From Acidobacteriota bacterium (GTDB taxonomy: Bacteria > Acidobacteriota > Blastocatellia > Pyrinomonadales > Pyrinomonadaceae): DNA of 64,000 nucleotides. Below are positions 1 through 64,000 of the stretch, piece after piece; the stretch's first letter is position 1, and every line of letters begins with the position of its first letter. A program made the position numbers and the translations under genes. Where the stretch lies: NCBI GenBank assembly GCA_003697135.1, contig RFGC01000043.1:1-64000 (forward strand), read 5' to 3'. A model generated the notes under the pieces. That model was not told the DNA's origin, made no database searches, and worked only from the letters and a program-made list of their open reading frames with translations.

Positions 1-171
1 ACGTTTGGTTATTACAGGTTTTTAGACGTGCCTGCAGGTGAGACATACACTTTTGAGGTAATCTCAAAAAGATATGTCTTCTCGCCACAGACTCTGACGG
101 TTCTGGAAGATGTATCGGACCTAAACTTCTACGCAGAAGGTTACAACAATAAACCAAGCGAAAGATATTGA
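1..171 (+). CDS. C-terminal end of a secreted-type protein with a carboxypeptidase-regulatory/CnaB-like domain (partial)
   Basis: The frame is open from the first base and stops at 169-171, giving the last 56 residues of a protein that begins outside the window. The visible part contains GYYRFLDVPAGETYTFEV and an alternating beta-strand pattern. This resembles the end of carboxypeptidase-regulatory-like or CnaB-type beta-sandwich domains, which are common at the C-termini of large secreted proteins in Acidobacteriota. The family assignment rests on this short motif only, so the function of the whole protein cannot be given. A hairpin terminator follows directly. Confidence 0.55.
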   Translation, partial: TFGYYRFLDVPAGETYTFEVISKRYVFSPQTLTVLEDVSDLNFYAEGYNNKPSERY

Positions 172-173
172 AG

Positions 174-218
174 AAAGAGGTGTCCGAAGTTTCAAAATAT
201 CGGACTCCTCTCTTTTTG
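174..218 (+). terminator. Rho-independent terminator after the first gene
   Basis: An 11-bp stem with one mismatch (GAGGTGTCCGA at 177-187, TCGGACTCCTC at 200-210) has a 12-nt loop and is followed by TCTTTTTGT. It starts a few bases after the stop codon at 171, the expected place for an intrinsic terminator. Confidence 0.7.
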
Positions 219-286
219 TATTTTGATGGAAAGTAAGTATCAAACCAAGAAGTTTTTCTCAAGTAAACGCGTTCTGGTTACTGGAA

Positions 287-481
287 TTATCTGACAAAAA
301 TTCCGAAAAGGAAAAGTAGCCAGAAGAGAATCGCAAGAAAAACAGGGATAACCATCAAAATCAAGCATCCGACGTTAGCCCAAGATTCTTGGTTCCAGGT
401 GTATGGTGGTGGACAATACGGACAGGACTCTTTATCTGCTAGATAGGGACGTTTGCATTTTGGACAAATTTTCAGTTTCAC
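287..481 (-). CDS. Small zinc-ribbon membrane protein
   Basis: This is a 64-residue frame starting at GTG 479-481. The first 25 residues hold two Cys pairs (CPKC and CPYC), the pattern of a one-knuckle zinc ribbon. Residues about 38-63 are a single strongly hydrophobic segment, so the product would be a zinc ribbon anchored in the membrane. Small proteins of this architecture are widespread and mostly unnamed. The GTG start has only a weak AGG about 9 nt upstream. It is convergent with the preceding gene and divergent from tdk. Real coding status is likely because of the Cys/TM architecture, but function is unknown. Confidence 0.6.
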   Translation of the reverse strand: MKLKICPKCKRPYLADKESCPYCPPPYTWNQESWANVGCLILMVIPVFLAILFWLLFLFGIFVR

Positions 482-640
482 TCAAACCTAGAATATAACG
501 AAAACAAAAGAAAATCATCTTCTTTTGGGGCTTGTTAGCCGAAAAACTGTTTGGCAGGTGATTTCAGAAAAGGCATCAGCAGTTTTAGGACTTTATAAGT
601 AGCATTGAGGCTCAGAAGTCATCTTGAAGCACAAGGGAAG

Positions 641-670
641 CCTTGAGAATATTCGTTTGTATTCTCAAGG
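641..670. promoter_or_regulatory. Perfect 11-bp inverted repeat upstream of tdk
   Basis: CCTTGAGAATA (641-651) and TATTCTCAAGG (660-670) are perfect complements around an 8-nt loop. No T-run follows on either strand, so it is a poor terminator. It ends 44 bp before the tdk start, a position compatible with an operator or a 5' UTR hairpin. The rest of 482-714 shows no gene. Confidence 0.45.
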
Positions 671-714
671 GTAAAATTGCTATGTTTTTGGTTTCGTGTT
701 AATCTTCTTGCCTT

Positions 715-1347
715 ATGATTGAAGAATTAGTTTTTGGTGATTTTGAAGACCGTAGTCTCAAAACTGGTCTTGAGCGCATACCCGGAAAAGTTGGATGGAT
801 TGAAGTTATAGTTGGCTCGATGTTTTCAGGCAAAAGCGAAGAGTTGATAAGACGTTTGCGTCGTGCGAGCATTGCGAGGCAGAAAGTGCAGGTTTTTAAG
901 CCGAAAATAGATGATCGTTACTCGCTTGATGAAATTATTTCTCATTCTGGCATGTCGCATGTTTCAAAACCTGTGATGACAGCGGCTGAGATGATGTCTT
1001 TAATTGAACCTGACACGCAGGTTGTAGGAATTGATGAGGGGCAGTTTTTTGATATAGGGTTGGTTGATGCGGCGAATGAATTGGCTAATAGCGGGCGTAG
1101 AGTGATAATAGCTGGGCTTGATCAGGATTACATGGGAAGACCTTTTGAACCAATGCCTCAATTGCTTGCTATTGCTGAATTCATCACCAAGACACATGCT
1201 ATTTGCGTCAAATGCGGAGCTACGGCCAACTATTCGCAAAGAATTTCGGCTTCAACCGAGAGAATCGAAGTCGGAGCAACCGATAAATACGAAGCTCGAT
1301 GCAGGAGATGCTTTGTGCCGAGACCAGATTTGCCGACCATTAGATGA
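715..1347 (+). CDS. tdk: Thymidine kinase
   Basis: The product phosphorylates thymidine to dTMP with ATP (type II thymidine kinase, pyrimidine salvage, cytosolic). It has 210 residues against about 190-205 in the family. The P-loop GSMFSGKS lies at residues 34-41 and the catalytic DEGQFF block at 107-112. A lasso/Zn domain has Cys 164, 167, 196 and 199. The chain carries an N-terminal extension of about 25 residues before the P-loop strand. The ATG at 715 has no convincing ribosome site, but no better in-frame start precedes the P-loop. It stands alone, with a hairpin upstream and the nuo promoter region downstream. Confidence 0.93.
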
Positions 1348-1432
1348 GTCTAGCGCTTGAGCACTAAGGAATGAACCATGTTTGAAAGGACACAAAAACA
1401 TAGTCGGTTTCTGTTTGTTAATCTTTGCCTTC

Positions 1433-1461
1433 TTGACTCAGAATCGGCTATAACTTACGAT
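1433..1461 (+). promoter_or_regulatory. Candidate sigma-70 promoter of the nuo operon
   Basis: TTGACT (1433-1438) is separated by 17 bp from TACGAT (1456-1461). It lies about 58 bp upstream of nuoA in the 172-bp gap after tdk. The spacing and -35 are good and the -10 is a 4/6 match. It is the best promoter-like site before the operon. Confidence 0.5.
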
Positions 1462-1519
1462 TAAGTTTGTGATAGATTTCTCAAGTTTTCGGTTTGTCGA
1501 GGGAAAATAAAAACCTTTT

Positions 1520-2011
1520 ATGTTCGAGCTTAAAGATTATTTGCCGATACTGGTAATGTTTATCGTTGCCGTAGGTTTTGCGGCAAGTCAAATCATCGCA
1601 ACTCAACTTTTCGGACCTAAGAAAAAGACTGCAACTAAACTGATGCCATACGAATGTGGCAAAGACCCTGTAGGTTCGGCGCGGGAGCGCTTTTCCGTAA
1701 AGTTCTACAACGTGGCAGTTGATTTCTTGCTGTTTGATATAGAGGTTTTGTTTGTAGTGCCTTTTGCTGTTGCTTTTAAGAGCTTATTGATAACGGAAGC
1801 GGCAACGGGAATACCTTTCGGAACATACGCTTTTGTAGGAATACTTGTTTTTGTTGCAATGATTATTGCCGGGCTTGTTTATACACTCAAGAAGGGAGTT
1901 CTTGATTGGAGTTTGCAAGCTCGTTTAGAGGCGCGTGCAGAGGCGAAGGCGATGACTCAAGCCGAAAGAAAGGCTCGTGCGAGAGCTATAGCCGAAGGCA
2001 TCGGCGTTTAA
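1520..2011 (+). CDS. nuoA: NADH-quinone oxidoreductase subunit A
   Basis: NuoA is a small three-helix membrane subunit of proton-pumping complex I, near the quinone channel. Three hydrophobic segments are visible (about residues 8-28, 70-92 and 103-125). The conserved loop MPYECGKDPVG and the acidic RFSVKFYNVAVDFLLFDIE block lie between helices 1 and 2. The C-terminus has an Arg/Ala-rich extension of about 30 residues, making 163 residues against about 120-150. This is the first gene of the operon. A GAGGG about 16 nt upstream is a poor ribosome site. Confidence 0.95.
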   Translation: MFELKDYLPILVMFIVAVGFAASQIIATQLFGPKKKTATKLMPYECGKDPVGSARERFSVKFYNVAVDFLLFDIEVLFVVPFAVAFKSLLITEAATGIPFGTYAFVGILVFVAMIIAGLVYTLKKGVLDWSLQARLEARAEAKAMTQAERKARARAIAEGIGV

Positions 2012-2064
2012 GTATTCCCGAACTCACTTAGTCATTGTCAGAAATCTGAAAGGAGTCTGAAATT

Positions 2065-2712
2065 ATGGGATTAGAAAACAAAATAGTAGAGGCTTTGCCA
2101 GATGTTTTAACAGTAAAGCTTGATGCTTTGATAAATTGGGCGCGGAAATCTTCTCTTTGGCCTGCTACGTTTGGTTTGGCTTGCTGTGCTATTGAGATGA
2201 TGAACAGTGTTTCGTCGAGAAATGACCTTGCGCGCTTTGGTGCAGAGACTTTTCGTGCAAGCCCGCGTCAAGCAGACGTGATGATAGTTTCAGGCAGAGT
2301 CTCAAGAAAGATGGCGCCGGTTCTTCGTAGAATTTACGATCAAATGCCAGAACCGAAGTGGGTGATTTCGATGGGAGCTTGCGCAACTTCTGGCGGAGTT
2401 TTCGATAACTACGCAATCGTGCAAGGCGTTGACAAAATAGTGCCGGTTGACGTTTACATACCAGGATGCCCGCCACGCCCAGAAATGCTTGTTCATGCAA
2501 TAATGATGCTCCAAGAGAAAATAAAAAGAGATTCGGTTAAAGACAGAAAAGACACCTTTGAAGAAGAATCGAGACGCTCTACTTTACCCGGAACTCTTCC
2601 TGTAACTCAAGGGACAGCTTTGGAAGAAGAAGTTGAATTAGAAGTTGCACAAAATAAGCGTCCACGTCCTTATTCTGTGCCGTCAAGACATGAAAGAAGA
2701 AGATCGTCGTAA
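2065..2712 (+). CDS. nuoB: NADH-quinone oxidoreductase subunit B
   Basis: NuoB carries the terminal iron-sulfur cluster N2 that reduces quinone, at the junction of the peripheral and membrane arms. The ligand Cys are all present: the tandem pair C40-C41 ([10 protein letters not shown]), C106 (GACATSGG) and C135 (PGCPPRPE). The protein has 215 residues. About 45 C-terminal residues beyond the usual end are charged and look disordered. A clear AGGAG sits 9 nt before the ATG. It is 53 bp after nuoA. Confidence 0.96.
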
Positions 2713-2755
2713 ATCAGAAAAAGCTGAATAAATTGAGCAAAGTTTTCAGAGAACT

Positions 2756-3241
2756 ATGCCAGATACCAAACCACTACTTGATTTTGTTGAAAAATTGAAA
2801 GCTGAAAAACCGGAAGCAGTTACTGAAGTTCGCGAAGCTCTTGGTGAGGTTACCGTATTTGTTCCACGCGAGCATATTGTTGAAGCTTGTCGCTTCATGA
2901 AAGAGGTTCTCGACTTCGATATGCTCGCCGATCTCTGTGGGGTTGACCGCGGACCTGAAGAAGACCCGCGTTTTGAGGTGAATTATCATCTTTTCTCGAC
3001 AAAGCATCACAAGAGGCTGAGACTAAAGGTCTTGCTGAGCGAGGACGATCCGCACGTCGCAACTGTGACAACTGTATGGAAAACAGCCAACTGGCATGAA
3101 CGGGAAACTTACGATATGTTCGGAATCATATTTGACGGACATCCTGATTTAAGAAGAATCCTGTTGCCATCTGATTTCGACGGGCACCCGCTCAGAAAAG
3201 ATTATCCTTTACGCGGATACGAGCCTTATAGTTTGACTTAA
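2756..3241 (+). CDS. nuoC: NADH-quinone oxidoreductase subunit C
   Basis: This is the 30-kDa subunit of complex I, a peripheral-arm protein that packs against NuoD. The family signature near the C-terminus is clear: ERETYDMFGI, then DLRRILLPSDF and GHPLRKDYPL. It is a separate gene here (161 residues), not fused to nuoD as in enterobacteria. The ATG at 2756 has only a weak GAGA-type site upstream. It lies 43 bp after nuoB. Confidence 0.95.
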   Translation: MPDTKPLLDFVEKLKAEKPEAVTEVREALGEVTVFVPREHIVEACRFMKEVLDFDMLADLCGVDRGPEEDPRFEVNYHLFSTKHHKRLRLKVLLSEDDPHVATVTTVWKTANWHERETYDMFGIIFDGHPDLRRILLPSDFDGHPLRKDYPLRGYEPYSLT

Positions 3242-3288
3242 GTTTTTTCATAGTGCTTGAAGGAAGACATAAGACTAAGGCGAAGATT

Positions 3289-4494
3289 ATGAGAAACATT
3301 GATTTTCAGGAAGTTTTAGATCAACCGCTTGAGTCGCACATGACGATTTCGATGGGGCCACAGCACCCTTCGACTCACGGTGTTTTAAGGCTGGAGCTTG
3401 TTCTTGATGGTGAGATGGTCGTGAAAGTCACGCCCGATATTGGTTATCTTCATACGGGCATGGAGAAGCTTTTTGAATACAAGAAATACCAACAGGGAAT
3501 TGTTATCACGGATAGAATGGATTATCTGAATCCATTGGGAAACAATTTGGCTTACGTCATGGCTGTTGAAAAGCTTCTCCAGCTTGAGATTCCTGAAAGG
3601 GCGCAAGTTATCCGCGTAATGATGTGTGAGCTTCAAAGAATTGCCTCTCACATGGTTTGGCTTGGGACTCACGCTCTTGACATCGGCGCAATGAGCGTGT
3701 TTTTTTATGCCTTCCGTCAGCGGGAAAAGATTCTCAATCTCATAGAAGCGGCTTCTGGTGGAAGAATGACGCCGAGCTATTTCCGCATTGGCGGTTTAAT
3801 GATGGATTTGCCTGCCGGATTTGAGCATAGGGTTAAGCAATTTTTAGATGAGTTTCCGGAAGCACTAGAGCAATTTGAGAATTTGGTTAGCAGGAATACG
3901 CTCTTCCAAGCAAGAACTCAAGGAATAGGTTATATCTCGAAAGAAGATGCGATAGATTGGGGATTGACAGGACCTTGTTTGAGAGGTAGCGGTGTTGATT
4001 TGGATTTGCGCCGTGACAATCCTTATTCGGGCTATGAGACTTATGATTTTGAGGTGCCTGTTGAAACAGGCGGAGATGTTTGGGCGCGTTTTCGTGTCCG
4101 AATGCGTGAGCTTTATGAATCTCACAAGATAATTAGACAAGCTTTAGAAAGGTTAAAGCCAGGCCCGATTAAAGCTGATGCGCCGAAAGTGGTTTTGCCC
4201 GATAGGGCGGACATGAGAAAGCACATGGACGCTTTGATTCATCACTTCTTGATAATAGCTGAAGGATTCAATGTCCCACCGGGAGAAGTTTATCACGCCA
4301 TTGAGGCATCGAAGGGCGAGCTTGGTGTCTATATCAAATCCAACGGAGGTCCCAAGCCTGAAAGAGTGCATTTTAGAGGCCCCAGTTTCGTTAATCTTTC
4401 AGCTCTGCCAGTAATGGCTGAAGGCGAGATGGTGGCAGACGTCATAGCCATCATCGGCTCGATTGATATTGTTTTGGGAGAGGTTGATAGATAA
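3289..4494 (+). CDS. nuoD: NADH-quinone oxidoreductase subunit D
   Basis: NuoD is the 49-kDa subunit that forms the quinone pocket with NuoB. GPQHPSTHGVLRLEL near the N-terminus carries the quinone-binding His. MDYLNPLGNN, the SGGRMTPSYFRIGG region and the C-terminal GSIDIVLGEVDR ending are all family hallmarks. I chose the ATG at 3289 (402 residues), which has AAGGCG 5 nt upstream. A GTG at 3253 would add 12 residues unlike the family and has no ribosome site. Confidence 0.95.
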   Translation: MRNIDFQEVLDQPLESHMTISMGPQHPSTHGVLRLELVLDGEMVVKVTPDIGYLHTGMEKLFEYKKYQQGIVITDRMDYLNPLGNNLAYVMAVEKLLQLEIPERAQVIRVMMCELQRIASHMVWLGTHALDIGAMSVFFYAFRQREKILNLIEAASGGRMTPSYFRIGGLMMDLPAGFEHRVKQFLDEFPEALEQFENLVSRNTLFQARTQGIGYISKEDAIDWGLTGPCLRGSGVDLDLRRDNPYSGYETYDFEVPVETGGDVWARFRVRMRELYESHKIIRQALERLKPGPIKADAPKVVLPDRADMRKHMDALIHHFLIIAEGFNVPPGEVYHAIEASKGELGVYIKSNGGPKPERVHFRGPSFVNLSALPVMAEGEMVADVIAIIGSIDIVLGEVDR

Positions 4495-4506
4495 GAGGTT
4501 GAAGCT

Positions 4507-5037
4507 ATGGCAACAACTGTTCCAACAGACTTTACAAACCAGGTTCTTTACACAGACGAAGTGGCGGAATTTTCTCCGGAAGTTATTGAAGAGATGAAAT
4601 CCCATCTGAAAAAATATCCGCCCGAAAGAAAACGTTCTGCATTGATACCACTACTTTTCATTGTTCAACGTGAGCGAGGTTACATTGATGCTCCCGGCAT
4701 AAACTTTGTAGCAAAATTTCTTGACCTGACGGTGACGGATGTTTGGGAAACAGCAACCTTTTACTCGATGTTTCACTTTCGCCCGATAGGCAAGTATCAT
4801 ATTCAAATTTGCAAGACGCTTTCTTGCAAAATCATGGGCGAGCCTGAGATTACGAATCATATATGCAAAAAACTCGGCATCAAGCCCGGTGAGACAACTC
4901 CTGACGGAAAATTTACTCTTTCGATGGTTGAATGTTTAGGAAGTTGCGGAACGGCACCGGTTATGCAAATCGGTTTTGATTATTACGAAAATCTGACACC
5001 TGAAAAGGTTGATCAAATTCTCGATTCGTTGGAGTAA
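4507..5037 (+). CDS. nuoE: NADH-quinone oxidoreductase subunit E
   Basis: This is the 24-kDa thioredoxin-fold subunit with the off-path [2Fe-2S] cluster N1a, partner of NuoF. The four ligand Cys are present: C102 and C107 (CKTLSC) and C143 and C147 (CLGSC). Helical residues such as [10 protein letters not shown], typical of the family, precede them. It has 176 residues. A GAGG lies about 10 nt before the ATG. It is 12 bp after nuoD. Confidence 0.95.
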
Positions 5038-5044
5038 GCGGGTT

Positions 5045-6370
5045 ATGGAGATAAGAGCTATTGGATGCGAACCGTTGCAACTGAAGCGAATGCACATAAA
5101 GGATTCGCACACGCTAAAAGTCTATCTTGAAACTGGCGGCTATCAGGCTTTGAATAAAGCCTTGAACATGACGCAAGACCAGATAATTGAGGAGGTCAAA
5201 AAAAGCGCTCTACGCGGACGTGGCGGTGCTGGGTTTCCAACAGGGATAAAATGGAGTTTCGTTCCGCGTTCATCACCGAAGCCGAAATATATCGTCTGCA
5301 ATGCCGATGAATCAGAGCCGGGAACTTTCAAAGATAGATATTTACTTGAAAGAGACCCGCACGCCGTAATCGAAGGAATGCTGATTGCTGCTTACGCTCT
5401 TGGTGCGCAAACCGGCTACATTTACTTCCGAGGCGAATATAAATACCTGATTGATATAATGGAAAAAGCTCTTGAGGAAGCTCGCGCTGCAAAATTCTTG
5501 GGCAAAAACATTTTGGGAAGTGATTTTTCGTGTGAAATTTACACTCACACAGGCGCAGGAGCTTATATTTGTGGTGAAGAAACAGCTCTCTTATCATCGC
5601 TTGAAGGCTATCGTGGCCACCCGCGAATGAAGCCGCCTTTCCCGGCAGTCGAGGGGCTTTATGGATGTCCTACTGTCGTCAACAATGTTGAAACTTTAAC
5701 GGCTGTTCCGCAGATTATCGAGATGGGAGGCGACGCATGGCGAAGTCTGGGAACGGAAAAGAGTGGTGGCACGAAGCTCTGGTCTGTAAGCGGTCATGTC
5801 AAAAGACCTGGGGTTTACGAACTTCCAATGGGTTACCGAGACATGGAAAAGTTCATAATGGAAGATTGCGGAGGAATGCTGAGGCCCGATAAGAAACTAA
5901 AGGCTGTGATTCCCGGCGGTTCTTCTGTTTACATAATGAATGCGGACCAGATTATCGGCAAAGGCGTAACAATGGACTATGAAGGCTTAGTTGAAGCTGG
6001 TTCTGCTGTAGGTTCAGGCGGATTTATCGTTATGGACGAAACGGTTGACATAATGGAATCAACCAAGAATTTAACAGAGTTCTACAAGCATGAGTCATGC
6101 GGTTGGTGCACGCCTTGCAGAGAAGGAACAGACTGGCTCGTGAAGATTTTCAATCGCATCGCCGAAGGGCGCGGACGACCTGAAGACGCTCAACTACTTC
6201 TAGACATCTGCGACAATATCGAAGGAAAATCTTTCTGTCCGCTAGGAGATGCGGCTGCTTGGCCTATTCAAAGCGCAATCAAAAGATTTCCAGAAGATTT
6301 CAAGAAATGGCTCTTTAAGAACGTAAACGGCGACAAAATAGTTGCCAATGTTGAAGTAGAAGCGGTCTAA
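5045..6370 (+). CDS. nuoF: NADH-quinone oxidoreductase subunit F
   Basis: NuoF is the 51-kDa NADH- and FMN-binding subunit, the electron entry point of complex I. Visible motifs are the NADH/FMN glycine loop [26 protein letters not shown], the VNNVETL block, and the N3 [4Fe-4S] ligands in [11 protein letters not shown] with a distal Cys in KSFCPLGD. I chose the ATG at 5045 (441 residues), 7 bp after the nuoE stop with GGAG inside the nuoE end. An upstream in-frame start at 5009 would overlap nuoE and add non-conserved residues. Confidence 0.95.
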
Positions 6371-6401
6371 TAACCGCAAAATCTTACTTTGAGGTGAAAC
6401 T

Positions 6402-6530
6402 ATGGGAAAAGGTGATTTGAGAACTAGAAGAGGGAAAATTTTTAGAGGAACTTTCGGTAAGACAAGACCCAGAAAGAAGAAAAAGAAACAAACGCAACAA
6501 CAGCAACAAGAAGCGAATTCTGAGGCATGA
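6402..6530 (+). CDS. 30S ribosomal protein bTHX (small basic ribosomal protein)
   Basis: This is a 42-codon gene between nuoF and nuoG with the ribosome site GAGGTG 6 nt before ATG. The product starts [19 protein letters not shown] and continues [10 protein letters not shown], then a Gln-rich tail. This matches the family of bTHX, a tiny basic protein that sits in the 30S head of Thermus and is also found in Bacteroidota and other phyla. Family members begin GKGD.RT.RGKI.RG.YGK. The Gln-rich tail of about 12 residues is an extra. Its presence inside a complex I operon is unexpected. The identification rests on strong motif recall without a search. Confidence 0.88.
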
Positions 6531-6592
6531 AGTAAAAGCGATTTGCTCTTTTTGGAAATTTCAGATTTTAACCAGAGTTTTCGGATGGAAAA

Positions 6593-8854
6593 ATGGCAGA
6601 GACGATAAAGATTACGATCAACGGGCAAGAGTTTGAAGTCCCGAAGGGATCGCGGCTTATTGATGTTTGCCGCGAGAAAGGTTTTGGCATTCCGTCCTTT
6701 TGCTATTACAGCGATTTAGCGTTGCAGGCTTCTTGTCGCATGTGTTTGGTGCGTATCGAGAAAATGCCCAAACTCCAAACGGCTTGCACCACAATTTGCA
6801 CGGACGGAATGGTTGTAACAACGAAAAGCCCCGAAATAGAAAAGGCTCAAAGAGCGATGGGTGAATTTTTGCTCGCAAACCATCCCTTGGATTGTCCTGT
6901 TTGCGATAGAGGTGGTGAATGCGAGCTACAAGAAATGATTTTTGATTGGGGCGATCTTGAAGAACGCTTCACTGAGAGGAAAAACGCTCAACCTGAAAAG
7001 TTTTTGTCGCCCATTGTTGCAAATGATCCGCAAAGATGCATACTTTGCAAAAGATGCACCAGAGTTTGTGAAGAATGGATGGGCGAAGAAGCAATCGAGG
7101 CTGGTAACAGAGGCGTTAACACCGTCATAGGCACTTATGGCGGTTGGCTCAATTGCTCTCAATGCGGTAATTGCATCGAAGTTTGTCCGACAGGAACGTT
7201 GCTCGATGCTACTTATCGGCACGAAACAAGGCCATGGGAGCTTGAACAAACAGTTTCTACTGACATTTACGGTTCTGACGGCATGCAAATCTCAATCGGT
7301 TCACGCGGCGGAAAAGTCCATAGAATCGTTGCGCGTGACCGATACGTAAATGGCTTAAACGGCGAATTTTTAGACGTCAAAGCCAGATTCGCTCATGGAT
7401 TCATCAATCATCCTGACAGGCTGAAGACGCCGTTGATTCGATACAAGAAAGGTGGGAAGCTGATTCCAGCGACATGGGACGAAGCAATCTCTTACGTTGC
7501 GCAAAAGTTCAAAGAATACGGGAAAGACGTCGGAGTCATTGCTTCGTGTCGTTTAACGAACGAATCGGTTTGGACTTTGAAGCGTTTTGCTACGGAAGTC
7601 GTTGGCACAGAAAACTACACGGTTTCAGACGCTTACGATTTGGACCCGTTCTTCGATAATCTCAGCGCGCCGCTTTGCACGCATAAGGAAATCCGCTACG
7701 CAAGCACGATTATTCTAATCGGCGGTGAGCCTGAAGAAGAACAAACATTCACAGCTAAGCAGATAAGACAAGCTGTTCGCAATGGTGGTGCGAAGTTTAT
7801 ACTTGTAAACGATACACCGATACGCTTGAAAGCTCAGGCATCGCAGTTTATTCACATAAATCCGAAATCATACGACGCCTTTGTGCTGGCTTTGATAGAT
7901 GAGAGCAGGCGCTCAGAAGCATGTAAGAAGCTCGGAATCGAAACAAAAGAGCTTGATGAATTTTTCAAAGTGGTAAAGGAAACCGAAGGCGATCTAATTG
8001 TAATGTTTGGTGGCGATTTATCAGCCGAAGCGCAAGCTATTTTAGCGAACTCGGCGCATATTTTCGCAGGCGAAAAAAGACGTGTTCTTTATCATCCGCT
8101 TCCGCTTTACAACAATTCCGTAGGTGCGAACGACATGATGAAAGGGAAGAAGCCGCTCGTGGAAGTGCTGAAAAATTCTCGTGCGCTACTTATCGGCGGA
8201 AGTCTTCACGAAGAAAACACAAAGTTTTTGCAAGACAAAGACTTTATAGTCGTTCAAGAGCTTTTTGAGACCGAGACAACCAAATACGCTGATGTTGTTT
8301 TGCCCGCGTCTTCTTTTGCCGAAGTTGATGGAACTTACACAAACAATACAGGCTTTGTTCAAAGAGTCCGACAGGCGATAGAGCCTTTGCACCAATCGAA
8401 GCCTGATTGGATGATAACCTTCTTGATTGCACGTGAAATGGGAGTTGATTTCGGATATAATTTTTCAGCTTCAACGGTGTTTAGAGACCTTGCGGAAAGT
8501 GTCGAGCCTTACAAGGGATTGCGCTATCCGCATCTTCGCGACGAGTCAAATCCCGTGCAAGTCAAGCACAAGATATGGGAAAGGAAAGATTTATCGGATA
8601 AGCTGGCGGTGCTAGGAGAAAAAGTCAAAAACTTGCCCGAAAACGCTCAAAAGATAACTGAAACGCCGCGTGTTGGGCATAAGCTACACCGCTTGACAAC
8701 TTTGACAAGCAAAACGCCAGAATTTCATCTTTTGGCAAATGGAAATCCGAAGCCTGAAAATCTCTTCGTCTCACCGCTTTTGCAATTCAATCTTGACGGA
8801 ACGCCAAAACAAGAAAGTTGGGCAAAAGCCGTTAGCGTGAGCGATAGAGAATAA
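6593..8854 (+). CDS. nuoG: NADH-quinone oxidoreductase subunit G
   Basis: NuoG is the 75-kDa electron-wiring subunit of complex I. N1b [2Fe-2S] ligands are C37, C48, C51 and C65. N5 ligands are H97, C101, C104 and C110. After these comes a full tandem ferredoxin block, C149/152/155/159 and C188/191/194/198. Classical NuoG needs only C149/152/155 plus C198 for N4, so the extra Cys could hold another [4Fe-4S] cluster as in HoxU or formate dehydrogenase. Residues from about 215 on form a molybdopterin-oxidoreductase-type fold. The length is 753 residues. The ATG follows a weak GGATGG. Confidence 0.94.
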   Translation: MAETIKITINGQEFEVPKGSRLIDVCREKGFGIPSFCYYSDLALQASCRMCLVRIEKMPKLQTACTTICTDGMVVTTKSPEIEKAQRAMGEFLLANHPLDCPVCDRGGECELQEMIFDWGDLEERFTERKNAQPEKFLSPIVANDPQRCILCKRCTRVCEEWMGEEAIEAGNRGVNTVIGTYGGWLNCSQCGNCIEVCPTGTLLDATYRHETRPWELEQTVSTDIYGSDGMQISIGSRGGKVHRIVARDRYVNGLNGEFLDVKARFAHGFINHPDRLKTPLIRYKKGGKLIPATWDEAISYVAQKFKEYGKDVGVIASCRLTNESVWTLKRFATEVVGTENYTVSDAYDLDPFFDNLSAPLCTHKEIRYASTIILIGGEPEEEQTFTAKQIRQAVRNGGAKFILVNDTPIRLKAQASQFIHINPKSYDAFVLALIDESRRSEACKKLGIETKELDEFFKVVKETEGDLIVMFGGDLSAEAQAILANSAHIFAGEKRRVLYHPLPLYNNSVGANDMMKGKKPLVEVLKNSRALLIGGSLHEENTKFLQDKDFIVVQELFETETTKYADVVLPASSFAEVDGTYTNNTGFVQRVRQAIEPLHQSKPDWMITFLIAREMGVDFGYNFSASTVFRDLAESVEPYKGLRYPHLRDESNPVQVKHKIWERKDLSDKLAVLGEKVKNLPENAQKITETPRVGHKLHRLTTLTSKTPEFHLLANGNPKPENLFVSPLLQFNLDGTPKQESWAKAVSVSDRE

Positions 8855-8925
8855 AAAAGCAGAAACAGTTGAGATTTTTTTAATTCCGGGTTATTCGCAA
8901 GAACTGATAAATAGGAAATTTTCTT

Positions 8926-10014
8926 ATGGAAGAAATTGTTAAAACGCTCTTTCCGCTGATAGTTTACTTCACTGCCATTTTCTTGGCATTCAACGGGGTT
9001 TTGATAATTGTTGCATATACGGTTTTGGCAGAGCGAAAAATTTTAGGCTGGATTCAAGGCAGAATCGGACCTAACCGCGTAGGTCCTTGGGGATTGCTAC
9101 AACCCTTTGCAGACCTTCTGAAGTTTATCTTCAAGGAAGATATTGCGCCCGATAAATCAACAAAATTCGTTTATTTTCTTGCGCCTTTGGTGGCGTTGAT
9201 ATGTGCCTTGATGCCGATAGTCGTTTATCCTTTTGGTCCGCCTATCAAGACGATTGATTGGAGTTTCTTGCCTTACGGTTTAGGCGAAGGGATAAGGCAA
9301 TTGCCTCTAGTGATTGCCGATTTTGACGTCGCGCTTCTTTATGTTTTATCAGTGACTTCTGTTGGCGTTTACGGCATAGCTCTGGCGGGTTGGGCTTCAA
9401 ACTCGAAATACTCGCTGATGGGTGGCTTGCGTTCTTCGGCGCAGATGATTTCATACGAACTTGCAATGGGAGCTTCCGTTTTAGGTGTTGTGATGATGGC
9501 AGGGAGTTTGAGCCTAACGAAAATCATCGAAGCGCAGACACGCTACCCGACTAGATGGTTCATAATTCCGCAATTTATCGGGTTTATTGTGTTTTTGATA
9601 GCTGCGTTTGCCGAAACAAATCGTGTGCCCTTTGACTTGCCAGAAGCGGAAACAGAGCTAGTTGCAGGTTTTCATACGGAGTATTCGGCACTAAAATTTG
9701 CGCTGTTTTTCATGGCTGAATACGTCAACATGTTCACGGTTTCCGTTATGTGTTCCACGCTGTTTTTGGGCGGTTGGTATGTGCCGGGTTTGAGTAGAAT
9801 TTTTGAATACGGTTCAATTCCTTACGCCATTGTGAGTCACATAGCGTTTTTACTTAAAATTTTCTTCTTTCTATTCCTTTACATTTGGGTTCGCGGCACT
9901 TTACCACGATTTCGCTTCGATCAATTGATGAGTTTTGGTTGGAAATTTTTACTTCCTGTTGCCATTGGTAATCTTGTTTTCACGACAATCATGGTTTATC
10001 TTGGAATCTTTTAG
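8926..10014 (+). CDS. nuoH: NADH-quinone oxidoreductase subunit H
   Basis: NuoH is the heel subunit of the membrane arm and forms the quinone tunnel and proton link. The 362 residues contain about eight hydrophobic segments. Conserved loops are AERKILGWIQGRIGPNRVGPWG, shown here by its start AERKILGWIQ, and FAETNRVPFDLPEAETELV, shown by ETNRVPFDLPEAE. The 71-bp gap after nuoG holds no gene. AGGAAA lies about 8 nt before ATG. The next gene, 5 bp downstream, is nuoJ; nuoI is absent from its usual place. Confidence 0.95.
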   Translation: MEEIVKTLFPLIVYFTAIFLAFNGVLIIVAYTVLAERKILGWIQGRIGPNRVGPWGLLQPFADLLKFIFKEDIAPDKSTKFVYFLAPLVALICALMPIVVYPFGPPIKTIDWSFLPYGLGEGIRQLPLVIADFDVALLYVLSVTSVGVYGIALAGWASNSKYSLMGGLRSSAQMISYELAMGASVLGVVMMAGSLSLTKIIEAQTRYPTRWFIIPQFIGFIVFLIAAFAETNRVPFDLPEAETELVAGFHTEYSALKFALFFMAEYVNMFTVSVMCSTLFLGGWYVPGLSRIFEYGSIPYAIVSHIAFLLKIFFFLFLYIWVRGTLPRFRFDQLMSFGWKFLLPVAIGNLVFTTIMVYLGIF

Positions 10015-10019
10015 GAAAA

Positions 10020-10556
10020 ATGATTACAACACTACTTTTCTTTCTCTTTGCAGGATTTGCTATTGCTTGTGCAGGTTTGATGGTTTATCATAAAAATCCG
10101 CTTTATAGCGCGATTTCTCTGATAGGCGTTTTTATTGCGCTGGCTTGTATTTACATGCTTCTTGCCGCTCCGTTCATCGCAGCGGTGCAGGTTTTGGTTT
10201 ATGCCGGTGCAATAATGGTCCTGGTTATTTTCGTCATAATGCTTCTGAACCTAGAAGAAGATAAGCCTTTGACGAGACTTCGTCACCTTTACTTGATCGG
10301 AAGTATTTTGGGGTTAGTGCTACTGGCTCAAACACTTTTCATTTTCTATGCTGTCAAAAAATCGCCTCAATCAGCGCAGGAGCAAGCTGATGCCGGTTTG
10401 ACTTTGAACATCGGCAGAGCAATGTTTACCGAATACTTGTTACCTGTCGAAATTGCAGGCGTTTTGCTTTTGATGGCAATAGTCGGAGCGATGGTTTTAT
10501 CGCGTCGGCTCAAAGAAACAAGACTCGACATAGCACAAAAAGAAAAAAGACGTTGA
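10020..10556 (+). CDS. nuoJ: NADH-quinone oxidoreductase subunit J
   Basis: NuoJ is a five-helix membrane subunit of complex I. The protein has 178 residues with the family pattern [10 protein letters not shown] in helix 2 and [21 protein letters not shown] in helix 3, which bears the conserved Tyr and the pi-bulge segment (YAGAIMVL). It directly follows nuoH with a 5-bp gap, where most operons would have nuoI between them. Its stop lies just before the nuoK start. Confidence 0.93.
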
Positions 10557-10561
10557 AGATT

Positions 10562-10867
10562 ATGGAACCGACCCTAGCAAGTTATCTGGCTCTTTCAGGG
10601 ATTTTGTTCACAATAGGCGCAGTTGGCGTCATCTTCAAACGCAATGCTATCGGCATGTTCATGTGCATCGAGTTGATGCTTAATGCCGTTAACATTACGT
10701 TCGTAGGATTTTCGCGGTTTTACAACGATGCAACCGGGCAACTTTTTGTCTTTATGGTCATGAGCGTTGCCGCAGCAGAAGCGGCGATAGGTCTGGGAAT
10801 AATAATCGCCTTTTTCAGAAACCGCATTTCCGTTGATGTTGACGATGCCAGCATTTTGAAAAACTGA
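10562..10867 (+). CDS. nuoK: NADH-quinone oxidoreductase subunit K
   Basis: NuoK is a three-helix antiporter-like subunit homologous to MrpC. The two conserved membrane glutamates are visible in [11 protein letters not shown] and [12 protein letters not shown] chose ATG 10562 (101 residues, the family's usual length). A TTG at 10553 overlapping the nuoJ stop would add three residues. It sits between nuoJ and nuoL as in most bacteria. Confidence 0.94.
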
Positions 10868-10886
10868 AGGAAACCGGAGAGTTAAG

Positions 10887-13139
10887 ATGGAGAACAATTT
10901 TCTAAGCCTTATAATTTTTGCGCCGCTGTTTGGGGCAATCATCAATTGGCTTTTTGGAAAGAAAGCAAATAACGAAGTTTTTAGCGCAACGGTTGCTTGT
11001 GCGTCTGTAGGCGTTTCTTGTGTTGTAGCTTTCATGATTGCTTTCGGGTTGGGAACGCCTCATGCAGGCGCTCTTTTCATGCCTGAAGGTAAGCCTGTTT
11101 TAGACCATCTTTGGACCTGGATCGAAGTCGGCAATTTCCGTGCCGACTTCGGTTTGGCTATGGATAGACTTTCAGGCATCTATGCTCTCTTTGTGACTTT
11201 TGTAGGCTTGCTGATCCACATTTTCGCGGCAGGCTACATGCATGGCGATAAAGGCTACTATCGCTTTTTCGCCTACATGAATCTTTTCATGTTTTCAATG
11301 TTGACGCTGGTGTTAGCTGATAACTTGCTTTTGATGTTTGTAGGCTGGGAAGGCGTGGGGCTTTGCTCTTATTTGCTTATTGGCTATTACTTGAAATGGG
11401 ACACAGCAAGGCGTGCGGCAAAGAAAGCCTTTGTGATGAACCGCATCGGCGATTGGGGCGTCATAATGGGCATTTTGCTTGTTTTTACGCTTACAGGTTC
11501 AATATCCTTTTTCGACAAAGTAATTGACGGAGTCAAGATTGAAAGCGCACTTCGGATAATTTCTGAAATGCCCGCAGAGCCTTTTACGGTCGGGGCAATT
11601 TTTGCCGGTGGGATTACTTCTGCGGCGGTTCTTCTGTTCATAGGAGCAACGGGTAAATCAGCGCAAATACCGCTTTTTACGTGGCTACCTGATGCGATGG
11701 CAGGCCCAACGCCTGTTTCGGCACTAATTCACGCCGCAACGATGGTTACGGCGGGCGTTTACATGGTTGTAAGGTGCAATGGAATTTATCAAAATGCTCC
11801 GACAGCAATGTTTATTGTTGCTTTAATCGGTTGCGCAACGGCTATTTTCGCCGCAACGATAGGGCTTGCTCAAAATGACATCAAAAAGGTTCTCGCTTAC
11901 TCTACGGTTTCGCAACTCGGTTATATGTTCTTAGCCTGCGGCGTTGGAGCATTTATCGCCGCTATTTTTCACGTAATGACACATGCTTTCTTCAAGGCAT
12001 TGCTGTTTTTAGGTTCTGGTTCGGTTATTCACGGAATGCACCATGAACAAGACATGCGACGAATGGGCGGATTGAAAAAATACATGCCTGTAACCTTTGC
12101 AACAATGGTGACTGGTTGGTTGGCAATTGCCGGTGTGCCAATCTTTGCGGGCTTTTTCTCAAAAGACGAAATCCTTTACAAAACTTTTATCGCATCGAAT
12201 CTGCCCGCGAATTGGAATTATGTGCTTTGGGGCATTGGGTTAGTGACCGCTGTTTTGACGGCTGTTTACATGACTCGAATGATGGTGATGACTTTTTGGG
12301 GGCAGGAGCGATTTAACTTGGAAATACCCGGAGAAGAACACGATAGCCCGTTTGAAGAGCATCATGAATCGCATGACTTCAAGCCACACGAATCTCCTGC
12401 GGTTATGACGATTCCGCTTATTGTGTTGGCGATTCTTTCCACGTTCGGCGGTCTTGTAGGTGTTCCGTATGCTTTAAGCTCGCTTGTTGGTTTGAAGGAT
12501 ATAAACGTTTTTGAACATACTTTAGAGCCTGTAATTGTCAAAGTTAAAGCATCAGAGAAGCACGCCGCAAACTATCATTCCGCAGTGATTCATCATGAAT
12601 CGGGCAGTTTAGTGGAAAACACATCGGAAGGCTTTCAAAAGGTGGCGGAGCCGAGAAACGATGAGCATGGAAAGCTTGAAACGAAAATTGAGACTACTGA
12701 GTTTGGGAAGGCTGAAACTCATTCAGCGACTGGTCATCATGGACATTCACCGGAAGAGATAAAAACCGAGCGGCTTTTGGCTTTAACTTCGGTGATTTTG
12801 GCGGTTTTCGGCATCGGCATAGGTTGGGTCTTGTTCCAGAAAGAGCCTTTAAGAAAGATGCCGAAGGTGCTGGAAAAGAAATGGTATGTAGACGAAATCT
12901 ACAATGGCTTTATTGTTGATCCGATAACAAATCTTTCGCGCAAAGTCCTGTGGCAAGGTTTTGATCTAGGGTTTGTTGATGGAATAGTCAACGGCGCAGG
13001 GAATTTCGTTGTCGCTCTTGGTGCCGTTGTTAGACGCATTCAAGTTGGTTTTGTAAGAAGTTACGCCGCATTCATTTTGCTCGGTGCTTTGATTGTTATC
13101 GGCTATTTCATTTACTACGGACTTAAGCTGATCGGTTAG
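10887..13139 (+). CDS. nuoL: NADH-quinone oxidoreductase subunit L
   Basis: NuoL is the distal antiporter-like proton-pumping subunit with the long lateral helix. Signature blocks are VGWEGVGLCSYLLIG, KSAQIPLFTWLPDAMAGPTP (the lysine of helix 7) and the STVSQLGYM segment. It has 750 residues against about 610-650 in the family. The surplus comes from two hydrophilic, His/Glu-rich loops at about residues 484-507 (EEHHESHD) and 541-628 (HSATGHHGHSPEE). A GGAGAG ribosome site is present about 6 nt before ATG. Confidence 0.94.
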   Translation: MENNFLSLIIFAPLFGAIINWLFGKKANNEVFSATVACASVGVSCVVAFMIAFGLGTPHAGALFMPEGKPVLDHLWTWIEVGNFRADFGLAMDRLSGIYALFVTFVGLLIHIFAAGYMHGDKGYYRFFAYMNLFMFSMLTLVLADNLLLMFVGWEGVGLCSYLLIGYYLKWDTARRAAKKAFVMNRIGDWGVIMGILLVFTLTGSISFFDKVIDGVKIESALRIISEMPAEPFTVGAIFAGGITSAAVLLFIGATGKSAQIPLFTWLPDAMAGPTPVSALIHAATMVTAGVYMVVRCNGIYQNAPTAMFIVALIGCATAIFAATIGLAQNDIKKVLAYSTVSQLGYMFLACGVGAFIAAIFHVMTHAFFKALLFLGSGSVIHGMHHEQDMRRMGGLKKYMPVTFATMVTGWLAIAGVPIFAGFFSKDEILYKTFIASNLPANWNYVLWGIGLVTAVLTAVYMTRMMVMTFWGQERFNLEIPGEEHDSPFEEHHESHDFKPHESPAVMTIPLIVLAILSTFGGLVGVPYALSSLVGLKDINVFEHTLEPVIVKVKASEKHAANYHSAVIHHESGSLVENTSEGFQKVAEPRNDEHGKLETKIETTEFGKAETHSATGHHGHSPEEIKTERLLALTSVILAVFGIGIGWVLFQKEPLRKMPKVLEKKWYVDEIYNGFIVDPITNLSRKVLWQGFDLGFVDGIVNGAGNFVVALGAVVRRIQVGFVRSYAAFILLGALIVIGYFIYYGLKLIG

Positions 13140-13165
13140 AAAACAAATTCCTTTAGGAATTGGTT

Positions 13166-14755
13166 ATGAAAGAGAATTTGCTGACGATTTTGATTTTGCT
13201 TCCCGTTGTTGGAGCGATTGCTTTGCTCGGACATCATCTCTTTTGGAAACGGGAAAGCCATTTGAAGTGGATTTCTCTCGGTTTTGTTTCGCTGGAATTT
13301 CTCGTCTCACTGCTTTTGTTGAGCGATGCAAAACCTTCTGCAAATGGATTTTATTTTGAGAAAAATCTTCGGTGGATTGAGGCAATCGGTGCGAATTATC
13401 ACATCGGCGTTGATGGATTAAGCCTTTGGCTGGTGCTTTTGACTACGTTCATAATGCCGATAACGATTGTCTCGACGTGGCACGCAATTGAAAAGCGCCA
13501 TGCGGCGTTTTATGTTTTTCTGCTACTACTGGAAAGTGCAATGATCGGCACATTTGTTTCGCTTGATTTACTGCTTTTCTATCTCTTCTTTGAAGCCTCA
13601 CTTGTGCCGATGTTTTTCTTGATAGGCGTTTGGGGAAGTGATAATCGAATTTACTCTGCGGTTAAGTTTTTCATTTACACAGCGCTCGGTAGCTTGCTAA
13701 TGCTTGCGGCGATTTTGGCGCTTTATTTCATTCATGCGGACGCTACGGGTATCAGGACGTTTGATTACGTGACGATTTTGAATTCAATGCGTTTAGGCAA
13801 TCTCGTTTTAACTGCGCAGACAGGCGCATTGCTCTTCTGGGCATTTGCAATTGCTTTCTCGATCAAAGTCCCGCTTTTCCCTGTGCATACGTGGCTTCCC
13901 GATGCTCACACTGACGCTCCAACGGCTGGATCGGTGATTCTCGCGGCGATACTTCTGAAAATGGGAACTTACGGGTTGATGCGATTTAATTTCATGCTGT
14001 TTCCCGAAGCGTCGAGAGAATATGCCTATGTTTTCATCATACTTGCGCTTATTGGGATAACATACGGCGCTTTGGTCGCAATGGTTCAGCCCGACATGAA
14101 AAGGCTGGTTGCATACTCATCAGTTGCACACATGGGATTTGTTGTATTGGGAATGTTTTCCTTCACAGAACAAGGAATGCAAGGCGCACTCTATCAAATG
14201 CTAAATCACGGTGTTTCAACGGGAGCGCTGTTTTTGCTTGTCGGTTTTATCTATGAAAGAAGACACACAAGGCTTATCTCTGAATTTGGCGGATTAGCCA
14301 ACGTAATGCCGGTTTATGCGACGATTTTTGTTATTACTGCGATGTCTTCGATTGGACTCCCATTCCTAAATGGATTTGTTGGCGAATTTTTAATCATGCT
14401 CGGAATGTGGCAATCTGCGGCTGTAGCGCACCCTTGGATAACTACGATGATTGCAGGAACGGGTGTGATTTTCGCCGCAGTCTATCTGCTTTGGATGATT
14501 CAGCGCGTCTTTTTTGGCAAGGTTACAAATCCAGAAAACGAAAAGCTTTTGGACTTGAATTGGCGAGAGGTTGGCTTAATTGCGCCGCTTGTTTTCTTGA
14601 TGGTTTTCATGGGTGTTTATCCGTCGCCTTTTCTTAATCGTTCAAAAGAAGCGGTTGTAAGCATTCAACAGCGCGTAATTGGTGGCGAGAAGGGCGGTGC
14701 AATCGCAGATTTTATTAAAAGCGAAGAAGTGATTTCTCAGCTTGAGAACCGATAA
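13166..14755 (+). CDS. nuoM: NADH-quinone oxidoreductase subunit M
   Basis: NuoM is the middle antiporter-like proton-pumping subunit. VDGLSLWLVLLTTF, the helix-5 glutamate region (LLLESAMIGTF), FSIKVPLFPVHTWLPDAHT (start FSIKVPLFPVHTW) and AYSSVAHMGFV are family hallmarks. I chose the ATG at 13166 (529 residues), with AGGAA 6 nt upstream, over a TTG two codons earlier. Fourteen or so hydrophobic segments span the protein. Confidence 0.94.
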   Translation: MKENLLTILILLPVVGAIALLGHHLFWKRESHLKWISLGFVSLEFLVSLLLLSDAKPSANGFYFEKNLRWIEAIGANYHIGVDGLSLWLVLLTTFIMPITIVSTWHAIEKRHAAFYVFLLLLESAMIGTFVSLDLLLFYLFFEASLVPMFFLIGVWGSDNRIYSAVKFFIYTALGSLLMLAAILALYFIHADATGIRTFDYVTILNSMRLGNLVLTAQTGALLFWAFAIAFSIKVPLFPVHTWLPDAHTDAPTAGSVILAAILLKMGTYGLMRFNFMLFPEASREYAYVFIILALIGITYGALVAMVQPDMKRLVAYSSVAHMGFVVLGMFSFTEQGMQGALYQMLNHGVSTGALFLLVGFIYERRHTRLISEFGGLANVMPVYATIFVITAMSSIGLPFLNGFVGEFLIMLGMWQSAAVAHPWITTMIAGTGVIFAAVYLLWMIQRVFFGKVTNPENEKLLDLNWREVGLIAPLVFLMVFMGVYPSPFLNRSKEAVVSIQQRVIGGEKGGAIADFIKSEEVISQLENR

Positions 14756-14772
14756 AAGCAGGAAATTTTGGT

Positions 14773-16371
14773 TTGGTGAAAGCGAATATGTTGTTGAGTT
14801 TGATGAATCCGGACGCAAACCTTGCAATCATTTTGCCTGAAATTGTAGTTGCTGTGTTTGGAACAATCGTAATGCTCTACGATTGCTTTGTTCCAAATAG
14901 TCGAAAAACAACTGCCGCGGTTTCGATTTTCGGGCTTTTGCTTGCGGCCATTGCTCTGTTTTGGTTATGGCTTTTCGCAGGGCAGAGCGTTCCTGTTTCT
15001 GCATGGAACGGAATGATCGTTACCGACAGCTTGCGGTTGAGCTTTTCGATTTCTTTTCTGATTATAACGGCAGTGACAATTTTAGTTTCTGCCGTTTGGG
15101 TCGAGCGCGAGGATGTGCCTGCTGGCGAGTATTATTCGCTACTTTTGTTTGCAACTGTCGGAATGCTTTTGATGGCGTCGGGCAACGATCTAGTGATAAT
15201 TTTCTTGGGACTTGAAACTTTATCGCTTTCAACCTATGTGATGGCAGGTTTGCGAAAAACAGACCTTCGTTCAAATGAAGCGGCGATGAAGTATTTTATT
15301 TTGGGTTCTTTTGCTTCGGCATTTTTGCTATACGGAATGGCTTTGGTTTACGGAGCGACGGGTTCGACGAACATAAGCGAAATCGCAATCAAAGTCGCAA
15401 ATGCTAATTTCCCGGCGCTTTTGCTTATCGGTGGAGCGATGATGCTCGTTGGGTTCGGATTCAAAATAGCCTGCGTTCCTTTCCACATTTGGACACCGGA
15501 TGTTTACGAAGGCGCGCCGACGCCGATTACCGGCTTTATGGCAGCAGGTCCCAAAGCGGCGGCTTTTGCATCTTTCATGCGAGTTTTTGTTTTGGGATTT
15601 CCCTTGATAAATGGCGTTCAAGTTTCTGCATTTCTTCATGATTCGTGGATAACTGCCTTGAGCATAATGGCTATCTTGACGATGACTTTCGGAAACGTTG
15701 CCGCAATTGTTCAAAACAATGTTAAAAGAATGCTTGCTTATTCTTCGATAGCTCATGCCGGATATGCGATGGTAGGTTTTGTTGCGGCGGGCATGGCAAA
15801 AACTGCTGATAAACGCGAAGAAATAATCGCGGCGGTTGCATTCTACATGCTTGCATACGCAATAACGAATCTAGGTGCATTTGCAATCGTAACACTGATT
15901 GCCGAAAAGAACGACAGAAGAACGGAGTTTGACGATTACAACGGAATCGGATTTCGTTCACCGCTACTTTCTTTCTCGCTTTCTATCTTCATGCTTTCGC
16001 TTCTAGGATTGCCTTTAACAGCGGGTTTCATAAGCAAAGTTTTGGTATTTCAGCCCGCATTTGAAGCAGGTAGCCCGCTTTTGGTCTTCTTAGTTGTTGT
16101 TGCTGTTGTTAATACGGCGATTTCGGCTTATTACTATTTGCGTTTGATTGTTGTGATGTTTTTCCGCGAAAGGGTTACCGAGTGGGAGAATCCGAAAATT
16201 CCATACAGTTTGGCAACCGTTTTAGTTTTTGCAGTGTTAGGTGTTTTTTATCTAGGTATTTTTAGCGATGGAGTTATCAGGCTTTTCAAGAGTTCTCCAA
16301 GTGCTTTTCAATTAAGAGTCTCTGAGCCTTCAGTTCAGCCTTCGATAGATATGACGAAAGCGGAGAGGTGA
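14773..16371 (+). CDS. nuoN: NADH-quinone oxidoreductase subunit N
   Basis: NuoN is the third antiporter-like subunit of complex I. FLGLETLSLSTYVMAG, FKIACVPFHIWTPDVYEGAP (seen as KIACVPFHIWTPDVY) and AYSSIAHAGYAMVG identify it. The start is uncertain. TTG 14773 has AGGAAA about 9 nt upstream and gives 532 residues. GTG 14776 and ATG 14788 are alternatives that change only the first residues. It is 17 bp after nuoM and closes the recognised nuo set. Confidence 0.92.
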   Translation: MVKANMLLSLMNPDANLAIILPEIVVAVFGTIVMLYDCFVPNSRKTTAAVSIFGLLLAAIALFWLWLFAGQSVPVSAWNGMIVTDSLRLSFSISFLIITAVTILVSAVWVEREDVPAGEYYSLLLFATVGMLLMASGNDLVIIFLGLETLSLSTYVMAGLRKTDLRSNEAAMKYFILGSFASAFLLYGMALVYGATGSTNISEIAIKVANANFPALLLIGGAMMLVGFGFKIACVPFHIWTPDVYEGAPTPITGFMAAGPKAAAFASFMRVFVLGFPLINGVQVSAFLHDSWITALSIMAILTMTFGNVAAIVQNNVKRMLAYSSIAHAGYAMVGFVAAGMAKTADKREEIIAAVAFYMLAYAITNLGAFAIVTLIAEKNDRRTEFDDYNGIGFRSPLLSFSLSIFMLSLLGLPLTAGFISKVLVFQPAFEAGSPLLVFLVVVAVVNTAISAYYYLRLIVVMFFRERVTEWENPKIPYSLATVLVFAVLGVFYLGIFSDGVIRLFKSSPSAFQLRVSEPSVQPSIDMTKAER

Positions 16372-16383
16372 CTTTCGGTTTCG

Positions 16384-16860
16384 ATGGGCAACATCGCCTT
16401 AGAAATCAAACAAAGATTAGGTGAAGAGTGGTTATCAGAGATATATCGCAACCGTATTCGCACCATGAGAACTAGAGCCTACAGGATGCAAATTCCTGAA
16501 GCCGAAAACCAAACGCAGATTCAGCATACCTTACTGGGCGTTGAGTTGAAAGTCGGAAAGACAAGAATAAATTGTCCTGATCTTTCAACTGCAAGATACT
16601 TGCAGGTTTTTGCACGTTTAGGCATCTGCGAAGTTGCTATTCCCTATGACATTACAAAAATTTCTCACTGTGCCGATCAGCTCGAATCTTCATGGCAGAG
16701 AACCTTGTTGATTTTTGACGAAATGACTAAAGGCAAGGCTTCACGCTCGAAGGGAAAATTGAAGTCGCATTTGATAAAGCAAATTCGTGAAGAAATCAAG
16801 CAAATTGGCACAGGACCGCAAATCCCAGAATTCCGACAAACAACAAAGCAAAGAGATTAA
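16384..16860 (+). CDS. Conserved-looking protein of unknown function at the end of the nuo operon
   Basis: I do not recognise this 158-residue protein. It is soluble and charged, starts with an amphipathic helix (ALEIKQRLGEEWLSEIYRNR), has a beta-rich middle (GVELKVGKTRINCPDLSTARYL) and ends in a basic Lys/Arg helix. Cys occur in NCPD, GICE and SHCAD, but they do not form a standard cluster motif. It starts 12 bp after nuoN, so it is probably cotranscribed. Co-expression alone would make an assembly role for complex I possible, but nothing in the sequence shows that. Confidence 0.65.
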   Translation: MGNIALEIKQRLGEEWLSEIYRNRIRTMRTRAYRMQIPEAENQTQIQHTLLGVELKVGKTRINCPDLSTARYLQVFARLGICEVAIPYDITKISHCADQLESSWQRTLLIFDEMTKGKASRSKGKLKSHLIKQIREEIKQIGTGPQIPEFRQTTKQRD

Positions 16861-16919
16861 CATTGTAACGGCTATTTCAAGCCATACTCAGAAACCTCCG
16901 AAAAAAGCAGAATTTGATG

Positions 16920-17960
16920 TTAAGAGCCGTTCAAACCTATAGCGCCACGATTTTTCTCGGCATTTTCTCTGATGTAAGGATGTTCGCTTGAAATGCGTAT
17001 GCAAGCGACGTGATGGCGCGGTTTTACTTCAACTAGCTTCGGGACATGAAGTTTGCATTCTTGAATCGCAAATGGGCATCTCGTATGAAAATGGCATCCG
17101 CGCGGCGGATTTATCGGGCTTGGGACGTCGCCTTTTAGGATAATTCTTTCCCGCTTCTTTTCTATTTCAGGATCGGGCACTGGAACGGCTGAGATCAAGG
17201 CTTGTGAATAAGGATGAAGTGGCTCTTCGTAGATTTCCTTTGCTTGAGCAAGTTCTACTATTTTGCCCAAATACATCACGGCAACTCTATCAGAAAGATG
17301 CCTTACTGCACGCAAATCGTGTGAGATGAATAGGTAGGTCAAATTTCTTTCTGCTTGTAGCTTTTCCAGCAAATTCATGATTTGCGCTTGAATTGAGACG
17401 TCTAATGCGGAAATTGGCTCATCGGCAACTATAAATTCTGGATTTACGGCTAAAGCGCGCGCAATCCCGATCCTTTGGCGTTGTCCGCCTGAAAATTCAT
17501 GTGGATAACGCTTTATAAAACGCCTCGAAAGCCCTACGGTTTCCATCAGTTCTTGGACTCTTTCTTCGACTTCTTTGCCTTTTGCCAGTTTGAAAGTTTT
17601 GATCGGCTCGCCGATTATTTGTCCTACGGTCATTCGTGGGTTCAAGCTTGCGTAAGGGTCTTGAAATATCATTTGCAAGTGTTTTCTTTGCTCACGCATT
17701 TGGCTTGGAGAAAGTGCCGCTAGATTCAAGTCATTGTAGAGAATCTTACCACTCGTTAAATCAATCAACCTTAAAATCGCTTTGCCAAGCGATGATTTGC
17801 CACAGCCAGATTCTCCCACAAGTCCGAGCGTTTCGCCTCTTTGAATATCGAGACTTACTCCATCAACAGCTTTGACGATTTTTCTGTCGAAGAAACCACC
17901 AATTGGGTAATGAACTTTTAGGTTTTGGATCGAGATTAGAGTATTGTCTTTATTTGCCAT
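16920..17960 (-). CDS. Peptide ABC transporter ATP-binding protein (DppF/OppF type)
   Basis: This is one of the two cytoplasmic ATPases that power oligo/dipeptide import. Walker A is GESGCGKSS, the signature SGGQRQRIGIARAL, and Walker B FIVADEPISALD. The C-terminal oligopeptide-transporter extension carries the typical Cys set (GCHFHTRCPFAIQEC and VACIR). It has 346 residues. The ATG at 17960 has a perfect AAGGAGG site. It is the last gene of the minus-strand operon, 12 bp after the OppD-type gene. Confidence 0.93.
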   Translation of the reverse strand: MANKDNTLISIQNLKVHYPIGGFFDRKIVKAVDGVSLDIQRGETLGLVGESGCGKSSLGKAILRLIDLTSGKILYNDLNLAALSPSQMREQRKHLQMIFQDPYASLNPRMTVGQIIGEPIKTFKLAKGKEVEERVQELMETVGLSRRFIKRYPHEFSGGQRQRIGIARALAVNPEFIVADEPISALDVSIQAQIMNLLEKLQAERNLTYLFISHDLRAVRHLSDRVAVMYLGKIVELAQAKEIYEEPLHPYSQALISAVPVPDPEIEKKRERIILKGDVPSPINPPRGCHFHTRCPFAIQECKLHVPKLVEVKPRHHVACIRISSEHPYIRENAEKNRGAIGLNGS

Positions 17961-17972
17961 GCTTCCTCCTTT

Positions 17973-18980
17973 TTAAGAGTCGAGCGATTCTGCGTAAGTT
18001 TCTTCAGCAAAGTGACACAAAGACCAGTGGTCTTTGCTAATTTGAACGAAGGGTGGAAATTCAGATCGGCAAATGTCTTTTGCCTTGTCGCATCTTTCGG
18101 CGAACGGGCATCCCGGCGGTAGATGAGCTACGTCTGGTGGCAAACCAGGAATCTGATAAAGCGGTTTACCTTCTTCATGCGCCGGGTCGGGAACAGATTT
18201 CAGCAAGCCTTTTGTATAGGGATTTGCAGGCGTCTTAAAAATCTTTTCCGTCGGCGCTTGCTCGAAAATTTTTCCTGCATACATCACGATTATTCTGTCT
18301 GCCATTCCTGCAACAACGCCTAAATCGTGAGTAATCAATATAACGCTCGTTCCGAGTCTTTCTTTCAAAGACTTTATCAAATCCAAAATTTGTGCTTGAA
18401 TCGTTACGTCAAGAGCTGTTGTGGGTTCATCAGCTATCAAAAGTTCGGGATCGCAGGACAAAGCCATTGCAATCATCACGCGTTGGCGCATTCCGCCAGA
18501 AAATTCATGCGGATAGCCATCAATTCGTTTCTCTGCGTCGGGTATCCCGACCAATTTCAGCATTTCTACAGCGTGCTTGTAGGCTTGCTGTTTTGTGTGC
18601 CCTAAGTGAAGTTCAGTAACTTCCATTAGTTGCGTTGAAATCCGCAAAAAAGGATTAAGCGAAGTCATGGGGTCTTGGAAAATCATTGCAATCCGTTTTC
18701 CCCTGATTTTTCTGACTTCCTCAATCGGCAGTTCCAGAATGTTTTTTCCATCGAACCAGATTTCGCCACCTACGATTTTTCCCGGCGGTTCAGGTATCAA
18801 GCGCATTACGGAAAGATTCAAAACCGACTTTCCGCTTCCCGATTCGCCCACGATTCCCAAAGTCTCTCCCTTTTTCAGGTCAAATGAGACTCCGTCAACC
18901 GCCTTGACGATTCCATCTTCCGTTTGAAAATAAGTTTTCAAGTCTCTGACCGATAAGAGAATTTCGCTTCCGTTGTCCAT
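17973..18980 (-). CDS. Peptide ABC transporter ATP-binding protein (DppD/OppD type)
   Basis: This is the second ATPase of the peptide importer. Walker A is GESGSGKSV, the signature [14 protein letters not shown], and Walker [13 protein letters not shown]. The C-terminal extension has the Cys motif [14 protein letters not shown]. It has 335 residues and the start ATG 18980 has GGAGAG upstream. It lies downstream of the inserted repeat protein, with a 24-bp gap. Confidence 0.93.
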
Positions 18981-19004
18981 TTTTCTCTCCTGATGAATTC
19001 AACT

Positions 19005-19673
19005 TCATTTCATTTTGTCGCATTGACGAATCCCGGCTCGCTCGACAATGTCAATCGTTGTGATAATCTTTTTGCCACCTTTATTGGTGTAGTAAAAATG
19101 AACGCCTTTGTATTCCAAGCCGCTATTGGATTTCCCGTAGAGCTTATAAACATCTTCAACCGTGCTTTTGCCTAAAATAATGCCACGGCTGGTTTTTGCT
19201 TTGTATGGCGGCTTGATTTCAATATCGAAAACTTGCTTTTTCTTGTCGGACTGGCAAATGTAAAATGAAAGCCCGTTAGGGTATGCCATTTGGAAAGAAT
19301 ACTTTTTGTGGGTTATCCATTTATAGTTTTTGCCGAATTTCTTGACAACATCGTCAATAGTTGATTTTCCGACAATGATACCTTCGATTCCGACGCCTTC
19401 GCGTGCAATTTTGTATTCGTTTTCGTCCTCTTGTCGTGATGATTTTTGCCTATTACTTTGCGAAGTTTGGTTTTTGGTTTGTTGGCTTTTTTGTTGCTGG
19501 TTTGAAGTTTGCTTGAGTTGCCGATTGCTAGTTTGCAAATTCGTTTGGTTGCTATTTTGCAGGCTTTGTCCCTGATTTTCCCGATTCTTTATTGATAGAC
19601 TTTCGCAGTCTGCTGGCAGAGTTTTTCCTGCAAAAAAGCACGATAAAGCAAAGAGAACGAGAATTTTTTTCAT
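19005..19673 (-). CDS. Secreted protein with Asn/Gln/Ser-rich linker and duplicated C-terminal domain
   Basis: I do not recognise the family. The ATG at 19673 has AAGGAAG 9 nt upstream and starts a typical signal peptide (MKKILVLFALSCFFAG). Residues about 25-85 are an Asn/Gln/Ser/Lys-rich low-complexity linker. Two related segments follow: GIIVGKSTIDDVVKKFGK and, about 75 residues later, GIILGKSTVEDVYKLYGK, so the folded part looks like an internal duplication. It has 222 residues. The gene is embedded in the peptide-transporter operon between the second permease (its 5' end lies 5 bp before that stop) and the ATPases. A role near the transporter in the envelope is an inference from this position only. 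Confidence 0.75.
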   Translation of the reverse strand: MKKILVLFALSCFFAGKTLPADCESLSIKNRENQGQSLQNSNQTNLQTSNRQLKQTSNQQQKSQQTKNQTSQSNRQKSSRQEDENEYKIAREGVGIEGIIVGKSTIDDVVKKFGKNYKWITHKKYSFQMAYPNGLSFYICQSDKKKQVFDIEIKPPYKAKTSRGIILGKSTVEDVYKLYGKSNSGLEYKGVHFYYTNKGGKKIITTIDIVERAGIRQCDKMK

Positions 19674-19677
19674 ATTG

Positions 19678-20631
19678 CTAAAACTTCCTTGTTTGTGGAT
19701 CGAGAGCATCACGTAAACCGTCGCCTAAAAAGTTAAGTGAAAACAGTGTTAAAGCCATTGTCACACCCGGAAAGATAAGTTGCCATGGGTAAATCGAGAT
19801 ATTTTTGATTCCGTCGGCAACCATGCTTCCCCATGAAGCGTAAGGTGCTTGGACTCCGAGGCCTAAAAAGGATAGAAAAGCCTCAGAAAGCATAACAGAA
19901 GGTATGGTTAAGGTTGCATAGACTATCACGGGACCAAGGGCATTTGGAACTAAATGTTTGAAGATGATTCCAAAAGTCGAAACGCCAGTTGCTCTTGCTG
20001 CCATCACAAAATCTTGATTTTTAAGGCTCAGTATTTGCCCGCGAACGACTCTTGCCATCGTGAGCCATGAAACGAGTCCTAGGGCAAAGAACAGCATGAA
20101 AATTTGGCTTAAACCTTGACCACCGCCGAAGATGTTAGCAGTAGCTTTGATGAAGTTAGGTGTGTTAGGTCCACCGAAGACCGATAGTAGAACGATGACA
20201 ATCAAGATATAGGGAATCGAATAGATTATGTCAACGATTCGCATCATTACGTTGTCAATCGCACCGCCAAGATAGCCTGCAATCGCTCCGTAGCTTACTC
20301 CAATGACAAGCGAGACCAGTGTTGAGATTATTCCAACCATCAGAGAAACTCTTCCACCTTGCAGAACACGAGCCAAAATGTCTCTTCCTGCATCATCAGT
20401 TCCCATTGGATGTTTCAGCGAAGGTGGAAATGATCTGATCAAATCGCTATCTGATGGAATATAGTCGTATGTGTAACCTGTTGTCCACTTGATAATCGCA
20501 GGTCCAATACTAACGGCAACTATCATGAAAGCTATAACAATCATTCCGAAAACTGCGAGCTTGTTTTTAAGTAGCCGTTTCCAAGCATCTTTCCATAGCG
20601 ACGTTCCCTTGACAATCTCTTTTTCCTGCAT
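19678..20631 (-). CDS. Peptide ABC transporter permease (DppC/OppC type)
   Basis: This is the second membrane subunit of the peptide importer. A long N-terminal cytoplasmic part and one TM (about residues 25-47) precede the permease core. The EAA-type loop (AARATGVSTFGIIFKHLVPN) and the C-terminal FLGDGLRDALDP ending are typical of DppC/OppC. It has 317 residues. The ATG 20631 has a perfect GAGGTGAT site. It is 8 bp after the partner permease. Confidence 0.93.
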   Translation of the reverse strand: MQEKEIVKGTSLWKDAWKRLLKNKLAVFGMIVIAFMIVAVSIGPAIIKWTTGYTYDYIPSDSDLIRSFPPSLKHPMGTDDAGRDILARVLQGGRVSLMVGIISTLVSLVIGVSYGAIAGYLGGAIDNVMMRIVDIIYSIPYILIVIVLLSVFGGPNTPNFIKATANIFGGGQGLSQIFMLFFALGLVSWLTMARVVRGQILSLKNQDFVMAARATGVSTFGIIFKHLVPNALGPVIVYATLTIPSVMLSEAFLSFLGLGVQAPYASWGSMVADGIKNISIYPWQLIFPGVTMALTLFSLNFLGDGLRDALDPQTRKF

Positions 20632-20639
20632 AAATCACC

Positions 20640-21557
20640 TCAACTGTAACGAATTCGTGGGTCTAGGAATCCGTAAGAAATATCAACAAGAAGATTGAAA
20701 ACCATGATTAAAATCGAAAGAAAGGCGACTATACCTAGAATCAGTGGCTCATCTCTATTTAGCACCGATTGAATGAATATGTTTCCAAGTCCCGGAATAG
20801 CGAAGATTTTCTCGACTACGACTGTTCCTGCCAAAAGATGAGCTAGAGCTGGGCCAGTGAAAGAGACTACCGGAATGATGCCGCCGCGCAGTGCATGCCT
20901 GAGCAGAATGGTTTTTTCATCTAAACCTTTCGCACGTGCAGTTCTGATGAAGTCTGAACGCAGTATTTCCAGCATTCCGGCTCTTGTGAGTCTCGCTATG
21001 TAAGCGGCATAAATTGCTGAAAGAGTTACGACAGGCAAAATAAGGTTAGAAATTCCACCCCAACGTGCTGGCGGTAAAATGTAAAGCCCAAGCGCAAAGA
21101 TAATGACAAGGATTGGTCCCAAAACGAAATTCGGAATTGAGATTCCGAGCATTGCAATCGCCATGGAAGTATAGTCAAGTAGAGAGTTTTGCTTAAGAGC
21201 GGCTAAGATACCTGCTGTCAAACCTACGATTAGGGCAAGAAGATAGGCTAGAATCCCTATTGTTGCTGAGTATGGCAAATGTCGGCGGATTATCTCGTTG
21301 ACTGATTGACCTTGATATTTCAGTGAGTCACCGAAATCGCCGCTCAAGACGTTTTTTATCATCATCAGATACTGCTCTCCCATGCTTTTGTCAAGGCCAT
21401 ATTTTTTCTTGATGTTTTCCTCTATGGCCGGTGGGAGTTTCTTTTCGCCCGTGTAAAAATTGCCGGGCGCAAGACGAATCAAAAGCCAAGTTACGCTCAC
21501 AACAAGCAGAGCCGTAGGAATTATTATCAAAAGTCTGCGGATTATGAAATACAGCAT
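20640..21557 (-). CDS. Peptide ABC transporter permease (DppB/OppB type)
   Basis: This is the first membrane subunit of the peptide importer. It begins with the family's MLYFIIRRLLIIIPTAL helix and the LAPGNFYTGE loop, has the EAA-type loop ARAKGLDEKTILLRHALR and ends SYGFLDPRIRYS. It has 305 residues and about six TMs. The ribosome site AGGAG lies inside the 3' end of the binding-protein gene, 3 bp upstream, which suggests translational coupling. Confidence 0.93.
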   Translation of the reverse strand: MLYFIIRRLLIIIPTALLVVSVTWLLIRLAPGNFYTGEKKLPPAIEENIKKKYGLDKSMGEQYLMMIKNVLSGDFGDSLKYQGQSVNEIIRRHLPYSATIGILAYLLALIVGLTAGILAALKQNSLLDYTSMAIAMLGISIPNFVLGPILVIIFALGLYILPPARWGGISNLILPVVTLSAIYAAYIARLTRAGMLEILRSDFIRTARAKGLDEKTILLRHALRGGIIPVVSFTGPALAHLLAGTVVVEKIFAIPGLGNIFIQSVLNRDEPLILGIVAFLSILIMVFNLLVDISYGFLDPRIRYS

Positions 21558-21560
21558 CTT

Positions 21561-23627
21561 TTAAGCTCCTGCCTTCTTCCTTTTTTCAAATTCGATTTGT
21601 GTTTGCATCAGGCGCGCTATTTTTTCTTCAATAATCGGGTCGCTTTCTTTCATGATGTTGTCAACATCGCGATCCCACTTCGCAGGATCGCGCTCGATAT
21701 AGACGAACTTCCATGCGTGTAACGTGCCGGGGTTCGGATACAAGCCTTTCACGTAAGGTTTTTTTATCCAGTTAGTTGCTTGTGTTTGAAGTGGAATCAC
21801 GGGTTGAGCTTGTAGCATGTAAAATTCTGCCCTTGCAAGAAGTTCAAAGCGTTTTTCAGGATCGGTTTCGCTATTTGCTTCGTCAAGCATTCGGTCGAAT
21901 TTCGGGTCATACCAACCCGTAGAACTGTCGTTATCAGGGCCGTAAAAGAGTTTCAAAAATGTATTTGGGTCCATGTAATCGCCGACCCATCCAGCTCTCG
22001 CCATGCCTTTGTAATCGAGCGCTTTTCTAGTGGGCAAGAATGTTTTCCATTCCATATTTCTCAGTTGCACCGTAATTCCTAGATTTTGCTTCCACTGCGC
22101 CTGCATGAATTCTGCAACTGCCTTATTGGACTCTGATGTGTTATAAGTGACTGAGACTTCATCAGCAGGGAAGTTTAGAACTTCGCATCTGCCGTTTTCT
22201 TTATCTCTAACTTGGTAGCCAGCTTCTCGCATCAATTGGCAAGCTTTTGCTGGATTAAAGTATCTTTTTTCCCATTCTTCAACTGGGATTTTGTATTCTT
22301 TCAAAAGTTCTTCATAGACTCTTTTTCTTGCCGCTTCATATTGCGGGAAAATCCCTTCGGGCGTAAAATCAACTAAAGGTTTTGTGGTCTTGCGGAATTT
22401 TGAAAGTGCAAATCTATCAACAGCTAAAGCAAAGGCTTTTCGGACTCTTATGTCGTTCATCGGCGGTTTTGTGACGTTGAAAGTGTAGTATTCGATAGCA
22501 ACTTCCGGGTGGTCAAGATACTCATCTTTGAATTTTCTCATTTCTTCAATCCAAGAAGCTGGGACTGTGTGGTTGTAAATAGCATCAACCGAGCCAGCTT
22601 TGTAGAGATTCATCGAAGTAGTTTGTTCTTCCGAAGGATAAAATTCGATTCGATCCAATGAAACATTTTCTGCGTCCCAGTATGTTGGATTTTTGACAAC
22701 AACTATCACATCGTAAGGACGATGAATTGCCAATTTGAAAGCTCCGCTGGTAACAATGTTTTCAGGCTTAGTCCATTCTTTGCCGAATTTTTCTATAACT
22801 CTTTGATTGACAACTCGGAAAAATTGATGGGCGAGCAAATCCAAAAAATACGGTGCAGGAAGTGCTAGTTTCAGTCGCAGTGTGTAGTCGTCAATTGCTT
22901 CAACGCCGATGTCTTCAGCTCGAACTGGCACTAATTCTTTGCCTTCTACGGCTTCCTTTATTTTCGGATTTTTCTTAAAAAATGCTTCTCGTGTTTTTTC
23001 GTCAAGTGGCACGGTTAGTCTTTCAGGCGAGTTTATGAAGCGATGAAACTCTGTGTCTGGGCCAAAAGTAGAAGTTTTATCGCTCTCGGATTTGCTTGCT
23101 TTCGTATCTTCAAAGAAATCTTTTTTCAGCAAAAAATTTCCGTCCTTGTCTTTTACGAAAGCTTCTCTGGAGTTGTAGGCTTGAGCGTATTTGATTTCGT
23201 AAGCGAGATAAGCATTTTGTGCCGCTAATTCTGGAGAAAGCCCACGCCTAAAAGTGTAAACGAAATCTTTTGCGGTTATCGGATCGCCGTTAGAGAATTT
23301 CGCATTTTTTCTCAAGTAAAAGATGAACTCTGTTCCATCAGGGCTAATTTCCCAGCTTTCTGCAATTGCAGGTATTGGAGCCATTGTTTTCGGGTGGTAT
23401 TCGACAAGCCCATCGTAAAGAGCCATCAGAATTCTGGCTTCCGGTTGTCCCGTAGGGATTTGCGGGTCTAAGGATTCCGGCTCGCTTCCGGAAATGTAGC
23501 GAAGGACGTTTTCCTTCGGTGGCTCTGTCTTGCCCCAATAACGACCTCCTGCTGTTGAACTCGAACAAGAAGTCAAAATGCATGAAATTAAAGCTAAAAC
23601 TAATCCGCAAAAGATTTCTCTTTTCAT
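21561..23627 (-). CDS. Peptide-binding lipoprotein of ABC transporter (OppA/DppA type)
   Basis: This extracytoplasmic solute-binding protein (SBP_bac_5) delivers peptides to the adjacent permeases. The ATG at 23627, with GAGAGG upstream, gives a lipoprotein signal ending ILTSC at residues 17-21. The mature chain shows the family start RYISGSEPESLDPQ and a long OppA-type body (EFIFYLRKNAKFSNGDPITA, IRVRKAFALAVDR). It has 688 residues, long for the family (about 520-600), with extra residues near 150-200 that are Lys/Asp-rich. It is the first gene of the operon. Confidence 0.93.
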   Translation of the reverse strand: MKREIFCGLVLALISCILTSCSSSTAGGRYWGKTEPPKENVLRYISGSEPESLDPQIPTGQPEARILMALYDGLVEYHPKTMAPIPAIAESWEISPDGTEFIFYLRKNAKFSNGDPITAKDFVYTFRRGLSPELAAQNAYLAYEIKYAQAYNSREAFVKDKDGNFLLKKDFFEDTKASKSESDKTSTFGPDTEFHRFINSPERLTVPLDEKTREAFFKKNPKIKEAVEGKELVPVRAEDIGVEAIDDYTLRLKLALPAPYFLDLLAHQFFRVVNQRVIEKFGKEWTKPENIVTSGAFKLAIHRPYDVIVVVKNPTYWDAENVSLDRIEFYPSEEQTTSMNLYKAGSVDAIYNHTVPASWIEEMRKFKDEYLDHPEVAIEYYTFNVTKPPMNDIRVRKAFALAVDRFALSKFRKTTKPLVDFTPEGIFPQYEAARKRVYEELLKEYKIPVEEWEKRYFNPAKACQLMREAGYQVRDKENGRCEVLNFPADEVSVTYNTSESNKAVAEFMQAQWKQNLGITVQLRNMEWKTFLPTRKALDYKGMARAGWVGDYMDPNTFLKLFYGPDNDSSTGWYDPKFDRMLDEANSETDPEKRFELLARAEFYMLQAQPVIPLQTQATNWIKKPYVKGLYPNPGTLHAWKFVYIERDPAKWDRDVDNIMKESDPIIEEKIARLMQTQIEFEKRKKAGA

Positions 23628-23667
23628 AGAATCCTCTCGACAGCGTAAAAGCGGGTTTCTCGATAAA

Positions 23668-23694
23668 ATTATCATTTTTCCATTCGCCAATCAA
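23668..23694 (-). promoter_or_regulatory. Candidate promoter of the peptide transporter operon
   Basis: On the minus strand, TTGATT (23694-23689) and GATAAT (23673-23668) are 15 bp apart, about 40 bp upstream of the lipoprotein start. The hexamers are good but the spacer is short. Confidence 0.35.
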
Positions 23695-23800
23695 GAGATG
23701 CAGTTTGTTTTTTGATTTACCTACCAGCGAAAAGGTTTGATTTCTTGTGGATTCTAAGCCGTTTTCAAAAAGAGTTTTTCTTTATCGGCGTAAAGCGGAT

Positions 23801-23828
23801 TTGATTTAGTTTGCGTGTTTTTTATACT
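23801..23828 (+). promoter_or_regulatory. Candidate promoter of lysS, directly at the start codon
   Basis: TTGATT (23801-23806) and TATACT (23823-23828) are separated by 16 bp. The -10 ends 7 nt before the ATG of lysS at 23836, so transcription would start at or within a base or two of the ATG. There is no ribosome site. Confidence 0.5.
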
Positions 23829-23835
23829 AAATTTT

Positions 23836-25542
23836 ATGTCAATCACCAACACAGAGCACCAAACAATTGTTGAGGCTGGGATAATCGAGACGAACGATCA
23901 GGTTCAGGTTCGCATTGAGCATCTTCGGGTGCTTGAGGAGATTTTTGGGAATGTTTATCCGAGCAAGTTTGAAAGATCGAGAATTTCTGGTAGGGAAGAC
24001 ACAATTACGAATTTGCTGAATACAGGGCAGATAGTAGAGATTGTCAATCAAGTAAAATCTCACATTGCATCTCTTCGAGAAGGCGAAAAGTTTTCAGCGG
24101 ATTTGAAGAATTCTCTAAACGAAAAACTAAGGTCGCTTGGTATCGTCCGCATTGCAGGCAGGTTGACAACACCGCCGCGTGTTATGGGAAAAGCCGCTTT
24201 CGTGCATCTTTCTGATGGAGTTTCGCGACTGCAAGTTTATTTCCGTAAAGGTGATTTCACGATAATCAAACAAAATCAATCTGAAAAGGACGAAGGTAAT
24301 ACGGCTATTGCATCGGTTGATGCCGATACGGCATGGAAAGCTTTTCAAATGATCGATCATGGAGATTTTATCGGCGTTGAAGGCTTTCTTTTTCTAACGA
24401 ATACAGGAGAGTTGACGGTTCACGTTGAAAAGTTTCAATTTCTTGCGAAGGCTCTTTTGCCGATGCCTGATAAGATGCACGGGATTGCCGATCCAGAGCT
24501 TAGGCAGAGACGCCGTTATGTTGATTTGATTGCTTCAAGTCTTCAGGTAGAACACGAAGGACTCACCACGCGGCAAGTTTTTGAGCGTCGGGCTAAAATT
24601 ATTTCTTCCATAAGAAGGTTTCTTGATGAGAACGGTTATATCGAAGTTGAAACGCCGATGCTGACGCCGATAGCATCGGGAGCGGCTGCGCGTCCATTCG
24701 TTACTCACCATAACGCATTGGATATTGATCTTTACGCGAGAATCGCCCCTGAACTTTATCTGAAGAGACTGCTTGTTGGTGGGTTTGAAAAAGTGTATGA
24801 ACTAGGCAGAAATTTCCGTAACGAGGGAATTTCTTATAGGCACAATCCCGAATTCACGATGCTTGAGTTTTACTGCGCTTATATGAATGCCGATCAGATG
24901 ATGGATTTCTGCGAGCAACTCCTCAAGCAGGTTTTGAAGGATGTAATCGGCGAGCTGAAGATTGTTTATGAAGGCCACGAGATTGATTTCAGCAAGTTTG
25001 AGCGGATTACCATGAAAGATGCTATCAGAAAGTATGCATCTAACTCAGCAGTAGATTCCATCGCAGACTTAGACGAAGTATCAGATGAGAGGATTGTAGA
25101 GCTTTTTGAAGAAATAGCCGAGCCAAATCTGATTCAGCCAACCTTCATTGTCGGGTTTCCGAAATCGATCTCGCCGCTATCGAAAGCATCTTCAGACGGA
25201 AGCACGGCGGAAAGATTCGAGCTTTTTGTAGGTCGGTTAGAAGTTGCAAATGGATTCTCTGAGCTAAACGATCCGCAAGAACAATATGAACGATTTGTAG
25301 AGCAAATGAAACAGCGGGAAAAAGGCGACGAAGAAGCAATGATGCTAGATGAAGATTATATTCGGGCTTTGTCATACGGAATGCCTCCAGCCGCAGGCAT
25401 AGGAATAGGCATTGATCGGCTCGTTATGCTTTTGACAAATAAACACTCGATTCGCGATGTGATTTTATTCCCACATCTTCGACCTGAGAAATCTGCTGAG
25501 AAGACGTCGCAACATCAAGAAAACTATGCACCTGCTACGTAG
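23836..25542 (+). CDS. lysS: Lysine--tRNA ligase, class II
   Basis: The enzyme charges tRNA-Lys. An N-terminal OB-fold is visible ([20 protein letters not shown]), followed by the class II core: motif 1 near [21 protein letters not shown], seen as [18 protein letters not shown], motif 2 [20 protein letters not shown] (core FRNEGIS), and motif 3 [15 protein letters not shown]. It has 568 residues, longer than the usual 490-510, owing to an N-terminal segment and an insertion in the OB-fold. I chose ATG 23836. A GTG at 23815 would precede the -10 box and adds hydrophobic residues foreign to the family. The transcript is probably leaderless. Confidence 0.93.
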
Positions 25543-25573
25543 TTTTCAGGCATACATCAGCAGTTCTTAATGG

Positions 25574-27037
25574 CTAGTTTAGTCCAAAGAATTCTTTTAT
25601 TGTTCTAACAAGGCTTTTGGATTTATCTATTGGGATTTTCTCGATGCTGTCTTGTTTAATGCTGAAGCTTTCAAGTGCTGATTGGCGTTCAGCTATGATT
25701 TTGCTAAAGGCTTGAACTAAATCGGGATTATCGTCAAGTAGCGGTTTAACGGCTGATTTCCTGATTCTTAAGATCTTTGTTTCATCTTCAGCAATCACAG
25801 TAGCGGTGCGAGGTTCGCCTGTAAAAAGTCCCATTTCTCCGAAGAAATCGCCTTCACCTAGAATTGCTAAGGTTTTTGGAATGTGATTATCCATGACTTG
25901 AACTCTTGCTTTTCCTTGATAAATCACAAACATTGAATCTCCCTTTTGTCCTTCAACCGTTATGGGTTCATTGGGCGAGTAAACTCTAAATTCGCAATTT
26001 CCGGCTAGTTTTTTAATCTCATCTGCGCTGAGAGGAGCAAAAATTGAAACTCTTCTCAAAAGATTTGCAATTTCTCCGGCTGGAATTTCTGCGAGAGTCT
26101 TTTTTTCTTCGTTATAGACGGTGCGCGTTGGGTAAGCGAATTCAATACCTTCGCGTCTGAAAGCATACCAAAGTCGCATTCTGATTTGAGCATCAGTTTC
26201 ATTGTATTTGGCATAGTTTTCAAGCCAGTATTTTATTTCCCATTCTATGCCATTATCGCCTAGATTCCTGATTCTCACTTTAGGAGTAAACTTTGGCGAA
26301 ATGTTATCAATGTTTCTAAGAGCTTCGCGTGTTACTTTTATGACTTTTGCAGGAGAAATTGAATAGAGCGTGCAAAAGTAAACCAATCTAGCATTTGTGT
26401 TATTTCGCGGTGCTACTTCAATGAGTTCTTTCCCTAGAACCGAATTGCTTACTACCAAAACCTTATCCTGAAAGGTGCGGATTTTTATCCCACGCCAAGA
26501 GACGGTTTCTACGACTCCCGTGACGCCTCGCCCTGGAATGCTTACAACGTCTCCGATTTGAAAGGGTTGATCGGCTTGTAAAGCTAAACCTGCAAATAGG
26601 TTTCCCAAAGTGTCTTGCAAAGCTAAACCGAGAACAACACCAAGTATGGTTCCACCTGCAAAGACTGTTGTTAAGTCAACGTCGAACTGTGATTTGACAA
26701 TGATTACAAAGGCAAAAACGTAGATGATGATAGAAAAAACGTTCTGAAGAAGCGTTGCAAGTTCAACATTACCTGCCTTTTTCAATAGAGTATTCGCCGA
26801 GAGTATGTTCAAAAAACGGACAATGGTGATAACAAGTATCATCCAGAGGAGAACATAAACAAGCTTGTAAAATACATCGAACAATTGTCTTGAGACGAGT
26901 TGATCTGAAGTTCTAAAAAGGCTGACAAAATACTCTCGGATAGGATTATTTATGAAGGGCAATATCAGTAGATTTATGATGGTAATGCCTGCAGTTATCG
27001 AGAGAGTTACAAGTTTTTTTCTGTCTCCTTGAAGCAT
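25574..27037 (-). CDS. MscS-family channel with C-terminal cyclic nucleotide-binding domain
   Basis: The N-terminal part has about four hydrophobic segments. The MscS pore helix and beta-domain follow (GGTILGVVLGLALQDTLGN, then PFQIGDVVSIPGRGVTGVVE). Residues about 326-449 form a cNMP-binding domain. Its phosphate-binding cassette reads GEMGLFTGEPRTATV and keeps the Arg that contacts the cyclic phosphate. This is the architecture of bacterial cyclic nucleotide-gated (bCNG) channels, which mostly respond to cAMP rather than tension. It has 487 residues from ATG 27037. A TTG at 27043 is an alternative start. It is convergent with lysS. Confidence 0.87.
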   Translation of the reverse strand: MLQGDRKKLVTLSITAGITIINLLILPFINNPIREYFVSLFRTSDQLVSRQLFDVFYKLVYVLLWMILVITIVRFLNILSANTLLKKAGNVELATLLQNVFSIIIYVFAFVIIVKSQFDVDLTTVFAGGTILGVVLGLALQDTLGNLFAGLALQADQPFQIGDVVSIPGRGVTGVVETVSWRGIKIRTFQDKVLVVSNSVLGKELIEVAPRNNTNARLVYFCTLYSISPAKVIKVTREALRNIDNISPKFTPKVRIRNLGDNGIEWEIKYWLENYAKYNETDAQIRMRLWYAFRREGIEFAYPTRTVYNEEKKTLAEIPAGEIANLLRRVSIFAPLSADEIKKLAGNCEFRVYSPNEPITVEGQKGDSMFVIYQGKARVQVMDNHIPKTLAILGEGDFFGEMGLFTGEPRTATVIAEDETKILRIRKSAVKPLLDDNPDLVQAFSKIIAERQSALESFSIKQDSIEKIPIDKSKSLVRTIKEFFGLN

Positions 27038-27083
27038 TTTCAAGACTAATAAATTATCACCGACTGCAAAGAAAGTTAAACTC

Positions 27084-28400
27084 TCAACCTACGAAGACAT
27101 CCCAGAGAGTTTTGGAAATCATAAGCAGTGAGAGTGTGGAAAGCACGGCTACAGCAAACCACGCAAAAATATTGAAACGACGGCTGTTGGCATATTCGCC
27201 CATGATCTCTTTGTTGGAAGTGAGTAACACCATTGCTGTTAGTAGGATTGGGAGTAAGATTCCGTTGACTGATTGAGTCAAAAGTAAGAGTGGAATCTGT
27301 GGAATGTTAGGGATCAAGGCTACGAGTGCGCCAATTACTATTAACGATGTAAAAATCCCTAGAAAAATCGGTGCTTCTCTGAATGAATAAGATATGCCTT
27401 TTTCAAATCCCAAAGCCTCGCTTAAGCTATAAGCCGTAGCTAAGGGGAGGACACCCATTGCGAGCATTGAAGCTCCGAAGAGTCCTACGGCGAAAAGGTA
27501 TTCTGCGTATTCGCCCATGACAGGCGATAGAGCACGTGCGGCGTCCGAAGCTGTTTCTACCCTGATGCCGTTAACGTGAAGTGTTGCAGCAGTGCAGATG
27601 ACTATGAATGCGGCTATTGTGTTTGCAGATAAAACGCCTACGATTGCATCAGCCCTTGCTACTGGTAAATCTTCTTTCTGCAAGCCCTTTTCCACTACGG
27701 ATGATTGCACAAAAACCTGCATAAAGGGCGTTATGGTTGTTCCGATTAGTGCCGTAACAGTAAAGAGATAGCCTGTTTCGAGCTTGAAGCTCGGCGTTAT
27801 GAATTCTCTTCCAACCCGTCCCCAATCGGGACCTGCCAAAAATGCCGAGATTATGTAGGCTAGAAAAACAAGCGACATCATTAAGAACACTCTTTCAACA
27901 CGCGTGCTTGTGCCTTTTACTACAAGCCACCAAATAGAAATTGCAGAAAGTGGTATGGAAAAGTAGCGTGGGATACCGAAGATTTCTGATGCCTGCGCAA
28001 TCCCTACAAACTCCGCAATTATTATGCCCGTATTTGCGATCAAAAGTGCAAGCATTACTACTGCAGTCCATCTGACGCCGAAATGCTCTCTGATTAAGTC
28101 TGCAAGCCCTTGACCTGTTACAACGCCCATTCTGACACACATTTCTTGGGCAAAAATGAAAAAGATTGTCATAGGAATAAAAGCCCACAGAAGCGAGTAA
28201 CCATATTCCGCTCCGACAACTGAATATGTTGCTATTCCACTAGCTTCGTTACCTGAGCTGGCAGAAATTATTCCGGGACCTATCAAGGAAAGATAAATGA
28301 AAAGTCTGTTTCTCGAAGCAAAGATAGAGCGACTAAACCGTGAGGTTTTCAGCGTCAGCTTTGCTTTAAGCCTTTGCTTTATCTGCTCCGTCTTTGCCAT
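27084..28400 (-). CDS. Nramp-family divalent metal transporter, variant metal site
   Basis: This 438-residue protein has about 11 TMs and the Nramp pattern. Canonical Nramp binds metal through DPGN in TM1 and a Met (MPH) in TM6. Here TM1 reads GPGIISASSGNEASGIATY, with NEAS where DPGN or the DDPSG of relatives would be, and TM6 reads TTITPFMQ at 221-228. The family fold is clear but both metal sites differ, so the substrate may not be Mn/Fe. Mg transport is known for some Nramp relatives. No other metal-homeostasis gene is adjacent. Confidence 0.82.
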   Translation of the reverse strand: MAKTEQIKQRLKAKLTLKTSRFSRSIFASRNRLFIYLSLIGPGIISASSGNEASGIATYSVVGAEYGYSLLWAFIPMTIFFIFAQEMCVRMGVVTGQGLADLIREHFGVRWTAVVMLALLIANTGIIIAEFVGIAQASEIFGIPRYFSIPLSAISIWWLVVKGTSTRVERVFLMMSLVFLAYIISAFLAGPDWGRVGREFITPSFKLETGYLFTVTALIGTTITPFMQVFVQSSVVEKGLQKEDLPVARADAIVGVLSANTIAAFIVICTAATLHVNGIRVETASDAARALSPVMGEYAEYLFAVGLFGASMLAMGVLPLATAYSLSEALGFEKGISYSFREAPIFLGIFTSLIVIGALVALIPNIPQIPLLLLTQSVNGILLPILLTAMVLLTSNKEIMGEYANSRRFNIFAWFAVAVLSTLSLLMISKTLWDVFVG

Positions 28401-28520
28401 TTTCAGCGTCTCTCATTTTCCCAAAACAGCTTTTTGAAAAAAATCTTGAAACCGCAAATTCCAAATGATAGCCTTTTTTTTGAAAACTTAAAAGTTGTCG
28501 AAGATGTTTTTGCTTTTGTC

Positions 28521-29837
28521 ATGGGAAAGATTTCAGTTGAAGGAAAAAACTCGAAAGAAAGAATATATCGTGACCCTGTTCACAATATAATCCGCATAAG
28601 GACGGATGAAAAGATTGGTGAATTACTGGTTCATTTGATTGATACTGCTGAATTCCAGAGACTTCGGCGTATAAAACAGCTTGGACTAGCGATGTTTACC
28701 TATCAAGGCGCCGAGCATTCGCGTTTTACGCACAGTTTGGGCGTTTTGCATTTGATAAATAGAGTGCTTGAAAAGCTTTCGTCAAAATACACAATCAAGG
28801 GCGAGGATCAATCTGTTATAAAGTGTGCTGCGCTTCTTCACGATATTGGGCATGGTGCTTTTTCGCATGTATTTGAAAAAATATTGAATTTTCATCATGA
28901 AGATTTCACTATAGAAACAATTTCGAGTGAAGAAACAGAAATTGGAAGAGCTTTGAAAAGTTTCTCTAGTGATTTTCCTGAACGGGTTGCATCAGTTATT
29001 CGTGGCAAATTCAATTCTGTAGCACTTTCACAATTGGTTTCTTCGCAACTTGATGTTGACCGGATGGATTATCTTTTGCGTGATTCCTTGATGACAGGCG
29101 CAAAGTATGGGGTCTATGATTTGGAGTGGATAATCAGAACGCTTGAAATTGACGAAAGTCGTGATCGGATTTATGTTGCTACTGAAGGGCTTCATGCAGT
29201 TGAAGGCTATTTGCAGGCTCGATACTATATGTTCAAGCAAGTGTATTTCCATCGAAACTTGCGTTCTGCCGAAGTTGTTTTGCAGTCACTTTTGAAAAGG
29301 GCAATTGAATTGATCAAAAACAATGGTGATGTCTGGTTTGCGAAAGATACGCCTTTTGAAAAAATCCTAAAACAACAAAAACTCTCTTTGAAAGAGCATT
29401 TGGAAATGGACGATTCAGATGTGATTTTTCATGTAAAAAAGTGGCAGTCTGCAGAAGATAAGGTTCTGTCTGATCTTTCAAAACGTTTCATAAATCGGCG
29501 GCTTTTCAGTGCACTTGATCTTGATATGCCAGAAGATGAGAAAAAATCATTCTTAGAAGAGGCACGGAGAGTTGTAGAAGACGGCGGTTTTGACCCTCAA
29601 TACTACTTCATAGAAGACAAAGCCAGTGACGTTCCTTATTATCTTTACAAGGCTGACGAGAAAGAACCAAAAAGTTTAATTCTGGTTCAAGTTGGACATT
29701 CACGCCCTCAAATTAAAGAGATTTCAGAAGTCAGCCCAGCAGTGGAGAGTCTAAAGAAGGCATACGAACTTCATCGGATATGCTTCCCTTCAGAGCTTAA
29801 AGAAAAAATTCTTCGGCTTTACAAAAAGAAGACATAA
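28521..29837 (+). CDS. HD-domain phosphohydrolase (SAMHD1/dGTPase-like)
   Basis: The start is placed at ATG 28521 (438 residues), because 49 extra residues encoded from 28374 are not family-like and would overlap the Nramp gene. The HD metal site is intact: H71 in HSRFTHSLGV, H107-D108 in LLHDIGHGAFSH, and a distal Asp in DVDRMDYLLRD. YRDPVHNIIRI and QLGLAMFTYQGAEHSRF match the SAMHD1-like HD family, which includes dNTP triphosphohydrolases. The exact substrate is not shown by the sequence. No ribosome site is evident. Confidence 0.85.
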   Translation: MGKISVEGKNSKERIYRDPVHNIIRIRTDEKIGELLVHLIDTAEFQRLRRIKQLGLAMFTYQGAEHSRFTHSLGVLHLINRVLEKLSSKYTIKGEDQSVIKCAALLHDIGHGAFSHVFEKILNFHHEDFTIETISSEETEIGRALKSFSSDFPERVASVIRGKFNSVALSQLVSSQLDVDRMDYLLRDSLMTGAKYGVYDLEWIIRTLEIDESRDRIYVATEGLHAVEGYLQARYYMFKQVYFHRNLRSAEVVLQSLLKRAIELIKNNGDVWFAKDTPFEKILKQQKLSLKEHLEMDDSDVIFHVKKWQSAEDKVLSDLSKRFINRRLFSALDLDMPEDEKKSFLEEARRVVEDGGFDPQYYFIEDKASDVPYYLYKADEKEPKSLILVQVGHSRPQIKEISEVSPAVESLKKAYELHRICFPSELKEKILRLYKKKT

Positions 29838-29875
29838 CAGAAACTATCGAGCAATATCTCTGGAAAAGCTTATAT

Positions 29876-31801
29876 TTACTTCAGTTTATTCAGATATTCC
29901 AAAGCAATTTCTCTTTCCCTCACAGTTACCTTGTTTTTGAAACTGGTCGAGAATCGTAAGAATTCCTGAAGATTTGCTCTTGCTTCTGTTTTTCTACCCA
30001 TCTCGGCGTAGAGAAGACCGAGTCTGAAAAATACCGATTTTGATTCGGGCATCAACTCTCTTTTGGCTCTTTCTTTGACGGTTTCGAGTTCCTGAAGAAC
30101 TTCTTGTTTGCGGTTTAGTTGATAAAGCACTATGGCTGTTTTCACCGTTAGTGACGCATAGTAAATTGGCAGGCGTTTTCGTGCTTGCAGTAGCACTTCA
30201 AGAGCTTTTTCAGGTTCACCTTTTTCGGTGTAGGCAATTGCTATAGCTTCATAAGATTGAAAGAGCTGATACAAGTCCAACTCGTCGGTAGGTTTTTCTA
30301 TGATTTTTTTCAAGTCTTCTACAGCACTATCAAACTTTTTCTGTCCAATTAGACTTCTTCCTCTGCCCAGAAGTGCAAGTGTTGAGGGCTTTATCTCTAT
30401 TGCGCGGTTATACGCTTGTTCAGCTTCCTCAAATCTGTTTCTTTCAAGCAATTCTGCGCCATATTGAACCCAGCTTGAAGCAGACCCACTATCTGTTCGG
30501 ACTGCATGTTCCCAAACCGATAAGTCATCTAGCCAGACTTGGTTATATGAAATTGTCTTCAGGCTTAAGAGTAAAGTTATCAACATTAAAAGCCCTACTC
30601 CGATTCTTTCAGGTTTGCCGACAATTGCGGGAGTTTCAAATCTCAAAACAAAATTCTTCAATTCAGGTAAGATTAACATTAAAAATCCAAGAAGTGGCAG
30701 GTAAAGATAGCGATCATGAACAATGTTGTCTCTTGGGAAAAACGAAGCATTCATTGCTGGAATCAGCGGTAGCAAGAAAAGCATCAAGCCTATCTTTTGC
30801 AATGAAGATTTTCTTGCCACAAGAGCCATTAGGAGAAGAATAAATGCCGAAAGAATTAGTGGCATGAAGAAACTTGAAAAATCCAAACTCTCTACAGGTT
30901 GAACCGAATAGTTAGCACATAACTTAACCGGAAGAGCTATTTGCTTTAGGTAGAATAGAAAAATCGTAGGTGCCGTTAGAAACGCTCCTTTCAAATCTGT
31001 TGAATCTTCGGGAGCATAGGAAAAAGCTCCGATTATCTGATAGCGAATGACGAAGTAAAGAAGGCTAATTGTAAAAAAGGGTAGCGTCAGCTTTATGGCT
31101 TTTACTTGGCTTTTCTCGTGAAAATACCGAAATATGAGGTAGTGGATCAAAAAGCAAAGAAAAACAATCTCTTTAGAGCCGATAGCAATTGCATAGAAGA
31201 AAACTGAAAGAAAGTAGAAAAGGTCATAATCAGAAGATTTTGGATTTGCTTTTTTTGACACGCACCAAAAGGAGGCAAGTAAAAAAACAGCAGCCAGAAG
31301 GTCAGGCGCGCCTGAAATCCAAGCTACAGATTCAACATGAACAGGGTGGACTGCAAAGATGAGCGAAATTGCGAATGCAGAAAATAAGTCTGCGCCCCAG
31401 AGTTTGTAGAGCAAAAGAAAAATCAAAAGAGACACGAACGCATGAAGCAAGACGTTTGTAAGATGCCATCCGAAAGGTTCTGTGCCGAAAAGTTGAAAAT
31501 TTATAATCATCCACGCTACGAATGTTGGTCGCCAGTAGTTGCTTACGGCTATGTTACCGTCGCCTTTGAATGCCCAAACGTCTGAAAAAAGAGCCTTTGT
31601 GTAAAGCTGGGGATTTTGAATCAAAGGATTCATCAATATCTGGCGATTGTCGTCATAAACGAAATCTCCTTTTAGTGAATTCGCAAAAACTCCAAACGCT
31701 ACAATTGCTACAATCAGCGACAAAATCAATGGCTTCTTGTCGGATAGAATTGATTGGTGAAGTTGCTGTGATGTATCTACTTTAGCTTTTTTGCTTTTCA
31801 T
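29876..31801 (-). CDS. Membrane protein with GT-C glycosyltransferase core and TPR repeats (TMTC-like)
   Basis: The start is ATG 31801 (641 residues). The N-terminal two thirds have about ten hydrophobic helices. An early luminal loop contains GDFVYDDNRQILMNP, and HPVHVESVAWISGAPDLLA follows. Both are close to the TMTC O-mannosyltransferase family of eukaryotes and its bacterial relatives. The last ~200 residues are TPR repeats (for example NRFEEAEQAYNRAIEIKPS). A function in protein O-glycosylation on the outer face of the membrane is inferred from the family. A TATAAT lies 6 nt before ATG and no ribosome site is present. Confidence 0.8.
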   Translation of the reverse strand: MKSKKAKVDTSQQLHQSILSDKKPLILSLIVAIVAFGVFANSLKGDFVYDDNRQILMNPLIQNPQLYTKALFSDVWAFKGDGNIAVSNYWRPTFVAWMIINFQLFGTEPFGWHLTNVLLHAFVSLLIFLLLYKLWGADLFSAFAISLIFAVHPVHVESVAWISGAPDLLAAVFLLASFWCVSKKANPKSSDYDLFYFLSVFFYAIAIGSKEIVFLCFLIHYLIFRYFHEKSQVKAIKLTLPFFTISLLYFVIRYQIIGAFSYAPEDSTDLKGAFLTAPTIFLFYLKQIALPVKLCANYSVQPVESLDFSSFFMPLILSAFILLLMALVARKSSLQKIGLMLFLLPLIPAMNASFFPRDNIVHDRYLYLPLLGFLMLILPELKNFVLRFETPAIVGKPERIGVGLLMLITLLLSLKTISYNQVWLDDLSVWEHAVRTDSGSASSWVQYGAELLERNRFEEAEQAYNRAIEIKPSTLALLGRGRSLIGQKKFDSAVEDLKKIIEKPTDELDLYQLFQSYEAIAIAYTEKGEPEKALEVLLQARKRLPIYYASLTVKTAIVLYQLNRKQEVLQELETVKERAKRELMPESKSVFFRLGLLYAEMGRKTEARANLQEFLRFSTSFKNKVTVREREIALEYLNKLK

Positions 31802-31807
31802 GTGGTC

Positions 31808-31813
31808 ATTATA
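31808..31813 (-). promoter_or_regulatory. Perfect -10 box at the start of the TMTC-like gene
   Basis: TATAAT on the minus strand ends 6 nt before the ATG at 31801, so a transcript would begin at about the ATG. The -35 region is poor. Confidence 0.4.
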
Positions 31814-31904
31814 AGCAGTTGTTACAGCAATTGTATAATCTGGTGTTGGCTCAAACTTTGGGTGTGAAGTTAAAAAGTGTTTCCTAAAGCTTACCAATAG
31901 GAGT

Positions 31905-32876
31905 TTGAAAAGCTTGAGTTTTTTGTATTCAAAGCACCTCAATTTTCTTTTTTGGCGATTTGCTTTTCGTTGCAAATATAAACGATTATGGGAAAGTTTT
32001 TCGTTTGCTTTTCGACTGTTGTTGATAATTCTTTTATTTTCCGAAGTCGAAGGGCAAAAAAGATTTGCAGTTGTTTTGGTGCCCGAACAGCAATTTGACT
32101 CCAAAAGTGTTGGCACAAAAGTTTCAACTTTTGAGGAGAAGATTGTTTCAAAGTTTGAAGAGGTTTTTCAGCTACATTTTCGGGTTATTGACTCATCTCT
32201 TGCAAAATCTGCTTTCAAAGCACAAGGATTCCAGTCTCCGTTGAATCTTTCGATTGTAGAGGCAAGAAATTTAGGAAATGCAATTGGTTGTGATTTTTAT
32301 GCACTTGTGAAAGCTGAAGTCTTGTTGCGCACTTCTCTGGAGAAGGGGACATACTACGAAGCTTATTCGGCATTATTTTTCGTTAGCACCGCCACAGGAA
32401 GGCTCTTTTTTTGGAATCTGACTAGGGCTGAGGCTGAAAGCCCAAAATTGGCAGAAGAAAAATTCTTCTCCGCTTTTAATGATTTTTTAACCAAGGCTTT
32501 AACAGAAATTCAACTTGTGCTTGATAAGGATATTAAAGTGCAAGACGCAATGGGATTCCCTGAAATTCCTTCCGAAAATTCGCCTGAAGCTAAGGACTTC
32601 AGACCGCCGATTCCTTATCGGCGTATAAAGCCTGAATATCCTTCGCTTGCGAGCCTTTACGTTGTGACAGCGACAATTGACATTGCTGTTGACATAGACG
32701 AACAAGGTCGGATAGTGGGAACGGAGATTCTAAGGTGGGCAGGTTATGGGCTGGAAGAGTCAGTTATCAACGCCGTAAAGGCTATGAACTGGCGACCTGC
32801 CGAGAGAAAAGGGAAGCCAACACCCGTGCGCGTTTTGCTTAGATACAATTTCAAAAAAGGCGGAGAAGAGAAATGA
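31905..32876 (+). CDS. TonB C-terminal-domain protein with membrane anchor
   Basis: The frame opens at TTG 31905; TTG 31914 fits the AGGAG at 31899-31903 better, so the first residues are uncertain. A hydrophobic stretch at about residues 36-47 (FRLLLIILLF) looks like a signal anchor. Residues about 75-195 form an unassigned alpha/beta domain. The last ~90 residues match the TonB/energy-transducing C-terminal fold (PEYPSLA, IDEQGRIVGTEILR, VINAVKAMNWRPAERKGKP). The terminal stop overlaps the next start as ATGA, so the two genes are translationally coupled. Whether it really energises an outer membrane receptor is unknown. Confidence 0.75.
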   Translation: MKSLSFLYSKHLNFLFWRFAFRCKYKRLWESFSFAFRLLLIILLFSEVEGQKRFAVVLVPEQQFDSKSVGTKVSTFEEKIVSKFEEVFQLHFRVIDSSLAKSAFKAQGFQSPLNLSIVEARNLGNAIGCDFYALVKAEVLLRTSLEKGTYYEAYSALFFVSTATGRLFFWNLTRAEAESPKLAEEKFFSAFNDFLTKALTEIQLVLDKDIKVQDAMGFPEIPSENSPEAKDFRPPIPYRRIKPEYPSLASLYVVTATIDIAVDIDEQGRIVGTEILRWAGYGLEESVINAVKAMNWRPAERKGKPTPVRVLLRYNFKKGGEEK

Positions 32877-33742
32877 TAAGTTTAGGGAGAACAATTTACA
32901 GAGCTTTTGCACCTAGGATTCAGGCAAAACTTCAGCATAGCTTTAGATATTTTCAGCGCAGAATACCACGTCAAGAAATTTCCGAAGGTAGATACATTGT
33001 TCGATTTGCAAGGGATTCAAAAGAAGTCGAAAAAGCCTTAAGATTGCGCTTTGAGGTTTTCAACCTTGAGCTTAAGGAAGGTCTGCAATCATCGTATCTG
33101 ACGGGACGCGATGAAGATGAATTCGATTCAACATGTCACCATTTGATAGCCATTGATAAGGCAAGTAATTGCGTAGTCGGAACTTATCGCTTAAGAACAA
33201 TCGAGATGGCGAAAGGCGCAGATGGGTTCTATTCGTCTCAGGAATTCAGTTTAGAAAACTTGCCCTTAGAAGTTTTGGAGCAATCCGTTGAGATAGGTCG
33301 TGCTTGCATTGCTCGCGAACACAGAAACAGTAAGGTTTTGTTTTTGTTGTGGAAGGGACTGGCGCTTTATTTGACACTCAAGAGGAAGCGATATTTCTTT
33401 GGGTGCTGTTCGCTTGCTTCTCAAGATTGTGCTGAAGGCTTGCGTGTTTACGATTATTTGGTCAAAGCTGGTCATTTTCATCCGTATTTGCGCGTTTTTC
33501 CGCGTGCAGGATACGTTTGCAAAACGGACGAGATTTTGACAGATGAGCTTCTAACTGATGAAACGGTTGAGCTACCGAAGCTTTTTAGAACTTACCTGCG
33601 AATAGGCGCTCGTGTGTGTAGTGAGCCTGCCATTGACAGATATTTCAAGACAATAGATTTCTTCGTCTTGTTCGACGTTAAAGAGATCGATCAGCGCTAT
33701 TATCAAATGTTTTTCTCGGACGCGGGCACGAGGCAGTTTTGA
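32873..33742 (+). CDS. GNAT-type acyltransferase of the OlsB/hemolysin family
   Basis: This 289-residue protein has the pattern of the Acetyltransf_5 family, which includes OlsB, the ornithine N-acyltransferase of ornithine-lipid synthesis. Seen here are LRLRFEVFNLEL, DEFDSTCHHLIAID, VVGTYRLRT, the VEIGRACIAREHRNSKVLFLLWKGL block (core EIGRACIAREHR) and GCCSL. The N-terminal ~30 residues are basic. No OlsA-like acyltransferase is adjacent, so ornithine as acceptor is only a possibility. It overlaps the preceding TonB-like gene by four bases. Confidence 0.75.
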   Translation: MISLGRTIYRAFAPRIQAKLQHSFRYFQRRIPRQEISEGRYIVRFARDSKEVEKALRLRFEVFNLELKEGLQSSYLTGRDEDEFDSTCHHLIAIDKASNCVVGTYRLRTIEMAKGADGFYSSQEFSLENLPLEVLEQSVEIGRACIAREHRNSKVLFLLWKGLALYLTLKRKRYFFGCCSLASQDCAEGLRVYDYLVKAGHFHPYLRVFPRAGYVCKTDEILTDELLTDETVELPKLFRTYLRIGARVCSEPAIDRYFKTIDFFVLFDVKEIDQRYYQMFFSDAGTRQF

Positions 33743-33762
33743 GAAAGTTTTCAGCTATGGTT

Positions 33763-34566
33763 TCAAATTATCGTAGTGACTATTTCTTTTATACTTCTTT
33801 GAAGTTCTTTATCGTCAGTTATAGGTGAGCAAAGAGCCACTTCTGCGGCTTGGATTGGTGGGATTCCTTTTGCTATTAGCTGTGCGGCGTAGATGAGAAG
33901 CCTTGTTGAAACTCCTTCTTCGAGTCCATGCCCGCGCAAATTACGAACCTTTTGGCCTATTCTGACCAAGTCTCTTGCCGTAGCTTCGTCAATTCCGCCT
34001 TCGTGTGCGACTATTGCTGTTTCGGCTTCTAAATCGGGATAGTCGAACTCCATAGCAACGAAACGCTGGCGCGTTGATTGCTTCAAGTCTTTTAGAATTG
34101 ATTGATAGCCGGGATTGTAAGAGACAACTAGCATAAATTCAGGTGGTGCTTCCAAGATTACACTGAGCTTTTCGATTGGTAATCTGCGTCTGTCGTCGGT
34201 CAAAGGGTGTATGATTACGATTGTGTCTTTGCGTGCTTCAACGACTTCGTCGAGGTAGCAGATTGCTCCGATTCGCACTGCTTTTGTCAAAGGCCCATCA
34301 TGCCAAACCGTTTCTTCGCCTTCTAGCAAAAAGCGCCCAACAAGGTCCGTTGCTGACAAGTCTTCATGACACGCAACTGTAATCAAAGGTCTTCCGAGTT
34401 TCCATGCCATATATTCGACAAACCGCGTTTTCCCGCATCCTGTCGGACCTTTGAGCATCACGGGAAGACGTGCTTCATAAGCGGCTTGAAAAACCTCTAC
34501 TTCATTTTTAGTCGGTAAATAGTAAGGTTCGCTTTCGACCTTGTATTTCTCTACAGCAAGTTCCAT
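33763..34566 (-). CDS. MoxR-type AAA ATPase of the CbbQ/NirQ/NorQ family
   Basis: Walker A is GPTGCGKT at residues 40-47, Walker B is CYLDEVVEA near 108-116, and the C-terminal CbbQ-C domain includes [20 protein letters not shown], seen as [14 protein letters not shown]. These ATPases work with a VWA-domain partner (CbbO, NorD) to remodel and activate metalloenzymes such as Rubisco or NO reductase. No such partner or target enzyme is adjacent. The secreted VWA protein at 40418 is a different family in another compartment. It has 267 residues. Confidence 0.85.
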
Positions 34567-34668
34567 AAGCAGTTAAAATTTCATGATAGCATTTATCGGA
34601 AAGATAGGAAAACCAGACTCAGTCAGGCACAAGAAAACTTTTAGCTCTAGGATTTTTGCTCAAAGCAA

Positions 34669-35703
34669 CTAGCTTGTTTTTCTTTCGTCGGCAAAAAGGA
34701 TAGGCGCTACCAAAGGTCTGTAAGATTCGGCTATTTTGATGTAGGCTTCTTTTCTCATGTTCATCATAAACTTCTTTCTTTCCTCTGGTGCGCGTTCTGC
34801 CATTATTGCTCTTCTGACTTCATCTTCGTCGAAGAAAGATTCTTTCGAGGCTTCTTGTCTGTCGTCAACTCTCAAAATCAAAATGCCTTCATCGAGAATT
34901 ATTGGATCAGTAACGCCACCGACCTTTGTTGCTCTTATGTATTTTGCAAAATTTTCGTCAATCTCGCTCATTTTGTAGGTTTGCAGTTTTCCTTTGGTTA
35001 CTTGAACATCAGGGCGGTCAGAGTTTTCGAGTGCTAGCTTGACGAAATCAGCACCAGCACGCAGTTGTGCTACAAGTTTATTGGCTTTTTCCTTAACTTC
35101 TTGTTCATTTCGCCCTGCAAAACTTAAGAAAATTTCCGAAAGAGTTACGGTCTCTGGTCTTGTGAATTTGGCTTTGTTCTTTTCGTAGTAATCCTTTATC
35201 TCCTTGCTTGTTGTGCCCCAATAGATTTTTGCATCAACCTCGCGTTGAAGGACATAATCGCGGCTTAACTGCCTACGCCAAAATTGCCTGAGTTCGTCTG
35301 GGTCAATGCCAACTTTTCTCATTTCCTCCCTTAGGGTTTCTAGCGACTTTATGTTCTGCTCTTTCATGATTTGCAAGAATCTTTGGTTTATCTGTGCTTC
35401 TATTTCAGAATCCAAGCCAAGTTCCTTTGCCTTTTGAAGAAATAATTCATCGTTAATGAGGCTTGCGATTATTTCACCTTGTTTATTTTGAACTTCTGTT
35501 TGTGCTTGTTCAGGAGTTTTCCCTTCACGCACTAACTGATCTGCCAGTTGTTTCATCTCGCGTTTGACGCGCGAAAGTGTTATAACTCCGTCGTTTACTT
35601 GTGCAACAACTTCATCAATTACAACTGCTTCTGTTTCTTGAGCCTTGCCTACGTAAAATGCAAAAACTAAAAAGAAAAGCGAAAATAAAAACTTTCTTAT
35701 CAT
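34669..35703 (-). CDS. Periplasmic peptidyl-prolyl isomerase / chaperone, SurA-like
   Basis: The ATG at 35703 has AAGGAGA 9 nt upstream and starts a signal peptide (MIRKFLFSLFFLVFAFYVG). The mature protein begins with the SurA N-terminal chaperone helix pattern (VAQVNDGVITLSRVKREM). A parvulin-type domain follows at about residues 180-285 (RPETVTLSEIFLS, ADFVKLALENSDRP, GGVTDPIILDEGILILRV). It has 344 residues with one parvulin domain instead of the two of E. coli SurA. The likely role is folding of outer membrane or secreted proteins. It lies immediately downstream of mfd. Confidence 0.87.
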   Translation of the reverse strand: MIRKFLFSLFFLVFAFYVGKAQETEAVVIDEVVAQVNDGVITLSRVKREMKQLADQLVREGKTPEQAQTEVQNKQGEIIASLINDELFLQKAKELGLDSEIEAQINQRFLQIMKEQNIKSLETLREEMRKVGIDPDELRQFWRRQLSRDYVLQREVDAKIYWGTTSKEIKDYYEKNKAKFTRPETVTLSEIFLSFAGRNEQEVKEKANKLVAQLRAGADFVKLALENSDRPDVQVTKGKLQTYKMSEIDENFAKYIRATKVGGVTDPIILDEGILILRVDDRQEASKESFFDEDEVRRAIMAERAPEERKKFMMNMRKEAYIKIAESYRPLVAPILFADERKTS

Positions 35704-35770
35704 TTGCCAGTCTCCTTTTTTCACTAGAGATGTTTCGTTTGCCTTCGTCATGATTATTCGTCATTCTTTC

Positions 35771-38700
35771 CTAAAAATCTGCTATTTGTTTAAGAATCTC
35801 CTCGATTTTGCGAATCGGATCGTCATCTTCAAGAGTAACATACAGAATTCCGTTTGGTGAAAACCTAATTTGTTTGTTGTTTTTAAGCAATTCGATGAGC
35901 TTGTCGGGTGAAGCGGTTGTTTTATCGCTGAACTTGATTGCTACTTTGTTTTGTGTTTTGTCAATTGAAATGACTCTAAGGCGTTCGGCTAGGATTTTTA
36001 ATCTTGAATAGGCAAGTAGATTATTCACAGAATCGGGTATTTTACCGTAGCGATCGCTAAGTGATTCGCGTATTTGCTCCAATTCTTCATTAGATTTTGC
36101 CGAAGCGATTTGTTTATAGACTTTGAGCCTTTGCGAGGTTTCGCTGATATATTCGTTTGGAATGAATACGGGAATACCCAGATTGATCGAAATGCTTTCC
36201 TCGTCTTCTATGATTTCGCCTTGAAGTTCACGGATTGTTCTTTCAAGCATTTTGACGTAAAGCTCGAATCCGAGTGCTTCAACGTGTCCTGATTGTTCTG
36301 CACCTAGAAGATTTCCTGCTCCGCGTAGCTCCAGATCGAGAGCGGCAAGGCGGAAACCTGCACCTAAATCAGAAAATTCACGTATCGCCGCCAGCCTGCG
36401 CCTTGCTATCGGGGAAAGTTCCGCTTCCGAAGGTATCAAAAGATATGCGTATGCACGCCGATTCGAGCGTCCAACTCTCCCGCGAAGTTGATAAAGCTGT
36501 GCAAGCCCGTATGTGTCGGCACGATTGATGATTATTGTGTTCGCTCGCGGAATATCAATCCCGTTTTCAATTATCGTTGTTGCTACCAAAACATCGTATT
36601 TGTAATCAATGAAATCAAGCATTGTTTTCTCAACTTCTTTTTCATTCATTTGCCCATGTGCTATGCAGATTCGAGCTTGTGGAACTATTTGCTTGAGCTT
36701 TGAGGCAATATATTCGATCGTCTCAACGCGGTTATGAATAAAAAAGACTTGCCCGCTGCGCGCAAGTTCTTGTTCTATTGCATTTTTTATGATTTTTTCG
36801 CTGAATTGGACAATCTGAGTGTTTATCGCTAAGCGGTCGCGTGGTGGTGTTTCTATGATTGAAATATCTCTTAAGCCCATCAAAGCCATGTTAAGCGTTC
36901 GTGGGATTGGTGTTGCGCTTAAGGTCAAAACATCAATTGCTTTTTTCATTTTCTTGAGTTTTTCCTTATGCGCTACACCGAAACGCTGTTCTTCATCAAC
37001 TATCAAAAGCCCAAGTCTGGGGATTCTAACATCGTTTGAAAAAATCCGATGGGTTCCGATCAAAATATCAATCTTGCCTTCTTCTAGCGATTTTAGAATT
37101 TGCTTTTGTTCAGCTTTTGAACGAAATCGCGACAAAAGTTCGATATTTACTGGAAAAGCGGCAAATCTGCTTTTGAAAGTCTCGAAATGTTGATATGCAA
37201 GAACTGTTGTAGGAGCTAAAACGACAACTTGCTTATTGTCCATGACGGCCTTGAAAGCGGCACGCATTGCAACTTCTGTTTTTCCGTAACCAACATCGCC
37301 GACTATGAGCCTATCCATCGGTGAGTCTTGCTCCATGTCTTTCTTGACAGCTTCGATGGCTATGGCTTGATCAGGCGTTAGTTCGTATGGAAATGCTTCT
37401 TCAAATTCCTTTTGCCAAACTGTATCTTTTGAGAAAGCAAAACCTTTGACTAGTTTTCTTTCAGCATAGAGACGCAAAAGTTCATCTGCCATTTCGCGCA
37501 TCGCTTTTTTGGCGCGCAATTTCGTTTTCTGCCAATTTATACTGCCTAACTTATCAAGCGAAGGCTGTTTCCCTTCAGCAGAGCCGTATCTTGAAACTAG
37601 GTCGAGCCTTTCAACAGGCACTAAGAGTTTTGCATTGTCGGCATAGACTAAAACCAAGAATTCGCGTTCGATGCCGTCTAGGACAACTTTTTTCAATTGC
37701 TCGAAGCGCCCGATGCCATAATCTACGTGAACAACATAATCGCCGGGTTTTAGGTCGCGAAAATCGGAAATAAAAGCGCTTATGCTTCTTCGTTTTGATT
37801 GCGCTCTTTCGTCTGGTCTTAAAGTTAACGCCTTGCTTTCGCCGAATATCTCTTCTTCCGTTTGAAAGATTAGCTTTAGCGAAGGAAATTCAAATCCGCT
37901 CGATAGCTTGCCAACTACGATTGAAATCGGACGGTCGAAATCGCAACTTTCAGCTAAATGTGCATTTATTTCGTAATCCCTCAAAATCTCAATGATTCTT
38001 CCTGCTATTCCTTCAGAGTTTGCAACTATTACTCTTTTTGAATCAAAAGCCTTAAGTTCGTTAATGAACTCGCGTAAATTGCCGTTGAATTTTCTTGTTG
38101 AGCGCGAAATTATTTCTACTTCATTTGCGAAATCCTGAAAAAGAAAAGCGGATTTATTAGTCAAGTCGGCGATCCTGAAAGGTTCGTCCGTAAGTGCGGC
38201 TTCTATGCCCAGCAGTCTCATCTCAATTCGTTTGAACTGACGGATTTTTTCGCGAAACTCTTCTTCGCTCAGGAAAATCTCTTCTGGTTTCGGGCAGATA
38301 CAATCGGCTTGAAATGCTTCTTGGAATTGGCTTATGTGTTTTTCTTTTTCAGTGATGAGATTTTGTTCAATCATCGAAGGTTCATCAATTGTAAGAACGC
38401 AATCGCTGGGGAGATAGTCGAAGATTGTTGACTTAAGCGGGAAAGCAATTGGTAGCAAAAACTCAATGCCCGGAAATGCTTCGCCTTCATCGGTGAAGGC
38501 TGTGTAATCTTCTATGCTTCTTTTGAATCTTGCGAAGGCTTCAGAGTCAGCGGAAAACTTTTCTCTAACGATTCTTCCCCACTCTTTGAGTTTTTCTGCA
38601 TCAAAGAAAAATTCCCTCATTGGAGCGATTGATGCAGATTCGATTTTTTCGACGGAAAGTTGAGTGTTGGGATCGAATCTTCTGATTGAATCAACCATGT

Positions 38701-39388
38701 CACCGAAGAATTCGATTCGGAAAGGCAAATCTTCGTGAGGAGACCAAACGTCAACGATGCCGCCGCGCAAAGAAAATTGTCCTTGTCCGTAAATGGGTTC
38801 TTCTCGAACATATCCGCTTGAGATTAGTTTTTTTATGAACTTCTCAAGCTCTACATCCTCTCCGACTTTAAGGCTGAGGCTGTAATTTTTGATTTCCGAT
38901 GGTGAGGCAATGCGCATTAGAAGTGCCTTTGCGGAAATTAGAATGAAAGATGGCTTTTCTTGAGCTTTAGTCGCAAGTCTCCACAAAGCCACTGCACGCT
39001 CTTCTTGCGTTTCAAGATGCGGTGATGTGCCTGAATAAACGCTGGTTTCAAAAGCAGGAATCGAGATTATTTGCGAAAGAGTTGAAGGTTTCGTTTCTGT
39101 CAGAGGTTTTGAGTTTTCTTTTTGAGATGGAAAGGCTAAGACAAAGCGATTCTGTTTTTTTATGAAAAATTCTAAATCCGATTGCCAAGTCTCAAGTTCA
39201 TCGTTCGAGGCGATTATCACGACAAGGGGAGCATTTAACTCTTGTTGCAATTGAGAAAGAAAGAATGCTTTTGCAGAAGTTGAAATTAAGCCTTTTAGCG
39301 AGATGCTACTATTTGCTTTCAGAAGACTCGCAAGCCTTCTGGATAGAGTTTTGAGACTATCAGGAATTTCTATCTGTGCAGGATTCAT
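35771..39388 (-). CDS. mfd: Transcription-repair coupling factor
   Basis: Mfd removes stalled RNA polymerase and recruits UvrA. It has 1205 residues from ATG 39388. In order it shows a UvrB-like N-terminal module (about 1-350), the RNA polymerase-interacting Tudor domain (DYVVHVDYGIGRFEQL), the RecG-like helicase with Walker A VGDVGYGKTE, LIVDEEQRFG, TRG-region YQLRGRVGRSNRRAYAYLL (seen as GRVGRSNRRAYAYL), and a C-terminal TRCF domain. No strong ribosome site precedes it. Confidence 0.95.
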   Translation of the reverse strand: MNPAQIEIPDSLKTLSRRLASLLKANSSISLKGLISTSAKAFFLSQLQQELNAPLVVIIASNDELETWQSDLEFFIKKQNRFVLAFPSQKENSKPLTETKPSTLSQIISIPAFETSVYSGTSPHLETQEERAVALWRLATKAQEKPSFILISAKALLMRIASPSEIKNYSLSLKVGEDVELEKFIKKLISSGYVREEPIYGQGQFSLRGGIVDVWSPHEDLPFRIEFFGDMVDSIRRFDPNTQLSVEKIESASIAPMREFFFDAEKLKEWGRIVREKFSADSEAFARFKRSIEDYTAFTDEGEAFPGIEFLLPIAFPLKSTIFDYLPSDCVLTIDEPSMIEQNLITEKEKHISQFQEAFQADCICPKPEEIFLSEEEFREKIRQFKRIEMRLLGIEAALTDEPFRIADLTNKSAFLFQDFANEVEIISRSTRKFNGNLREFINELKAFDSKRVIVANSEGIAGRIIEILRDYEINAHLAESCDFDRPISIVVGKLSSGFEFPSLKLIFQTEEEIFGESKALTLRPDERAQSKRRSISAFISDFRDLKPGDYVVHVDYGIGRFEQLKKVVLDGIEREFLVLVYADNAKLLVPVERLDLVSRYGSAEGKQPSLDKLGSINWQKTKLRAKKAMREMADELLRLYAERKLVKGFAFSKDTVWQKEFEEAFPYELTPDQAIAIEAVKKDMEQDSPMDRLIVGDVGYGKTEVAMRAAFKAVMDNKQVVVLAPTTVLAYQHFETFKSRFAAFPVNIELLSRFRSKAEQKQILKSLEEGKIDILIGTHRIFSNDVRIPRLGLLIVDEEQRFGVAHKEKLKKMKKAIDVLTLSATPIPRTLNMALMGLRDISIIETPPRDRLAINTQIVQFSEKIIKNAIEQELARSGQVFFIHNRVETIEYIASKLKQIVPQARICIAHGQMNEKEVEKTMLDFIDYKYDVLVATTIIENGIDIPRANTIIINRADTYGLAQLYQLRGRVGRSNRRAYAYLLIPSEAELSPIARRRLAAIREFSDLGAGFRLAALDLELRGAGNLLGAEQSGHVEALGFELYVKMLERTIRELQGEIIEDEESISINLGIPVFIPNEYISETSQRLKVYKQIASAKSNEELEQIRESLSDRYGKIPDSVNNLLAYSRLKILAERLRVISIDKTQNKVAIKFSDKTTASPDKLIELLKNNKQIRFSPNGILYVTLEDDDPIRKIEEILKQIADF

Positions 39389-39767
39389 CAAGTTTTTATT
39401 TAAGCATAAGATGGGCAGGGAATAGTAACAAAGGGATTTCTGAACATTAAGGCTTCGAGCGCACTCTTGATGTTGGTGAGGTTAGTGGTAGATGGCAAAT
39501 GATATTTTGATCTTTGTTATCCCATTCTACTTGAATATGCAAGGGCCTTTTCATTTAGTCTGTTCCAATTTCGTAAGTCAAAAACTCTGATAGTTTTTCG
39601 TTTTGCCCTTTTAAGACCTGCCCAAGTGCTTTTATTAGAGATTCAAGCTCTGTTTGACTAGAAACTATCATGTCCTCGGTTTTTTGTCAAAAGAGTTTGT
39701 GGGTTTCTAACAAAAAGGCGACCCGAGTTTTAGGGTCGCCCATGAGTTTTGAGGAGGGTTGTCGTGT
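39389..39767. other. 379-bp intergenic stretch with two tiny minus-strand frames and a terminator
   Basis: Between mfd and the Spy-like gene I find no clear gene. On the minus strand two short tandem frames exist: 39671-39555 (38 codons, starting MIVSSQTELESLIKALG) and, immediately after its TAA, 39554-39447 (35 codons, starting MKRPLHIQVEWDNKDQ). A TTGACA sits just upstream (39683-39688 region). The ribosome site GAGGA is too close to the first ATG. They may be tiny genes, remnants of an older gene, or chance. The Spy terminator occupies 39712-39740. Confidence 0.3.
39712..39740 (-). terminator. Rho-independent terminator of the Spy-like gene
   Basis: A perfect 8-bp GC-rich stem (GGCGACCC 39717-39724, GGGTCGCC 39733-39740) has an 8-nt loop. 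On the minus strand it is followed by TTTTT (39716-39712). It lies 28 bp after the stop codon of the Spy-like gene. Confidence 0.85.
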
Positions 39768-40259
39768 TTAATTATTGTTTTCGGGAAGATTCATTTTTTG
39801 CCTCATTCTGGGCTTGAATCTATCTTTGAAGCTTGTTTTGAATTGTTGAAGTTTTTCTCTTTGTTCAGGTGTTAGGACTGCAAAGACTGAAGCCTTTGTT
39901 CTTTCCTTTTCGATAATCATTTGCTTTGTAAGCTCGGCTTGCCTGCTTGCAAGCTGGGTGACTAGAGCTTCATTGAAGATGCCGTCTTTGCCTTGTTCTG
40001 AAAGTTGTCTGTGTATTTGGCGCATTTCTTGTTTTAGTGCGCGCATTTTTTCTCTTTCTGTTTCGTAGATTTGTTTGATCTGAGCTTTTTGCTCATCAGT
40101 CAAACCTAGCTCATTGGCGATTCGACCAACAAGCGGTTTCCACTTGATTTCGTCTCTGTCGTTGTTCTTGAAGCCATCACCTTTTTGTGCAAAGCTCAAA
40201 GCAGACCCTAGAATCAACGAACAAACAAAAACAAAAGTTACTAATCCAATTCTCTTCAT
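39768..40259 (-). CDS. Periplasmic Spy/CpxP-like protein (LTXXQ motifs)
   Basis: A signal peptide (about residues 1-25, ending SFAQ) is followed by an all-helical charged domain with two LTxxQ-type motifs, GLTDEQKAQIKQI and VLTPEQREKLQQF. Spy and CpxP family proteins are periplasmic chaperones or stress sensors, and similar small proteins are numerous in Acidobacteriota. It has 163 residues. The ATG 40259 has an AAGGAG site. It is transcribed alone with its own terminator. The 158-bp upstream gap is shared with the divergent VWA gene. Confidence 0.82.
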   Translation of the reverse strand: MKRIGLVTFVFVCSLILGSALSFAQKGDGFKNNDRDEIKWKPLVGRIANELGLTDEQKAQIKQIYETEREKMRALKQEMRQIHRQLSEQGKDGIFNEALVTQLASRQAELTKQMIIEKERTKASVFAVLTPEQREKLQQFKTSFKDRFKPRMRQKMNLPENNN

Positions 40260-40417
40260 ATCTTTTCTCCTTTCTATTGTTTTAGCGGCTTTACCGCTTT
40301 CAGAATATAAGACAAAATTTTTCTCGGAATGGACGAAGTTTTTTGAGACTTTTTATCGAAGCAAATTAGCTGTGTTTTTGACAACCGACTTACAAGGTGA
40401 AAAAATTTGAAGAAACG

Positions 40418-41395
40418 ATGAGAATACGGTTTCTGCATGCAGCAGTTTTACTTGTTTTATGTTTCTTACCTGCGTTTGCACAAGATGGTGATAATTTAGT
40501 CTCTTCAGACGTTATAAGGGTGGAAACTGATCTGGTGACTTTTGAAGTTGTAGTAACTGATAAGTCAGGAAATCCTATTACAGGGCTTCGGGCAGAGGAT
40601 TTTCAAATTCTTGAAGATGGTGTTGAAAGAAGTTTCGACTTTTTTGAGCCGATGCAGTCGAAGGATAAAGCTCGTCCGCTTTTTATGGTGCTTGCAATAG
40701 ATGTTTCGGGAAGCATCACAAATGAGGAACTCGAAAAACTACGATTCATACTCGGGCAGTTCATAGAGAAACTAGCAAACTATGAATCTTATTTTGCAGT
40801 TATGACATTTGGAATGAAAGTTAAAACGATTCTGCCTTTTACTAACAAACCCGAAAAGATTAGAAAAAGTCTTCTGAGATTTGAACATGAAAAAGATGGA
40901 CTGTCAACTCATGCTTACGATGCCGCTTATGAGGCTGTAAGACTTCTGCAGAGAAAAACTCCAAAAGTCATAGATGGAAAGCCTACAAGGCAAGTTGTGG
41001 TTTTGATAACAGATGGGTTTCCTGTAGGTGATGTTGTTTCTCCAAAAACAGTTATCGAGAGTGCCAACGATGCAGGAGTTACAGTTTACAGTATCATTTT
41101 GCCTTCCTATTCGGGTTTCAATTTTCAAATCAGAAGACCAATTCTCACACCACTTGAAGCGAGCGGTCTAATGGAAAAAACAGGCGGCAAGAGTTTTTAT
41201 CCGACCAAAGAAGGACTAAAAGCCATTCTCGACCTGCTTGCCAGCGAAATAAAAGGCACTTATCTTTTTGCTTTCTATCCTTCGGAAGAGAGCAAAAAAG
41301 ATGGGAAGTTTCGCACGGTTCAAATAAAAACAAAAAGAAATTATCTAGTTAGACAAAACCGAATGGGTTATCAGTTTTTACAACGAAAAAAGTGA
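40418..41395 (+). CDS. Secreted VWFA-related acidobacterial-type protein
   Basis: ATG 40418 starts a clear signal peptide (MRIRFLHAAVLLVLCFLPAFA); a GTG at 40397 would add seven charged residues. The segment VVTDKSGNPITGLRAEDFQI is the N-terminal hallmark of the VWFA-related domain found almost only in Acidobacteriota. It is followed by a von Willebrand A fold with an intact MIDAS start DVSGS and a later LITDG. It has 325 residues. The function is unknown in the family; binding of a partner through a metal ion outside the cell is inferred. It is convergent with the LysW-like gene. Confidence 0.88.
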   Translation: MRIRFLHAAVLLVLCFLPAFAQDGDNLVSSDVIRVETDLVTFEVVVTDKSGNPITGLRAEDFQILEDGVERSFDFFEPMQSKDKARPLFMVLAIDVSGSITNEELEKLRFILGQFIEKLANYESYFAVMTFGMKVKTILPFTNKPEKIRKSLLRFEHEKDGLSTHAYDAAYEAVRLLQRKTPKVIDGKPTRQVVVLITDGFPVGDVVSPKTVIESANDAGVTVYSIILPSYSGFNFQIRRPILTPLEASGLMEKTGGKSFYPTKEGLKAILDLLASEIKGTYLFAFYPSEESKKDGKFRTVQIKTKRNYLVRQNRMGYQFLQRKK

Positions 41396-41407
41396 GCGGT
41401 TAAAAGC

Positions 41408-41707
41408 CTATCTGTCATCGTAGTCTTCGTCGTAGTCGTCATAGTCGTCGTAGTCGTCATCATAATCTTCATCATAATCGTCATCATAATCATCGTCATA
41501 ATCTTCATCGTCATAGTCATCATCATAATCTTCGTCATAATCTTCATCGTAATCCTCGTCTTCGTAAACCTCTTCTAATTCGACGGGAGAAAGATTTACG
41601 ATTTCAAGGCTAATACCGCAATCTTCGCAAGTTACGAGGTCTCCATTTTCAGAATCTGGATCAACATATACTTCTGCGTCACATACTGGACAAGTTCCCG
41701 TTAACAC
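41408..41707 (-). CDS. LysW-like zinc ribbon protein with long Asp/Tyr repeat tail
   Basis: The GTG start at 41705-41707 has a strong GGAGG 9 nt upstream. Residues about 5-46 follow LysW, the amino-group carrier of lysine/arginine synthesis: GTCPVCDAEVYVDP, then LVTCEDCGISLEIVNLSPVEL. Four Cys form a zinc ribbon. LysW normally ends at EDWGE, whose last Glu carries the substrate. Here the chain instead runs on for about 50 residues of DED/DDD blocks separated by 12 Tyr and ends in DDR. The total is 99 residues. Ordinary LysW function is therefore doubtful. No lysine or arginine synthesis gene is nearby except speA at the window's end, which degrades arginine. Confidence 0.85.
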   Translation of the reverse strand: MLTGTCPVCDAEVYVDPDSENGDLVTCEDCGISLEIVNLSPVELEEVYEDEDYDEDYDEDYDDDYDDEDYDDDYDDDYDEDYDDDYDDYDDYDEDYDDR

Positions 41708-41757
41708 TTTCGTCGCCTCCGTTTTGGAATTTTTTCATTTATCAAGTTTCGTAGATT

Positions 41758-41787
41758 ATGATAGGAGCAGAAAATTAGGGATGTCAA
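41758..41787 (-). promoter_or_regulatory. Candidate sigma-70 promoter of the LysW-like gene
   Basis: On the minus strand, a consensus TTGACA (41787-41782) is 18 bp from TATCAT (41763-41758). The predicted start is about 45 nt before the GTG. It lies in the 140-bp gap shared with the divergent polymerase-like gene. Confidence 0.6.
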
Positions 41788-41847
41788 CTGCTAGATTTGC
41801 TAATTTTTGATGAAATCAAGAAATTTTGTAAGCTTTTTGTTAGTTTT

Positions 41848-43638
41848 ATGGAAATCTATTATCAGCTTGTAAAAGACGAAAATTCATTGCTTCAAGCTTG
41901 CAAACTCTTTTCTTCTGCTGAATATGTTGGCTTGGATACGGAAACGACGGAGCTTGACCCATACCAAGGGAATTTAAGGCTTCTTCAACTGAGCGATGGA
42001 AAAGAAACAAGAATTGTTGATCTAAACTGTTTTGGCGAAAAATTTGACGACAGCACTAAGAAAAATGCTTCTCTTCGTAACGATGAAAGACTTACGCCTT
42101 TGCGAGATTTGTTAAGAAGCTCAAAACCTATAAAGGTAATTCACAATGCAAAGTTTGATGCAAAGTGGATTTACCATTGTTTGGGAGTAGAGATAGGTGG
42201 GATATTTGATACCTATCTTGCAAGTCAATTGCTTTGGTTCGGCGATCAAGACAGAAAGCATGGACTTGCTGATGTAGCTTCGCATTTTCTCAACATCAAC
42301 ATGGATAAAAGAGAGCAGACTTCTGATTGGAGCGCTCCTGAGCTGACAGATTCTCAGCTGAGATATGCTGCTTACGATTCGATTGTTGCTTGGCAACTGT
42401 ATGAAAAACTTAACAAAAAATTAGAGGATAGAGATTTAGCCGAAGTAGCCAAGATCGAATTTGAATGTGTAATGCCGATTGTAGCAATGGAGATTAACGG
42501 ATTTTATTTGAACTCGTCTGCTTGGGCTAAACGATTAGAGGATTTAGAAGAGGTCTCACAAAAAATCCTAGAAGATATAGGAGCAAGCCGGCAAACTCAA
42601 GTTAGTTTTTTCGGAGGGCTTACCCAATACATCGAACTTGATTCATCAGAGAAAATTCTTGGATTTCTGCGTGAGAATGGCGTTCCAATCGGGTCCGGTT
42701 CTGAATTAAGTTTATTGGAACTTCAATCGTTGGCAAAGGACTATCCTGTTGCTGAAAAAGTGCTGGATTATCTTGCCGCATCGGATACGCTTTCTAGTTT
42801 GGGAAAGGAGTTTTTGAAAGTTACAAGAGACAATCGCATTTATCCTGATTTTAGGCAGATCACAAGTCCCTTTGCTCGCATAGGTTGCCGCAATCTGAAA
42901 CTGCATAAACTCATCGGCAACAAGCACTATAGCTATCATTTTTCCGTTCCTGAGTCGAGGAGTCTGATCGTTCTAGATTATCCTTTGTTAGAAGTAGCTG
43001 TAATGGCTCACTTATCAGAAGAAGAAAAATTTGCTGAGTTGTTAGAGAAAGCTTCAGAGCCATCGGATTTCTACAAAGCTATGGCTTTAGAGCTTTTCGG
43101 TAGTTCTAGTGAGGCTTTGGCGGTAGAGTTTTTGCATCATGCCATTGTTTACGGTATTGGTGTTTCTTATTTTGCAAGAATAAACCGCATTAACCAGTCA
43201 GAAGCGGAAGATTTAATGGAGCTTTATTTTCGAGCTTTTCCGAAACTTAGTTCGTGGTTGATGAAAATTTCGGATTTTGTGAACGAGAAAGAGGAAATCC
43301 GAAGTGCTTTTGGAAGAGTTTATAGGTTTCGTTTTGATCAGAGAATTGAATCGCAGAAGCTAGGCGCAATCAGAATGGCGAGGACTTTTGCGATTCAAGC
43401 AACGCTAACCGATATTCTAAAAATGACTCTTGCGAATCTTTACTACGGTTTGAGAGGGACATCGGCTAAACTCGTCAGTTTTGTTCGTGATCAAATCTGG
43501 ATTGAATGCGATCAAGAAGACAAGGAAGCCGTTTCGACAAAGGTGCGTGAGATAGCTCGAAGAACTCTTAGAAACAAACTGATAGAAAGCAAGGCTTTAG
43601 TCAGGGTGCAAGTTTTTGATTCGAGCGCAAAAATTTGA
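41848..43638 (+). CDS. DEDDy 3'-5' exonuclease fused to a degenerate family A DNA polymerase domain
   Basis: Residues 20-195 are a DnaQ/RNase D-type exonuclease with a complete DEDDy set: D30 and E32 (GLDTETTEL), D104 (NAKFD), Y173 and D177 (YAAYD). Residues about 205-596 follow PolI. Motif A keeps D377 but reads LDYPLLEV instead of DYSQIELR. Motif B (O-helix) ends VYG but has A423 and E427 where Arg and the essential Lys belong. Motif C reads VRDQ instead of HDE (D548 kept, Glu replaced by Gln). Exonuclease activity is likely and nucleotide addition doubtful. I chose ATG 41848 (596 residues) over TTG 41797. Neither has a good ribosome site. Confidence 0.85.
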   Translation: MEIYYQLVKDENSLLQACKLFSSAEYVGLDTETTELDPYQGNLRLLQLSDGKETRIVDLNCFGEKFDDSTKKNASLRNDERLTPLRDLLRSSKPIKVIHNAKFDAKWIYHCLGVEIGGIFDTYLASQLLWFGDQDRKHGLADVASHFLNINMDKREQTSDWSAPELTDSQLRYAAYDSIVAWQLYEKLNKKLEDRDLAEVAKIEFECVMPIVAMEINGFYLNSSAWAKRLEDLEEVSQKILEDIGASRQTQVSFFGGLTQYIELDSSEKILGFLRENGVPIGSGSELSLLELQSLAKDYPVAEKVLDYLAASDTLSSLGKEFLKVTRDNRIYPDFRQITSPFARIGCRNLKLHKLIGNKHYSYHFSVPESRSLIVLDYPLLEVAVMAHLSEEEKFAELLEKASEPSDFYKAMALELFGSSSEALAVEFLHHAIVYGIGVSYFARINRINQSEAEDLMELYFRAFPKLSSWLMKISDFVNEKEEIRSAFGRVYRFRFDQRIESQKLGAIRMARTFAIQATLTDILKMTLANLYYGLRGTSAKLVSFVRDQIWIECDQEDKEAVSTKVREIARRTLRNKLIESKALVRVQVFDSSAKI

Positions 43639-43696
43639 AAATTTCCGATACCTTCGTTTTTAGCCATAAACTTTGAATTGTTAGAGAGTCTTTTGT

Positions 43697-44215
43697 CTAA
43701 AGGTTTCGCAGAATTTCGATTATCAGCGAAATGAGATAGAGACTTGCGAGGATCGAGCCGATCAGAAGTGATATTAGCAAGCCGATGATTCCAAAGACAA
43801 AAATATAATCGCTGGTTGTGCCAGCGTTCTTTTTTGTAGCTCTTTCTCTGATTAAATCTAAGTTTCGCTTATTTGCCTTCCAGAAAAAGTCGAAAGCGTC
43901 GCCAACAAAGGGAATTGCACCAACTATGTAATCTATTGCGATGTTCATTGCCATTCGCAGGAGCGTGATTTTGGGAACACCATATCGAACACCTGCAATC
44001 AATATGTAGAATGAAATCAGCGTTGTTAGTGTATCTCCGAAATTCGGGATTAGACCGACGAGTGCATCAAGGCCAAATCGCCATTTTGTTCCCGGAATGC
44101 GGAAAAGACCGTCTAAGTATTCCGAAAGTTTTTCTAGGCTTTCCTCAATCTCCACTTGCTTTCTTTGTTCGTTTGACTGTTTGATTTTCTCTAACTCAAG
44201 CGCTGTTTGATTCAT
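43697..44215 (-). CDS. DUF4112 membrane protein
   Basis: The 172-residue protein shows the DUF4112 pattern: LFRIPGTKWRFGLDALVGLIPNFGD (seen as RFGLDALVGLIPNFGD), then IDYIVGAIPFVGDAFDFFWKAN. It has about three hydrophobic segments, and a charged helix at the N-terminus. GAGGGAAG precedes the ATG. The family's function is unknown. It is convergent with the polymerase-like gene and 16 bp downstream of the cyclophilin fusion, with which it is probably cotranscribed. Confidence 0.85.
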   Translation of the reverse strand: MNQTALELEKIKQSNEQRKQVEIEESLEKLSEYLDGLFRIPGTKWRFGLDALVGLIPNFGDTLTTLISFYILIAGVRYGVPKITLLRMAMNIAIDYIVGAIPFVGDAFDFFWKANKRNLDLIRERATKKNAGTTSDYIFVFGIIGLLISLLIGSILASLYLISLIIEILRNL

Positions 44216-44231
44216 CTGCTTCCCTCGATTT

Positions 44232-46391
44232 TCATTTTTTCTTTTTGATGCTTCGGTTGCTAGTTTCGACTATACGAACTTTAAGAATTTTGTCCCAGCG
44301 GACTATGGAATCAACGACTTTCATATCATTTTCGTTTACGTAGCCAAACACTGTATAGCCGCCGTCAAGATGTGGTTGAGGTGAATGAGTTATGAACCAT
44401 TGCGAGCCGCCTGTGTCTTTGCCTGATAAAGCCATGCCGACAGCTCCTCTATCGTAGGGTAGCATGTTTATTTCGCATCTGATTTGCCAGCCCGGACCAC
44501 CGTTGCTGTCGCCTCGCGGATCGCCATCTTGAATTACGAAATTCGGCACGACACGATGAATTTCCAATCCGTCAAAATATCCTTTTCGAGCAAGTTTGAT
44601 GAAATTATCAACTGTTAGCGGAGCTTCTTCAGGCATGAGTGAAATGGTGAAATCGCCTTTTTCGGTTGTTACGATTGCTTTCAACGTTCCATTGCGGCGT
44701 GAAATCGCACGCAAATAGTCAGCCTTCTTGTTTGTCACTTGACCTAGCTTTGTTTTGATGTTCGGAGAATGAGGCTTTACAATCCCGACCATCTTTTCAA
44801 TGTCCGAAAATTGGTTTGTCAATCCATTTTGCTTTATCAGATTAGCAGCGTGGCGGCGAACTAGAAAATTAGGAGATGATAGAGCAAGTTGCAAAGTCGG
44901 AATCGCTTTTTCCTTATCAAGTTTTGTCAAGGCTGAAAGGATTGCGATCTGAGCATCGTCATAATCGGTATCTGATTGCATCGAGTATTTGAAGGCAATT
45001 TCCAGAGCCTTTGTGATTTTTTCGTTTGGTGCTTCTTTCGCAAGAAGTTCAGCCGCTGCGGTGCGAATGAAGACGTCTGAAGATTCCAGCGACTTAATCA
45101 GCACCGATTCGGTTTCTTCAGACTTAAAAGATGCAAAAGCCGATAAAACGTTTGGTTGCGCCATTGGTGGTGCTTTTTTCAAAAAATTTTGCAGAATTTT
45201 CAAAGCCTTTTCTCTAATTTGCGAATTGGAAGAGATAGCTTCAAGAGCTTGAGAGACGGCAGAAAAATAACGCCAATCAGTTTGCTTTTCGTTTTCGATG
45301 GTTTCGAGATATTCGAGAGGTGAAACTTTTGCGAAGGCTATCTCGATTTCAGGTGCAGGATTTGCGACTCTTTGTCTTAATTTTCCGATTAGATCGAGAA
45401 AATCCTTATTGTTTGATTCAGAAAGCAAAGAGCCGAGAGCGCTAATAAGTTCAAAAAGTTCGTTTTGCTCTATTGGATTTCTAAACCTAGATTCTTTGTA
45501 GTTTTCAAAGATGGTTTGAGCTTTTTTGAGAAGTTCTGGCGCTATTTCTTTAGCTTCCAAAGTGGCTAAAGCACGAATGGAAGAAACGCGCACTCTTAAA
45601 TCATCGTCGCCGAGTGCGGCTTCAAGCAGTAGCGGAACTGAAGTTTTGTTTTCGGTTACGCCAAGGGCGCGTGCGGCATTGGCGCGTGCGATTGCGTCGG
45701 AGTCAGTAAGAAGAATTGTTTGCAGTTGCTCGACGGCGATTTTCGATCTCATTCGGGCAAGTGCATTCGCGGCATCGGCTCGAATACGAGCGTCGAGATT
45801 AGTTAAAAATCTCATGACTACCAAATCACCATTTTCAGGGCGGGCGCGGAATATGGCTGTAAGACCCAAAAGTATAACTTGCTTACTTTGCTTTGGTCTT
45901 GCTTCTTCAGATTCCATAAGGTCGAGAATAGCTTCGCCCAAATCTTCTGCTTCTTTTGTTTTGGGATTTGCCATGGCAATTTTCCCTGCCGCTTCGACGG
46001 CGCGGGAGCGCAAAGTGTCCGCAAGGCTTTTGTCCTTTAGGAGTTTCAAGATTGTATCTGATGCCTTTACCGATTCGATTTCTCCTAGAGCAAAGATGGC
46101 ATTCAGACGCACTTCTTCGTTCGGATCGGTTTCGGATAAGATTTTCAAAATCTCAACAGCCTTTTCGTCGCCTATTCTACCAGCCGCTAGTGCCGCACGT
46201 TTTCTGATTTGTGGGTTCTTGCTTTTAAGAAGTGATTCCAACTCATCGTCAAATCTCCTTTCGTCTTCTGCACGGACTATGCGTAGAATTACCGATGTTG
46301 GAATTCGGTTTTGGGCATTGATGAATGAGAATAAAAGAAGTGGTATAACGGCAAATACAAATGGTTTTGCAAAATCTTTGCGGAGAAACAT
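44232..46391 (-). CDS. Secreted HEAT-repeat protein with C-terminal cyclophilin domain
   Basis: ATG 46391 begins a signal peptide (FVFAVIPLLLFSFINAQ). Residues about 45-545 are HEAT/PBS-lyase-type repeats, for example KRAALAAGRIGDEKAVEIL and RARAALGVTE-like units. Residues about 560-715 form a cyclophilin PPIase: TEKGDFTISLMPEEAP, HRVVPNFVIQDGDPRG, SGKDTGGSQWFITHSPQPHLDG. The catalytic region (FVIQDGDP, GSQWFI) is well kept. It has 719 residues. A periplasmic folding factor with a scaffold arm is the likely role. TAAAAT ends 7 nt before ATG and no ribosome site is seen. Confidence 0.88.
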   Translation of the reverse strand: MFLRKDFAKPFVFAVIPLLLFSFINAQNRIPTSVILRIVRAEDERRFDDELESLLKSKNPQIRKRAALAAGRIGDEKAVEILKILSETDPNEEVRLNAIFALGEIESVKASDTILKLLKDKSLADTLRSRAVEAAGKIAMANPKTKEAEDLGEAILDLMESEEARPKQSKQVILLGLTAIFRARPENGDLVVMRFLTNLDARIRADAANALARMRSKIAVEQLQTILLTDSDAIARANAARALGVTENKTSVPLLLEAALGDDDLRVRVSSIRALATLEAKEIAPELLKKAQTIFENYKESRFRNPIEQNELFELISALGSLLSESNNKDFLDLIGKLRQRVANPAPEIEIAFAKVSPLEYLETIENEKQTDWRYFSAVSQALEAISSNSQIREKALKILQNFLKKAPPMAQPNVLSAFASFKSEETESVLIKSLESSDVFIRTAAAELLAKEAPNEKITKALEIAFKYSMQSDTDYDDAQIAILSALTKLDKEKAIPTLQLALSSPNFLVRRHAANLIKQNGLTNQFSDIEKMVGIVKPHSPNIKTKLGQVTNKKADYLRAISRRNGTLKAIVTTEKGDFTISLMPEEAPLTVDNFIKLARKGYFDGLEIHRVVPNFVIQDGDPRGDSNGGPGWQIRCEINMLPYDRGAVGMALSGKDTGGSQWFITHSPQPHLDGGYTVFGYVNENDMKVVDSIVRWDKILKVRIVETSNRSIKKKK

Positions 46392-46398
46392 GGATGAT

Positions 46399-46404
46399 AT
46401 TTTA
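46399..46404 (-). promoter_or_regulatory. -10-like box at the start of the HEAT-cyclophilin gene
   Basis: TAAAAT on the minus strand ends 7 nt before the ATG at 46391. The -35 region is weak. This suggests a leaderless mRNA. Confidence 0.3.
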
Positions 46405-46436
46405 CAACCGCTTTGGCTTATCGGAAAATTTACTTT

Positions 46437-48008
46437 ATGGCTAGCAAATACGACGTCGTGGTAATAGGCGCAGGGCATAATGGCTTGACTTGCGCATGTT
46501 ATTTGGCAAAAGCGGGTTTGAAGGTTTTGGTTCTGGAAAGAAGGCACATAGTCGGTGGTGCCGTTTGCACGGAAGAGAATATAATCCCGGGTTACAAAAT
46601 AGATGTTGGTTCATCGGCTCACATAATGATTCACTTAACGCCTGTAATCAAGGATTTAGAGCTTGAAAAATTTGGGCTTGAATACATTGATTGCGATCCC
46701 TTTGCTTTTGCTCCGATGCCTGATGGCAAAGGTGCAATTTATTTTTGGAAAGATGTTGACAAAACTTGTGAATCAATAGCAACCGTCTCACCTGAAGATG
46801 CTGAAAGATACAAAAAATTTATTCGTGAATGGGAAAGGCTAAATGAAGGTGTTTTTGAAGCATTTTTGAAGCCGCCTACGCCGCTGAATCTTTTGAGACA
46901 CTTGATATTAGGCGGTAGGTCTGAAAATCCGATTGAAAGCGTCAGAAAGATATTCACAAGTTACGGCGCACTTGTTCGTGAGACTTTCAAGCATGAAGGA
47001 GTTCGCTCAGCGCTTTGTTGGCTTGCGGCGCAAAGTGGTCCACCGCCGACTGCAATGGCTTCGGGCAACTTTCTCGGATGGCATGCTATGATTCATCGTT
47101 CAGGGGTAAAGCGTCCGCGCGGGGGAAGCGGCGTTTTGACTCAAGCAATGGCTAAATGTCTAAAGCACCTTGGAGGAGAAATTAGAGTTAATGCCGAGGT
47201 TTCAAAGATTGAAGTAAAAAATGGAAAAGCTAAAGCAGTGGTTTTGAAAGATGGAGAAAAAATCGAAGCAGAACGGATAATTTCTAATGCGCATGTTTTT
47301 ACGACTTTTATCAACCTAATTGGGGAAGAGAATTTACCTTCAGGGTTAGCAGAAAGAATAAAAAATGTTCGTATTGGCAATGGTTTTGGCATGATTGTTC
47401 GATGTGCAATCAGTCAACTGCCTGATTATGTAGCGGCGCCTTCTGGCGGAAAAGCGGCTGAATGCCATCGCGGATTACAACTACTTTGCCCTTCGCTTGA
47501 GTATCTTGAAAGAGCCTATACAGATTACTTACAAGGCATCCCGTCGCAGAATCCTTGCGCTTTGGCGATGACTTTTTCGGCAGTTGATTCAACTCTTGCG
47601 CCAGAAGGCAAGCACACGCTTTTTATCTGGGGACAATACTATCCATATCAGCTTTCCAATGGAAAAACATGGGAAGAGATTCAACATGCCGAAGCTGAGA
47701 AATTGATAAGTGTTGTCAACTCTTACGCTCCCAACGTCAAAGATTCAATCATTGATTATTTTGTTCAATCACCGGTGGATTTAGAACAGCGAATTGGATT
47801 GCTAAGAGGAAATGTTATGCATGTTGAAATGGACATTGATCAGATGTTTTTATTCCGTCCTTTGCCTGAAATGTCGGCTTATAGAACACCAATAAAAAAT
47901 CTTTACCTTACAGGTGCTTCGACTCATCCCGGGGGCGGGGTCTTTGCGGCATCTGGATTTAACACGGCTAAGGTCGTTATAAAAGATGCGAAGGGCAGAT
48001 GGTTCTGA
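46437..48008 (+). CDS. FAD-dependent oxidoreductase, phytoene desaturase-like (PYROXD2-like)
   Basis: The N-terminal Rossmann motif is VVVIGAGHNGLTCACYLAKAG (core GAGHNGL) at about residues 9-29, with the second strand VLVLERRHIVGGAV. The C-terminal FAD motif PIKNLYLTGASTHPGGGVF and GASGFN-type ending are typical of the CrtI/PYROXD2 group. It has 523 residues from ATG 46437. No carotenoid gene is adjacent, and the overall pattern fits the PYROXD2-like clade, so carotenoid synthesis should not be assumed. The start is divergent from the HEAT-cyclophilin gene, 45 bp apart. Confidence 0.85.
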   Translation: MASKYDVVVIGAGHNGLTCACYLAKAGLKVLVLERRHIVGGAVCTEENIIPGYKIDVGSSAHIMIHLTPVIKDLELEKFGLEYIDCDPFAFAPMPDGKGAIYFWKDVDKTCESIATVSPEDAERYKKFIREWERLNEGVFEAFLKPPTPLNLLRHLILGGRSENPIESVRKIFTSYGALVRETFKHEGVRSALCWLAAQSGPPPTAMASGNFLGWHAMIHRSGVKRPRGGSGVLTQAMAKCLKHLGGEIRVNAEVSKIEVKNGKAKAVVLKDGEKIEAERIISNAHVFTTFINLIGEENLPSGLAERIKNVRIGNGFGMIVRCAISQLPDYVAAPSGGKAAECHRGLQLLCPSLEYLERAYTDYLQGIPSQNPCALAMTFSAVDSTLAPEGKHTLFIWGQYYPYQLSNGKTWEEIQHAEAEKLISVVNSYAPNVKDSIIDYFVQSPVDLEQRIGLLRGNVMHVEMDIDQMFLFRPLPEMSAYRTPIKNLYLTGASTHPGGGVFAASGFNTAKVVIKDAKGRWF

Positions 48009-48009
48009 A

Positions 48010-48051
48010 AGAAAAAAATCAGGGATTTCCAATTGCAGAAATCCCTGATTT
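48010..48051 (-). terminator. Strong terminator between convergent genes
   Basis: A perfect 14-bp stem (AAATCAGGGATTTC 48016-48029, GAAATCCCTGATTT 48038-48051) has an 8-nt loop. On the minus strand it runs into a T tract, the clear terminator of the PilX-like gene that stops at 48070. On the plus strand the T-run is short, so termination of the oxidoreductase transcript would be weaker. Confidence 0.85.
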
Positions 48052-48069
48052 CCAAGGCGGAAGGAATGT

Positions 48070-50724
48070 TTAGTTTACTCTTTGGAAACCGGTAAGCTGT
48101 ATATTGTGGATGAACGGTGTTCCAGGTGGCAGGCGATCTGGATCAAGGAACGATGTATCAAACGACCAATCTCTATGCGGAGGCCAATAAACTCTCGTGC
48201 AGCATTTGAAAGTTCCGTTGTTGTTTTGAGAGTTATACAGATTTATCAACGACCCTGTGTAGTGCAGAGGAACGGTGCTTGCCCAATCTTCGAGAAAGCG
48301 CTTAAAATTATGAACACCACCATTCAATCTTCGATATAGGTAATAGCTACCTTGATGTGGATTCCCATCTAAACCACTTCTAGCATCACCTGCTAGCATA
48401 GCGAAGCGAATTGTTGTTTCGCTTGGTCTTCTGTTTGCTCTTGTATAGGGATAGCGAAAGCTATATGAGTCCTGCCATGAATTTGACAGGATTGTAATTG
48501 CATCAGCGGCTATTGACGCCGGAATATGATTGACAGTGTTGTAAGGCAGGTATCTTTCGGGTGGAGTTACCTCACTAGAAGAAAGACCGTTTCTGTTAAC
48601 TCCTGTTGCATTGTAGTTGCCTCTGACGTAAACCCCATTTTCAGAAGCAACAGTAAAGCCTTTTGTGTTAGCAGGGTTTGCGGCATCATATCTTCCTGGT
48701 AGCACTGTTCCGTTGATCAAACGAACACCACGACGATAGTAGGGATGATCAATTACAGCGCAAGATGGAAAATCTGTATCGTAATCAGTATATCTAGGAG
48801 CTTCTCTGCCGAAATCAACATCTAGACGTCCGTTGTCATTTACATCTTCCAACGATGCTAAGAGGAGGTTATCTGGATAGACGTCTTCCATGTCATATTG
48901 ACCGTCAAAATCTCTATCGCCACGACGATCAGATATGTAGAGAACCCATCCTTTCGCTTCAGGAATGTCGGCCGCTGTTAAGCCTTTTCTGATTCTATCG
49001 TTTCTGTCTCTATTTGCATCAGAGAAGAGAGTGCCGCTTTGTGGCATTATTGAGTCAAAGTCGCCCATCAGTAGTTTCCTTAAGTTAGCTATATCAATAT
49101 CTATAATGCTCATCACGCCAGCCCAAGGCACTGTATTGCTGGGGACAAGAAGCGTTGCTGTATCGTCAGGCACACCCTCTCTGGTATCAAACATTTTTAT
49201 TGGGAATGGAACTACTGAGCGTCCGTTGAAGTTTCTGCTAGGTTCACCGGGGAAGGTCGTATCCTGCCCTACTACTACCATGTTTCTGCCGTTTTCATAG
49301 GTGAGATGGCGATTGTCGGTTTGCGTTAGCTGAATTCCGGGAATGAAAAATCTTTGTATTTTGATTATAGAGCGACTATCGGGATCATTAGGATCACCGG
49401 GATTCAAAGGCTCGGTAACTCCTAAACTCAAAATATCTTCCGTTACATCTATGGTTCCGTTTGTATCAACTAGTTCGATCTTGATCCAAACTTGTCTGGT
49501 GCTTGCGGAACCACCTCTCAATCTAATCCCATTAACTCTGGTGGCTTGGCGTCCGTCATTCATTGGGAGAGGTTGGTAGCCGTCGTTACCAGGTCCGGCT
49601 AGTTGAACTCCGCATTCTCTCCTTGGCTGTCCTGTCGCGTTAGCACATCCCGGAAGTCTCCTTTGTTCATCATCTAGACTTATACGTATGCCTTTCTTGT
49701 TTGCGTATCGTTCGCTTCTGACGATCAAATTATCCGCTGTAGCTGATGTGACGGGAACGATTGAACCATTGAGGTTGTGAAGATCACCCACGTTTTTGGC
49801 TCGTTTTATTAAGTCAATATATCTAATGTTTGCGCCACCACCTATTACGAGAGGCAGGTTGAGTTTATCAGTGTTTGCTAGGAGATTGCCTTGGAAAAGT
49901 TGCTGGTAAGTATTCCAGTTGGGATTAAGGTATAGTCTCGGATAGGTGGAATCCAAGATAGGAGTGCCATTTGGAGTTGAGAGGAGGCTTCCCATGTTGT
50001 ATCTGAGTTGAACGTAATTACCGGCAGCGTCTTTGATGTAAACTCTATCACAGGGATTAGGTCGGCATTGTTGATCGAATACCGAGAGGCCGTTTCTGAG
50101 AACATCAGTTATTATGTGTTTATGCGCTGAAATTCTCGATGAGAACCACAATCCGTTAATCGCCATGAAGAATATATTTCCATTACTGTGGACGCGTCCA
50201 CCAAATTGAAAAGGCGGACCAGGGTAGAACTCTAAATCGCCGTTGTAGAAAATCCCAAATTGGAATAAGGGAATTCTGTTATTGTAAATCCAGCGTCTTA
50301 AGGCTACTTGCACACCGGAATTTCTATCAGTAGCTACAGTTTCAAATTTCCACTCATCTCTTATCGCTTTCAATCCCTTCAACAGAGTGCCTGTCATATC
50401 AACAACTTTACTATCTTTTGTCTTGACGACACTTTGATTGAATTCATAATCGCTAAAACCTGGAACAGAAACTGTTCTAACCCTATCTAAGTCACTCGGT
50501 TCAGGTGCTAACTTTTGTTCAAAAATTTTGTCGAATTCTCGTGTCATTACTTCTAGGCTTGCTTCCGCAGCGGCAAACGTTCGAGTTTCGATAACATCAT
50601 TCGTAGTTGTAAGTGTTTCTGATGTAGCGCGGTTTACCGCTAAAGCAACAAATGCCGCTAGAAGCGCAAGAATAAGCAGTGTTAATACTACGATTGAACC
50701 ACGTTCGTCTTTTCCTATTTTCAT
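48070..50724 (-). CDS. Very large PilX-like type IV pilus assembly protein
   Basis: The N-terminus has the PilX pattern: a short basic leader KDERGSIVVLTLLILALLAAF with a hydrophobic pilin-type helix (core GSIVVLTLLILALLAAF) and the TFAAAEASLE segment with the conserved Glu. The remaining ~800 residues form a large Asn/Gly-rich exported domain with DxDxD-like loops (DRDFDGQYD, DVNDNGRLDVD) that look like calcium sites. It has 884 residues against about 150-300 for ordinary PilX. GGAG precedes the ATG. It has its own strong promoter, a long leader and a terminator, and no other pilus gene is nearby. A surface or minor-pilin role is inferred. Confidence 0.82.
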   Translation of the reverse strand: MKIGKDERGSIVVLTLLILALLAAFVALAVNRATSETLTTTNDVIETRTFAAAEASLEVMTREFDKIFEQKLAPEPSDLDRVRTVSVPGFSDYEFNQSVVKTKDSKVVDMTGTLLKGLKAIRDEWKFETVATDRNSGVQVALRRWIYNNRIPLFQFGIFYNGDLEFYPGPPFQFGGRVHSNGNIFFMAINGLWFSSRISAHKHIITDVLRNGLSVFDQQCRPNPCDRVYIKDAAGNYVQLRYNMGSLLSTPNGTPILDSTYPRLYLNPNWNTYQQLFQGNLLANTDKLNLPLVIGGGANIRYIDLIKRAKNVGDLHNLNGSIVPVTSATADNLIVRSERYANKKGIRISLDDEQRRLPGCANATGQPRRECGVQLAGPGNDGYQPLPMNDGRQATRVNGIRLRGGSASTRQVWIKIELVDTNGTIDVTEDILSLGVTEPLNPGDPNDPDSRSIIKIQRFFIPGIQLTQTDNRHLTYENGRNMVVVGQDTTFPGEPSRNFNGRSVVPFPIKMFDTREGVPDDTATLLVPSNTVPWAGVMSIIDIDIANLRKLLMGDFDSIMPQSGTLFSDANRDRNDRIRKGLTAADIPEAKGWVLYISDRRGDRDFDGQYDMEDVYPDNLLLASLEDVNDNGRLDVDFGREAPRYTDYDTDFPSCAVIDHPYYRRGVRLINGTVLPGRYDAANPANTKGFTVASENGVYVRGNYNATGVNRNGLSSSEVTPPERYLPYNTVNHIPASIAADAITILSNSWQDSYSFRYPYTRANRRPSETTIRFAMLAGDARSGLDGNPHQGSYYLYRRLNGGVHNFKRFLEDWASTVPLHYTGSLINLYNSQNNNGTFKCCTRVYWPPHRDWSFDTSFLDPDRLPPGTPFIHNIQLTGFQRVN

Positions 50725-50900
50725 ATCTGCTCTCCTGATAATTTATTCTGGTTGACTTGTTTTTTGTGTGATTTCTAATTTCTGAATCACCGAGGAAGTT
50801 CTACGCCCGTCGAACTCAACAACGTAATGCTTAAACAAACTAGCTTCTTCAAGCCTTTTATAGAGCATGTAAAAGTGCTTAGGGTGATTCGCCGCCTATA
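50725..50900 (-). promoter_or_regulatory. Long structured 5' leader of the PilX-like gene
   Basis: From the promoter the leader would be about 170 nt. In RNA sense, GAAUCACC (50890-50883) and GGUGAUUC (50792-50785) are perfect 8-bp partners that enclose about 90 nt. Inside are GGCUU-GAAG-AAGCU (50855-50842), AGUUC...GAACU (50817-50798) and a weaker AGCA...UGCU (50879-50864). The arrangement is a multibranch structure closed by one stem. I could not match it to a known riboswitch. The GGAG ribosome site lies downstream of the closing stem. Confidence 0.5.
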
Positions 50901-50928
50901 ATTATATTCAAAGCTAGCGTAAAGTCAA
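50901..50928 (-). promoter_or_regulatory. Near-consensus sigma-70 promoter of the PilX-like gene
   Basis: On the minus strand, TTGACT (50928-50923) is 16 bp from a perfect TATAAT (50906-50901). It is the best promoter match in the window and lies about 175 bp before the ATG. Confidence 0.7.
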
Positions 50929-50975
50929 GCGAAGATATGTTTTTTTTGAATATACTTTAGGAGGTTTTGGTGTTG

Positions 50976-51899
50976 TTATAATTCGCCCGTGTCTTCTTCG
51001 GTTGTGTCGTGAATTGAGTCAAAACTTATTTGTTCGACTTTTACTTCATCCTCTGTTGGTTCAGGCAGGGCACTTCCTCTAAGTCTGGCTAAGACAACTG
51101 TTATATTATCTTCACCGCCGCGTTCGTTAGCTTGCCTGACTAAAGAGATGCAAGCATTTTTCAGATCATCTAAATTCTCAAGCACTATGTTGAGCATGTC
51201 GTTAGCGCGCAGTTTATTTGAAAGTCCATCACTACACAAAAGCAAAATATCGTCGCGTTGTGGGTAAAACCTTACGACAACAGGGTAAATGTCGCTTTGG
51301 GCACCGAGAGCTTGTAGAATCACGTTTTTCATCAAATGGTTTTCGGCTTCTTCAGGACGAATTTGATTAGCATCTATTAGCTGTTGAACTAAAGATTGGT
51401 CTTTAGTAAGCTGACGGATTTGTGCATTCCTTATGAGATAGCCGCGGCTATCACCGATTTGGATCAGGTCAACCGCGTCTGCGGTTATGCTGGCGCCCGT
51501 CAACGTTGCGCCCATGCCACTATATTCGAGGCGTCTTCGTTGTTCGGTATGTATCACCTTGTTAGCGTATATGGTTGCTTCATAGAGTCTTTCGATCAGC
51601 GATGAATTCTGAGTTACTGTGAGGTTTTCGGAAGCGATTCCTAACAGTCTGTTGCCGATAGTTTCAACTGTCATTTTGCTTGCTACTTCTCCTGCCAGAG
51701 CACCGCCCATACCGTCTGAGACAGCTAGAACAATCCCGCCTTCATCTATTCGAAAGAATTTTGATCTGACCTCAAATTCGTCTTCCGGAGCTGTCCACTT
51801 TCTTGAGTTTGGGAGGTCTAGCAAAAGGTAATTGTCTTCATTTCCTTGTCTAACTCTGCCTATATGAGATGCAGCGTGAACCTCTACTTCCAGCAGCAT
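50976..51899 (-). CDS. PP2C-family serine/threonine protein phosphatase
   Basis: This cytosolic metal-dependent phosphatase has 307 residues. The metal-ligand motifs are intact: GNEDNYLLL, AVSDGMGGALAGEVAS, LIQIGDSRGYL, LLLCSDGLSNKL and GGEDNITVVLA. An acidic tail of about 30 residues follows the domain. GAGGAAA precedes the ATG. Such phosphatases usually oppose Hanks-type kinases, but none is adjacent. A promoter candidate lies in the 3' end of the upstream gene. Confidence 0.93.
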   Translation of the reverse strand: MLLEVEVHAASHIGRVRQGNEDNYLLLDLPNSRKWTAPEDEFEVRSKFFRIDEGGIVLAVSDGMGGALAGEVASKMTVETIGNRLLGIASENLTVTQNSSLIERLYEATIYANKVIHTEQRRRLEYSGMGATLTGASITADAVDLIQIGDSRGYLIRNAQIRQLTKDQSLVQQLIDANQIRPEEAENHLMKNVILQALGAQSDIYPVVVRFYPQRDDILLLCSDGLSNKLRANDMLNIVLENLDDLKNACISLVRQANERGGEDNITVVLARLRGSALPEPTEDEVKVEQISFDSIHDTTEEDTGEL

Positions 51900-51919
51900 A
51901 GTTTCCTCGTGAATTATAA

Positions 51920-51947
51920 TTTATAACTTAGAAAGAGCTTGTTCCAA
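51920..51947 (-). promoter_or_regulatory. Candidate promoter of the PP2C gene
   Basis: On the minus strand, TTGGAA (51947-51942) is 16 bp from TATAAA (51925-51920). The site overlaps the end of the cystathionine gamma-synthase-type gene, about 20 nt before the PP2C start. Confidence 0.4.
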
Positions 51948-53069
51948 ATCTTCAATAATATCTTCGACATCTTCTATACCAACAGAAATTCGCACGAGAC
52001 CATCGGTTATACCTAGCTTTTCTCGTCTTTCTTTTGGGACGGAAGCATGCGTCATTGTGGCAGGGTGAGAGATCAGAGTTTCAACCCCGCCCAAACTTTC
52101 TGCTAGAGTGCAAAGTCGAACACTTTCTAGCACGGTTCGAGCATTTTCAAGCGAGCCAGTCTCGAAAGCAATCATTCCGCCAAAGCCTTTTTGCTGTTTC
52201 TTTGCTAACTCGTGTTGCGGATGCGAAGGCAAGCCCGGATAATAGACCTTCTTGACTTTCGGATGATCTGCTAAATACGAAGCGACTGCACGCCCGTTTT
52301 GATCGTGTTTTTCCATTCTAACTGCAAGTGTTTTTGTTCCTCGCAAAACCAAGAAGCTATCAAATGGCGAAAGAATTGCGCCGACGCTGTTTTGTATGAA
52401 TTTGATCCATTCAGCGTCTTCTTCGTCATTCAAAGCAACGAATCCGCCGACGGAATCAGAATGCCCGTTTAGATATTTTGTTGTTGAATGGACGACTATA
52501 TCAACTCCAAACTCCATTGGGCGTTGTAAATATGGTGACATGAAAGTATTATCACAAACAACCTTCGCACCGCGCTGATGCGCAATTTCTGAAACAGCTT
52601 TCAAATCCGTAATCGTCATGATAGGATTTGTTGGCGTTTCGACGAAAACCATTTTCGTATTTGGTTTGAAAGCTCGCTCTACATTTTCAGGGTTAGAGGT
52701 GTCAACTAAATCGAACTCAATCCCGTAATTCGACAAGACCTTGTTAAAGAGCCGAAAAGTTCCTCCGTAGGTATTGTCGCCTAAAATTACATGATCTCCT
52801 GTGCGAACGAGTTTCAAAACGGCATCAATTGCGGACATTCCTGAAGCAAAAGCAAAACCGAATTTTGCACCTTCTAAAGCAGCGATATTTCTTTCCAAAG
52901 CCGAGCGTGTCGGATTTTGAGTCCTTGCGTATTCGTAGCCTTTGTGTTTACCTAAGCCTTCCTGTGCATAAGTTGAGGTTTGGTAAATTGGCACGCTTAC
53001 AGCTCCCGTCGCCAAGTCAGGTTCGTTCCCTACATGAATCGCAATTGTTGAAAATCCCATCCTTTTCAT
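51921..53069 (-). CDS. Cystathionine gamma-synthase / gamma-lyase family PLP enzyme
   Basis: The enzyme belongs to the Cys/Met metabolism PLP family. Seen are YQTSTYAQEGLGKHKGYEYAR with the substrate Tyr region (core GYEYARTQNPTR), the ASGMSAI phosphate loop, VVCDNTFMSPYLQRP, the PLP lysine in HSTTKYLNGHSD, and SLGGVETLISHPATMTHAS. It has 382 residues from ATG 53069; a second ATG at 53060 is possible. Sequence motifs alone do not separate cystathionine gamma-synthase (MetB) from gamma-lyase or methionine gamma-lyase. No other methionine gene is adjacent. Confidence 0.9.
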   Translation of the reverse strand: MKRMGFSTIAIHVGNEPDLATGAVSVPIYQTSTYAQEGLGKHKGYEYARTQNPTRSALERNIAALEGAKFGFAFASGMSAIDAVLKLVRTGDHVILGDNTYGGTFRLFNKVLSNYGIEFDLVDTSNPENVERAFKPNTKMVFVETPTNPIMTITDLKAVSEIAHQRGAKVVCDNTFMSPYLQRPMEFGVDIVVHSTTKYLNGHSDSVGGFVALNDEEDAEWIKFIQNSVGAILSPFDSFLVLRGTKTLAVRMEKHDQNGRAVASYLADHPKVKKVYYPGLPSHPQHELAKKQQKGFGGMIAFETGSLENARTVLESVRLCTLAESLGGVETLISHPATMTHASVPKERREKLGITDGLVRISVGIEDVEDIIEDLEQALSKL

Positions 53070-53129
53070 CACTATGCGATAACTTACTAAAATCTTAAGA
53101 CTAGCAAGAAACTTGCGTCAAATCAAAAG

Positions 53130-55643
53130 TCATTGTGAACGCAGGATATTTATCGGTTTTTTGAAAATCAAACCGAAACTCGACAAAATACCAACTAAAA
53201 CTACGATGAAAGTCATCAAGAAAGTTCCAATCAGATGCGGAAGAAAATTCATTTGCCAGTCTATTTGCAAAACATGCTCAGTGATTGAATAAGAAAGCAA
53301 AACCGAAAAAACACTTCCTAGAAGGCTTGCGAGCAAACCCAAGAGAACGTATTCAAGGGAAAGAATCAAAGCTAAAATCCGGCGATTAGCACCGAGAGTT
53401 TTCAAGATAGCATTTTCGTAGATTCTCTGCGATTTCGTAAGTGCGATTGAACCTATGAGAATTAAAATTCCTGTCAAAATAACGAAACTACCGACGAAAG
53501 AAACGGCTAATACGAAATTGTTAATCAACCGCCCGATCGCATTTAGAATATCGGCAGTATCGAAAATTTGAACGTTAGGAAATTCTTCCAGCAATCTTCT
53601 TTGAAGTTCGACTCTTTCTTGAAGCGAAAGTTTTTTGGTTATAGGAAGCAAAAATGTTTGTGGTGCTTTCTCAAGCAAACCTGGACGAAAGACGAACACG
53701 AATGCTGTTCTGGTGTTTCGTAGGTCAATTTTGCGAATGCTACTTACGACTGCGACTATTTTTCTTCCCGAAATGTCGAATGTTAAATAATCACCGACAC
53801 CGATTTTTAACGTTCTAGTCATGTTTTCTTCAACCGAAACTTCGATTTCATCTTCTGAACGAGCCACGCCTTGCCACCATTCACCATCAATTAAACTTTC
53901 ATTTTCGTCTAAGTAGTTTCGATAGGTTACGGCAAATTCTCTTCCGATTTGTCCTTGTTGTTGTCGAACCTCGATCTGCTCAAAGTCAAAAGGCTCGCCG
54001 TTGACTGCCACGATTCTAGCGCGCACAGTCGGGATTGGAGTTTGTTTTTCACCTGTTATTTGCTCGGTTATCTGCAAGGCTTTTTCTATCTGCGAGCGTT
54101 GAATGTCAACCACGAAGAGTGAAGGGAGTTTTTGATTGCGTGAGAAATCAAACTCACGAACAAGGTTTTCCCGTAAAGATTGAACCGAAAATATAACGAA
54201 AGCTCCTAGCCCGACGACTAACAGAATTATCCTAGTTTGATTTCCGGGCCGATAAAGTGAATTGATTGCCTGAAAAACAGCAAAATTCGACGGATTTCGT
54301 AATTTTCTCAAGCAAAACACCAAAGCAGATGCCGCAAGATAAAGAACCAGAATTGTTAATCCCAAACCTGTGAGAAAGAAAATCCCTGCCTTGATCGAGC
54401 CAGCTTGCCAAATTGAGAGTCCTAAAAGAAAAGTTAAACAAAGAAATGCAAACGCCCATTTTGTCTTATCTAGTTTTTGGCTAAGTTGGTTGTTGTCGTC
54501 TCGCAAAAGCAGATTCGGTTTTATATTGCGTATTTGAAGGAGTGGCAATATTGAGAACAAAAGCGAGATTGAAATTCCCAGCAAAAGTCCTTGCAAAGCG
54601 GCTGGCGCTTGAACTAGATAGGACATTTTTTCAGGTAGCGACTCGGAAAATCCCGATTTTATTATCCACAAAGCAACTTGCGCCATCAGAATACCGAATA
54701 GGCTTCCTAAGAAGCTCAAGGTCGAAATCTGAAGTATGTATGCGATTAAAATTTTTGCTCCCGTTGATCCCAGACATTTCAAAATCGCAATCGTTTTGCG
54801 CCTTTGTTCGACGAAAGCTCTTGCAACATTCCAGATTCCAACACCGCCTAGAACGAGAATCAAAAAACCTGCTAGTGAAAGATAATTTTCTATTCGTTCA
54901 AACTGATTACCAACATTTTCTTGAACTTCTTTGTAGGAGTTGACCGTTATGATTGTGCCCTTCAAATTTTGTCGGAGTTCTCTAACTAGTTCGGTTGGAT
55001 CGCTCGACGTGCGGAAGAGAATTCTTCGGCGAATTCTGCCTGCGAGACCAGCTTGATCAAAGGCGCGTTTTTCAATAAAAACGCGTGGACCTAATCTGAA
55101 ACCGCTCGAACCGCCCGGCTCTTCGTAGAAAGCATGTCTTATTTGGAAATCTGCTGTGCCGATTTTTATAATGTCGCCGATTTTGAGTCCTAGCTTTTCA
55201 AGAAGCGAAAAATGCACGACTGCGCCATTATTCGCTAGTAGGGACATCTCGAAAGGTGTGTCATCGTAAAGCCTAAATTCACCGACAAGCGGGAATCCTT
55301 CTTCGATGCCTTTTAGCTCAACAAACTGGAATTTTCCATCAGCCGTGCGTGCCATTGCACTTGTGGTTAAAGTTTCAGTCCTTGCTTTGACTATGTCCGA
55401 CTTGCTTAGAACGCTCTCTATCGTTGCAAGTTCGTTCGGGCTGAAGTAACTTGTTGAGCTTATTTCAAAATCTGCTGTGAGAAGTAGTCTTGCATCGCCC
55501 GCAACTGCTTTGTTCAAATCTTTTATCAAAGAGCGAAGAGCAACGATTGAACCGACACCGACGGAAATACAAATGAAGAAAAAAAGAAGTCGCTTCCATG
55601 AAAAACGAATCTCTCGCGTTGTTAAACTCAGGATGAAGTTCAT
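53130..55643 (-). CDS. FtsX-domain ABC permease, YbbP-like
   Basis: The 837-residue membrane protein has the YbbP layout: one N-terminal TM (about 17-36), a periplasmic MacB-like domain, a cluster of FtsX helices near 255-460, a second periplasmic domain, and three C-terminal helices. GVGIWNVARAFVEQRRKTIAILKCLG and the C-terminal RIYENAILKTLGANRRIL carry the typical FtsX coupling segments. It follows the ATPase gene by 56 bp. The pair is the YbbAP-type system of unknown substrate, usually next to tesA, as here. Confidence 0.87.
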   Translation of the reverse strand: MNFILSLTTREIRFSWKRLLFFFICISVGVGSIVALRSLIKDLNKAVAGDARLLLTADFEISSTSYFSPNELATIESVLSKSDIVKARTETLTTSAMARTADGKFQFVELKGIEEGFPLVGEFRLYDDTPFEMSLLANNGAVVHFSLLEKLGLKIGDIIKIGTADFQIRHAFYEEPGGSSGFRLGPRVFIEKRAFDQAGLAGRIRRRILFRTSSDPTELVRELRQNLKGTIITVNSYKEVQENVGNQFERIENYLSLAGFLILVLGGVGIWNVARAFVEQRRKTIAILKCLGSTGAKILIAYILQISTLSFLGSLFGILMAQVALWIIKSGFSESLPEKMSYLVQAPAALQGLLLGISISLLFSILPLLQIRNIKPNLLLRDDNNQLSQKLDKTKWAFAFLCLTFLLGLSIWQAGSIKAGIFFLTGLGLTILVLYLAASALVFCLRKLRNPSNFAVFQAINSLYRPGNQTRIILLVVGLGAFVIFSVQSLRENLVREFDFSRNQKLPSLFVVDIQRSQIEKALQITEQITGEKQTPIPTVRARIVAVNGEPFDFEQIEVRQQQGQIGREFAVTYRNYLDENESLIDGEWWQGVARSEDEIEVSVEENMTRTLKIGVGDYLTFDISGRKIVAVVSSIRKIDLRNTRTAFVFVFRPGLLEKAPQTFLLPITKKLSLQERVELQRRLLEEFPNVQIFDTADILNAIGRLINNFVLAVSFVGSFVILTGILILIGSIALTKSQRIYENAILKTLGANRRILALILSLEYVLLGLLASLLGSVFSVLLSYSITEHVLQIDWQMNFLPHLIGTFLMTFIVVLVGILSSFGLIFKKPINILRSQ

Positions 55644-55699
55644 GTTCAGCCCAGAAAAAGCTTAGCAAGATACGAAACTCAACAAAAAGCGTTTCTCGT

Positions 55700-56389
55700 T
55701 CATACTCTCAAAGATTTTAGAGCTTTTGTGTCACTGATTATCTTACCGTCGTGTAGTTTGATCTGCCGATCTGCATGTTTTGCAAGCTCTTGATCGTGAG
55801 TTACCAAAACAAGAGTAGTTTGGTTTTTCGAGTGAAGTTTCATCATCAGTTCGAGCACATGTGCTCCGTTGCGCGAGTCGAGATTACCTGTAGGCTCATC
55901 GGCAAGCAGTATTTTGGGTTGATTTGCGAATGCACGAGCAATTGCAACTCGCTGCTGCTCACCGCCAGAAAGCTCAGAAGGATAATGATGGGCGCGATTT
56001 GTTAAGTCAACATCTGCCAAAAGTTTCCAGGCTCTTTCTTTTGCATCTTTGATGTTGCGGATTTCCATGGGAATCAAAACATTCTCGAAAGCTGTTAAGG
56101 AAGGGATCAGGTGAAAAGATTGAAAAATAATGCCGATTTTTTCCCCACGCAATTCAGCAAGTTCATCTTCACTCATCTTTGTTATTTCTTCGCCGTCAAT
56201 TTTGATTTCCCCGTCGGTTGGCAAGTCCAAGCCTGCTATCAAGCTAAGTAGTGTTGATTTTCCGCTTCCCGACGCGCCTGTTATCGCAACGAATTCACCA
56301 CTTGGGATTTCAAGAGAGATGCGGTCAAGAATCTTCAACTCCTCACTGCCTGAACGAACAACTTTGCTTACGTTTTTCAGTTCTATCAT
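55700..56389 (-). CDS. ABC transporter ATP-binding protein, LolD/YbbA-like
   Basis: It has 229 residues with Walker A GASGSGKST, signature LSGGEQQRVAIARAFANQP (core LSGGEQQRVAIAR), Walker B ILLADEPTGNLDS and the H-loop VTHD. This is the MacB/LolD/YbbA class of ATPase that serves FtsX-fold permeases without a transport channel through the membrane. The following permease and the divergent esterase point to the YbbA subtype rather than LolD. No clear ribosome site precedes the ATG. Confidence 0.9.
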   Translation of the reverse strand: MIELKNVSKVVRSGSEELKILDRISLEIPSGEFVAITGASGSGKSTLLSLIAGLDLPTDGEIKIDGEEITKMSEDELAELRGEKIGIIFQSFHLIPSLTAFENVLIPMEIRNIKDAKERAWKLLADVDLTNRAHHYPSELSGGEQQRVAIARAFANQPKILLADEPTGNLDSRNGAHVLELMMKLHSKNQTTLVLVTHDQELAKHADRQIKLHDGKIISDTKALKSLRV

Positions 56390-56461
56390 TCAAGTTCTAT
56401 ATTATCAACTATCAGGACTCAACAAAACAGATGAAAACGGCATCAAATTTGTGTTTGGGAT

Positions 56462-57181
56462 ATGTATCAGAATTTTGTGAGGTTTTTGTCGCTTATTTTT
56501 GCACTTGTATTTTTCGCAGGATGCGAGAAAGGGTTTGATAATCGAAAAGAGAGAAAGAAACCTTCATCTGAGGTTATTAAACAGGAAAAAAGTAAAAAGC
56601 CTAAGATTATTGCCTTCGGTGATAGTCTAACTGTAGGATTCGGTCTTAGCGAAAAGGAGTCTTATCCTTACTTGCTTCAACAAAGATTGAATGCAGAAGG
56701 CTACGATTATGAAGTTATCAATGCTGGTATTTCGGGCGATACAACGCAAGGTGGGCTTGAACGAATTGATTGGTCGCTTGATCAGGAAAATGTTGAGATT
56801 TTAATTTTGGCTTTGGGAGGAAACGATTTGCTGCGCGGGATACCGCCTTCACAAACAAAGCGAAACCTTGCACAAATTATCGAACGAGCAAAAAGCAAAA
56901 ACATTAAAGTTTTGCTATGTGGTATGTTGGCACCACCTACGATGGGCAGGGAATACCAACGCGACTTTAACACTCTTTTCCCTGATCTGGCGGATAAATA
57001 CAATGTTGCGTTTATGCCGTTTTTGCTTGAAGGAGTAGCTTTGAAAAAAGAATTAAATCAAGCAGATGGAATCCACCCGAACGCTGAAGGCATGAAAGTA
57101 GTAGCGGAGAACGTCTATCAAGCTCTTAAGCCTTTGCTGAGCAAATCTAATGAACAAGCCGAAAGTAGAATGCAGAAGTAA
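56462..57181 (+). CDS. SGNH-family lipoprotein esterase / lysophospholipase, TesA-like
   Basis: A lipoprotein signal ends VFFAGC at residues about 15-20. The SGNH hydrolase blocks are complete: block [12 protein letters not shown], block II Gly in NAGISGDTT, block [12 protein letters not shown], and block [11 protein letters not shown]. coli TesA is a soluble periplasmic thioesterase/lysophospholipase; here a charged linker joins the domain to a lipid anchor. It has 239 residues. It is divergent from the YbbA-like gene with a 72-bp gap, the same neighbourhood as in proteobacteria. Confidence 0.9.
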
Positions 57182-57257
57182 AATTCGCAAATTGCTCATA
57201 ATTTCTCAGCTTGAAGTGGATTTGCAAACCAATTCAGAAAGACTAAACTATTGCTTT

Positions 57258-58817
57258 ATGAAACCGCAACAGAAATCCACAAAGCTTGAGCTTTTGAAAG
57301 AGAAAAATTTGCTTGCTGAAAAAGGCGGCGGTGAAGAAAAGCTGGCAAAACAGCGTTCTTCCGGTAAAATGACCGCACGCGAGAGAATCAATTTTCTTCT
57401 CGATGAAGGCACTTTTGAAGAGTTCGATAAATTCGTTGTTCACCGCTCGAGCGATTTTGGATTAGATAAGCAGAAGTATCTGGGTGATGGTGTTGTTACG
57501 GGACATGGACTGATTGACGGACGTCAAGTTTTTGTGTTTGCACAAGATTTCACGGTTTTCGGTGGGTCTTTGTCGGAAGCTCATGCGCGAAAGATTGTCA
57601 AAATAATGGATTTAGCGATGAAAGTTGGCGCTCCAATCATCGGATTAAACGATTCCGGCGGTGCTAGAATCCAAGAAGGTGTCGTTTCTTTGGCGGGATA
57701 TGCCGATATTTTCTTGCGAAATACTCTTGCAAGCGGTGTAGTTCCGCAAATTTCTTGCATCATGGGACCTTGTGCGGGCGGAGCTGTTTATTCACCAGCG
57801 ATTACTGATTTCAACATTATGGTTAAGAACACTTCCTATATGTTCATAACGGGTCCCGATGTTATCAAAACCGTAACTCATGAAGAGGTAACCAAAGAAG
57901 AACTAGGCGGAGCGATGACGCATAACACAAAGTCTGGTGTTGCCCATTTTGCCGCTGAATCCGATGAACACGCTTTGAGAATTGTTCGAGAGTTGATTTC
58001 GTTCATTCCTTCAAACAACATGGAAAATCCGCCGTTTGTGCCGACTAACGATCCGCACAACAGAACCGATGAGAAACTAAACCACGTCGTGCCTGAAGAA
58101 CCTACTCAACCTTATGACATCAGAGACATAATTCACTCCGTAGTTGATGATCATTACTTTTTTGAGATTCAAGAGCATTTCGCTCCGAACATTGTTATTG
58201 GATTTGCAAGGCTTGGTGGATTTTCTGTTGGGATAGTTGCTAATCAGCCAGCTTATTTGGCGGGAGTTTTGGATATTGATGCGTCGGTGAAAGCGGCGCG
58301 TTTTGTTCGTTTTTGCGATTGTTTCAACATACCGCTTGTTACGTTTGAAGACGTCCCGGGATTTTTGCCGGGCGTCAATCAAGAGCACTTCGGTATTATC
58401 AGGCATGGAGCGAAATTGATATATGCCTATGCTGAAGCCACTGTTCCGAAAGTAACTGTCATTACACGAAAAGCCTACGGCGGTGCTTATTGTGTTATGG
58501 CGTCCAAACACTTAAGAACAGATGTGAATTTTGCTTATCCGACTGCAGAAATTGCAGTTATGGGAGCTGAAGGAGCTGTGAATCTGCTTTATCGAAAAGA
58601 ATTAGCCGAAGCAGAAAATCCAGAAGAAAAGAGGCAAAGCTTGATAAAGCTTTTCAATGAGAAGTTTGCAAATCCATACGTTGCCGCTGAGTATGGTTTC
58701 ATTGACGAAGTTATTGAGCCTGCACAAACTCGTCCTAAATTGATAAAGGCTCTACAGCTACTGCAAAACAAAAGGGATACAAATCCGCCAAAGAAACATG
58801 GCAACATACCGCTTTGA
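57258..58817 (+). CDS. pccB: Acyl-CoA carboxylase beta (carboxyltransferase) subunit, propionyl-CoA type
   Basis: This carboxyltransferase moves CO2 from biotin to propionyl-CoA or a related acyl-CoA. The family features are [76 protein letters not shown] (core [10 protein letters not shown]) and [10 protein letters not shown]. The Asp of [16 protein letters not shown] in the PccB acyl pocket is the position that favours propionyl-CoA. I chose ATG 57258 (519 residues, the usual length) over in-frame starts inside the preceding gene. The biotin carboxylase subunit is not in the window. Confidence 0.92.
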
Positions 58818-58863
58818 TGGTAAGGTTTGCTATCAAACTCGGATTCTGCAAGGTTTAGGTGGC

Positions 58864-58891
58864 TTGACCTTTTCGAGAAGAGTTATAGAAT
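58864..58891 (+). promoter_or_regulatory. Candidate sigma-70 promoter of the APC permease gene
   Basis: TTGACC (58864-58869) and TAGAAT (58886-58891) are 16 bp apart. The predicted RNA starts near 58898 and carries a ~73-nt leader with the hairpin at 58935-58963. Confidence 0.55.
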
Positions 58892-58934
58892 CTAATTTTG
58901 AGTTTTGATCGCTTTTAGTTTGTGAATCATTGAA

Positions 58935-58963
58935 AGACCTTTTGAGGCTTTCTCAAAAGGTCT
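58935..58963 (+). promoter_or_regulatory. Perfect hairpin enclosing the Shine-Dalgarno of the permease gene
   Basis: AGACCTTTTGAG (58935-58946) and CTCAAAAGGTCT (58952-58963) form a perfect 12-bp stem with a 5-nt loop, 7 nt before the ATG at 58971. The only ribosome site, AAAAGG at 58955-58960, lies wholly in the 3' arm, paired with CCTTTT. No T-run follows, so it is not a standard terminator. Control of translation by opening of the stem is inferred. Confidence 0.6.
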
Positions 58964-58970
58964 CTGACTT

Positions 58971-60974
58971 ATGAAGTCATCTCATAATACAATTAGAGAT
59001 TGGTTTTTAGCTGAGTCATTCAAAACCGAAGTCCCGCAAAGCAAGGAAAAAGCCGACGAGCATAAAAAGCATCCATGGTGGAAAGTAATGTGTCTAACCG
59101 GGGTTGATTATTTTTCAACTCTGGGTTATCAGCCAGGAATAGCGTTTCTAGCGGCAGGTGTTCTCTCACCGATAGCAACGCTATTTTTGGTTTTAATTAC
59201 GCTTTTTGGAGCATTGCCGGTTTATAGACGCGTAGCCCTTGAGTCTCCTCATGGAGAAGGCTCAATTGCGATGCTTCGCGAGCTTTTTTCGCGTTGGCGA
59301 GCAAAGCTAGTTATTTTGATACTTTTGGGATTCGTAGCAACAGACTTTGTAATTACTATAACTCTCTCAGCGGCTGACGCTACGGCGCACATACTTGAAA
59401 ATCCTTTCGTTCGTGGCAATTTGTCGTTTTTGGAACACCCTATTTTGATGACTTTGGCATTGATAGCTATCTTGGGAGCAATTTTTCTCAAGGGCTTCCG
59501 AGAAGTTATTAACATAGCAGTTTTTTTGGTTGCCAGCTACTTGCTTTTGAATTTGATAATTGTATCTGTAGGACTTTACGAGGTTTTCACGCATCCAGAA
59601 CTTCTCGATAATTGGCAAAATGCGGTTTACAACTATCGTGGAGCTGATGGCAATTGGCTCTTCATAATAGCCATAGCGTTGATATATTTTCCGAAACTCG
59701 CACTTGGACTCTCAGGATTTGAAACGGGCGTTGCTGTAATGCCACTTGTAAAAAATCCGCGTGTTGAAAACACTCGAAAATTGCTCCTATCAGCGGCTCT
59801 AATAATGAGCTTCATGTTGATTTGTAGTAGCTTGGTCACTACTATTTTGATTGAACCGCATGAATTCTGCCCGCAAATAGACTGCAAAAATACAGCTCAG
59901 CTTGAAGAATTTCCTTCTTATTGCTCCTGCACCCCACAGGAAATTCAAGAGGGCGTTGTAAAGGAGAAAGGAAGTGCGAATGGTAGAGCTTTGGCCTTTA
60001 TAGCTCACAGATACCTAGGAGATATTTTCGGCACTGCTTACGACATAATAACGATTCTGATTTTGTGGTTTGCTGGTGCGTCTGCTATGGCGGGACTTTT
60101 GAATCTTGTTCCAAGATATTTGCCGCGATACGGAATGGCGCCTGAGTGGGCGCGAGCGATTCGCCCCCTGACACTTGTTTTCACCGGCATTTGTTTCATT
60201 ATCACCATAATTTTCGAGGCCGATGTTGATGCTCAAGGGGCCGCTTATGCAACTGGCGTGCTGGTATTGATTTCTTCCGCCACTGTCGCTGTTACTATTT
60301 CATCATGGCGGCAGAAAAATCGCTCACGCTGGGTTTATCTGATTATCACAATCATTTTTGCTTACACCACAATTGCGAACATAATTGAAAGACCTGACGG
60401 TATCAAAATTGCTTCGTTTTTCATTCTCACAATTGTTGTTTCGTCCTTTGTTTCAAGAGCCGTGCGATCTTTGGAAATCAGAATAGACCAGATTGAGCTA
60501 GACGAAAACGCTCAGCGATTCATTGATGATCTCAAGGAGAACGATATTCGCATAGTTGCAAATCGTCGTGAAGTAGGCGACGTTTCGGAATACCGCTACA
60601 AAGAACACGAAAAACGAATTGATAACCATATACCTTCAAGCGATCCAATTCTGTTTTATGAAGTTGACGTTGGCGATGCTTCGGAGTTTAAGGGCAAGCT
60701 CAAAATCAAAGGAGTGGAAATTGACGGTTATAGAGTTTTGAGAACCGAAGCCCCTTCCGTCCCGAATGCGATTGCTGCATTTCTGCTTTATTTGAGAGAC
60801 AAAACTGGCAAAATACCGCATGTTTATTTCGGTTGGAGCGAAGGAAATCCTGTTGTTTATCTTTTGAGGTTTGTTCTTTTCGGTGAAGGCGATACTGCAC
60901 CAGTGACCAGAGAAATTTTAAGGCAAGCCGAACCTGATCCTGAAAGGCGCCCAAATGTCCATGTAGGCGGTTAA
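58971..60974 (+). CDS. APC-family amino acid permease with large cytoplasmic C-terminal domain
   Basis: The 667-residue protein begins with a basic cytoplasmic segment, then [20 protein letters not shown] (TM1 region), about 11-12 hydrophobic segments in total, and a luminal loop with four close Cys (residues about 303-325). Helix 6 region [16 protein letters not shown] is typical of the amino acid-polyamine-organocation superfamily. The last ~160 residues are a soluble alpha/beta domain. The substrate cannot be named. Its translation start is tied up in a hairpin. Confidence 0.82.
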
Positions 60975-61056
60975 TCGAACAAATCTGAAGTAAAGCTTGC
61001 TGAAAACTTTTGTTTTTCAAGGTTTTAGATTGCATCAATTCGGTCGGAGGGTGACT

Positions 61057-62088
61057 ATGAAAGTTGCGATGCTTGCTCCGATTTCCTGGAGGGTTCCACC
61101 GCGACATTACGGCCCTTGGGAACGAGTGGTTTCGCTTTTGACAGAAGGACTCGTTGAAAAAGGCGTAGATGTTACTTTGTTTGCTACGGCTGACTCCATC
61201 ACAAAGGCAAAGTTAATAGGAGTTTGCCCGAGACCTTACTCAGAAGACTTGAGCTTAGATGTAAAGGTTTGGGAATGTTTGCATATCTCTGAGGTTTTTG
61301 AAAGGGCTGATGAATTCGATTTGATACATAATCATTTTGATTTCTTACCGCTTTCATATAGCAAACTCGTCAAAACTCCCGTAGTTACTACAATCCATGG
61401 TTTCTCTTCAGAGCGGATTCTACCAGTTTACAAAAAATACAACAAGCATGTTTATTACGTTGCAATAAGCGAGGCTGACAAAAGCCCTGAATTAGATTAC
61501 ATTGCAACGATTCATCACGGGATAGACTTAAAGGAATTTTCCTTGAATGAAAGTCATGGTGACTATTTGCTTTTTTTTGGGAGAATTCATCATGAGAAGG
61601 GAACTGCTGAAGCTATAGAAGTTGCACGGAAGACAGGTTTGAGGCTCATAATAGCTGGTATTATCCAAGATGAAAAATACTTTAGGGAGAAGGTTTTACC
61701 TTTTGTTGACGGTAAACAAATCGAATATGTTGGTTCTGTCGGACCGGAAAAGCGAAATGTGCTTCTTGGAAATGCTAAAGCATTGCTTCATGTAATAAAT
61801 TTTGAAGAGCCGTTCGGGCTAAGTTTAATAGAGGCTATGGCTTGTGGGACGCCAGTAATAGCCACCAAAAGAGGTTCTATTCCTGAGATCATCATTCATG
61901 GAGAAACTGGTTTTATCGTTGAGAATTTGCAAGAGGCTGCGGAAGCTATTGGGAGCATAGAAAGATTGGACCGCAAGAAAATTCGCGATCATGTAGAAAA
62001 AAATTTCAGTGTTGAGAAAATGGTTAATAGATACATTGAAGTTTACAAGGAGGTGATTGGGTATGCAAGAAGTTTCTCCGAAGTATGA
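61057..62088 (+). CDS. Glycosyltransferase family 4
   Basis: ATG 61057 has a strong GGAGG site, so a start at 60997 is rejected. The 343 residues show the GT-B fold. The N-terminal acceptor domain has SWRVPPRHYGPWERVVSLL, where the HYGPWE segment replaces the usual GG-loop. The donor domain has FFGRIHHEKGTAEAIEVAR and the EX7E motif with E251 and E259 in EEPFGLSLIEAMACG. Acceptor and sugar are unknown. The next gene, whose start lies 26 nt inside this one, suggests a mannose link. Confidence 0.88.
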   Translation: MKVAMLAPISWRVPPRHYGPWERVVSLLTEGLVEKGVDVTLFATADSITKAKLIGVCPRPYSEDLSLDVKVWECLHISEVFERADEFDLIHNHFDFLPLSYSKLVKTPVVTTIHGFSSERILPVYKKYNKHVYYVAISEADKSPELDYIATIHHGIDLKEFSLNESHGDYLLFFGRIHHEKGTAEAIEVARKTGLRLIIAGIIQDEKYFREKVLPFVDGKQIEYVGSVGPEKRNVLLGNAKALLHVINFEEPFGLSLIEAMACGTPVIATKRGSIPEIIIHGETGFIVENLQEAAEAIGSIERLDRKKIRDHVEKNFSVEKMVNRYIEVYKEVIGYARSFSEV

Positions 62089-62419
62089 TGAAAGACCTTG
62101 GGGAAGTTTTACGGTTTTGGATGAAGGCGATGGCTACAAGGTTAAAAGAATAGAGGTTCTTCCGAACAAGCGTTTGAGCTATCAGAAACATTCGAGACGC
62201 TCTGAGCATTGGTTTATTGTTGCCGGCAAAGCACTGGTGACGTTAGATGGAAAAGAGTATCTGCTTGAAACAGGTCAAGCGATTGACATTCCGCTTGGCT
62301 CAGCACATCGCGTTGAAAATCCATCTTCTGAGAAGCTGATCTTCATAGAAGTTCAACGCGGTGACTATTTAGGTGAAGATGATATAGTTCGTCTTCAAGA
62401 CGATTATGGAAGAGCTTGA
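62063..62419 (+). CDS. Mannose-6-phosphate isomerase-type cupin (stand-alone ManC C-terminal domain)
   Basis: The 118-residue cupin carries the type II phosphomannose isomerase signature: ERPWGSFTVLDEGDGYKVKRI, LSYQKHSRRSEHWFIVAGKA, QAIDIPLGSAHRVENP and VQRGDYLGEDDIVR. In ManC/AlgA this module is fused to a GDP-mannose pyrophosphorylase; here it is alone. The ATG at 62063 has a full AAGGAGGTGAT site located inside the upstream glycosyltransferase gene. It overlaps that gene by 26 nt and the next one by 14 nt. Confidence 0.92.
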   Translation: MQEVSPKYDERPWGSFTVLDEGDGYKVKRIEVLPNKRLSYQKHSRRSEHWFIVAGKALVTLDGKEYLLETGQAIDIPLGSAHRVENPSSEKLIFIEVQRGDYLGEDDIVRLQDDYGRA

Positions 62420-63680
62420 AAAAACAAAGGCGAATCCAAGTAGAAATTTTCGGCTTGGCTTGAATTACTGGCCTGCCAGCAAAGCAATGTATTGGTGGAA
62501 GTTTTTTGATCCAGAGGAAGTGCAGGCAGATTTTCACCGCATAAGCCAAGCCGGTTTCGACAGCGTCAGAATATTCCTGCTTTGGGAGGATTTTCAACCT
62601 ACTCCAACAGAAGTATCAACAAAAGCTCTGAAAAATCTACTCGAAGTTGCGGACATAGCTTTTGCGAATGGCCTTCAGCTAGTAGTAACCTTCTTCACGG
62701 GTCACATGAGCGGTGTTAATTGGATTCCCAGATGGGCGCTAGAAGAAGGCATAGAAAGGCAGAGATTCCGAGTTTTCTCAAATGGGGAAATCATTCCTTC
62801 AGTGAGAATCAAAAACTGGTATGAAGATTCGGAGATTATAAAAGCTCAAGAGAAACTGATTTCGGAAGTTGTTTCAGTGTTGAGAGATCATAATGCGATT
62901 TGGGCTTGGGACTTGGGAAATGAAAATTCAAATTGCGTTATTCCGTCTTCAAGGGGACAAGCGACTAAATGGCTTGAGAAGATGGCAGAAGCAATTAGGA
63001 AATTCGATCAAAAGCCCGTAACGATAGGACTTCACGCCGAAGATTTGGAAGAAGATAGACTCTTAGGACCGAAGGAAGCTGCCAGCGTTTGTGATTTTCT
63101 GTGCATGCATGGTTATCCTATCTATTCAAAGTGGGTGCGAAGTCCGACGGATGCATTTTCGCTTCCCTTTTTAGGACTCATTACAAAGTGGCTTGGTGGC
63201 GGAAAGGATGTGCTTTTTGAAGAATTTGGCGTTCCGACAATTTCCGATAGTGTTCAGACAGTTTTTCCAATAATCAGGGAAGAAGAAGCGGCGGAGTTTG
63301 TGACTGAGGCGATGATGCTTCTTCATAAATGCGGATTCATCGGAGCGATGTTGTGGTGTTATAGCGATTATTCCGAAAATCTTTGGAATAAGCCGCCGTT
63401 TGATGAAGCTGTTCATGAAAGATACTTCGGATTGTGGAGTGTTTTGAAAAAGGAAAATAGGAGTTGGAAGCAGGCAAATTTATCAGAAAAGAAAGTAGTA
63501 GGAAAGGTTAGAGAATTTGCAGAGCTAGTTAGAGAAATTCCCGAAGGTGTAGAGGAGTTTTCAAAGGCTTTGGATTTTAGTAACTGGATTGATATTTCGC
63601 CCGAAGAGTTTTATTTGAATCCATTTGAGAATTTACAGAGACTTTACAGGAGATTTTTAAGAGTTTGTGAGTGTGATTGA
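62406..63680 (+). CDS. GH5-like (clan GH-A) glycoside hydrolase / cellulase-family protein
   Basis: The 424-residue protein has a TIM-barrel pattern typical of clan GH-A: GLNYWPASKAMYWW at the start, FDSVRIFLLWEDFQP on strand 2, the acid/base E173 in AWDLGNENSN, and the nucleophile glutamate E273 in LFEEFGVP. No signal peptide is seen, so it is probably cytoplasmic, unlike most cellulases. It overlaps the cupin gene by 14 nt. With the GT4 and mannose-isomerase cupin it could process an intracellular or lipid-linked oligosaccharide. That role is inferred. Confidence 0.83.
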   Translation: MEELEKTKANPSRNFRLGLNYWPASKAMYWWKFFDPEEVQADFHRISQAGFDSVRIFLLWEDFQPTPTEVSTKALKNLLEVADIAFANGLQLVVTFFTGHMSGVNWIPRWALEEGIERQRFRVFSNGEIIPSVRIKNWYEDSEIIKAQEKLISEVVSVLRDHNAIWAWDLGNENSNCVIPSSRGQATKWLEKMAEAIRKFDQKPVTIGLHAEDLEEDRLLGPKEAASVCDFLCMHGYPIYSKWVRSPTDAFSLPFLGLITKWLGGGKDVLFEEFGVPTISDSVQTVFPIIREEEAAEFVTEAMMLLHKCGFIGAMLWCYSDYSENLWNKPPFDEAVHERYFGLWSVLKKENRSWKQANLSEKKVVGKVREFAELVREIPEGVEEFSKALDFSNWIDISPEEFYLNPFENLQRLYRRFLRVCECD

Positions 63681-63684
63681 AAAG

Positions 63685-63745
63685 AGCTAGTATCTGAAAG
63701 TTTGTTGCTATAAAAATACTAGTTGTTTTCGTGTTTCTTTTTTGC
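63685..63745 (+). terminator. Weak candidate terminator after the GH5-like gene
   Basis: AGCTAGTAT (63685-63693) and ATACTAGTT (63716-63724) can pair (one G-U) around a 22-nt loop, followed by TTTTCGTGTTTCTTTTTT. The large loop makes it a poor hairpin. Confidence 0.3.
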
Positions 63746-63799
63746 TAAATTTTGTTATTCATACATTTTTCAAGTTCAACATTTTCTGGAGAAAAGAAG

Positions 63800-64000
63800 T
63801 TGGCGAAGGTTATCGAACAAACAGCGGAAAAGTATGGCATTGAAAATTGGGGAGCGGGCTATTTCAGCATAAATCGCAAGGGCAACTTGGTAGTTCATCC
63901 TTCAGAAGGTGATACGAGCGGGGCTGATGTTAAGGAGATAATAGACGATCTTAAAAGACGTGGTATCCATCCGCCCGTTTTGCTTCGTTTTCCCCAACTT
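63800..64000 (+). CDS. speA: Arginine decarboxylase, biosynthetic SpeA type (N-terminal fragment)
   Basis: The first 67 codons are visible; the gene runs off the window. The start is TTG 63800 with GGAG 8 nt upstream. EKYGIENWGAGYFSINRKGN, seen as NWGAGYFSINRKGNL, and PPVLLRFPQL are hallmarks of the N-terminus of PLP-dependent SpeA, which converts arginine to agmatine for polyamine synthesis. It lies 119 bp after the GH5-like gene, with a weak terminator between. Confidence 0.9.
   Translation, partial: MAKVIEQTAEKYGIENWGAGYFSINRKGNLVVHPSEGDTSGADVKEIIDDLKRRGIHPPVLLRFPQL

Follow-up and report, generated by a model that had tools for sequence, protein, structure and literature searches.

The window, a stretch of 64,000 nucleotides from an Acidobacteriota bacterium (contig RFGC01000043.1 of assembly GCA_003697135.1), encodes a protein that joins a complete 3'-5' exonuclease site to a family A DNA polymerase domain whose active site has lost key residues.

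The gene and its family

The open reading frame at 41848-43638 on the forward strand is a single uninterrupted frame of 596 aa, whose start codon agrees with the N-termini of its orthologues (MEIYF...). The protein matches PF01612 (4e-39) and PF00476 (3e-33) and lacks the N-terminal 5'-3' flap nuclease domain that is the hallmark of PolA1. Its features are as follows.

41848..43638, forward strand: gene for the 596-aa exonuclease / decayed family A polymerase protein, ATG at 41848
41860..42426, forward strand: DEDDy 3'-5' exonuclease domain (PF01612), residues 5-193, five of five catalytic residues
41935..41943, forward strand: Exo I, D30 and E32 = E. coli D355 and E357 (alignment with E. coli PolI)
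42157..42159, forward strand: Exo II, D104 = E. coli D424 (same alignment)
42364..42378, forward strand: Exo III, Y173 and D177 = E. coli Y497 and D501 (same alignment)
42598..42612, forward strand: QVSFF, residues 251-255, variant of the QxxLF beta-clamp-type motif (from conservation; predicted disordered loop)
42706..43563, forward strand: decayed family A polymerase domain, PF00476 match, residues 287-572
42976..42999, forward strand: motif A remnant DYPLLEVA, D705 and E710 kept; S707P, Q708L, R712A
43105..43149, forward strand: O helix, residues 420-434, R754 to A, K758 to E, F762 to H; helix still predicted
43486..43494, forward strand: motif C, RDQ for HDE, D882 kept

Blastocatellia have a second family A polymerase (PRK14975.1-3), and the gene is its orthologue in this genus. 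Among curated families the closest is NF011539, described as "bifunctional 3'-5' exonuclease/DNA polymerase," against which intact full-length Blastocatellia orthologues (~590 aa) score ~570-700 bits; the protein of a congener (genome G204) scores 396 bits and the window protein 286.1 bits, both below the curated cut-off of 640. Such full-length orthologues occur across Pyrinomonadaceae and in most Blastocatellia genomes searched. The window protein shares their domain order, length, start, and exonuclease residues and is nested among them in the tree, but differs from them in having lost R754, K758, Q708, R712, H881, and E883 while keeping D705 and D882. The orthologues aligned from the family and class number about 50, and they retain the five exonuclease residues and motifs A to C. 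Exceptions are minor: L026 reads ELC instead of ELR, and a few have F rather than Y after D705. Orthologues from an alignment-based contig scan are biased toward intact sites, having been found partly by a motif A pattern, and the set from the genome search carries no such bias. No further decayed member was found in the contig scan, whose patterns favor an intact motif A, and scanning the contigs with one protein alone gave no match. Two distant homologues (L030 and L032) have SGCELR and EGCELR in motif A and keep D705, K758, and HDE. A phage origin of the decayed form was rejected, there being no close homologue and phage matches reaching ~23% identity, as was a plasmid origin, the best plasmid matches being cyanobacterial bifunctional enzymes at ~28%.

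An intact exonuclease site beside a disrupted polymerase site

In alignment with E. coli PolI, all five DEDDy residues are in place, as a preliminary description of this DNA had stated. That description had also read the O-helix Lys and Arg as Glu and Ala, motif A as having lost SQI..LR, and motif C as RDQ in place of HDE, and the alignment bears out each of these: the window protein carries R754A, K758E, and F762H in the O helix, PLLEVA for SQIELR in motif A (S707P, Q708L, R712A), and H881R and E883Q in motif C (E. coli numbering). DNA-contact residues R631, Q677, and N845 are gone too, and because so many such residues are lost, tight binding of a primer-template by the window protein is doubtful. 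Among the lysine and carboxylates on which the proposal of a disabled polymerase had turned, the alignment recovers both metal-binding aspartates, D705 and D882 (D377 and D548 of the window protein), and does not recover K758 or E883. The loss of key residues thus stands, and from it we infer that the window protein has lost polymerization, although both catalytic aspartates are kept, together with E710, Y766, R668, R841, and Q849.

Decay in one genus, outside the exonuclease

Loss of the polymerase site is seen only in the window genome (G000) and in its sole sampled congener G204, the two genomes by which the genus is sampled. The two proteins lost different catalytic residues: in G204, D705 is replaced by F, R754 by M, and HDE by QHG, and K758 is kept. 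These independent losses, together with the single open frame, rule out a sequencing error or frameshift. Both proteins also carry R631L, S707P, G763A, G850A, T602S, and V749L, and these shared derived changes suggest that constraint probably began to be lost in their common ancestor, before the two lineages split. In the tree they are sisters (SH-aLRT 100) nested within the Pyrinomonadaceae orthologues, the tree being a quick one in which both branches are long and their exact placement unsure. The two loci are syntenic, with genes for a LysW-like and a VWA protein adjoining in both.

On a fixed topology, the two tip branches measure 0.53 / 0.56 for the exonuclease part, 2.25 / 2.60 for the middle part, and 2.49 / 1.69 for the polymerase part, compared with a median tip branch of 0.18-0.19 in the other species. 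Exonuclease columns that are invariant in other orthologues are changed at 0 of 36 positions in the window protein and 1 of 36 in that of G204, versus 39 of 69 and 34 of 69 for invariant polymerase columns (Fisher test, P = 4e-10 for the window protein and 3e-7 for G204). In the window protein the loss of invariant columns is well beyond chance and confined to the non-exonuclease part. Fast evolution of the whole genome is ruled out as its source: PolI is 74% identical between the two genomes and the exonuclease/decayed polymerase protein only 38%, so that the divergence is specific to this protein.

Constraint and predicted fold of the polymerase part

The polymerase domain is under purifying selection. 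Both species keep a full-length frame without a stop, and a saturated neutral sequence of this length would escape stop codons with a probability of ~1e-8 (window protein) or ~1e-7 (G204), given its own base composition. A pairwise codon model of the polymerase part rejects omega = 1 (LRT 50.6), which is the only use made of it, as dS is saturated and omega values are rough. The net charge of this part is still +5, and the structural invariants Y766, G767, R821, D854, and K857 are kept in both species. AlphaFold2 modeling of the window protein gave a pLDDT of 89.6 and a pTM of 0.90; the model retains the palm strands and the O helix (420-434), and its input alignment held intact polymerases, which favors such a model. 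Foldseek matched this model to the apicoplast polymerase apPol and the Klenow fragment (TM 0.79-0.84); compared with these, the window protein has the same predicted fold of both domains, is without a flap nuclease domain, and has its catalytic polymerase residues replaced.

A sliding-clamp-type motif

Shortly after the exonuclease domain, in an inserted segment that PolI lacks, is the pentapeptide QxxLF. All 50 class orthologues share the Q, L, and F of this motif (for example QASLF, QMSLF, and QLSLF), and it is absent from PolI and from E. coli. The decayed proteins have QVSFF (window protein) and QNFLF (G204), the former reading as a weaker form of the clamp motif; residues 249-260 have an AlphaFold2 pLDDT of <50, as for a flexible loop. 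Retention of the motif in both decayed proteins is no more than suggestive of a clamp role, because 10-11 of the 26 invariant columns in the middle part have changed. If clamp binding is borne out, the Blastocatellia proteins with QxxLF would be, after PolA2, the second group of bacterial family A polymerases that binds the clamp.

Proposed function

We propose, with a probability of roughly 0.6 on comparative sequence evidence, that the protein acts on DNA as a 3'-5' exonuclease tethered to the clamp, with nucleic acid held by what was once its polymerase domain. Polymerase function would have been lost or abandoned in the ancestor of the genus and the DEDDy exonuclease retained. The sliding clamp may recruit the protein to DNA through the QxxLF-type loop. 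In this model the old thumb and palm-fingers domain would grip the DNA and feed its 3' end to the exonuclease site. The likely job of such an enzyme would be the trimming of 3' ends or proofreading in trans, possibly in the service of a PolI that cannot proofread. The preliminary description had suggested that the polymerase domain might bind DNA or RNA and direct the exonuclease; the comparative pattern supports the scaffold part of this idea, along with a live exonuclease and a crippled polymerase.

The normal polA gene that this description had proposed looking for is present on contig C45 of the same genome. It encodes a PolI of 920 aa in which the flap-nuclease and polymerase motifs are intact and the 3'-5' exonuclease site is dead. 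We speculate that the work of PolI could be split over two decayed copies, in which PolI supplies the flap nuclease and polymerase and the second protein is a clamp-tethered trans-proofreader with a dead polymerase jaw. This arrangement is tentative and rather unlikely. We offer the link in trans as a hypothesis with no correlation behind it, because PolI loses proofreading elsewhere without such a partner and because PolI and the second exonuclease/polymerase are both intact in G198. In the wider phylum about half of the sampled PolIs lack proofreading regardless of whether a second exonuclease/polymerase is present, and a rule that PolI loses proofreading only where the second enzyme exists is unsupported, since losses occur elsewhere in the phylum without a partner.

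Alternative explanations

An alternative hypothesis is that the protein continues to polymerize, slowly or in a specialized role (translesion, extender, or non-templated), with its two remaining aspartates and an altered nucleotide-binding helix. Residual or specialized synthesis by the window protein is possible because it keeps both aspartates, and E710, Y766, R668, R841, and Q849 are kept with them. There is also a cautionary precedent in archaeal PolB2, for which inactivity was predicted from disrupted motifs (PMC2527604) and which was later reported to act as an extender polymerase (PMC8764526). However, K758, R754, R712, Q708, H881, E883, N845, and R631 have been lost together, and G204 lacks both D705 and D882, so that catalysis is not what selection keeps in the genus. 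Translesion specialists, moreover, usually lose the exonuclease, as PolA2 did (PMC12926913), and not the polymerase. We therefore regard continued polymerization as unlikely.

The protein could instead be an RNA 3'-5' exonuclease akin to RNase D or NrnC, with the old polymerase domain as an RNA-binding module. The exonuclease domain does also match NrnC/diDNase structures and RNase D models, and in at least one family member the intact orthologue has an RNase E/G gene close by (L210:2150-4699, in divergent orientation), with genes of the same start sequence at similar places in three others (L211, L214, and L216). That neighbor was not seen at the G000 and G204 loci of the window genus, however, and the best whole-protein matches are DNA polymerases. 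The genome already encodes a standalone 203-aa DEDDy nuclease, as well as one DEDDh gene, and a general exonuclease is therefore not otherwise missing. Nothing positive was found for an RNA-processing enzyme, an idea that the preliminary description had also raised, and conservation of the sliding-clamp-type motif points to DNA; we consider an RNA substrate quite improbable.

Similarly improbable is passive decay of the C-terminal two thirds toward loss, with no function left there: the middle and polymerase parts, which diverge very fast in both species, and the small genomes (2.5-2.8 Mb versus mostly 3-7 Mb in the family) would suit it, but it is at odds with stop-free frames in both species (~1e-8 if neutral and saturated), the rejection of omega = 1, the five structural invariants kept in both, and the confident predicted fold, even allowing for the intact polymerases in its input alignment.

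Comparison with known degenerate polymerases

In a survey of bacterial family A polymerases, many proofreading sites were dead and the polymerases live, in both PolA1 and PolA2 (PMC12926913). Actinobacterial PolA2 (APEX), described in the same survey, resembles the window protein in being a second family A polymerase with one apparently dead site; it has a QxxLF clamp motif in an unstructured loop, to which QVSFF of the window protein may correspond. The states of the sites are reversed, however, with the exonuclease dead and the polymerase live in PolA2 and the exonuclease intact in the window protein, and the motif of the latter is placed elsewhere, beyond the exonuclease domain. PolA3 likewise is without a flap domain and has an intact exonuclease; it differs in being an active polymerase, which the residues of the window protein do not match. 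Archaeal PolB2 and the C-terminal module of Pol epsilon are also conserved polymerase homologues with disrupted polymerase motifs, but these "inactivated" proteins belong to family B and have lost both the exonuclease and polymerase sites (PMC2527604, PMC2669801). A search of the open-access literature, with subscription journals mostly outside it, turned up no family A protein that is polymerase-dead and exonuclease-live. Retention of the exonuclease with decay of the polymerase thus appears to be the reverse of the usual degeneration. Such a mirror-image lineage would offer a natural test of two ideas: reuse of a polymerase fold as the DNA-binding part of a nuclease, and trans proofreading on behalf of a PolI unable to proofread.

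PolI variants and gene neighborhood

All PolI sequences sampled from Blastocatellia (L149-L171) have lost the DEDDy proofreading residues and have live flap-nuclease and polymerase motifs. The PolI of the window genome (L001, contig C45) has Lys in place of the near-universal R712 in motif A (SADYSQLELK). Two Acidobacteriota genomes, 94% and 90% complete, show only a short exonuclease/polymerase and no full PolI (L207 in G074 and L208 in G131, respectively); motif A of these short enzymes is SGCELR or EGCELR. In one genome of the same family as the window genome, two family A polymerase-like matches fall within very long open frames of 1260-1271 aa (G319:C31:45785-47212 and G319:C117:93766-95187).

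Around the gene itself, 41408-41707 on the reverse strand encodes a small zinc ribbon protein of the LysW-like type (PF21344), whose tail of ~50 residues is nearly all Asp, Tyr, and Glu. Its homologue at the same place in G204 (L209:8897-9202) is 59% identical and has a shorter D/Y/E tail. On the other side, 44235-46547 on the reverse strand encodes a HEAT-repeat protein fused to a cyclophilin-type peptidyl-prolyl isomerase domain.
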